This document shows positions 1-35,541 of a stretch of 35,541 nt of DNA, piece by piece. Positions within the stretch are counted from its first letter, which is position 1, and every line of letters begins with the position of its first letter. The DNA comes from Clostridia bacterium (GTDB lineage: Bacteria > Bacillota > Clostridia > Oscillospirales > CAG-382). The position numbers were made by a program, and so were the translations under genes. Under the pieces are notes generated by a model. It ran no database searches, was not told where the DNA came from, and worked only from the letters and a program-made list of their open reading frames with translations. The stretch covers positions 1-35,541 of the forward strand of contig JAGBXS010000107.1 of NCBI GenBank assembly GCA_017629175.1, written 5' to 3'.

Positions 1-1
1 G

Positions 2-304
2 ATCCGCAACCGTGCAGAGACCACCGTGTTCCAGAGCAAGAAGGCTATGGAGGATGCAGGCGACAAGCTCACCGACGGCGACAAGGCTCCCGTTCAGGCG
101 GCCATCGCCAAGCTGGAGGAGACTCTGAAGAGCGGCACCACCGAGGCCATCAAGGCTGACACCGAAGCCCTGGAGAAGGCTCTTTACGAGCTGTCCTCCA
201 AGCTGTACCAGCAGCCCGGCGCACAGGGCGATCAGGGCGGCAATCCCGGCGCAGGCGGCGACGACACCGTATATGATGCGGACTTCACCGACAAAACAAA
301 CTAA
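2..304 (+). CDS. dnaK: Chaperone protein DnaK (Hsp70), C-terminal fragment
   Basis: Only the last 100 residues are present; the gene enters from the left edge in frame 2. DnaK is the cytoplasmic Hsp70 chaperone that binds unfolded peptides in an ATP-driven cycle with DnaJ and GrpE. The visible part is the helical lid (rich in Ala, Glu and Lys, with a DKxxVQAAIAKLEE-type helix) and then the disordered Gly/Gln/Pro-rich tail ending in an acidic DADFTDK-like peptide, typical of bacterial DnaK. The GTG at 26 is an internal valine codon, not a start. dnaJ follows 70 bases downstream, the usual grpE-dnaK-dnaJ order. The identification rests on tail composition plus context. Confidence 0.93.
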   Translation: MRNRAETTVFQSKKAMEDAGDKLTDGDKAPVQAAIAKLEETLKSGTTEAIKADTEALEKALYELSSKLYQQPGAQGDQGGNPGAGGDDTVYDADFTDKTN

Positions 305-322
305 ATCGATTTGAACAGACAG

Positions 323-350
323 GTCGAGTGGAGGTTGATCTTCACTCGGC
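323..350 (+). promoter_or_regulatory. Intercistronic hairpin between dnaK and dnaJ
   Basis: Positions 323-334 pair with 339-350 through 12 base pairs, including a few G-U wobbles, around a TTGA loop (335-338). No run of T follows directly, so it is not a strong intrinsic terminator. It sits 18 bases after the dnaK stop and 24 bases before the dnaJ start. A structure here could protect the upstream dnaK message from 3' decay or lower read-through so that DnaK exceeds DnaJ. The fold is read from the sequence; the role is inference. Confidence 0.5.
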
Positions 351-374
351 ATTGTCTCGTTTTGGAGAATACCT

Positions 375-1505
375 ATGGCTGATCAAAAAAGAGACTGTTA
401 CGAGGTGCTTGGGGTTTCCAAGAGTGCCTCGGACAGCGAGATCAAAAAAGCGTTTTATAAATTGGCAAAGCAATACCACCCCGATGCTCACCCGGGAGAC
501 AAGGAAGCGGAGGCCCACTTCAAGGAAGTGAACGAGGCCTATTCCGTGCTTTCCGATGCCGATAAGCGTGCCAGATACGACCAGTTCGGCTGGGCAGGTA
601 TCGACGGCGCACCCGGCGGCGGAGGAAGCGGCTTCGGCGGGTTCGGCGAGGGCTTTGACGTAGGGGACATCTTCGGTGATATTTTCGGCGGAATGTTCGG
701 CGGAGGCGGCTCCAGACGGAACCCCAACGCCCCCAGACGAGGGGACGACATCGGCGTTCGGGTCACCCTGACCTTTGAAGAAGCGGCCTTTGGATGCAAA
801 AAGGAGATCTCCTATAACCGCATCGAATCCTGCCCCACCTGCTCCGGCAACGGAGGCACCGGGTCGGAGACCTGCACTAAGTGCGGCGGCAGAGGCCAGG
901 TCACCGTTCAGCAACGGACTCCCTTCGGCTATATGCAGTCCACCCAGCCCTGCGACGGCTGTAAGGGCAAGGGCAAGATCGTCAAGAACCCCTGCAAGGA
1001 TTGCCGCGGCAGCGGACAGACCCGCAAGAGCAAGCTCATCGAGGTGAACATTCCCGCAGGCATCGACAACGGTCAGCGCATTTCCTTGCGCGGCCAGGGC
1101 AACGCCGGGGCAAACGGCGGCCCCGCAGGGGATCTGCTGGTCACCGTAGCGGTGCGCGGCCACGAGTTCTTCACCCGCGACGGGTTTGACCTGCTTTGCG
1201 ATATGCCCATCACTTTTGTAGAGGCGGCCTTGGGTGCAAAGCTCACCATCCCCACCTTAGAGGGGCAGGGAGAGCTCACCATTCCCGAGGGCACCCAGTC
1301 CGGCACCACCTTCTGTGTGCGGGGCAAGGGCATCCAGCAGTTGAACGGCAGAGGCAGGGGCGACCTGCTGGTCACCGTGGAGATCGAGGTTCCCAAGGGC
1401 CTGGGCAAAAAGCAAAAGGAAGCCTTGGAGAAGTTCGGCGAGCTGTGCGAGGAAAAGCACCACGGCAAGAAGGCCTCCTTCTTCGCCAAGCTCAAGAAGA
1501 AATAA
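375..1505 (+). CDS. dnaJ: Chaperone protein DnaJ (Hsp40)
   Basis: DnaJ is the cytoplasmic J-protein that delivers clients to DnaK and stimulates its ATPase. The 376-residue protein has all parts of a type I DnaJ: an N-terminal J domain with the HPD motif at residues 35-37, a Gly/Phe-rich linker (about 75-120), four zinc-binding CxxCxGxG repeats between about residues 153 and 214 (CPTCSGNG, CTKCGGRG, CDGCKGKG, CKDCRGSG), and a C-terminal substrate-binding region ending in a Lys-rich tail. The length matches the family. The ATG at 375 has a GGAG ribosome binding site about 8 bases upstream. It is probably co-transcribed with dnaK and ends at the terminator at 1514-1541. Confidence 0.98.
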   Translation: MADQKRDCYEVLGVSKSASDSEIKKAFYKLAKQYHPDAHPGDKEAEAHFKEVNEAYSVLSDADKRARYDQFGWAGIDGAPGGGGSGFGGFGEGFDVGDIFGDIFGGMFGGGGSRRNPNAPRRGDDIGVRVTLTFEEAAFGCKKEISYNRIESCPTCSGNGGTGSETCTKCGGRGQVTVQQRTPFGYMQSTQPCDGCKGKGKIVKNPCKDCRGSGQTRKSKLIEVNIPAGIDNGQRISLRGQGNAGANGGPAGDLLVTVAVRGHEFFTRDGFDLLCDMPITFVEAALGAKLTIPTLEGQGELTIPEGTQSGTTFCVRGKGIQQLNGRGRGDLLVTVEIEVPKGLGKKQKEALEKFGELCEEKHHGKKASFFAKLKKK

Positions 1506-1513
1506 GTTTTTTT

Positions 1514-1541
1514 GAGGAGAGACGGAAGCCTCTCCTTTTTT
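1514..1541 (+). terminator. Intrinsic terminator after dnaJ
   Basis: A GGAGAG/CTCTCC stem (1516-1521 with 1530-1535), extended by two weaker pairs outward, is followed directly by a run of six T (1536-1541). It lies 9 bases after the dnaJ stop and closes the dnaK-dnaJ transcript. Confidence 0.85.
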
Positions 1542-1544
1542 GTC

Positions 1545-1573
1545 TTGACAAACCGAGGAAAAAAGAGTACACT
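1545..1573 (+). promoter_or_regulatory. Sigma-A promoter of the mgtE leader
   Basis: A perfect -35 box TTGACA (1545-1550), a 17-base spacer and a -10 box TACACT (1568-1573). Transcription would start near 1580, giving an mgtE leader of about 130 bases that contains the small ORF and the attenuator-like structures described separately. Confidence 0.75.
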
Positions 1574-1598
1574 ACACATATACTACCAAAGAAAGAGA

Positions 1599-1680
1599 GG
1601 AAAACCCGTAATGGACACAGGACGAAGTAGTCGGCAAGACCGAGAAGCAGTTCCCATACGGGGCTTTTCTCGCCGTTTTT
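1599..1680 (+). promoter_or_regulatory. Candidate attenuator or riboregulator in the mgtE leader
   Basis: Two mutually exclusive structures can be drawn. (a) A long stem pairs 1599-1604 with 1665-1670 and 1605-1610 with 1657-1662, with a 2-base bulge at 1663-1664. (b) An intrinsic terminator pairs ACGG (1658-1661) with CCGT (1673-1676), plus a C-G pair (1664/1672), followed by TTTTT (1676-1680). Both need 1658-1662, so stem (a) would act as an antiterminator. Stem (a) also covers part of the leader ORF ribosome binding site and places its start codon just inside the helix. The sequence does not match the M-box (ykoK) magnesium riboswitch as I know it. The mechanism is inference; the overlapping structures are seen directly. 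Confidence 0.6.
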
Positions 1681-1685
1681 GCTAG
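1611..1685 (+). CDS. 24-residue leader peptide upstream of mgtE
   Basis: This short ORF runs from ATG at 1611 to TAG at 1683-1685. An AGAGAGG ribosome binding site (1594-1600) sits about 10 bases upstream. The peptide starts MDTGRSSRQD, has an acidic-proline section (REAVP) and ends RGFSRRFC, so it is strongly basic and Arg-rich (six Arg). It lies wholly between a good promoter and mgtE and overlaps the terminator hairpin: codons 16-18 form one arm and codons 21-22 the other. A ribosome on this ORF would therefore control folding of the leader. The layout recalls the enterobacterial MgtL leader of mgtA, but I see no clear sequence match and do not recognise a family. It could also be a chance frame inside a structured RNA. 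Confidence 0.55.
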   Translation: MDTGRSSRQDREAVPIRGFSRRFC

Positions 1686-1709
1686 TCTATTCAGGTAAAA
1701 ACGTAACCA

Positions 1710-3083
1710 ATGAAGCAATGGATGGAATTGCAGGGGGAGGAGTTCGCCCTCCGCTTGCAGGGGATGCTGGAGAAGAAGCAGTACCGTGAATTGCGAGGAG
1801 CCTTCTCTCTGTTCGAAGCCCCGGACATTGCCCAGCTTTTTGGGCAGTTCGAAGAAAAAGAAATGCTTTTGCTCTTCCGTATTCTTCCCAAGGACACCGC
1901 CGCAGAGGTGTTTGTGGAAATGGAAGCGGATCAAAAGGAATCGCTGATCAACTCCTTCAGCGATGCTTACCTCCAGGAGGTGCTCTCGGAGCTTTATATC
2001 GACGATACGGTAGAGCTGATCGAGGAAATGCCCGCCGGGGTGGTAAAGAGAATTCTGCGGAACGCCGACGAGGAATCCCGTGAGGCCATCAACCGCATTT
2101 TGCGTTACCCCAAGGACAGCGCGGGAAGCATGATGACCACGGAGTACGTGCGGCTTTACAAGGACATGACCGTGGCGGAAGCCTTTGAGCGCATCCGTCG
2201 GGACGCCTATGACAAAGAGACGGTCTACACCTGCTACGTCACCGAGCGGAACCGTTTGCTCATCGGCGTGGTCACCGTCCGTGACCTGCTGATGGCGGAG
2301 GAAGATGCCGTTATCGGCGACATTATGACGGAGAACGTGATCTTTGCCGAGACCATGGACGACAGAGAATCCGTAGCCAACGCCATGAGTAAATACGACT
2401 TTCTGGCGTTGCCCGTGGTGGATAAGGGCAAGCGGCTGGTGGGTATCGTCACCTACGACGATGCTTCCGACGTTTTGCAGGAAGAGATCACGGAAGATAT
2501 TGAGAAGATGGCGGCAATCGTCCCCACGGATAAGCCTTACCTGCGCACCGGCACCTGGGAGACCTGGAAGAGCCGTATTCCCTGGCTGATGCTGTTGTTG
2601 CTTTCCGCCACCTTTACCGGGGCTATTTTGTCCTCTTACGAATCCGCTCTCAGCAAGGTTGCCATCCTCACCGTGTTCATCCCCATGCTCATGGGTACGG
2701 CGGGTAACGCGGGCAGCCAGGCTTCCGTTGCGGTGATCCGCGCCCTCTCCTTGGGAGAGGTACAGATGCGGGACGTGTTCGCCGTACTGTGGAAGGAGCT
2801 GCGAGTCGCCCTCCTTTGCGGTATCGCTTTGGGTGCGGTAGGCTTTGGAAAAGCCATCCTGCTGGACGGTGCTTCCGTAATGGTTGCCTTGGTGGTCAGC
2901 TTGACACTGGCACTCACCGTTTTGATGGCAAAGCTGGCGGGCTGTCTGCTCCCCTTGGGTGCCAAGCGGGTGGGTCTTGACCCCGCCGTCATGGCAAGCC
3001 CCTTCATCACCACCATCGTGGACACTCTGTCCTTGTTGGTGTATTTCGCCGTGGCAACGGCATTGATCCCGGAGCTTGGGTAA
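1710..3083 (+). CDS. mgtE: Magnesium transporter MgtE
   Basis: MgtE is a homodimeric inner-membrane Mg2+ channel gated by its own cytoplasmic magnesium-sensing domains. This 457-residue protein has the usual order: an N-terminal helical superhelix domain (about 1-130), two CBS domains (about 145-265, with MMTTEYVRL and IMTENVIFAE at their starts), a connecting helix, and a membrane domain of five helices from about residue 290. The GTAGNAGSQAS stretch near residue 329 is the conserved pore-region signature. The length is typical. The start at ATG 1710 follows an in-frame stop at 1704-1706. Its ribosome binding site (AGG at 1693-1695, 14 bases away) is weak, which fits translational coupling to the leader ORF that ends at 1685. 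Confidence 0.96.
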   Translation: MKQWMELQGEEFALRLQGMLEKKQYRELRGAFSLFEAPDIAQLFGQFEEKEMLLLFRILPKDTAAEVFVEMEADQKESLINSFSDAYLQEVLSELYIDDTVELIEEMPAGVVKRILRNADEESREAINRILRYPKDSAGSMMTTEYVRLYKDMTVAEAFERIRRDAYDKETVYTCYVTERNRLLIGVVTVRDLLMAEEDAVIGDIMTENVIFAETMDDRESVANAMSKYDFLALPVVDKGKRLVGIVTYDDASDVLQEEITEDIEKMAAIVPTDKPYLRTGTWETWKSRIPWLMLLLLSATFTGAILSSYESALSKVAILTVFIPMLMGTAGNAGSQASVAVIRALSLGEVQMRDVFAVLWKELRVALLCGIALGAVGFGKAILLDGASVMVALVVSLTLALTVLMAKLAGCLLPLGAKRVGLDPAVMASPFITTIVDTLSLLVYFAVATALIPELG

Positions 3084-3095
3084 AAAGCATAAGAA

Positions 3096-3135
3096 AGATC
3101 CCGTTCAAGGAAAATCGAACGGGATCTGTTTTTTT
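3096..3135 (+). terminator. Intrinsic terminator after mgtE
   Basis: An 11-base-pair perfect stem (3096-3106 with 3117-3127), a 10-base loop and a run of seven T at 3129-3135. It lies between convergent genes and may also limit transcription from the minus-strand gene that ends at 3140. Confidence 0.92.
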
Positions 3136-3139
3136 GATG

Positions 3140-3649
3140 CTATTCAGATTGAGGCAGGGCACTACACAAGCGCCGTTTCTCTGCGCGTTTCAAAAAGAGC
3201 GCCACTGCAAAGGTGACAACAGCCGCTACCAAGAAAAGTGTGCGCAACACGATCATCGGCACTGCGAAAAACGCCATTCCCCAGCCCATGACCTCCCATA
3301 GCTTAGATTCGGCATCCGCAAAAGTGAACAGCAACGGCGACAGACAGCACAAGTTTCCCAAAGCGGAGAAGACCGTCATCAATGTATGGCAAACCGTTTT
3401 GTCCTTTTCCTTTCCCAAAAAAGCGTACAAAGCGAACCCCAAGACACCGAACAGCAGTGCCATTGCAATCAGGTTATCCCAAGAAAAGAAAACATCCAAA
3501 AGGATCTTTAACACGGATCCGGCACTGCCGCCCCTCCAAGCCTTACCGCTTCTCAAAAGGAAATTCACGGCGAGCCCTGCCCCCACCAGCAACCCAAAGA
3601 GCGCCCCGGGAATCAGCACGGAAAGATACAGTCTTTTCTTTCTTGTCAC
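3140..3649 (-). CDS. Small integral membrane protein, unknown function
   Basis: I do not recognise this 169-residue protein. It has a basic N-terminus (MTRKKR) and at least four hydrophobic segments (about 8-32, 58-78, 85-110 and 120-152), then a basic tail (KRAEKRR), so it is a polytopic membrane protein with little soluble mass. No catalytic motif is visible. The start is GTG at 3649, with an AGGGTGA-like ribosome binding site about 8 bases upstream. It is transcribed toward mgtE and diverges from the large glucan synthase gene, so it appears to be a single-gene unit. Codon use looks like that of its neighbours. The gene call is fairly sure, the function unknown. Confidence 0.75.
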   Translation of the reverse strand: MTRKKRLYLSVLIPGALFGLLVGAGLAVNFLLRSGKAWRGGSAGSVLKILLDVFFSWDNLIAMALLFGVLGFALYAFLGKEKDKTVCHTLMTVFSALGNLCCLSPLLFTFADAESKLWEVMGWGMAFFAVPMIVLRTLFLVAAVVTFAVALFLKRAEKRRLCSALPQSE

Positions 3650-3671
3650 AAAAAATCACCCTTTTTCTTTT

Positions 3672-3702
3672 ATTTTACCATAACTACCCAGCTTTTGTCA
3701 CT
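3672..3702 (-). promoter_or_regulatory. Possible minus-strand promoter of the small membrane protein
   Basis: Read on the minus strand, a -10 box TAAAAT (3672-3677) is preceded by TG with one base between (an extended -10). A GTGACA -35-like box lies at 3697-3702 with a 19-base spacer. The spacing is not ideal, so the call rests mainly on the extended -10. Confidence 0.4.
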
Positions 3703-3752
3703 TTTCAGTTTCCACAAATCAGCCTGCACGAATTTGGTATATTTATCCGAAG

Positions 3753-3786
3753 TTCGGTCAAAAATACCCTATAACGAAAGACCGAA
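3753..3786 (+). promoter_or_regulatory. Inverted repeat upstream of the glucan synthase gene
   Basis: TTCGGTC (3753-3759) and GACCGAA (3780-3786) form a 7-base inverted repeat around a 20-base AT-rich centre that contains a TATAAC hexamer (3770-3775). It ends 15 bases before the GTG start at 3802. It could be an operator around a weak -10 box or a hairpin in the mRNA leader. No good -35 box is visible at the right distance. Confidence 0.35.
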
Positions 3787-3801
3787 AGGGGTTTTGCCCA
3801 C

Positions 3802-6800
3802 GTGACAAAAAGTGCCATGAAAACCAGGCTGAAGGAGTCCCTTGCCATCATAGGGGAAACGGCAGAGCGAGGAGAAACGGAATGGGTGGCAGACAACTAC
3901 TACCTGATCCACCGCTACAAGGATCTCCCCAAAAAAGGAGGGTGCTTCCGCTATCCCGAGGCGGCAGAGCTGATGGCGGCCTATCTGGCGGAGCAGGGAT
4001 GGAAGTGCGATGAAGAAAGCCTCTGCCGCCATTTGCGGGAACGGAGTGCCCAAAGCCCCCTCTCCTACGGGGTGATCTCCGCCATTCCCGCCGCCTTGGC
4101 CTACTGCACCATTCTGCGGATCGGGGATATCTGCAGGGGCGAAAAGAACGCCGCCTTGCTTCCCGAGACGGTGGGGGTGCTCAGAGAGCTTTCCGAGATC
4201 CGCGGGAGTGAGCTGTTCACCTACGGGTGGCAGGCGGAGGCAGTCTTGGAAGAAAACGAGGAGGACTATCCCTTGTTTTCTCAAGAGACCAAAGCCTCCT
4301 ACCGCGCCGTGTTGGCAAAGTGCGCCCGCAGAAACCGCCGCACGGAAAAGGAGGAAGCTCTGCGGGTTGCAAAAGAGGCGAGAAACCAAGGCACCGCCAT
4401 GGGAAATTTGCTATTCCCCCGCCGTGTGTCTGCCCTGCCGGGGCTTTTGTGGTACGGTCTCTTCTTTGCCCTCATTCTTGCAGGCGGATGGCTTTTCTTC
4501 CGTCTGTTCGGTTGGCTGGCCATCCCTTTGCTGTTACCCTTGGGGGCTGGCATTGCACCCCTTTGCGACCGTTTGACGGCGTTCTTTTGCCAAGACCACG
4601 CCCCCTTGCGGTTGCAGATCACGGAGATCCCGGAAAAAGGGCGCACCGTGGTGGCGGTGGCAACCCTGTTCTCGGGGAAAGAGGATTACGCCCGCCGTTT
4701 GGAGCGGTTTTACTATCTCAATCGGGATGAAAATCTGTATTTCTGCCTCCTTGCTGACCTGCCCGCCGGGAAGGAACGGAAGGCGCCCGGGGACGCAGAG
4801 CTGATCAGGCAAGCCAAGGACGCCATAGACCTGCTGAACAAACGTCACGGGGAACGGTTCTTCCTGCTGTACCGCGACCGCGTCAAGCAGGACGACGGCA
4901 GTTACAGCGGCAAGGAGCGGAAGCGGGGCGCCGTGGGGATGCTGATCCGACGGCTTTCCGGGGTGGACGCGGGGAATCTCTACGGCGCCTGCCCTGCGGG
5001 GGTGAAGTATCTGCTGACCTTAGACGGGGACACGGAGCTTTCCCCCGGGATCCTGCGGGAGCTTTTGGGAGTTGCCCTCCACCCGGTGAACAAGCATTAC
5101 GGCGTGTTCCAGCCTGCGGTGCACACCGAGCTGTATTCTTCTTACCGCACCTATTTCACCCGCTTGGTCTCGGGATACGCGGGGGTATCCTTCTACGAGC
5201 GGGCCTGCTTTGACCGCAATATGAGCCTTTACGGGGAAGGGATCTTCTGCGGAAAAGGGCTAATCCGTCTGGATAAGTTCCGCCCCGCCATGGAGCTTCC
5301 CGAAGGCAAAATTCTCAGCCACGACCTGCCGGAGGGAGGCATTGCGGGCACCTTGTTGGTCTCCGATCTGGCGCTTTCCGACTCCGTGCCGGGAACTCCC
5401 GCCGCTTGGGACAAACGAGCCCACCGCTGGATCCGCGGGGACGTGCAGAATTTGTATTTTCTGTTCTCCCGGGAGTATCCCCTCTCCTCCGTGGCCCGTA
5501 GACAGATCCTTTGGAATTTGTTCCGCCACCTCACCCCCGTGGCGGCCTTGGTTTCCTTGGGGCTGGGCGCCATCTTCCTGCGGGGAGAGGTCTCTGCTTT
5601 GTTGGTTGCCTGCGCCGCTTACAGCTATCTGCTGTTGCCCTTTTCGGCAGGACTCTTGCGGGATCTCCTGCGTGGGAGTCCCTTTCTGCCAAGCCGCGCG
5701 CTTACGGCGGGAATCTCTGCAATAGCGGAATCCCTGCTCCGTCTGGCCTTGGATCTCGCCTCCTCCGCAAAGCAGGCCTTTCTCGCCTTGGACGGGGTCT
5801 GCCGTTCCCTTTGGCGGATGCTGGTCTCCAAGAAAAAGCTGTTGGAATGGACCACCGCCGCCGACGCAGAGGGCGGGAAGAACACCTTACTTTACTACTT
5901 GCAAAAGGGACTCCCCGGAGCGGTGTTCGGGTGTTTGTTGTTCTTGCTTGGCGGAAGCTCGGTGTACCGCCTTTTGGGGCTGGTGTTCTTTTTGAATCCT
6001 CTTTTAGATACCCTGCTGTCCCGCCCTCTCTCCCGCGGGGGCGCGGTGCGGAAGGTGGCCGTTTCTCCAAAAGAAGCCGCTTTGCTTCGCCGACATGCGG
6101 CGGATGCCTTCGGGTTCTTTACCGACACGGTATCTGCCGACACCCATTTTCTCCCGCCGGATAACCTTCAGCTTTCCCCCTTTCGGGATCTTGCCCTGCG
6201 CACCTCCCCCACCAATATAGGGATGTACCTCACCTCGGTGCTTGCCGCTTACGATTTGGGCTTTATCGACAGCAAGGAGACCGCAGACCGCTTGGAACGC
6301 ACCCTTTCCGCCGTGGAGGGGTTGCCCAAGGTGCGAGGAAACCTTTACAACTGGTACGACCTCAAGAACTTATCGGTTTTGGGAGAGGGCTTCGTCTCCT
6401 TTGTAGACAGCGGAAACTTCGTGGTCTGCCTGTTGGCGGTGGCGGAGGGACTTGCGGAATACGGAGACGCGGAAGAGCGATTTCCTGCCTTGGAGGCACA
6501 ATGTCGCCGTTTGGCGGAAGGAACGGATCTCGCCTTCTTCTACAACCAAAAGAAGGAGCTGTTCTCCTTGGGCTGGAGCGAGAAAAAGCAAGCCCTTGAA
6601 AGCGGATGCTACGACCTCTTGATGAGTGAGGCGCGGACGGCATCCTACTACGCCGTGGCAACCGGGGCGGCAGCGGGGAAGCATTGGGACGCCCTGGGGC
6701 GGACGGTGACTTCCGACACAGGCTACGTGGGGATGGTCAGCTGGTCGGGAACCATGTTTGAATACCTGATGCCCCAGCTGTTCCTCCCCATCTACCGCAA

Positions 6801-9800
6801 TTCCTTCGGGGAAGAGACCTTTCTCTTCGCCCTGCGCGCCCAAAGAAAGGCGGCGGTGAAAAAGCTGTGGGGGATCTCGGAATCCGGGTATTACGCCTTT
6901 GACGGCGGTCTGCATTACCGTTACCACGCCCACGGGGTGCGCAAGCTGGCACTCCGCAGGGATGCCCGCGGGGAGACGGTGATCTCCCCCTATTCCTCCT
7001 ACCTTGCCCTTGCCGTCTCCCCCGCCGCCGCGGTGAAGAACCTGGAAGCCTTGGAGAAGCAGGGAATGTACGGCAAATACGGCTTGTACGAGGCCTTGGA
7101 CCTCACTCCCGGCAGAAGCAACGGTGGGGTGGCGGTGCAAAGCTATATGGCTCACCACGTGGGGATGAGCATCACCGCCGTGGCAAACGCCCTCTCCGGC
7201 GGGATCTTCGTCCGCCGCTTTATGGCAGACCCGCGGATGAACGCCGCGGCCGGGCTGTTGCAGGAAAAACTGCCGCCCCACCCCGTGAGGCTTTCCCGCA
7301 AGGTATACCCTGTGCAAAAGAAGCTCCCCGCTAATACGCCCTTGTTTGCAGGGGAATCGGTGCGCCCGGACTTTGCCTCCCCGAAGGCGGTGTTGCTTTC
7401 CAAAAACGGATTTTCCGCCGCCGTTACCTCCTTGGGACACGTCTCCCTGCAGAAGAACGGCGTTTTGGTAAACGAGTGCCGCACGGAACGGTTCTCCGCC
7501 GCCCATACCTTGACGGTGGCGTTCCCGGAGGATGGGCTTCTCCGAGGCTGTACACCCTTCTTCGGGGAGGGAGAATACGCCTTTGAGACCGACGGAAGCT
7601 CTGCCAGCCTGATCTCCTCCGCCAAGCACTTCTCCGGGAAAGTGCAGTTTTCCTTCTGCAAAAAAGGAGATTGCTTCCGTGCAGAGGCGGTTTGTGAGCA
7701 TCGGAAGCCGCGAGAGGTGCTGTTCGCCTTCGAGCCGGTTTTGGAGGAGGCTAAGGCCTACGATGCCCACCCCGCCTTCTCAAAGCTGTTCATCGAAAGC
7801 GAGTTTGACCAAGAGAAGAAGATCCTTTACTTCTCCCGCAGAGGGCGGAAAAACGGCAAGACGGTGCGCTATCTCGCCGTGGCGTTGAAGGAGGATCTCC
7901 CCTTCTCCTTCACCACCTGCAAGGACGGCTTCCCGGCGGAATCCTTGAACCGTCCCCACGCCCTTGCCGCGCCTCCCGACGGGAAAACGGGGGTGTGCGT
8001 TGACCCCTTCTGCCTGTTTAGAACCTCCCCGACTCCCAATGGGAAGGCCACCCTTCTCATCGCCATGGGGGGCACCAAGACGGAAGTCCAAAACGCGGTC
8101 CTCACCGCACGGCACGAAAAGGAAAGCTACCCCGCCACGGCGTCCAATACCGCCTGCGACCTGCTTTCCCATGTGCTGTTCCCCCGTTCTCCCGCACCGG
8201 GTGACCTGCCCGTCTACCGCAGAGAAATGCTGTGGAAGCACGGGATCTCCGGGGACTTTCCCCTGCTGGGGATGGAAATGGGAGAATCCGACGGCAAGGA
8301 AGCACGTGAGCTGTTGAAGGGCTTTTTGGAGCTGACCAAGGCAGGGATCCGCACGGAGCTGATCTTCCTTCCCGCGGGGGACGGACAGTACTTCCGCCCG
8401 GCGGAAAAGAAGCTTCTCGCCATGATCGAGGAGCTGGAGCTGAGCGGATTTTTGAATGCACGGGGCGGGATCTTTCTCCTCAGAAGCGAGCAGGCGGAGG
8501 ACGCGCTCCTTGCCGTTCTCCCCTCCCTTTGCGCCCTGTGGAAGCACCCCGCGAAAATGGAAAAACGGCTTCATGCCCCAAGCATTCACCGGTTCACTCC
8601 GGCGTTGGATGCCCTCGTTCCTCTGGAAGTGCCCGTTCCGGAAAACGCCGTTCCCACGGCGGACGGCTTTGGGGATGACCACGGCTACACCCTCAACAAG
8701 GGGTCTTTTCCCCCCGGCGTGCGCGCCTTTGTTCTGGCGGGAAAAAACGTGGGAAGCATCGTTACCGCCTCCTCCTTGGGATATACCTTTTTGGGCAACG
8801 CCCAACAGCACCGCCTCACCCCCGCACCGGGAGACCCGGGCAGTCTTTCCCCGGGGGAAAAGCTTTACCTCCGCAGGGAGGGTGTGCTTTACGATCTCCT
8901 TGCCTGTGCAGGGAAGGTGAGATGGGGCAGCGGCGTGGCAACCTGGGAAGGACTTGCAGGCGGACTCTCCTACACCGTGGTGGTGTTCTGTTGTGGGGAA
9001 AAGCCCTTTAAGGTGGTGCGGGTCATGCTCTCTTCCAAGGGAGAAAGCCCCGGAGAGCTGATCCTCACCGTCAAGCCTGCCATGGGAAGCGGCATCACTC
9101 CCAATCCCCATCTCTGGAAAGTGGAACGGGCAGGCGCCATTCTGTTCCGCTCGGGGCATGATCCCGCCTTTGACAGCGGGGTCGGCGTCCTCTACGCCAA
9201 GGGCTCTACCCCGTTGTATTCCTCGGAAGCCCTCTACGGCATTCCCTCGGAAAGCGGCTTTTACGACTTGGCGGGGCTTTCCGTCCGATACAACTACGCC
9301 ACCTTCCTGCTGGGCGGAGGCGAGGAAGAGAAGACGGAGGAGCTTCTCGCCATGGCGAAGGAGCTTTCTGCCGACGCAGAGCAAGCGGGTGCGGAAGCCT
9401 TTGCCGCAGAGATGATACCGCCCATAGAGATCCTCACCCGCTCCCGCGGGCAAAATCTGTTCTTGAACCGCTTCCTCCCCTATCAGATCGCCGCCTCCCG
9501 CTTTTACGCCAGGGCGTCCTTCCGTCAATCCGGCGGTGCTTACGGCTTCCGGGATCAGCTGCAGGATTGTCTCGCCTTGGTATACGCAAAGCCCGCCGAG
9601 GTACGGGAGCATATCCTCCGCTGTTGCAGGCATCAATACGAGGAGGGGGACGTTCAGCATTGGTGGCACGAGGGAGGCAGAGGCATCCGAACCACCTGCT
9701 CCGACGACCTGCTGTGGCTTCCCTTGGTGGTGGCGGATTACGTGAAGAAGACGGGAGACGAAAGCATTCTCGCCGCCCAAGCGGAATATATCGCTTCCCC

Positions 9801-10851
9801 GCCTCTGACGGGGGAAAACGAGCGCTACGAGCTGCCCGCCAAAAGCTTTTTAAGCGAAACGGTACTGCTCCATTGCATCCGCGCCTTCGCCGCGGCGGAT
9901 AAGCGGGGCAAGCACGGCTTACTGCTCATGGGCATCTGCGATTGGAACGATGCCTTCTCCGCCGTAGGCGCAGAGGGAAAGGGCGAGAGCGTGTTCTCCA
10001 CCTTCCTCTTCGTAGTGGCGGCCAAGGCCTTCCTGCCCCTGCTCCGCAAGGAGAACCCGGAAAGCGCCGCCCATCTGGAGCAGACCGCGGCGGAGCTTTT
10101 GAAAAACGCCGAGGAGACCGCCTTTGACGGAGATCGCTACCTCCGCGCCTTCTGCGACGATGGGCATATTTTGGGCAAGGCAGGAAACACGGAGTGTGCC
10201 GTGGACATCCTGTCCCAAGCCTTCGCTTTGTTTGCGGGGGCGGACAAAGCCCGCTGCGAAATAGCCTTACAAACCGCCAAGAAGGCGCTGTACGATCCCC
10301 GCCATAGGATCTTAAAGCTGTTTGACCCGCCCTTTGATCAGGGAGACACCCCTGCGGGCTACGTGCGGGGCTATCCCCCCGGGGTGCGGGAGAACGGCGG
10401 GCAATACACCCACGCCGCCATCTGGGGAGCGAAGGCCTTCCTGGAGATCGGCGACAGAGAGACCGCCTTGGAGATCCTGGCAGGTGCCAACCCTCTGTGG
10501 CGAAACGCCTCTCAAAAGGAAGCCGCCCTCTACCGCTCGGAGGCCTACGCCATGTGCGCAGACATCTACGGCGGACAACCGGCAGGGAGAGGCGGCTGGA
10601 GCTTTTACACCGGCTCGGGGTCTTGGTATTACAAGGTATTCCTGGAGGATCTGCTGGGCATCCGCCTTTCCGCAGGAAACCGTATTCTGGAGCTTTACCC
10701 CCGCATTCCCTACCGCGCGGTGTTGCGCTTTCACGGCAGGATCACCATCGAGGTCTCCCCGGAAACGGAGGATACCATGGACGGCACACCCGTCACCTTC
10801 CCCATCGTGTTGCCCGACGGAGAGCATAAAGTGACAGCAAAAATGCGTTAA
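3802..10851 (+). CDS. Cyclic beta-1,2-glucan synthase-like protein (GT84 + GH94)
   Basis: This 2349-residue membrane protein resembles NdvB/Cgs, which build linear beta-1,2-glucan from UDP-glucose, trim it and close it into rings. Order seen: N-terminal region with two membrane helices (about 213-250); a GT84 glycosyltransferase with a DGDTEL metal-binding motif near residue 410, SHDLPEGG near 505 and HRWIRGD near 543; more helices (about 575-620 and 703-740); a glycoamylase-like middle domain with SYMAHHVGMS near 1115; and a GH94 phosphorylase domain with GFRDQLQD near 1914, GDVQHWWH near 1955 and the catalytic-acid motif DWND near 2046. Proteobacterial homologues reach about 2800 residues, so this is compact, with a shorter N-terminus. 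The GTG start has AAAGGGG 10 bases upstream; ATG at 3817 lacks a close site. The exact product (cyclic or linear) is unproven. Confidence 0.9.
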   Translation: MTKSAMKTRLKESLAIIGETAERGETEWVADNYYLIHRYKDLPKKGGCFRYPEAAELMAAYLAEQGWKCDEESLCRHLRERSAQSPLSYGVISAIPAALAYCTILRIGDICRGEKNAALLPETVGVLRELSEIRGSELFTYGWQAEAVLEENEEDYPLFSQETKASYRAVLAKCARRNRRTEKEEALRVAKEARNQGTAMGNLLFPRRVSALPGLLWYGLFFALILAGGWLFFRLFGWLAIPLLLPLGAGIAPLCDRLTAFFCQDHAPLRLQITEIPEKGRTVVAVATLFSGKEDYARRLERFYYLNRDENLYFCLLADLPAGKERKAPGDAELIRQAKDAIDLLNKRHGERFFLLYRDRVKQDDGSYSGKERKRGAVGMLIRRLSGVDAGNLYGACPAGVKYLLTLDGDTELSPGILRELLGVALHPVNKHYGVFQPAVHTELYSSYRTYFTRLVSGYAGVSFYERACFDRNMSLYGEGIFCGKGLIRLDKFRPAMELPEGKILSHDLPEGGIAGTLLVSDLALSDSVPGTPAAWDKRAHRWIRGDVQNLYFLFSREYPLSSVARRQILWNLFRHLTPVAALVSLGLGAIFLRGEVSALLVACAAYSYLLLPFSAGLLRDLLRGSPFLPSRALTAGISAIAESLLRLALDLASSAKQAFLALDGVCRSLWRMLVSKKKLLEWTTAADAEGGKNTLLYYLQKGLPGAVFGCLLFLLGGSSVYRLLGLVFFLNPLLDTLLSRPLSRGGAVRKVAVSPKEAALLRRHAADAFGFFTDTVSADTHFLPPDNLQLSPFRDLALRTSPTNIGMYLTSVLAAYDLGFIDSKETADRLERTLSAVEGLPKVRGNLYNWYDLKNLSVLGEGFVSFVDSGNFVVCLLAVAEGLAEYGDAEERFPALEAQCRRLAEGTDLAFFYNQKKELFSLGWSEKKQALESGCYDLLMSEARTASYYAVATGAAAGKHWDALGRTVTSDTGYVGMVSWSGTMFEYLMPQLFLPIYRNSFGEETFLFALRAQRKAAVKKLWGISESGYYAFDGGLHYRYHAHGVRKLALRRDARGETVISPYSSYLALAVSPAAAVKNLEALEKQGMYGKYGLYEALDLTPGRSNGGVAVQSYMAHHVGMSITAVANALSGGIFVRRFMADPRMNAAAGLLQEKLPPHPVRLSRKVYPVQKKLPANTPLFAGESVRPDFASPKAVLLSKNGFSAAVTSLGHVSLQKNGVLVNECRTERFSAAHTLTVAFPEDGLLRGCTPFFGEGEYAFETDGSSASLISSAKHFSGKVQFSFCKKGDCFRAEAVCEHRKPREVLFAFEPVLEEAKAYDAHPAFSKLFIESEFDQEKKILYFSRRGRKNGKTVRYLAVALKEDLPFSFTTCKDGFPAESLNRPHALAAPPDGKTGVCVDPFCLFRTSPTPNGKATLLIAMGGTKTEVQNAVLTARHEKESYPATASNTACDLLSHVLFPRSPAPGDLPVYRREMLWKHGISGDFPLLGMEMGESDGKEARELLKGFLELTKAGIRTELIFLPAGDGQYFRPAEKKLLAMIEELELSGFLNARGGIFLLRSEQAEDALLAVLPSLCALWKHPAKMEKRLHAPSIHRFTPALDALVPLEVPVPENAVPTADGFGDDHGYTLNKGSFPPGVRAFVLAGKNVGSIVTASSLGYTFLGNAQQHRLTPAPGDPGSLSPGEKLYLRREGVLYDLLACAGKVRWGSGVATWEGLAGGLSYTVVVFCCGEKPFKVVRVMLSSKGESPGELILTVKPAMGSGITPNPHLWKVERAGAILFRSGHDPAFDSGVGVLYAKGSTPLYSSEALYGIPSESGFYDLAGLSVRYNYATFLLGGGEEEKTEELLAMAKELSADAEQAGAEAFAAEMIPPIEILTRSRGQNLFLNRFLPYQIAASRFYARASFRQSGGAYGFRDQLQDCLALVYAKPAEVREHILRCCRHQYEEGDVQHWWHEGGRGIRTTCSDDLLWLPLVVADYVKKTGDESILAAQAEYIASPPLTGENERYELPAKSFLSETVLLHCIRAFAAADKRGKHGLLLMGICDWNDAFSAVGAEGKGESVFSTFLFVVAAKAFLPLLRKENPESAAHLEQTAAELLKNAEETAFDGDRYLRAFCDDGHILGKAGNTECAVDILSQAFALFAGADKARCEIALQTAKKALYDPRHRILKLFDPPFDQGDTPAGYVRGYPPGVRENGGQYTHAAIWGAKAFLEIGDRETALEILAGANPLWRNASQKEAALYRSEAYAMCADIYGGQPAGRGGWSFYTGSGSWYYKVFLEDLLGIRLSAGNRILELYPRIPYRAVLRFHGRITIEVSPETEDTMDGTPVTFPIVLPDGEHKVTAKMR

Positions 10852-10877
10852 AACTCAAATTTGTTCAATTTACCGAA

Positions 10878-10917
10878 AACGGGACGGATATTTTGTGAAA
10901 TCCGTCCCGTTTTTTTT
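10878..10917 (+). terminator. Intrinsic terminator after the glucan synthase gene
   Basis: A perfect 12-base-pair stem (10878-10889 with 10900-10911) with a 10-base loop, running into T through 10917. It is strong and separates the glucan synthase transcript from cmk. Confidence 0.95.
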
Positions 10918-10928
10918 CGAAAAACCCC

Positions 10929-10957
10929 TTGCACGATATGGTTTTTTGGTGTATAAT
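10929..10957 (+). promoter_or_regulatory. Sigma-A promoter of cmk-ispH/rpsA
   Basis: TTGCAC (10929-10934), a 17-base spacer and a perfect TATAAT (10952-10957). The predicted transcription start is about 10964, right at the purine-rich AAAGGTG that would serve as the ribosome binding site, so the mRNA leader would be very short. Confidence 0.88.
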
Positions 10958-10973
10958 CTAAAAGGTGAATTTT

Positions 10974-11660
10974 GTGACTAAAACGATCAACATTGCAATC
11001 GACGGGCCCTCCGGCTCGGGAAAAAGCACCTTGGCGAAAGGCCTTGCCGCCGCCTTGGGGTATATTTACATCGACACCGGTGCATTGTACCGTGCCATCG
11101 GTCTTTTTGCGGCGCGCCACGGCGTTTCCGCGGAGAGCCCCGAGGACGTGGTGCCTCTGCTTCCTTTGATGGATCTGCAGATGCGCTTGGAGAACGGCGG
11201 CAACGCCGTGTATCTGGACGGCGTTCGTCTGGGCGAGGAGATCAGAACCTCCTCTGCCTCTCACTACGCTTCTCAGGTGTCCAAGGTTCCCGAGGTCAGA
11301 GCCTTTCTTTTGGAGACCCAGCGGAATATTGCAAGAACCAACAACGTGATCATGGACGGCAGAGACATCGGCACGGTGATCCTTCCCGATGCCCAGGTCA
11401 AGCTGTACATGGAGGCGTCGCCCCAACAGCGTGCCAAGCGCCGTTTGCTGGAGCTGCTTGCCAAGGGTGAGCAGATCACCGAGGAGCAGGTGCTTGCCGA
11501 CATTCTGCGGCGGGACGCCAACGACTCCGGCAGAGACATCGCCCCCGCCAAGCCGGCAGAGGACGCAATCTTCTTGGATAACTCTCTCCTGACCCCCGCA
11601 GAGACGGTGGAAGCCGCCCTTGCCATCATCAGAGAGAAGCTGGAAACGGTCACTTTATGA
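10974..11660 (+). CDS. cmk: Cytidylate kinase
   Basis: Cmk phosphorylates CMP and dCMP to the diphosphates with ATP in the cytoplasm. The protein (228 residues from GTG 10974) opens with the family signature INIAIDGPSGSGKST (P-loop), then YIDTGALYRAIG, an insert typical of bacterial CMP kinases, and the DGRDIGT motif that contacts the substrate. The length is as expected. GTG 10965 is also in frame, but it lies at the predicted transcription start and would give a leaderless message, so I prefer GTG 10974, preceded by AAAGGTG at 7 bases. The stop overlaps the next ATG by four bases (ATGA), which implies translational coupling. Cmk next to IspH-S1 is a common clostridial arrangement. Confidence 0.95.
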   Translation: MTKTINIAIDGPSGSGKSTLAKGLAAALGYIYIDTGALYRAIGLFAARHGVSAESPEDVVPLLPLMDLQMRLENGGNAVYLDGVRLGEEIRTSSASHYASQVSKVPEVRAFLLETQRNIARTNNVIMDGRDIGTVILPDAQVKLYMEASPQQRAKRRLLELLAKGEQITEEQVLADILRRDANDSGRDIAPAKPAEDAIFLDNSLLTPAETVEAALAIIREKLETVTL

Positions 11661-13633
11661 GCGGGATCCGCATCGCCAAGCACGCAGGCTTCTGCCCCGG
11701 AGTTTCCCGTGCGGTGGAATTGATGGAAAAGGCCATCGCAGGCGAGCAGAGAAGCATTTATTGTCTGGGTGAATTGATCCACAACCGCACCTTTACCGAG
11801 TCCCTGCGGGAACGGGGCGTGCGGTTCATCACTCCCGAGGAGATCCCCACCCTTCCCAAGGATGCGCTCCTGTTCATCCGCGCCCACGGCGCCACCCGTG
11901 AGGTCTACCGCCTCATTGCGGAAAGCGGACTCCCCTACGTGGATGCTACCTGCCCCTACGTGCAGAAGATCCACCGTATCGCCGCCTCCGCCACCGATGC
12001 CAAGTTTGTCATCATCGGTGACAAGGATCACCCCGAGGTGCAGGGCATCGTCAGTGCCGCCCCGGGAGAGACCGCCGTTTACAGCGGGCTCGCAGAGCTG
12101 GAGGAAGCCTTTGCAGGCTGTGCCCCCATGGAGGAGCCCATCGTTTTGGCAGTGCAGACCACCTTCCACACGGAAGAATGGAAAAAATGCCAAAAGTTCA
12201 TAAAATCTGTGTATACTCATCCGAAAATTTCTGATACAATATGTTCGATCACCGAAAGCCGCCAAAAAGAGGTGCGGGAGCTTGCAAAGGATTCCGATCT
12301 CACGGTGGTGGTAGGTTCTCGTAACAGCTCCAACACGGTAAAGCTTTTCCGCATTGCCGCAGAGGTCGGTAAGGACGCACTCTTGGTAGAAAACGCATCC
12401 GACCTTGCCCCCCATGCAGACCGCATCCGCGGGGCGAACTCAATTTTGATCACTGCAGGAGCCTCGGCTCCCGGTAGTATAATTCAGGAGGTAACAAAAA
12501 CCATGGCAGACATCAGAGAAGAAGTAAGCTTTGCAGAGCTTCTGGAAGCTTCCTTCAAAACATTACATACAGGAGATAAGGTTACGGGCATCGTTTCCGC
12601 AGTCAGTGCTTCCGAGCTCAAGGTTGATCTTGGCACCAAGCACACCGGCATTCTCGTTTACGACGAGATTACCGACGAGAGCGGCATTGATCTGACTGAG
12701 AAGTACCATGTCGGTGACTCTATCGAAGTGGTATGTATCAAGTTCAGCGATTCCGACGGCACCGTACAGCTTTCCAGCAAGCGCTTGGACGTTTCCAAGC
12801 ATTGGGAGGCTATCAAGGCAGCTCACGAATCCGGCGAGATCCTTTCCGGCCTGGTGAAGGAAGTTATCCGCAAGGAAGACACCTTCTCCGGCGTAGTGGT
12901 GACCAAGGGTACTTCCCGCGTGTTCATCCCCGCTTCCCAGTCCGGCGTAGCAAAGGGCGAGTCCCTGGAGCCCCTGAAGGGTCAGAAGGTAAACTTCAAG
13001 GTCATCGATATCAACGAGGACCGCAAGCGTGCTGTTGGCTCTATCAAGGCAGTTCTCAGAGCAGAGAAGAAGCTGGCTGAGGAAGAATTCTACAAGTCCA
13101 TCGAGGTTGGCCAGAAGCACGTCGGTACCGTTCGTGCCATCATGAACTACGGCGCTTTCGTAAGCATCGGACCCGTTGACGGTATGGTTCACATTTCCGA
13201 GCTCTCTTGGGGCAGACTCCGTCCCCCGGCAGAGGTTCTCACCATCGGTCAGAAGCTGAACGTGTTCATCAAGAGCTTCGACCCCGAGACCAAGCGTATC
13301 TCTCTGGGCTACAAGACCCCCGAGTCCGATCCTTGGAACATTTTCACCAACAACTACTCCATCGGCGATGTTGTTGACGTTAAGATCGTTTCTCTCATGC
13401 CCTTCGGCGCATTCGCAGAGATCCTTCCCGAGCTGGATGGTCTGATCCACAACAGCCAGATCGCGGCTAAGACCGTGAACAACCCCGCATCCGTTCTCAA
13501 CGTTGGCGACAAGGTTACCGTTAAGATCGTAGGTGTTGATCTGGAGGCTAAGCGCATCAACCTGTCCATCAAGGCTCTTCTCGAGCCCGAAGAAGCTCCC
13601 GTAGAGGAAGCTACTGAAGAAGCAGCTGAGTAA
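11657..13633 (+). CDS. ispH: IspH (HMB-PP reductase) - ribosomal protein S1 fusion
   Basis: The N-terminal half (about 1-278) is IspH/LytB, the iron-sulfur enzyme that makes IPP and DMAPP in the last MEP-pathway step. Its three cluster cysteines are at C13 (GFCPGV), C99 (ATCPYVQ) and C196 (TICSITESRQ), and a VQTTFHTEEW motif is present. The C-terminal half carries four S1 RNA-binding domains (starting near residues 306, 393, 480 and 565) and an acidic tail, as in ribosomal protein S1. Such fusions are known in Clostridia. The junction is sharp: the usual IspH ending (SIIQEV) runs into TKTMADIREE. An AGGAGGT site and ATG at the junction could allow separate S1 synthesis. The S1 half favours GTT/GTA valine codons while the IspH half favours GTG, which fits a different expression history. 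Confidence 0.95.
   Translation: MSGIRIAKHAGFCPGVSRAVELMEKAIAGEQRSIYCLGELIHNRTFTESLRERGVRFITPEEIPTLPKDALLFIRAHGATREVYRLIAESGLPYVDATCPYVQKIHRIAASATDAKFVIIGDKDHPEVQGIVSAAPGETAVYSGLAELEEAFAGCAPMEEPIVLAVQTTFHTEEWKKCQKFIKSVYTHPKISDTICSITESRQKEVRELAKDSDLTVVVGSRNSSNTVKLFRIAAEVGKDALLVENASDLAPHADRIRGANSILITAGASAPGSIIQEVTKTMADIREEVSFAELLEASFKTLHTGDKVTGIVSAVSASELKVDLGTKHTGILVYDEITDESGIDLTEKYHVGDSIEVVCIKFSDSDGTVQLSSKRLDVSKHWEAIKAAHESGEILSGLVKEVIRKEDTFSGVVVTKGTSRVFIPASQSGVAKGESLEPLKGQKVNFKVIDINEDRKRAVGSIKAVLRAEKKLAEEEFYKSIEVGQKHVGTVRAIMNYGAFVSIGPVDGMVHISELSWGRLRPPAEVLTIGQKLNVFIKSFDPETKRISLGYKTPESDPWNIFTNNYSIGDVVDVKIVSLMPFGAFAEILPELDGLIHNSQIAAKTVNNPASVLNVGDKVTVKIVGVDLEAKRINLSIKALLEPEEAPVEEATEEAAE
12478..12505 (+). 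promoter_or_regulatory. Internal ribosome binding site and -10-like box at the IspH/S1 junction
   Basis: Inside the fused ORF, TATAAT (12478-12483) is followed by a perfect AGGAGGT (12486-12492) and an in-frame ATG (12503-12505) that opens MADIREEVSF, the natural N-terminus of an S1 protein. The spacing of about 11 bases suits initiation. No good -35 box stands at 17 bases (TTGATC at 12446-12451 is too far), so the promoter part is weak and the ribosome binding site strong. Starting here would give a free S1 protein of 376 residues. Confidence 0.6.
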
Positions 13634-13646
13634 TTCTTGTAATTTT

Positions 13647-13677
13647 AAAAAGAAGGTTCGTCAAGAACCTTCTTTTT
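13647..13677 (+). terminator. Intrinsic terminator after ispH-rpsA
   Basis: A 13-base-pair perfect stem (13647-13659 with 13665-13677) around a 5-base loop; the 3' arm ends in TTTTT. It closes the cmk-ispH/rpsA unit. Confidence 0.92.
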
Positions 13678-13784
13678 GTTTCTGTATAGGCGGGGTTTCA
13701 GGCGGACGGTTCAAGCATCTAAGATGCCCCAAGGATTTGACTTTACTTCGCCAAAATATTTTCACAAAAACCCATCGCTTTTTC

Positions 13785-13813
13785 TTGATTTTTCCTTTCG
13801 GATATACTATAAT
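13785..13813 (+). promoter_or_regulatory. Sigma-A promoter of the recD2 gene cluster
   Basis: TTGATT (13785-13790), a 17-base spacer and a perfect TATAAT (13808-13813). No terminator is apparent between here and 25224, so it may drive the whole nine-gene run. The 107 bases between the preceding terminator and this promoter hold nothing I recognise. Confidence 0.88.
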
Positions 13814-13858
13814 GTAAGATGATTAACTGTAACAAAAAGAGGAAGGCGGTGCCGGCAA

Positions 13859-16066
13859 ATGGAAACGGGTTTCCGGGAAGGCGGCTTTTTAGAAGGCGTC
13901 ATCGACGAAGTTGTGTATTCCAACGCGGAAAACGGATACAGCATTTGCGTTCTGGATTGCATGGGCGAGCCCGTGACCCTGGTGGGCACCATGCCTTTCG
14001 TCGGGGAAGGGGAAACGGTCAAGGTGCGGGGCACCTGGACGGTTCATCCCACCTTCGGGCGACAGTTCCGAGTGGAGTATTTTGAGAAAAATCTCCCCAA
14101 CTCCGCCTCCGCTATTCTGAAATATCTTGCCTCCGGTGCCATCAAGGGCATCGGACCCGTTTTGGCAGAGCGGATCCTTGTCGCCTACGGGGAGGAGACG
14201 CTGGATGTCATCGAAAACAAGCACCGCTGGCTGTGCGACATCAAGGGGATCTCTCCCAAGAAGGCAGACGAGATCCACGAATCCTTTGTTCAGCAGTTCG
14301 GGATGCGTTCCGTGATGCTGTTTTTCGGGCAGTATTTCGGCCCTGCCTTGTCCGTGCGGATCTTCAAGCGGTTCGGCTCTGCCGCCGTGGATCTTGCAAA
14401 GCAGAACCCTTACCGTCTTTGCAGAGAGATCGACGGTATCGGCTTTGAGAAGGCGGATCAGTTCGCCCGCTCCTTGGGCTTGCCCGCGGACAGCGAGGAT
14501 CGCCTTGCGGCAGGCATCGCCTACGTGATGCACACCGCCGCCTACCAAGGGGGGCATTGCCGCTTGCCGGGGGAGCTGTTGATCTCCCAGGCTTGCCGCG
14601 CCCTTTCCGTGGAGGAGCCTGCCATTTTGCGCACCTTGGAGCAGTTGACCCTGGAAAAAGAAGTGATCCGCACCGAGGAAGAGGGGCAGATCTACTACGC
14701 CTTAAAAGAGTTTTTTGCCGCAGAGCAATACATTGCCGCCAAGCTGAAGCGTCTGGCCAGCGAGAAATTCCCCTACGTTTTGGATGGCGTGCAGACCCGT
14801 ATCACCTATTTGGAAAAGGAATACGGCATCACCTACGCCCCGGAACAGCGGGAAGCCATCCTCAGCGCCGTTACCTCCGGCTTGACGGTGGTCACCGGTG
14901 GCCCCGGCACGGGTAAGACCACGGTGATCCAAGCCATTCTGCAGATCTTCGAAGAATTGAAGATCTCCTGCGTGCTGGCCGCCCCCACGGGCAGAGCCGC
15001 CAAGCGTATGGCGGAAACCAGCGGCAAGGAGGCGAAAACCATCCACCGCCTGCTGGAGACCGGTTTTTCCGAAGACCGCAAGGCGCGGTTTGCCCGTGAT
15101 GAGGACAATCCCCTCTCCTGCAAAGCTATCATCATCGATGAGATGTCCATGGTGGACACCCTGCTGATGGAAGCCTTGCTCCGTGCCATCAAGCCCGGAA
15201 CTTATGTAATTCTCATCGGAGACGTGGATCAGCTCCCTCCTGTGGGCCCCGGAAAATGTCTTTCCGACCTGATCGACTCCGAAAAATTCCCCGTGGTGCG
15301 GCTGAACCATATCTTCCGCCAAGCGGAGGAAAGCCTCATCATCGTCAACGCCCACCGCATCAACCGGGGGGAAGCTCCCATTCTCTCCGTGCGGGACAAC
15401 GATTTCTTCTTTATGGAGCGTCACGGCGCGGAGGAGATACGGGATACCATTCTCCAGCTTTGCTCCTTCCGTTTGCCTAACCGCTACCGCATCGACCCCT
15501 TGGAGGATATCCAGGTGATCTGCTGGACGAGAAAAGGACCTCTCGGCACTTCGGAACTGAACACCGCCCTGCAGGAAATGTTGAACCCGCCCTCCCCCAG
15601 AAAGCGGGAGAAAAAAGTGGGGAACCGCTATTTCCGCGAGGGGGACAAGGTGATGCAGATCCGCAACAACTACGATCTGCTGTGGAGCCGCGGGGACACC
15701 GAAGGCTCCGGGATCTTCAACGGCGATATCGGCAGGATCCGCCTCATCAACGTGCAAGGGGAATACATCCTCATCGATTTTGACGACCGTACCTGCGAAT
15801 ACGATTTCTCCCTGCTGGAGGATCTGGAGCTGGCCTATGCCATCACCACCCACAAAAGCCAGGGCAGTGAATACCGCTTCGTGGTGATGCCCTCCTTTGC
15901 GGCGGCACCGCCTCTGATGACCCGCAACCTGCTTTACACCGCGGTGACCCGCGCCAAGGAAATGGTGTGCATCGTGGGTGAGCAGTACATTCTCAACGAC
16001 ATGGCGGAAAATCCCCGCAAGCCCAAGCGACACACCGCCATGCCCTCCATGTTGGATGCGTTATGA
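13859..16066 (+). CDS. recD2: ATP-dependent RecD2-like DNA helicase
   Basis: RecD2 is a 5'-3' superfamily 1B helicase found without RecBC and involved in repair and replication-fork handling. The 735-residue protein has an N-terminal OB-like region, helix-hairpin-helix motifs (for example AIKGIGPVLAERIL near residue 97), a Walker A motif GGPGTGKT near 347, Walker B IIIDEMSMVD near 423, GDVDQLPPVGPG near 455, and the C-terminal helicase motif AITTHKSQGSEY near 660. The length is typical. ATG 13859 has AGAGGAAGG about 12 bases upstream. Its stop overlaps the start of comF (ATGA). It heads the longest gene cluster of the window. Confidence 0.96.
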   Translation: METGFREGGFLEGVIDEVVYSNAENGYSICVLDCMGEPVTLVGTMPFVGEGETVKVRGTWTVHPTFGRQFRVEYFEKNLPNSASAILKYLASGAIKGIGPVLAERILVAYGEETLDVIENKHRWLCDIKGISPKKADEIHESFVQQFGMRSVMLFFGQYFGPALSVRIFKRFGSAAVDLAKQNPYRLCREIDGIGFEKADQFARSLGLPADSEDRLAAGIAYVMHTAAYQGGHCRLPGELLISQACRALSVEEPAILRTLEQLTLEKEVIRTEEEGQIYYALKEFFAAEQYIAAKLKRLASEKFPYVLDGVQTRITYLEKEYGITYAPEQREAILSAVTSGLTVVTGGPGTGKTTVIQAILQIFEELKISCVLAAPTGRAAKRMAETSGKEAKTIHRLLETGFSEDRKARFARDEDNPLSCKAIIIDEMSMVDTLLMEALLRAIKPGTYVILIGDVDQLPPVGPGKCLSDLIDSEKFPVVRLNHIFRQAEESLIIVNAHRINRGEAPILSVRDNDFFFMERHGAEEIRDTILQLCSFRLPNRYRIDPLEDIQVICWTRKGPLGTSELNTALQEMLNPPSPRKREKKVGNRYFREGDKVMQIRNNYDLLWSRGDTEGSGIFNGDIGRIRLINVQGEYILIDFDDRTCEYDFSLLEDLELAYAITTHKSQGSEYRFVVMPSFAAAPPLMTRNLLYTAVTRAKEMVCIVGEQYILNDMAENPRKPKRHTAMPSMLDAL

Positions 16067-16749
16067 GTTACAAAGCCAAACTTTACAACCTCCGCCGTGT
16101 GCTGTTCCCCCGCCCCTGCCTGCTGTGCAGAAGAGGTGCCTGCATCCACAGCGTGCCCGTCTGCAAGGATTGCATCGAGGAGTTGCGGGCGGTTTTGAAG
16201 GAGCCCTGCCGCTTTTGCGGGCTTCCCGCCGCGGAGTGCATCTGCACCCATAACAAGGACGTTCGGTTCCTTTTGTGGTATGAGCTTCCCGTCACCCGCA
16301 AGCTCATTGCCATGCTGAAATACAACGCCAAGCGTGAGCGGGTGGAATTTCTGGCAGACCGCCTTGCCGCCCTTTGCACGGGGCATTACGACGGCGTGAC
16401 CTACGTGCCCCGCCGCCCCAAGGAAAAACGGCTCTACGGCTATGACCACGCCAGGCTGTTGGCAGAAGCGGTGGCCAAACGGCTGAACGTTCCGCTGATC
16501 TGCACCTTGGAGTGCCACGGCCATATCCAGCAGAAATTTCTCTCTGCATCCCAAAGAGAAAAAAGCATGTTGGGCAGATACAAAGCCATTCCCGAAGCGG
16601 TTCTGGCGTATCCCCGCCTCTTGTTGATGGATGACGTTTGCACCACAGGTGCTACCTTGCGCGCCTGCTCCTCCCTTCTGCGGGAAGCGGGAGCCAAGGC
16701 TGTTTCCTGCGCCGTGCTGGCAAAGGTACAGACCCATTACAAGCCTTAA
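16063..16749 (+). CDS. comF: ComF family phosphoribosyltransferase-like protein
   Basis: ComF proteins are cytoplasmic and needed for DNA uptake in competent bacteria, where they help bring single-stranded DNA inward; in non-competent species the role is unclear. The 228-residue protein has an N-terminal zinc ribbon built from several cysteine pairs (CLLCRRGAC, VCKDC, CRFCG, ECIC within residues 17-60) and a C-terminal type I phosphoribosyltransferase fold with the PRPP loop LLMDDVCTTGAT at about 187-199. The length is normal. The start overlaps the recD2 stop by four bases, so the two are translationally coupled. Confidence 0.92.
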   Translation: MSYKAKLYNLRRVLFPRPCLLCRRGACIHSVPVCKDCIEELRAVLKEPCRFCGLPAAECICTHNKDVRFLLWYELPVTRKLIAMLKYNAKRERVEFLADRLAALCTGHYDGVTYVPRRPKEKRLYGYDHARLLAEAVAKRLNVPLICTLECHGHIQQKFLSASQREKSMLGRYKAIPEAVLAYPRLLLMDDVCTTGATLRACSSLLREAGAKAVSCAVLAKVQTHYKP

Positions 16750-16769
16750 ATCAGAAAGGAGACCTCTCT

Positions 16770-18794
16770 ATGACCATCCGTTCCCTCTCTGCCGGAGATC
16801 TGCAAGCCCAGCTTTTGCAGACTGATGACGGCGTTTTGCTGCACCGCTTGGCAGACAAGAAATCCGGGCGGATCTTCTTGAAGGAAGATGGCGTGCTGTT
16901 TACCCTCACCGCCCGCAGACTGTCGGACGGCTCCTTCCTCACGGTGAATTCCGCCGCAGGCTGGAAAAGGGTCTGCGTCAGCGGAGAGTTTCCCGCTTAT
17001 ACCGTCAGTCTTTTCGGGCACAGAGAGCTTCCCGGCGTGACGGTGATCCTCACCGCCGTGGCAAGCGAAACCGCTCACAGCCTCTCCTGGACGGTGACCT
17101 TACATAGCGAAAACAGGGAGTATTCCCTTTACGAATGCGATTACCCCATTCTCACCTTCGGTGCTTGCAGCCGCACCAAGGTATTCTTCCCCTATGGGTG
17201 CGGAGAGGTCTACCCCTCCATGCGTACCTTTTCTTCCCGTCAGAATTATCCCTCCTACGGTGCTTCCATGGAATACATGGCACTGTGGCACGGCGGCGCG
17301 GGCAGAGGGCTTTACTACGGCCTCCACGATCCCGCCCCCGCCTACAAAAAACTCCATTATGAGAAACAGGAGGGCACTCTCCCCTTCTTGAAGGCGTGTA
17401 TGCCCCTTAGAGACATCGACAAAGCCGCAAACTCCCAGGTTTTGGAAGGCACTTGCGTTTGGCAGTTGTTCGACGGTGATTGGTACGATGCCGCCATGCT
17501 TTACAAGGCGTTCTTTGAACAGCACGCCTCCTGGATGCCTATGATGGAAAACGGCAAGCGGAAGGATACTCCCGATTGGCTCCGCACCAATCCCCATTGG
17601 TGGCGGAAGCGGATGAAGTGGGACGAATCCTTTGCCGACGAGATCATAGAAGCCGACGAAAAATTAGGCCTGGCATCTCCCGTGCATCTTTACGATTGGT
17701 TTCAGATCCCCTACGATACCAACTATCCCCATTACTTCCCCGCCAAGGAAGCCTTTGTTCCGGGGATGCGCCGTTTGCAGGAGAAGGGTATCCGCGTGAT
17801 GCCCTACATCAACGGCAGACTGTGGGATACCCACGATAAGGGCAAGGAGGACTGGCAATTCACCGCCGTCGCCCGCCCAAACTGCACGAAAAAGCGGGGT
17901 GACCAACCCTTCCTTGAGGTCTACCCCACCTCCAATATCGAGCTTGCCATTATGTGCCCCTCCACGGCACTGTGGCAGGAAAAACAGCAGGAGATCATGG
18001 AGACCCTCTTCCATGAATTCGGCGTGGACGCCGTGTATATCGATCAGATCGGCGCGGCGCAGGCATACCCCTGCGAGGATCCCTCCCATTCCCATCGGGC
18101 AGGAGGCGGCTCTTGGTGGGTGGAAAGCTACCGCAACCTGCTGGATCACGTGCGGCAGATCCTTCCCGAGGGGAGATGCCTCACCACGGAGTGTACCTCC
18201 GATCCTTACATGAAGGATATCCAGGCGTATCTTTCCTGGATCTGGATCAAAAACGATCAAGTTCCCGCCTTTATGGCGATCTATAACGGCTACGTGGCCG
18301 TGTTCGGCAGAAATTACCTCTACGCAGGGGACTGGATCGGAGAGAACATCTTCGCCGCCCAATCCCTCACCTACGGAGAGCAGATGGGCTGGATCCTGCC
18401 CGAGACCTACAAAGGGCTGACTCACGGGGAGTTCTACGATAAGTGCGTGCATACCCGCAGCACCTTGGGCTCATTCTTCTATGACGGCAAGCTGTTGCGT
18501 TCTCCCAAGATCGAGGACAAGGTGAAGCTGAAGACCAACAAGATCAAGGTGGAGGCCTACGGCGGACTTTTGGAGCATACCGCCACCTTCTCGGAATATT
18601 GGGAGCGGAAGGACGGCAAAAGGCTGTTGCTTTTGGTCAACGCCTCCCGCAAGGAGACCACTCCCACCCTGCAAACCCAAATTCCCGACGGCACTTATAC
18701 CACGGAAGGCGACGTGCAAACTGTGATCACCGCAAAAGACGGTGTTCTCACCGTCACGCTCCCGCCCCTTTCCGTTTCCTATATCATCCTATAA
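16770..18794 (+). CDS. DUF6259-like protein, glycosidase-type TIM barrel
   Basis: This 674-residue protein resembles uncharacterised DUF6259 proteins, related in fold to alpha-glycosidases of the GH31/GH36 type. The N-terminal third (about 1-250) looks like a beta-sandwich and includes GRGLYYGLHDP; the middle is a probable (beta/alpha)8 barrel with DWFQIPYDTNYPHYFP, MPYINGRLWD and AVYIDQIG near residue 423, where Asp lies at the place of a barrel nucleophile; TTECTSD near 472 could carry the acid/base; a beta-sandwich tail follows. There is no signal peptide, so it is probably cytoplasmic. ATG 16770 has AGAAAGGAG upstream; the frame is open further upstream but only inside comF. The substrate is unknown. 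It sits oddly among DNA-related genes. Confidence 0.75.
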   Translation: MTIRSLSAGDLQAQLLQTDDGVLLHRLADKKSGRIFLKEDGVLFTLTARRLSDGSFLTVNSAAGWKRVCVSGEFPAYTVSLFGHRELPGVTVILTAVASETAHSLSWTVTLHSENREYSLYECDYPILTFGACSRTKVFFPYGCGEVYPSMRTFSSRQNYPSYGASMEYMALWHGGAGRGLYYGLHDPAPAYKKLHYEKQEGTLPFLKACMPLRDIDKAANSQVLEGTCVWQLFDGDWYDAAMLYKAFFEQHASWMPMMENGKRKDTPDWLRTNPHWWRKRMKWDESFADEIIEADEKLGLASPVHLYDWFQIPYDTNYPHYFPAKEAFVPGMRRLQEKGIRVMPYINGRLWDTHDKGKEDWQFTAVARPNCTKKRGDQPFLEVYPTSNIELAIMCPSTALWQEKQQEIMETLFHEFGVDAVYIDQIGAAQAYPCEDPSHSHRAGGGSWWVESYRNLLDHVRQILPEGRCLTTECTSDPYMKDIQAYLSWIWIKNDQVPAFMAIYNGYVAVFGRNYLYAGDWIGENIFAAQSLTYGEQMGWILPETYKGLTHGEFYDKCVHTRSTLGSFFYDGKLLRSPKIEDKVKLKTNKIKVEAYGGLLEHTATFSEYWERKDGKRLLLLVNASRKETTPTLQTQIPDGTYTTEGDVQTVITAKDGVLTVTLPPLSVSYIIL

Positions 18795-18807
18795 GCGAGG
18801 ATTCTTT

Positions 18808-19347
18808 ATGGAGATCTGCAAGAAAAAAGGGTTGTTCTACCCCGACGTTCTGTTCCCCCATATTTACGAGATCACCCCCGCCTTTCTGCAGCAGCAGAAG
18901 GTGAAGGGCTTGATCTTAGATTTGGACAATACCATTGCCCCCTACGAGGTGGCAGAGCCCGACCGTAAAATGGCAAGCTGGTTCCACGCAATGAAGACGG
19001 CGGGAATCAAAATGGCCTTCGTTTCCAACAACAAGGGCGACCGTGTAAAGATCTTCAACCGCACCCTTGGTCTTCCCTTGTTCGCAGGAGCCAAAAAGCC
19101 CTTTACCAAAGGCGTACGCCAGGCGCTTGCGGCGCTGGAGATCACCCCCCAGGAGGCGGCAGGGCTGGGAGACCAGATCTTTACCGATTGTCTCGCCTGC
19201 CACCGCGCGGGGCTGAGATTTTACCTCGTCCCCCCCATCAAGGACAAGAAGACCCCCTTCTTCCGTTGCAAGCGTTTTTTGGAAAAGCCCTTCGTGGGGA
19301 AATTCAAGTACTACCGCACCTATCTTTCCCAAACCCAATCCGTGTAA
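18808..19347 (+). CDS. YqeG family HAD IIIA-type phosphatase
   Basis: A 179-residue cytoplasmic HAD-superfamily phosphatase of the YqeG type, common in Firmicutes and of uncertain physiological substrate. HAD motifs are clear: motif I DLDNTIAPYE near residue 38 (nucleophile Asp and acid/base Asp), motif II SNNKGDRV near 73, the motif III lysine in KKPF near 95, and motif IV GDQIFTD near 120. The length fits. ATG 18808 lies 13 bases after the preceding stop with a GCGAGGATT ribosome binding site. It is followed at 15 bases by the endonuclease IV-like gene. In related bacteria yqeG often sits near ribosome-assembly or shikimate genes, but that context is not seen here. Confidence 0.9.
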   Translation: MEICKKKGLFYPDVLFPHIYEITPAFLQQQKVKGLILDLDNTIAPYEVAEPDRKMASWFHAMKTAGIKMAFVSNNKGDRVKIFNRTLGLPLFAGAKKPFTKGVRQALAALEITPQEAAGLGDQIFTDCLACHRAGLRFYLVPPIKDKKTPFFRCKRFLEKPFVGKFKYYRTYLSQTQSV

Positions 19348-19362
19348 AAAAGGAGTTATCCC

Positions 19363-20208
19363 ATGATCCCTCTTTTCGGACCCGGAGGCAACTCCGAAGC
19401 CTTTAAGCGTGCAGGCTACCGCTCTTCCTTGGATGCCCCTCGCTTTGTAAAAGAATGCAGGCTGGACGCCTATGAATACGAGGCAGGGCAAGGCATTGCA
19501 GGCTCTCCCGAGATGCTGGCCGCCTTGGGGCAGAACGCCGCCCTTTTGGGGGTGAAGATGTCCTTCCACACCCCGTATTTCATCTCTCTTTCCTCCGTAG
19601 AGCCGGAAAAGCGGGTGAAAAGCGTGGGCTATCTCTACGAATCCGCCGTTGCCTGCTCCCTTTTGGGGGCAGAGACCATGGTGGTACATACCGGCTCCGC
19701 CGCGAAGATCTCCCGCGAGACTGCCATGGAATACGCCGCCGAGACTCTGCTGATGGCGGATCAAATGCTTTGCGAGCACGGATTTACCGTGAAGCTGGGG
19801 CTGGAGACCATGGGCAAGCAAAATCAGCTGGGCACGCTGGAAGAGGTGCTGACCCTCTGCAAGCTTTCTCCCCGTTTTTACCCCGTGGTGGATTTTGGGC
19901 ACATCAATGCCAGAGAACAGGGTATCCTAAAAACGGAGGACGATTTTAAGTATATTTTCGACCGCATTGCAAAGGAGCATTCTCCCGAAGCGGCGGAAAC
20001 TCTCCACTGCCATTTTTCCCGCATCGAATACACCGAGAAAGGGGAAAAACGGCATCTCACCTTTGAAGACGAGACCTACGGTCCCGACCACCGCCCGTTG
20101 TTGCGCGCCATCAAGGAGCTGGGTGTCTCCCCCACGCTGATCTCCGAATCTGCAGGAACCCAATCCGAGGACGCGCTGACCATGAAGGAGTATTATCTTT
20201 CCCTATGA
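19363..20208 (+). CDS. Endonuclease IV-like TIM-barrel protein
   Basis: The 281-residue protein belongs to the AP endonuclease 2 family, whose founder Nfo cuts DNA at abasic sites with a three-zinc centre. Most metal ligands line up with E. coli Nfo even in number: H69 (SFHTPYF), H109 (VVHTGS), E148 (LETMG), D177 and H180 (VDFGHIN), H217 (CHFSR) and E262 (ISESAG). The DxH pair expected near 229-231 is replaced by an adjacent Asp-His in YGPDHRP (about 242-243), so one zinc site may differ. The start has AAAAAGGAG upstream. It overlaps the next gene by four bases. It is probably a repair nuclease, but a related sugar-isomerase-like TIM barrel function cannot be excluded. Confidence 0.82.
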   Translation: MIPLFGPGGNSEAFKRAGYRSSLDAPRFVKECRLDAYEYEAGQGIAGSPEMLAALGQNAALLGVKMSFHTPYFISLSSVEPEKRVKSVGYLYESAVACSLLGAETMVVHTGSAAKISRETAMEYAAETLLMADQMLCEHGFTVKLGLETMGKQNQLGTLEEVLTLCKLSPRFYPVVDFGHINAREQGILKTEDDFKYIFDRIAKEHSPEAAETLHCHFSRIEYTEKGEKRHLTFEDETYGPDHRPLLRAIKELGVSPTLISESAGTQSEDALTMKEYYLSL

Positions 20209-20864
20209 AAAAATTTTGGCAAACCGCTTGGCAAAAGAAGCCCTTCCGCATCACCTTTTGGTGCGGTGTGAGCTTTGCCGCGGCCTGCGCTTTGTTTGTG
20301 CTGGTGTGCAACCTCATCGTGATCCTCGCGGCATACCCCCACAGAGAAGACCCGGAGGTGCTGATGGACTCGGAGGAGACCTACGATTGCATCTTAGTGC
20401 TGGGAGCAGGCATCAAAGCGGACGGCTCCCTCTCCAACCTTCTGCGGGACCGCATGACCATGGGGATCCGCTTGGCAGAGGAAGGGAAAGCCCCCGTTCT
20501 GTTGCTCACCGGGGACGGTGAAGATCCCCAAACCTACGACGAGGTAGGTGCCATGGCGGCATATGCCATGGAAAACGGCATCGACGAAGCGTTGATCCTG
20601 AAGGACCCCTTAGGCCTTTCCACCTATGAAAGCCTTTGGCGGGCGAAATACGTCTACGGCATGGAAAAGGTGCTGATCGTCACCCAGAACTTCCATCTTG
20701 ACCGCGCCCTTTATCTGGCAGACCGCCTGGGGCTGGAATGCACCGGGGTGGAATGCGATATCACCATGGCACTGCCCATGAACCATATACGGGAGTTTGC
20801 CGCCCGTATCAAAGCCCTCTATCAAGGGCTGACCTTACCCGAACTTGATGCACAGAAAGGATAA
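20205..20864 (+). CDS. YdcF/SanA family (DUF218) membrane-anchored protein
   Basis: This 219-residue protein has one N-terminal membrane helix (about 17-43) after a basic start, then a DUF218 domain facing outward. Family markers are VLGAGIKADGSLSNLLRDR near 65, LLLTGDGED near 100 with YDEVGAM, and VTQNFHLDRALYLADRLGL near 160. SanA/ElyC-type members affect envelope permeability and vancomycin tolerance, and some may act in lipid-carrier or peptidoglycan metabolism; the chemical activity is not settled. The start codon overlaps the stop of the preceding gene (ATGA). prmA begins immediately after its stop. Confidence 0.87.
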   Translation: MKKFWQTAWQKKPFRITFWCGVSFAAACALFVLVCNLIVILAAYPHREDPEVLMDSEETYDCILVLGAGIKADGSLSNLLRDRMTMGIRLAEEGKAPVLLLTGDGEDPQTYDEVGAMAAYAMENGIDEALILKDPLGLSTYESLWRAKYVYGMEKVLIVTQNFHLDRALYLADRLGLECTGVECDITMALPMNHIREFAARIKALYQGLTLPELDAQKG

Positions 20865-23812
<2,948 letters not shown>

Positions 23813-23831
23813 AACGAAAGGAACTACCCAC

Positions 23832-25214
23832 ATGAACGCATTGGATCTTTCCCGTCTCCCCGTAACCAATGAAGCGGACGTGGTGGTCTGCGGCGGCGGC
23901 ACTGCCGGCGTATTTGCCGCTATCGCCTGCGCAAACCAAGGCAAGGACACCCTGCTCATCGAGCAATTTGGCTCCCTGGGCGGCACCGCAACCAACGGTC
24001 TGGTTACCCCGCTGATGACCGTACACATCCCCGGCAATCCCCAGTGCTCTTATCTCTACAACGTCCTGCAGGAAAAGCTTCTTGCCCTGGGCGCAGGAAA
24101 TCAGGGCGGCACCGCCTTTGACCCCTTGATGCTCCGCTACGCCTTGGAGCAGATGTGCGTGGAGGCAGGGGTTCGCCTGCTGTACCACACCTTCATTCCC
24201 GAGGTGATCAAGGAAGGCGATGAAGTCACCGCCGTGGTCATCGCCAATAAGGCAGGACTCTCTCTGGTGAAGGGTAAGATCTTCATCGACGCCACCGGCG
24301 ACGGCGATATTTCCGTCCGCGCAGGGGCAGAATACAACAAGGGCAACCCCGAGACCGGCATAAACCAGCCCATGTCTCTCCGCTACATCATCGACGGTAT
24401 CGATATGAACGCCCTGGGCGCGTTCTTCAACGCAGAGGCACAGCGCACCGGCGTCACTGCCGCCGCAAGCGTTTGGAACAACGGCGTGGAGATGTACGCG
24501 CACTGTTGCCGCGGCACCACCGTCACCCTTACCAAGCTGTTCGAGGAGGCCATCGAGGCAGGCGACCTCACCGTAGAGGATCACATCTACTGGCAGGCCT
24601 TCGGTATGCCCGGCAGATACGGCTCCATCGCCTTCAACTGCCCCGAGTTCTTTGAGAACATCGACGGCACCAACCCCGAGGATCTCAGCATCTCCCAGGT
24701 CAAGGGCAAGGAAGCCATCGTGAGACAGCTGGCCTTCTACAAGAAGTATATGAAGGGCTTCGAGAAGGCTTATATCGCGGAGATCGCTCCCATGGTGGGC
24801 GTCCGCGAGAGCCGCGAGATCATCTGCGACCACGTTCTCACCGCCGAGAACATTTTGGGCAAGCAGAAGTTTGAGGATATGATCGCGCAGTCCAACTACC
24901 CCATCGATATTCACGGCAAGCAGTTGACCAACCGCTACCTCATCGAGCCCGCCGACGACGGCAAGCCCTGGTACGAGATCCCCTTCCGTTCCTTGATCGT
25001 TAAGGGCATCGACAACCTGCTGGTTGTAGGCAGATGCATCGGCGCGGAATTCATTGCGGAAGCAAGCGTTCGCATCCAGCCCACCGCCCGCTCCACCGGC
25101 GAAGCGGCAGGTATCGGCGCCGCCCTGGCCATCGACGGAAACAAGACCATCCGTGAGGTGGGCGGCGCAGATGTCCGTGCCATCATGATCGCAAAAGGCG
25201 CAAATTTCGTTTGA
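23832..25214 (+). CDS. FAD-dependent oxidoreductase (FAD_oxidored family)
   Basis: A 460-residue flavoprotein with an N-terminal dinucleotide-binding fold (VVVCGGGTAGVFAAIACA, residues about 17-34), the LLIEQFGSLGGTATNGLV stretch typical of the FAD-dependent oxidoreductase family often annotated FAD_oxidored, a second strand DATGDGDISVRAGAEY near 155, and a C-terminal FAD contact (LLVVGRCIGAEFIAEASVRIQPTA in two neighbouring segments, about 397-422). There is no signal peptide. The donor and acceptor are unknown; members of this family sit in varied sugar or organic-acid pathways. ATG 23832 has CGAAAGGAA 9 bases upstream and lies 19 bases after ligA, so it is the last gene of the cluster before the terminator. 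Confidence 0.85.
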   Translation: MNALDLSRLPVTNEADVVVCGGGTAGVFAAIACANQGKDTLLIEQFGSLGGTATNGLVTPLMTVHIPGNPQCSYLYNVLQEKLLALGAGNQGGTAFDPLMLRYALEQMCVEAGVRLLYHTFIPEVIKEGDEVTAVVIANKAGLSLVKGKIFIDATGDGDISVRAGAEYNKGNPETGINQPMSLRYIIDGIDMNALGAFFNAEAQRTGVTAAASVWNNGVEMYAHCCRGTTVTLTKLFEEAIEAGDLTVEDHIYWQAFGMPGRYGSIAFNCPEFFENIDGTNPEDLSISQVKGKEAIVRQLAFYKKYMKGFEKAYIAEIAPMVGVRESREIICDHVLTAENILGKQKFEDMIAQSNYPIDIHGKQLTNRYLIEPADDGKPWYEIPFRSLIVKGIDNLLVVGRCIGAEFIAEASVRIQPTARSTGEAAGIGAALAIDGNKTIREVGGADVRAIMIAKGANFV

Positions 25215-25223
25215 TAGAACGGC

Positions 25224-25254
25224 AAAGGAGCTCCCCAAAAGGAGCTCCTTTTTT
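25224..25254 (+). terminator. Intrinsic terminator closing the recD2-to-oxidoreductase cluster
   Basis: An 11-base-pair stem (25224-25234 with 25241-25251), a 6-base loop and a T run to 25254. It sits 9 bases after the oxidoreductase stop. Confidence 0.93.
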
Positions 25255-25283
25255 CGCGGGAGGTTTTACGGCCTTGTTTTCTC

Positions 25284-25314
25284 AAAAAACGCAGAGACGC
25301 GACCCGCCTCTGCG
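25284..25314 (-). terminator. Minus-strand intrinsic terminator after the SGNH hydrolase gene
   Basis: CGCAGAG (25290-25296) pairs with CTCTGCG (25308-25314). On the minus strand a run of six T follows (plus-strand A at 25284-25289). It lies just beyond the stop of the gene ending at 25321 and stands back to back with the plus-strand terminator at 25224-25254. Confidence 0.85.
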
Positions 25315-25320
25315 CATTTT

Positions 25321-27246
25321 TTATTTTCGCTTGAAGATCAGAACCAACGCTACGGCCACGGCAAGGACAACCCCTGCGATGAGAACGAACCAAAGAGGAT
25401 TCATACCATCCTTTGCGGGAACAGGTGCTTCGGAGGAGGATTCTGCAGCGGATTCCTCCTGGGAAATACTTTCCTCGGAGCTCTCTTCTTCCGATTCTTC
25501 TTCCGATTCTTCTTCGCTCACCTCGGGAGGTATCTCCACGGGAATCAGCTTGGCCGCCTCAATAGACTTCCAGGTGATGGAATCACCCACGTTGCCATAG
25601 ACGGAAAGGGTGAGGTAGTTCACCGTAATGGTCTCCTCTGTGCCCAGATATTCCGCCAAGTTTACGTAAACGTCCATATCCGCGGTGAAATCGTTCACCG
25701 TGCCGCTGACCAGCTGGGAAAGCTGAAGGTTGCCGCTTGTGCCGTCTGCCAGAGTGTAGTACAAATGCCCGTTGGCACATCCCTTGTTCATCAGCACCTC
25801 CAAGTGGAGCAAGGGCGTTTCCGCAAGGTTGATCTCTCCCCCTGCATTCACCCGCACAGAGGGCCAGGCGATGGTGCTGGCAGCATCCCGAGAAAGGGTA
25901 AAGCTTCCGTTTTCGTGGTATTCCACCCCTGCAACGCCCTGGGCGGGGGTGATCTTTTCGGGGGAAGTAGGCATTAAATCTGCGCCGTATTCGTAGGTAG
26001 GCAAGGGAGGCAGGGTTGCAGGATCCACCGCGGTGACCTCCAACTTGTTGATGGTAACCTTCTTCCCCGCCGTACCAACCACGTACAGCTTCACCCCGGA
26101 GAACACCACGTTCCCGTTTTCGTCCATCATGCCCTTGGGAATGATATCCTCCAATTGCAGGGTGCATTTGATATGCTGACCGCCTTGGATATCGTCCCCC
26201 GTCATTTTCAGAGAGGGGTTCGCCGCCTTGAGGATGGGAGTCAAGCGGATATAATCTCCGTCGTAACCGATGGTGGGAGTTGCGCCGTTGAAAAACAGCA
26301 TGATGTTCATGGCGGCTTCTAACTTGATGTCGATGGTGAGATAGCTTCCTCTTACGGGAACGGGCAGGGATTTATCCAGAGAGGGGGAATAATGCGCCTC
26401 CGGCCAAAGCCCCGTGGTGTTGGCAAAGGAAAGTGCGCCGTTTTGCTCCTTGGTCATCACGATGGTATCGGGGAAGACCTCCAGCCAGCTGTCGGGTTCA
26501 AAGGGCATGATGGAGGAGGTAAAAGGAGCCTCTTGGGGTTCGGGCGCCTTGGGGCGTTCCACGCGAGGGGCGTCGGGGTCGTTTTTGTAGTTGGCGCGGA
26601 AGTATTCCACCAGCCCGTCGACGAAGATCTTGTTCCCCGTCTCCGTCAAATGCACGCCGTCGGAAACCAAGACCTGGTCTGCCGTGTAGGATTCATCCAT
26701 CATGGCGTGGACATCCACCAAGGGCACGTCGTATTCCGCCGCCAGCTCCCGCACGATGTTTACGTAAACATCCAGACCTTCGTTCACCGTGCCCTGGGGG
26801 TACAGACTTCCCCCGCCGCAGGCGTATTCCTGAATGATGGGAGAGGTCACCAGAATAGGAACGGCGTCGATCTTCTTCAGTTCCGTAATGAAATACACCA
26901 GATTGGCACGGTAATCCTCGGGGGTCACCTGAGGCTGACCGGTTTTTTGGCGGTTGAAATCGTTGGTGCCGAAGCAAATGGTCACGAAATCCGGGTTATG
27001 CGCCAACACATCCCGCTGAAAACGCACTCTGCCGTGGGAGGTATCGTTCCCGCCGATGCCGGAATTCACCAAGTGCATATTTAATTCTTCCGCCACGTCC
27101 ATAGACCAGGAGGGAAGGGCGGTGTTGCTGGCACCGAAGGTCACCAAAACACACCCGTCCAAAACCTTCTCCTCTTCTGCGGAAGCGGGAAGGCACAAAC
27201 AACTAAGCAAGCTCATAAGCAATAAAACCGCCGTCCATTTTTTCAT
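25321..27246 (-). CDS. Secreted, membrane-anchored SGNH/GDSL hydrolase
   Basis: The 641-residue protein is an exported esterase-like enzyme. It has a signal peptide (MKKWTAVLLL to about PASA at residue 23). In the SGNH domain (about 30-220) block I reads TFGASN with Ser40, where GDS is usual; block II is SGIGGND; block III is FGTND (N95); and block V is SDGVHLTE (D196, H199). The catalytic set is therefore complete. Two beta-rich, probably carbohydrate-binding regions follow (about 235-410 and 430-590), then an acidic Ser/Glu repeat stalk, one membrane helix and a KRK tail. No LPXTG motif is seen, so it is likely anchored by the helix. ATG 27246 has GAGGAA upstream. It lies 9 bases downstream of the Nudix-HAD gene, probably in one operon. 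Likely role: removing acyl groups from a glycan. Confidence 0.88.
   Translation of the reverse strand: MKKWTAVLLLMSLLSCLCLPASAEEEKVLDGCVLVTFGASNTALPSWSMDVAEELNMHLVNSGIGGNDTSHGRVRFQRDVLAHNPDFVTICFGTNDFNRQKTGQPQVTPEDYRANLVYFITELKKIDAVPILVTSPIIQEYACGGGSLYPQGTVNEGLDVYVNIVRELAAEYDVPLVDVHAMMDESYTADQVLVSDGVHLTETGNKIFVDGLVEYFRANYKNDPDAPRVERPKAPEPQEAPFTSSIMPFEPDSWLEVFPDTIVMTKEQNGALSFANTTGLWPEAHYSPSLDKSLPVPVRGSYLTIDIKLEAAMNIMLFFNGATPTIGYDGDYIRLTPILKAANPSLKMTGDDIQGGQHIKCTLQLEDIIPKGMMDENGNVVFSGVKLYVVGTAGKKVTINKLEVTAVDPATLPPLPTYEYGADLMPTSPEKITPAQGVAGVEYHENGSFTLSRDAASTIAWPSVRVNAGGEINLAETPLLHLEVLMNKGCANGHLYYTLADGTSGNLQLSQLVSGTVNDFTADMDVYVNLAEYLGTEETITVNYLTLSVYGNVGDSITWKSIEAAKLIPVEIPPEVSEEESEEESEEESSEESISQEESAAESSSEAPVPAKDGMNPLWFVLIAGVVLAVAVALVLIFKRK
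25478..25521 (-). repeat. Low-complexity Ser/Glu-coding repeat in the SGNH hydrolase stalk
   Basis: The plus strand shows repeated TTCTTCCGA-type units, which on the minus strand encode tandem EEESEEES peptides in the stalk just before the membrane helix. Unit length is about 12 bases (four residues). Such runs can change length by slippage without breaking the frame. Confidence 0.65.
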
Positions 27247-27255
27247 ATAAATTCC

Positions 27256-28545
27256 TCACAACAAATATTTTTTGATCACTTCCGCCACGCCGTCCTCATC
27301 GTTGGTCTTCGTCACGGCGTCGGCTTTTTTCTTCACGGCGTCGGTTGCATTTCCCATGGCCACACCCAACCCTGCATAGGCCAGAAGCTCCAAGTCGTTC
27401 GCCCCGTCTCCCATGGCGATGATCTCTTCTCGTTGGATGTTTAACAGCGCCCCCAACCGCTCCAATGCCGCGGCTTTGGAGACTTCTCCGTGGAAGAACT
27501 CCAAGAACATGGGCTGGGAGGGGCAAAGATGGGTGTTTGCGAAGGGCTTTTGCTTCATTTCTTCCCAGAATCCGGGGATCTCCTCCTTGGTGCCGTACCA
27601 AAGCACCTTGGTGACACCCTGCCGGGCAAGCTCTTCCAAGCTTTCCACGGGCAAGGGCTCCACCCCGGAGAACCGCACGTAATCCGCCGTGCGTTCGTTC
27701 AGCGGGTAGCCATAAAGCTTCCCCTTTGACCAGATGCAAAGGGTCACGCCGTGCTTCACCCCTTCCTCCATGGCAAGGAGGGCATCGGCGGGCAACATCT
27801 CCTTGGAATACAAGATCTCTCCCGTCACCTTCGCCAGCATCCCGCCGTTGTAGACGATCAGCGGGCAAGTGAGCCCCAGCTCCCCCGCGCACCACAGGGC
27901 TCCCTGCAGGGAACGCCCGGTGGAGATGGTCACCTGCACCCCTGCCGCCAAGGCTTCTTTGATGGCAAGACGGTTCCCCGGGGAAAGCTCCCCTTTGCTG
28001 TTCAACAGCGTGCCGTCCATATCCAAGGCCAGCAGGCGGTAGGCAAACCACCCCTGCTCCTTATAGTAGGGCAAAAAACGCTTGGTCTGCATGGCAATCA
28101 TCTTGGGGGTGCGCAGAAGCGCTTTGAATTCCGCAGGGGTTAGCCAGCGGTATTCCTCCGTCTCCCCTTCCTGCAGGCTCACGGTGTCCTTCCCGCAATC
28201 CACCTCGCAGACAAAGGTGTGGTAGATGGTTTGGGACTGCCCGTCCACATCGGTGCCAATGTAGCGGAAAGTCTCACAGGAAAGCCCCGTTTCCTCCCGC
28301 AATTCCCGTTTGATGCAAGTCAAGGGATCCTCTCCCTGCAAGGCGGAGCCTCCCGCGGTGGCCTCCCAAAAGCCGCCGTAATTGGGCTTGCTTTCCGCAC
28401 GCTTCATGCACAGCACGCTTCCGTCGGCGTGGCGCACCAGCACCTCGCAAACCATGTGATACAGCCCGTCGGGAATGAGTTCTCCCCGCACCAGGGTCTC
28501 CCCCGTTTTGTTACCGTATGCGTCATATGCATCCCAGAGTTCCAT
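27256..28545 (-). CDS. Nudix hydrolase - Cof-type HAD phosphatase fusion
   Basis: One 429-residue chain joins two hydrolases. Residues 1-165 form a Nudix domain of the isopentenyl-diphosphate isomerase-like type, opening MELWDAYDAYGNKTG; the Nudix box lies at 66-88 with G66, E72 and REL-EE-GL in the correct spacing. From about 170 a Cof-type HAD-IIB domain follows with DMDGTLL (nucleophile), STGRS (motif II), a lysine near 365 and GDGANDLELL (motif IV). Nudix enzymes cut nucleoside diphosphates linked to another group; Cof phosphatases act on sugar phosphates or cofactors, so the pair could run two successive steps. ATG 28545 with AGGTGA 5 bases upstream is preferred to the upstream TTG/GTG codons. 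Confidence 0.88.
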   Translation of the reverse strand: MELWDAYDAYGNKTGETLVRGELIPDGLYHMVCEVLVRHADGSVLCMKRAESKPNYGGFWEATAGGSALQGEDPLTCIKRELREETGLSCETFRYIGTDVDGQSQTIYHTFVCEVDCGKDTVSLQEGETEEYRWLTPAEFKALLRTPKMIAMQTKRFLPYYKEQGWFAYRLLALDMDGTLLNSKGELSPGNRLAIKEALAAGVQVTISTGRSLQGALWCAGELGLTCPLIVYNGGMLAKVTGEILYSKEMLPADALLAMEEGVKHGVTLCIWSKGKLYGYPLNERTADYVRFSGVEPLPVESLEELARQGVTKVLWYGTKEEIPGFWEEMKQKPFANTHLCPSQPMFLEFFHGEVSKAAALERLGALLNIQREEIIAMGDGANDLELLAYAGLGVAMGNATDAVKKKADAVTKTNDEDGVAEVIKKYLL

Positions 28546-28568
28546 GTGATCACCTGCTTTCTTTTTGT

Positions 28569-28597
28569 AGTATACCACACCTTGAGGAAAAAGTAAA
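28569..28597 (-). promoter_or_regulatory. Minus-strand promoter of the Nudix-HAD and SGNH genes
   Basis: Read on the minus strand, TTTACT (28592-28597) and TATACT (28569-28574) are separated by 17 bases, 23 bases before the start codon. It follows directly on the terminator of the upstream gene. Confidence 0.6.
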
Positions 28598-28598
28598 G

Positions 28599-28633
28599 AA
28601 AAAAGGAAGCCTCTTTTCTAAAAAGAAGCTTCC
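28599..28633 (-). terminator. Minus-strand intrinsic terminator after the DUF4652-like lipoprotein gene
   Basis: Outer arms GGAAGC (28605-28610) and GCTTCC (28628-28633) enclose a second paired segment TCTTTT/AAAAGA, giving a stem of about 12 pairs. On the minus strand a run of T follows (plus-strand A at 28599-28604). It lies just after the stop of the gene ending at 28641. Confidence 0.9.
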
Positions 28634-28640
28634 AATGCGC

Positions 28641-29495
28641 TCAATACAGCCATTCTCCCGCGCGGAAGGTGATCTCGGTGCGGGAATCGATCAGCTCGTA
28701 GATCTCCTTGGTGGAAAGGGTGTAGTAATGCATTTCCGTATCGCTATAGCCATCGTCGGTATAGTAGGGCACGTGGAACAGCACCATCCCGTCGTACACC
28801 GTCATATTTGCAATCTGCATATAGTCCATATAATCCTCGCGGGCGATGATACGGAAATATTCGTCCGTCTCGGTGTCATACACCCACACGTCCCCGCCGA
28901 TGGCAATTGTGCCGTGGTCAAACTGGGAAACGAACAGGAAATACCGTCCGTCCAGCCACTTCATTGCGGTTACCAATTCGTTGCGGGGCAGACGGCTCAT
29001 GTCAAGCTGCCGCTTTTCCCCGGTGGAAGCCTCGTAGAGGTACACGTCCGAGGGTTCCTCCCAAGTGTAATTGTTCAAGATCACCCGTCTGGTGTCGGGA
29101 TAAAGGTCAAAATACACATCCATATAGCCGTCCACCAAGTCTGCCTCGCGGTGGAATTCGACGTACTTGCCGTCTTCGTCGGTGATATAATATCGCACGC
29201 TGAAGTCGTTGTTTTCGTCGTAAAATTCAAGGGCGCAGACGCCGTATTTCAGGGACAGAATATTGCCGTGATCCAAATGCAGAGGATCGTTTGCGGGAAG
29301 CTCTTCCTCCGAGGAATCCTCCAACGGTAAAGAAAGCTCTTCACTTACGGCAGGTTCGGAAGAGATGGCAATTTCCGCAGAGACTTCCTCGCTTTCCGCA
29401 GGAGCCACCGAAAGGGCGGGAGGCACTTCCGCCACACATCCGCAAAAAGCGGCGGCAAGAGCGGCGATCAATAAAAATGCGACGTATTTTTTCAT
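28641..29495 (-). CDS. Lipoprotein with beta-rich domain, DUF4652-like
   Basis: A 284-residue exported protein with a lipoprotein signal (MKKYVAFLLIAALAAAFCGC; the acylated cysteine would be C20 or C18), followed by an acidic Ser/Glu/Pro linker (about 30-70). The rest is a beta-rich domain with repeated short strands (YLYEASTGEKRQLD, DGRYFLFVSQFDHGT, GGDVWVYDTETDEYF, TEMHYYTLSTKEIYEL), reminiscent of DUF4652 or beta-propeller-like sensor proteins; that match is tentative. No enzyme motif is visible. ATG 29495 has AAGGAGGA 6 bases upstream and the gene has its own promoter and terminator. It probably sits outside the cell membrane. The function is unknown. Confidence 0.78.
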   Translation of the reverse strand: MKKYVAFLLIAALAAAFCGCVAEVPPALSVAPAESEEVSAEIAISSEPAVSEELSLPLEDSSEEELPANDPLHLDHGNILSLKYGVCALEFYDENNDFSVRYYITDEDGKYVEFHREADLVDGYMDVYFDLYPDTRRVILNNYTWEEPSDVYLYEASTGEKRQLDMSRLPRNELVTAMKWLDGRYFLFVSQFDHGTIAIGGDVWVYDTETDEYFRIIAREDYMDYMQIANMTVYDGMVLFHVPYYTDDGYSDTEMHYYTLSTKEIYELIDSRTEITFRAGEWLY

Positions 29496-29532
29496 AACAT
29501 CCTCCTTCGGAATTTAGTTTTCGTCTGTTTTT

Positions 29533-29561
29533 ATACTATCATACCTCTTTTTTGCTGTCAA
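29533..29561 (-). promoter_or_regulatory. Minus-strand promoter of the DUF4652-like lipoprotein gene
   Basis: Read on the minus strand, a perfect TTGACA (29556-29561) stands 17 bases from TAGTAT (29533-29538); an overlapping TATAAA three bases further on is an alternative -10. It lies about 40 bases before the start codon. Confidence 0.65.
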
Positions 29562-29611
29562 TCGTTTTTGATATTTATTTTCCGACCATTCACGAAATGG
29601 ATACACGGTTT

Positions 29612-29648
29612 GCAGAGAAAACAAACGACGGGGCGAACCCCGTCGTTT
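29612..29648 (-). terminator. Minus-strand intrinsic terminator after the metallophosphoesterase gene
   Basis: A perfect 11-base-pair stem (29623-29633 with 29638-29648) with a 4-base loop. On the minus strand a GTTTTCTC tail follows (29615-29622). It stands 12 bases beyond the stop at 29661. Confidence 0.9.
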
Positions 29649-29660
29649 ATATGCTTGATT

Positions 29661-31781
29661 TTATCCCTTGTATTCTTCAAATACGGTGTAGTCCTCTACC
29701 AGCTGCAATTCGTCCAGGACGAACTTAGCGCCTGCGGTGGTGGTGGAGGAATAGTTCCAGAACATATACACACCCGCGATCTCGTTGTGGGGGTAAGCCT
29801 CACCGGAGCTGCCTGCGCCGCTTCCTGTGCCGTAACGGTAGGTGAAGTCCTTCACGGGGAAGGCCATCCAGCCCTTAAAGCCTGCCACGGAGGAGGCCTG
29901 CTCTACGCCGAAGCAACCGTCACCGCCGTGCTTATACTCCTGCCAGGTATCGCTTCCCTCGGGGAGGTAGTAGAAGAACAGATCGGGAACGTTGTCACTC
30001 TCGTCGGTGGTGTAAAGATCCCCGGTGGGAGCGATCAAGCCGAAGTTCGCCTTACGGAAATCCATGTCGGTGAAGTCTACCCAAACACGCAAATACGCAG
30101 TAGAGGGGAACTTATAGGTGTTCTTGTTGGCATCGGTGGCAAAGAGGTACAGACCCTGGTTGTCACGGCTGTTGCTCCAAACGTTCAACGCCGCGGAGCC
30201 GTTATAGCCGTTGTTTGCCAACTCATAGCCGCTGTTGGAATCCCCTGCGGAGGAGTTCCAGGAGCCTGCAAAGATATCGCCGTTTGCATTGCCGCCGTAG
30301 GCGAAGTTCCCGGTGGAGGGAGCGAGGGCGGACAAGGAATCAAAGTTGGTGAAGGTGCCCGTAAAGTTTACGGGGTTTTTGGACACGTAGTCCACCTTTT
30401 CTTCCGCCGCGGTGGTGAAGGCTCCCTTGAGAGGAGCACCGGAAGTGTAGAAAACGTCGATGGGGTATATCTCTACAGTGTATTCCGTCTCAGGAGCCAA
30501 GCCGGAAAGGGTAAAGGTCAAGGTCTCGGGCATGGGCTCGAAATAGAACTCGGAGAAGTAATTGTAATCCTTCTTGTTGCCGGCTCCGTTACAGATAATT
30601 TGATAGCTATAAACGCAGTTATCATCCTTTGCCTGGGGGAAGGTGATCTCCACAGAGGACGAGGTGGTCTTCCCTACGGTGATGGCCGCGTCGGCATCGA
30701 AGGCAGGCTTTTGGTTCTCCGCCTTGCGGGACGCGTCGGTATACTTCCAGGTGGATTTATCCTGCAGGTTATCGATCTCATAGACCAACTGCTTGCTTCC
30801 GTCGGCAGTCTTGAAGAAATCGTCGGTGAGCAGGTTGTAGGGCATCGCGCGAACGCGGTTGTCCTTGGAAACCTCTACGATGTAGAACTGAGCCGCCTGA
30901 TCCGCCCCGGGAGGAACGGTGCCGTAGGTCATACCGGTGGTCATCTCAAAATACGCCAGAGTGCCCGTGCCGAAGAGGGTGTAATCCTTCTGGTAGCAGG
31001 AGGCGGGATTGTTGATAGGCCCGTGAGAGTGACCGGAGAAGTTCAGCACTTGGCTGTACTTGGAATACAGCGCGTCCAGCTGAGCGGACTGGTTTGCATA
31101 CCACTCGGAGCTGACGTACACGGTGTCCTTAATGTGATGGTGCTGGAAGGTGATGATGGGCTTGTCCCCATCGTCTGCGGCGGCTTCCGCCAGATTCTGC
31201 TCCAGCCATTCCAGATCCTCGGAGTAATCGCCCTCACCGTAGGTAGAAACACCGATGAAGTGGTAGCCGTTCACCACAACGTGCTTGTTCAGCTCGGGAT
31301 CCATGTTCTGGGTGTAGCCGTTGACACCCCATTCCAGGTCGTTCAGGTTGCCGTAGAACTCATGGTTGCCCATAACGGTGATGAGTTGGGTCTCGTCCTT
31401 TTTGTTGGCCTCTACGATGCTCTTCCAAGCCTGGTATTCGTAGGCCTGGCCGTAGTTGGTGATGTCTCCCACCGCTACGAAGGCGTCAACCTTGTCGTAC
31501 TCCTGGGTCTCCGCGTAAGCGTAGGTGGATTTGAACAGCTGTGCCAAGCGCTTGGCAGAGGCGTCGTTCACCGTGGAAACGTGGTTATCGGAGGTCACCA
31601 CAAAGCGGAAGGCAGTCTCGAATTCCCCCAATTCCTCGGTGGCGGAGCTTTCCTCAGTCGAGGAATCTACCCCGGAAACAGTGCTTTCCTCCGCGGAAGA
31701 GTTGGTTACGTCGCCCCCGCCGCAGGCGGAAAGGCAACAGGTAGCGGCTAATAACATGGCGAGAATCTTAAGTCCTTTCAT
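29661..31781 (-). CDS. Lipoprotein calcineurin-like metallophosphoesterase
   Basis: A 706-residue exported phosphoesterase. The signal peptide ends in a lipobox LSAC (C20), followed by a Ser/Glu-rich linker (about 24-52). The metallophosphoesterase domain (about 55-340) has the full metal-binding set: SDNH, VGDITN, GNHE, the FQHHH histidine and SGHSHG. A fibronectin type III-like domain follows (about 395-485, SLKL-type strands with TSSSVEITF and LAPETEYTVEI), then a jelly-roll, probably carbohydrate-binding, domain (about 500-700) ending LDELQLVEDY. ATG 31781 has AAAGAGGT 8 bases upstream; the frame stays open upstream but crosses the promoter. It probably releases phosphate from extracellular substrates at the membrane surface. 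The substrate is unknown. Confidence 0.92.
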   Translation of the reverse strand: MKGLKILAMLLAATCCLSACGGGDVTNSSAEESTVSGVDSSTEESSATEELGEFETAFRFVVTSDNHVSTVNDASAKRLAQLFKSTYAYAETQEYDKVDAFVAVGDITNYGQAYEYQAWKSIVEANKKDETQLITVMGNHEFYGNLNDLEWGVNGYTQNMDPELNKHVVVNGYHFIGVSTYGEGDYSEDLEWLEQNLAEAAADDGDKPIITFQHHHIKDTVYVSSEWYANQSAQLDALYSKYSQVLNFSGHSHGPINNPASCYQKDYTLFGTGTLAYFEMTTGMTYGTVPPGADQAAQFYIVEVSKDNRVRAMPYNLLTDDFFKTADGSKQLVYEIDNLQDKSTWKYTDASRKAENQKPAFDADAAITVGKTTSSSVEITFPQAKDDNCVYSYQIICNGAGNKKDYNYFSEFYFEPMPETLTFTLSGLAPETEYTVEIYPIDVFYTSGAPLKGAFTTAAEEKVDYVSKNPVNFTGTFTNFDSLSALAPSTGNFAYGGNANGDIFAGSWNSSAGDSNSGYELANNGYNGSAALNVWSNSRDNQGLYLFATDANKNTYKFPSTAYLRVWVDFTDMDFRKANFGLIAPTGDLYTTDESDNVPDLFFYYLPEGSDTWQEYKHGGDGCFGVEQASSVAGFKGWMAFPVKDFTYRYGTGSGAGSSGEAYPHNEIAGVYMFWNYSSTTTAGAKFVLDELQLVEDYTVFEEYKG

Positions 31782-31813
31782 TGTTTTTACCTCTTTCTGA
31801 AAGAAATGCGAAT

Positions 31814-31852
31814 GCCCGAAAAATGGATCCTTCTGGTACACTTTCCGGGCAA
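31814..31852 (-). promoter_or_regulatory. Hairpin in the 5' leader of the metallophosphoesterase gene
   Basis: TGCCCGAAAA (31814-31823) can pair with TTTCCGGGCA (31843-31852), about 10 pairs with one wobble, around a 19-base loop. It lies inside the roughly 80-base leader between the promoter and the ribosome binding site. There is no T run, so it is not a terminator. It may be a protein or metabolite binding site or simply stabilise the mRNA. Confidence 0.4.
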
Positions 31853-31866
31853 TCTTGATTAAGTTT

Positions 31867-31895
31867 ATTGTAGCACAAAAGAAACGCGTTGTCAA
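31867..31895 (-). promoter_or_regulatory. Minus-strand sigma-A promoter of the metallophosphoesterase gene
   Basis: Read on the minus strand, a perfect TTGACA (31890-31895), a 17-base spacer and TACAAT (31867-31872), about 86 bases before the start codon. Confidence 0.85.
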
Positions 31896-31930
31896 GGGCG
31901 GGAGAAGGAAAGCACCGTCGCCCACCGTAG

Positions 31931-31964
31931 GAAAAGCAACGGCAGGAGCCGAAGGCCCTGCCGT
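31931..31964 (-). terminator. Minus-strand intrinsic terminator after the large phosphatase gene
   Basis: ACGGCAGG (31939-31946) pairs with CCTGCCGT (31957-31964), with a further short stem closed by a CTTCGG-type loop. On the minus strand TGCTTTTCC follows (31930-31938). The T run is only moderate, so the call is good but not certain. Confidence 0.75.
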
Positions 31965-31984
31965 GTGAAAAGATATGCCGTTTC

Positions 31985-34900
31985 TTATTTTCTGCGTTTC
32001 AGGATCAAAACGATTCCGACGCCCAAGACGATCAACGCTACCGAACAAATTACAACGATGACAGTGCTTCCCGAAGCCTCGTTTTCGGGATCCGTGATCG
32101 CAGAGCCGGCCGAGCTCTCGGTTCCGGGATCCGTGATCGCAGAGCTGCCCGAGCTCTCGGTTTCGGGATCCGTAATTTCCGTGCTGTCCGACGGCTCTTC
32201 GGCAGACTCATCCGAGACATCGTCGCTTTCGTCGGGCGTTGTATCGTCCGAGATAGTTTTATCCTCGATGGTAAAGCTGTCGAGAACGAATCCGTTGATC
32301 TGCTTGGTGGTGACGACGATCTTATCATTTTGAACGGTCACCGTGGTATATGCCGGTTGGGTGGGTGTGGGAGTCGCAAGGAAGCCGATCTCCTCTTCGT
32401 ATTTCCCGTCGTTTGCACCATCGTGGTTAAGCGCTGTAGAGCCGATGGTGGTATAAACCGTACCGATCCCCTTTTCGATCTTTTCATCTACCGCTTTCGT
32501 GACGATTTTTCCATCCTTCATGGGATAGGTTCTCGTTACCAGGTGAGAATGTCCCTGGAGAACAAGGTCAACACCGTATTCTTCGATAACGTCGTGGAGC
32601 CAGGGTCTGCTTTCCCCTGCTCCCAAGCGGTGATATACAGGCTCGTGGAAGAGCATAATCTTCCATTTTGCCTCCTTGTTGGCTTCCAGATCGTTGGTCA
32701 GCCATTCCCGCTGGGCATCAATGATGTGCTTATCCTGATTGCAGTAGCTTCCCGTGTTCAGCACGATAAAATGGGCGTTGCCGTAATCATAGGAATAAAT
32801 CGTTTCGTCGGCATTGGCAAAAAGCTGCAAAACGTTTCCGTCGGTCACCTTGCTCTTGAAGCTTTGATCGAGAGCCGCCGTACCTCCGTTGTTGGGATGG
32901 TTGAAGTGGAGATCGAAATAAAGCGGTGTGCCCCAGGAATCGTGGTTGCCGATGGCGGCAAACATTGGGGTGGACGCACCAAAGCCGTTCAACGCCTTGA
33001 AATACATATTCCACATATTCTTGTTGTTGCCGGTTTCCACAACATCGCCGGTGTGAAGAATAAACGCAGGGTCCTTGACCTCTTCAAAAGCCTCTTGATA
33101 TGCCGCCATGGCGAACATGAACCCCTTGTTGCTTGAGGTCATCCCATTCCAGGTGATCCCCTGAGTATCGCCCACGGCAACAAACGTAAACTCGTCTATG
33201 CTTTCCTTTGCGGTCTTGAACTTAAAGATCTTCGTCCAATCGGCATCCTCGTCGCCGTCCTTTTTGCCGATCTTATATTCATACTCGGTATCGGGCGCAA
33301 GAGACGAAAGATCGCACTTGAAGTAATCCTCGTCTGCGATATTCACCCTTTCGGTCTCCCGAACGGCGTCAACCGTTATCCAATCGGCCGTCCCCGCCTT
33401 GCGGTATTTAAGCGCCATGGAATCCTTTCCGATGAATGCGCTTTTGGCCGTCCAAGCGAAATTACGTGTCGTCTGTGCCTCGTCAAACGAGGTAACAAGA
33501 TTATAGATCTTCGCATCTACGCCGGTATAGATCGGCTCTTGCGTCGTAAGCGTATATTCATTCACACTGCAAGATTCGTACTTTACGTCGGAGGTAATCA
33601 CCTTGTTTTCGCCCGTGACGAAGCAATTGATCGCACCGCCCCCCAACAGCGTGTAGAAACCTCTGCGAACGACTTCACCCCCGGAAGAAACGATCTCAAC
33701 GGTTTGCATTTCCTGATCGGGGCTGATGACCGATTCGATGTGATAAGTACCTGCCTTGTAAGAGCCCTCAACGGCTTTTCCGCCCACTTTCAAGCTGCCG
33801 TTTTCTATACAAAACAGTTCGGTTCCGCCGTATTTAAGCAAAACCTTGCCGCTTCCGCTGTACCCCACCTCGGCGGTATAGACCGCTTGTTGCCCCTTGG
33901 GGATGTTTATCTCGGTGGTGCTGTCCACCTGAACGGTCATCACGCTGAGCTTAAAATTGTCAAGCTCAAAAGCTCCATCCTCGCAACGGAGGACGAGATT
34001 TGTCATTGCCGCCTTTTCGGCAACCAGATCCGTAAAGGCATTTCCGCTTCTTCCGCCTTGGATCACCACATCACCCTTTGGATCGGTAATGACCGTCGAA
34101 ATATTTGTGCCCTCCCAAGAAATCGTTACGTGCAGTTGCTTGTTCAAATGCTGTGTATCCGAGAAAGTCTTGGTGGTTGCACCAACCTTTATCACGTTTT
34201 CCTTCGTGGGCATTTCGATCAGATTATACCAGCCGCCGAATGCAATATAGATCCCGCGTGTACACACCTCACCGCCCCAATTGCTTCCGTCGCCCTTGTC
34301 GACAAGCTTCACATCAAAATCGAAAACATAGGTTTTGGCAGGGTCGTAAGCCCCGATTCCATCAACCTTTTGCCAATTGAACTTTACGCTGCTGTGTTCC
34401 TTGATCAGCAACGCACCGTCGTTAAACGCGGGTTCCTTTGAATCGGTCCTGCGAACATCCTCAAGTCCCCAAACCCCCGACGCAGTCATGACATCGGTTT
34501 CCTTTTCAAAATCGAAGGATTGCGTATACGTTTTTTCCCCATCGCTGAAGGTTACGTTATCGATCTCCATCTCGCCGTCCTCGCAACGCCAAACCAAAAA
34601 GCGGGTGCTTGGATTGACCGTGCCGTAAACGGCGTCACTGCGGGATCCCTGTGCGATCACGTTTCCGTCCGCCGCAACGGTGGAGATAACAACTTTTTCC
34701 GAAGGTTTCCATTCAAACGTACAGTGATAGGTCTTATTCAGCACGTAGGTAGATTTATCATTCGTCCATCCGCCCTTGGGAAGAGAATCGGTCTTGTCAC
34801 CGGCACGGATGCCGATCTGGCCCGAATAGTTGCCGCTTCGGAATTCGATCTGGTTGTAATATCCCGCAACCGCAAAATAAAGTTCTCGGTTCCAGGTACG

Positions 34901-35290
34901 CGTAGCCCCCAGCGGTTGATCGTCGCCGAAATCGGTAACCTTTACGTCAAAGGTTATCTTGTACGTTTTTGAAGCATCAAATTTTGAAAAGCCGTCAAGA
35001 TTTTGCCAGTTGAAGCGAATCCCGTCGCCCTCGGAAAATTTCAAAACACCACCCAACGGAACAGGCGCGGTACTGTCGGCCGAGCCCTTGTCATTCCCGT
35101 CCTTAGGCGTTGAATATTCCCTTTCCCAGGCGTTGTTTCCGCCGTAAAGCCCCGATGAGCCGAAAGCCTTGTAATCAAAGGAATCAAAAAACATTTCCTT
35201 TGTCCCCTCCGCTTCCGAGGAGATCGACCCAACTCCGAATGCCTGAGCACATACAAGCAAGCAAAGAATTGCCGATAGGATCTTCTTCAT
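31985..35290 (-). CDS. Large surface-anchored purple-acid-phosphatase-like protein
   Basis: This 1101-residue exported protein starts with a signal peptide (MKKILSAILCLLVCAQAFG). Two related beta-rich domains follow, centred near residues 90-240 and 300-450; each has an FNWQ motif and ends in RCEDGxxExDN. After a linker region comes a fibronectin-like N-domain of purple acid phosphatases (LAPDTEYEYKIG), then the metallophosphoesterase domain from about 700 with GDTQG, HTGDVVETGN, GNHD, FHEPVYH and GHSH. The C-terminus has an acidic stalk with three 13-residue repeats, one membrane helix and a KRRK tail; no LPXTG is seen. ATG 35290 has GGAGGG 7 bases upstream. It is transcribed divergently from an AraC-type regulator. 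Local GC looks lower than in the glucan synthase gene. Confidence 0.9.
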   Translation of the reverse strand: MKKILSAILCLLVCAQAFGVGSISSEAEGTKEMFFDSFDYKAFGSSGLYGGNNAWEREYSTPKDGNDKGSADSTAPVPLGGVLKFSEGDGIRFNWQNLDGFSKFDASKTYKITFDVKVTDFGDDQPLGATRTWNRELYFAVAGYYNQIEFRSGNYSGQIGIRAGDKTDSLPKGGWTNDKSTYVLNKTYHCTFEWKPSEKVVISTVAADGNVIAQGSRSDAVYGTVNPSTRFLVWRCEDGEMEIDNVTFSDGEKTYTQSFDFEKETDVMTASGVWGLEDVRRTDSKEPAFNDGALLIKEHSSVKFNWQKVDGIGAYDPAKTYVFDFDVKLVDKGDGSNWGGEVCTRGIYIAFGGWYNLIEMPTKENVIKVGATTKTFSDTQHLNKQLHVTISWEGTNISTVITDPKGDVVIQGGRSGNAFTDLVAEKAAMTNLVLRCEDGAFELDNFKLSVMTVQVDSTTEINIPKGQQAVYTAEVGYSGSGKVLLKYGGTELFCIENGSLKVGGKAVEGSYKAGTYHIESVISPDQEMQTVEIVSSGGEVVRRGFYTLLGGGAINCFVTGENKVITSDVKYESCSVNEYTLTTQEPIYTGVDAKIYNLVTSFDEAQTTRNFAWTAKSAFIGKDSMALKYRKAGTADWITVDAVRETERVNIADEDYFKCDLSSLAPDTEYEYKIGKKDGDEDADWTKIFKFKTAKESIDEFTFVAVGDTQGITWNGMTSSNKGFMFAMAAYQEAFEEVKDPAFILHTGDVVETGNNKNMWNMYFKALNGFGASTPMFAAIGNHDSWGTPLYFDLHFNHPNNGGTAALDQSFKSKVTDGNVLQLFANADETIYSYDYGNAHFIVLNTGSYCNQDKHIIDAQREWLTNDLEANKEAKWKIMLFHEPVYHRLGAGESRPWLHDVIEEYGVDLVLQGHSHLVTRTYPMKDGKIVTKAVDEKIEKGIGTVYTTIGSTALNHDGANDGKYEEEIGFLATPTPTQPAYTTVTVQNDKIVVTTKQINGFVLDSFTIEDKTISDDTTPDESDDVSDESAEEPSDSTEITDPETESSGSSAITDPGTESSAGSAITDPENEASGSTVIVVICSVALIVLGVGIVLILKRRK
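32063..32179 (-). repeat. Three tandem 39-base repeats coding the stalk of the large phosphatase
   Basis: CGGGATCCGT recurs at 32086, 32125 and 32164, exactly 39 bases apart, within units that are highly alike. Each unit encodes 13 residues of the form ITDPxxExSxGSx in the stalk before the membrane helix. Being a multiple of three, copy number could vary without a frameshift. Confidence 0.85.
33945..35045 (-). repeat. Internal domain duplication in the large phosphatase
   Basis: Two copies, about 34558-35045 and 33945-34412, encode matching beta-rich domains about 209 residues apart. Shared landmarks in order are FNWQ, a KTY-FDVK strand, GYYN or GWYN followed by IE, a GD/GR patch, and RCEDGxxExDN at the end. 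The DNA copies have diverged well beyond simple repeats, so the duplication is old. Confidence 0.75.
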
Positions 35291-35348
35291 AATAAGCCCT
35301 CCGCAGTATTGAACATACCGTATTTTTAAGAAGTTTAACACACCAATA

Positions 35349-35377
35349 TTGACAAAGCAAGCCGAATAGTGTATATA
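35349..35377 (+). promoter_or_regulatory. Promoter of the AraC-type regulator gene
   Basis: A perfect TTGACA (35349-35354) lies 17 bases before TATATA (35372-35377). On the opposite strand TATAAT is readable at 35377-35382, so promoters for both divergent genes may overlap in this 130-base interval. Confidence 0.65.
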
Positions 35378-35420
35378 TTATAGCAAGAAGTTGACTTTTT
35401 GGTTTTGGAGGGATCCTACC

Positions 35421-35541
35421 ATGGCAATCAAAAAAGAAGGACGTTTCACTTCCGACAATCTCGCATTTGAATTTCATAGCTATACACAATGTCAAAGCAG
35501 AGCCATACGGCATTTTCACAAGAATTACGAATTGATTACGC
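35421..35541 (+). CDS. AraC-family transcriptional regulator, N-terminal fragment
   Basis: Only the first 40 residues fall inside the window; the gene runs off the right edge. ATG 35421 has GGAGGG (35407-35412) 8 bases upstream and a good promoter before it. The visible part reads MAIKKEGRFT and later IRHFHKNYELI, which matches the start of the cupin ligand-binding domain in AraC-type activators, where a His-x-His-x-x-Tyr-Glu motif forms the first strand of the pocket. The DNA-binding helix-turn-helix pair would lie beyond the edge. It is divergent from the large phosphatase gene and could regulate it. The family call rests on one motif. Confidence 0.6.
   Translation, partial: MAIKKEGRFTSDNLAFEFHSYTQCQSRAIRHFHKNYELIT

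Follow-up and report, generated by a model that had tools for sequence, protein, structure and literature searches.

A conserved leader ORF ahead of clostridial magnesium importers and its candidate role as a leader-peptide switch

Upstream of mgtE in the window, the 35,541-nucleotide stretch of clostridial DNA analysed here, lies a leader open reading frame (uORF) of a family that is widespread over Clostridia and is found ahead of two Mg2+ importers of unrelated kinds, MgtE and MgtA, which share no ancestry and have Mg2+ import as their common role. That this is a conserved leader ORF of Mg2+ importers we hold to be almost certain. The ORF is conserved, it is associated with mgtE and mgtA, it shows a codon bias, and its RNA pairings have statistical support. 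By analogy with enterobacterial systems, the leader is probably Mg2+-responsive, and we lean towards a cis-acting leader-peptide switch for Mg2+ importers, in which translation of the uORF would decide between competing stems and low Mg2+ would lead to importer synthesis.

The first-pass annotation of this region had described a consensus promoter followed by a 24-codon ORF (1611-1685) with its own ribosome binding site, and both elements stand. The promoter-like site is of the sigma-70 type (TTGACA at 1545, second hexamer ending at 1573), and 51 of 58 related leaders have a TTGAC-type hexamer at most 110 nt ahead of their uORF; the ORF, preceded by GAGAGG at 1595-1600, is conserved. All features are collected in Table 1. 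Two neighbors of the leader should be mentioned, namely a terminator-like hairpin 3' of dnaJ (1514-1537), between dnaJ and the mgtE leader, and a very long ORF of 2349 aa (3802-10851) downstream of mgtE on the same strand.

Table 1. Features of the mgtE leader in the window.
Feature	Position	Strand	Description and basis
Promoter-like site	1545-1573	+	sigma-70-type; -35 TTGACA 1545-1550, 17-nt spacer, second hexamer TACACT 1568-1573
Shine-Dalgarno (SD) of leader ORF, GAGAGG	1595-1600	+	sequence; kept in relatives L032, L033, L041, L034
Stem (i) 5' arm, uORF SD and start codon	1597-1614	+	pairs with 1653-1671 in minimum-energy fold; kept in relatives
Leader ORF (uORF), 24 codons and stop, MDTGRSSRQDREAVPIRGFSRRFC	1611-1685	+	orthologous uORFs in same-genus mgtE leaders
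Peptide N-terminal motif M-D-x-G-R-S-S	1611-1631	+	codon table of 58 mgtE-derived leaders; genome-wide scan
Stem (ii), P1 5' arm, window uORF codons 4-9	1620-1635	+	fold of 1620-1690; family-wide own-partner signal
Second CGA, window codon 5	1623-1625	+	
In-frame CGA (Arg), window codon 11, Asp-Arg-Glu variant	1641-1643	+	conserved codon
Stem (i) 3' arm, within uORF	1653-1671	+	folds, relatives, family-wide pairing signal
P1 3' arm, across uORF stop	1672-1688	+	fold of 1620-1690
Hairpin (iii), 1674-1683 with 1694-1703	1674-1703	+	excludes P1; covers region just before mgtE
mgtE, magnesium transporter, 457 aa	1710-3083	+	TIGR00400, 466.6 bits (cut-off 232.75)

As a DNA BLAST search with the window leader returned nothing beyond close relatives, orthologous leaders were collected via the MgtE protein. 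mgtE was found in 21 of the 24 genomes of the window genus, whose leaders have in common an SD followed by ATG GAY NNN GGA CGA AGT AGC GGC ATA AA, encoding MDxGRSSGIK. The window clade presents a variant of this element (MDTGRSSRQDRE), and related ORFs are found in other genera of the family and in other families of the order (MDAGSSTAGTVPRSRQ, MDAGGSRSTSKGRSRR, METGSSKGKPRSTLF and MDAGSSGANPGGRSRQ). For counting, a uORF was defined as an SD-preceded ORF beginning M-[DESN]-x-[GDSPA], with dinucleotide shuffles as the control. Such a uORF was present in 20/20 testable same-genus mgtE leaders (0.65 in shuffles; a leader on a truncated contig was left out), in 9/11 leaders elsewhere in the family (0.05 in shuffles; restricted to leaders with a placeable gene start) and in 34/59 leaders across the order (3.1 in shuffles). 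A strict rule retained 13, 7 and 20 leaders at the levels of genus, family and order, respectively, and none in shuffles. A conserved start, an SD and an open frame ahead of a consistent gene, as found here, are what generally characterizes ribosome-mediated leader-peptide attenuators. It should be noted that related sequences are not independent, and the p values in this work are therefore optimistic.

The same association was obtained from a scan that used no gene information. Some 85,000 prokaryote species genomes (GTDB contigs) were scanned with the pattern AGGTGN{4,8}ATGGACGCNGGNAGTARY, corresponding to the SD and the first 18 nt of the ORF, and yielded at least 80 loci, all in Clostridia or related records; the uORF carriers include at least two genomes outside the class, as well as the culturable Neobittarella massiliensis. 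Among the 80 listed loci, 70 have mgtE downstream in the same orientation, in most cases with its start 100-260 nt away. Unusually long gaps between uORF and importer, of about 609 and 360 nt, were seen in L154 and L222. The other 10 listed loci precede an MgtA-type Mg2+ P-type ATPase or a fragment of one, an association that lay beyond the single-window view of the first reading. Eight of these ATPases were scanned against NCBIfam, and six of the eight scored as magnesium-translocating P-type ATPases above the curated cut-offs. The ATPase of L202 is cut by the contig end and has a magnesium-translocating P-type ATPase as its best NCBIfam match, while in L200 (810-1418) what follows the uORF is a P-type ATPase remnant of 203 aa comprising only the actuator region, apparently a decayed mgtA. 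The L170 ATPase was assigned by eye, and the L144 gene amounts to 56 residues on its contig. A looser pattern, AGGTGN{4,8}ATGGAYNNNGGNAGTARY, applied to 398 phylum and 392 class genomes, added seven matches, five at mgtE and two at an MgtA-type gene. The reversed control pattern matched three times among the class genomes and not at all among the phylum genomes, so the number of looser-pattern matches is near chance, although their gene context is not.

The family peptide reads M-[D/E]-[small]-G-(R)-S-[S/N]...R-S, with A/S/T as the small residue in the stated consensus. In all 83 distinct scan hits, the frame remains open for at least 15 codons past the pattern, with no early in-frame stop; it is open for at least 10 codons in 100% of the 83 hits vs 60% of shuffles. 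An in-frame CGA was counted 79 times in these hits, as compared with 20 and 11 times in the other two frames, and the first Arg codon (codons 8-18) is CGA in 64 of 72 scan leaders. Likewise, of 55 first Arg codons in the set of 58 mgtE-derived leaders, 50 are CGA, with Ser as the next residue in 41; in the downstream genes, CGA accounts for 96 of 1551 Arg codons (6%). Codon 2 of the 58 leaders encodes Asp (53) or Glu (5), which must be read knowing that M[D/E] was an entry requirement of this set; L111, L115, L124 and L134 are uORF-like leaders without an acidic residue 2. Codon 3 encodes Ala, Ser, Thr or Val with the third base free, and both ATG and GTG serve as start codons.

An acidic/Pro section and an Arg-rich end had been noted in the peptide, which is not what the relatives preserve. 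In 22 close ungapped pairs, 38 synonymous and 115 non-synonymous codon differences were counted, giving no purifying selection in the C-terminal half, and the codon-position test on close ungapped uORF pairs found no third-position excess. The conserved parts are the N-terminal M-D/E-x-G-S-S and a single Arg codon, almost always CGA. The codon conservation looked for in related mgtE leaders is present for the frame, the N-terminus and CGA, and the tests showed no synonymous bias in the C-terminal half. As purifying selection is lacking beyond the N-terminal motif, Mg2+ sensing by the peptide would rest on few residues, and judging from the sequences, the peptide would matter, if at all, via its N-terminus and the CGA codon. 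The leader peptides had no match in a Pfam search. Of 34 tRNA matches in the genome, 30 had loci that were inspected; the Arg anticodons were ACG, CCG, CCT and TCT, and since no UCG anticodon was among these 30, CGA is probably read by tRNA-Arg ACG, a tRNA that decodes CGA via inosine.

Three competing pairings recur in these leaders: the uORF start and SD with the uORF interior (stem i), the early codons with a pre-gene segment (stem ii, P1) and that segment with the gene SD (stem iii). A 12-bp stem (1599-1610/1657-1670) hiding the SD and start of the ORF had already been proposed for the window, and is borne out: at its full extent (1597-1614/1653-1671), it is part of the minimum-energy fold (z -2.8 and -2.4), masks the uORF SD and start, and recurs in L032, L041 and L034 by folding and in L033 by alignment. 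Family-wide, the start region pairs with the interior with a score of 17.2, as opposed to 13.9 in shuffles (p 5e-19; 57 representatives <80% identical). P1 in the window (1620-1635 with 1672-1688) has an energy of -24.1 kcal/mol (z -2.66) and competes with stem (i). For duplexes of uORF codons 3-16 with the pre-gene region, the mean is -31.7 kcal/mol for own partners and -26.1 kcal/mol for swapped ones (p 2e-18), and the own-partner P1 score of 15.6 vs 13.65 for foreign partners (p 4e-6; 54 representatives) exceeds all 2000 permutations. Changes on both sides of P1 are exemplified by GGCACTGTTCC/GGAACNGTGTC, GGCATAAACC/GGTTTATGTC and CATAAGC/GCTTATG. For stem (iii), the P1 3' arm with the gene SD, the own-vs-foreign signal is modest (p 0.03), and p 0.0004 was obtained against shuffled sequences. 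When the 5' arm is left off, the gene SD has a mean unpaired probability of 0.25, which rises to 0.34 when the arm is included and to 0.36 when the upstream sequence is shuffled (p 0.0075 and 0.00017).

These pairings are not equally evident everywhere. Hairpin (iii) folds in L032 and L041 and is absent from the window minimum-energy fold; the window clade has divergent versions of all three stems, and since the window mgtE SD is weak and distant, stem (iii) is the least convincing one there. In many individual leaders, the switch is not visible in silico. When 100 leaders were aligned with MAFFT, RNAalifold predicted no pairs, as the leader interior is too variable, and an alignment of the joined 5' and 3' arms was dropped because P1 fell out of register. 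Pairing was therefore tested by swapping own for foreign partners, and it is in this form, rather than as RNAalifold pairs, that P1 and the gene-SD pairing find support.

Neither the M-box (RF00380, ykoK leader) nor any other Rfam family matches the window leader, in agreement with the initial remark that it does not resemble the M-box. M-box identity was rejected, as no covariance-model match reached the gathering score in the window. The M-box is also an mgtE leader element and turns up at the corresponding place in orthologous leaders within the order, but it is a direct Mg2+-binding aptamer without an ORF. It was detected in 3 of 20 order-level mgtE leaders lacking the uORF (L112, L137 and L102), and in uORF leaders in 0/20 of one set and 1/20 of another. 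This sharing of a slot is suggestive of a link to Mg2+, although not significant by itself. The one exception, L138 (135-294), has an M-box (117.7 bits) with a uORF-like ORF (MDTDSHRRNRISRY...) just downstream.

One should also consider a protein-free riboswitch, where the conserved nucleotides (GGNAGTAGY, CGAAGTA) and the stems would form an aptamer for Mg2+ or another ligand and the ORF would be incidental or part of the expression platform. Such a reading could account for the strong nucleotide-level conservation (CGA AGT), the long-range P1 with its own-partner signal and the M-box in the same slot in relatives. It does not, however, explain why an SD and a start codon, be it ATG or GTG, are always there, why 83/83 hits are without an early in-frame stop, why CGA stays in frame although motif spacing differs, or why codon 3 keeps to small residues with a free third base. 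The P1 interior is moreover highly variable, unlike an aptamer core, and no Rfam match was found; we thus consider the riboswitch unlikely.

Similarly improbable, in our estimate, is transcription attenuation, in which P1 or the 3' half of the ORF would be an intrinsic terminator whose formation is prevented by ribosome position. The 3' half had been annotated as such a terminator, but in isolation 1658-1680 folds at -4.6 kcal/mol (z -0.27), with 65/200 shuffles at least as good. In the window genus, a U-run often follows the P1 3' arm (GTGCTTCCTTTTT in L043, L045 and L047; GCCATGTCTTTTTTT in L034), and termination may for this reason play a part there. Many other families, however, have no U-run at this point, and the UUCCUUU found in g1 leaders, for example L043, is at the same time a complement of the gene SD AAAGGAA. 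As to the suggested coupling between uORF translation and mgtE transcription, uORF translation and mgtE expression do look linked via competing stems, while the family signal is stronger for pairing with the gene SD than for termination.

In the leader-peptide switch that we prefer, the uORF would be translated, and the progress of the ribosome over its first ~13 codons would pick among the three mutually exclusive stems. P1 in the family model joins uORF codons 4-11 to a pyrimidine-rich pre-gene segment, typically UACUUCC. P1 formation would sequester this segment, leaving the gene SD free and the importer on; with ribosomes on codons 4-11, or keeping them open, the segment would mask the gene SD and the importer would be off. 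Low Mg2+ would cause ribosomes to fail early on the uORF, by aborting at acidic residue 2 and/or halting at a slow CGA; the anti-SD segment would then be taken up by P1, leaving the importer gene open to translation. Slow decoding of CGA has a precedent in the Salmonella his leader (PMC4046918). By analogy with mgtQ, it is probably the ribosome itself that senses low Mg2+ via the uORF and turns the importer on, with Asp2 and CGA as the presumed points of failure; that stem choice proceeds exactly as drawn has about an even chance.

The nearest precedent is Salmonella mgtQ, an 8-codon ORF between mgtC and mgtB, where the Asp2 and Glu5 codons lower translation of the ORF, a change of stem frees the SD of mgtB, and mgtQ translation is inversely correlated with mgtB (PMC8092293). 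Both are short ORFs with a strong SD and, in most uORF leaders here, an acidic position 2; in mgtQ, and as predicted in the present family, stems overlapping the ORF alternate so as to cover or uncover the importer SD. The peptides differ, however, and mgtQ lies inside an enterobacterial operon with an ORF-internal arm freeing the SD, whereas the present ORF opens the transcript, carries a fixed CGA and precedes mgtE and mgtA in Clostridia. With mgtQ it has the single acidic residue 2 in common, without an Asp/Glu/Pro run, and the gene-SD pairing signal is modest.

The functional parallel to enterobacterial Mg2+ leader peptides, drawn from the outset, still appears to be the best reading. In mgtL, the enterobacterial mgtA leader, an EPDP motif destabilizes the ribosome and termination is Rho-dependent (PMC11282234). 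The present family is likewise an importer leader ORF with an N-terminal acidic residue, but the acidic/proline run is absent (window MDTGRSSRQDREAV..., consensus M-[D/E]-[small]-G-S-[S/N]) and the downstream gene is mostly mgtE, mgtA being found in 10/80 listed scan loci. By the same precedent (PMC11282234), uORF translation could decide Rho loading in the leader, and the two have in common an early acidic residue and a subsequent change in RNA structure; the recurrent pairing with the gene SD, however, points to translational control, and we regard this mechanism as very unlikely. A sensor of charged Arg, or a general translation-stress attenuator, stalling at CGA and unrelated to Mg2+, is scarcely credible despite CGA in 50/55 leaders, as Arg conservation is limited to one or two codons, whereas amino-acid attenuators employ codon runs, and every downstream gene seen is a Mg2+ importer.

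Two further systems were compared. The pe20 leader of M. tuberculosis (PMC12810186) is Mg2+-linked and combines an anti-SD/anti-anti-SD switch with uORFs, but it is driven by an M-box aptamer, is mycobacterial, and has other uORFs and another downstream gene. The SRC-65-1 mgtE motif (PMC11109978), also an RNA element upstream of mgtE, was rejected, being a riboswitch candidate confined to Thioalkalivibrio and of no relation. No report of a Firmicute mgtE or mgtA leader peptide was found in searches of open-access full text or in structured-RNA discovery papers, and the uORF family is apparently undescribed.

On balance, we favor a new Mg2+-sensing leader-peptide family, unrelated in sequence to mgtL and mgtQ, that would combine an N-terminal acidic residue with one invariant slow CGA, control both MgtE and MgtA and replace the M-box in many lineages, its range covering Clostridia plus at least two genomes from elsewhere. 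If true, Mg2+ sensing by the ribosome, so far described for a few leader peptides of enterobacteria, would extend to a large group of anaerobes from gut and rumen and to Clostridioides difficile relatives, suggesting that it arose more than once. Many mgtE and mgtA genes without an M-box would thereby be supplied with a regulator, and the invariant CGA would tie Mg2+ to decoding speed in a sharp and testable way.

Two carriers from the strict scan are recorded as Clostridioides difficile strains, and the element was found in 3/8 species of the genus Clostridioides. In L184, L202 and L225, from the Clostridioides difficile CD160 and CD10-165 records and a relative, the uORF lies ahead of mgtA, and its downstream codons are conserved as well (RSSHLFEE..YYFV.LISS).
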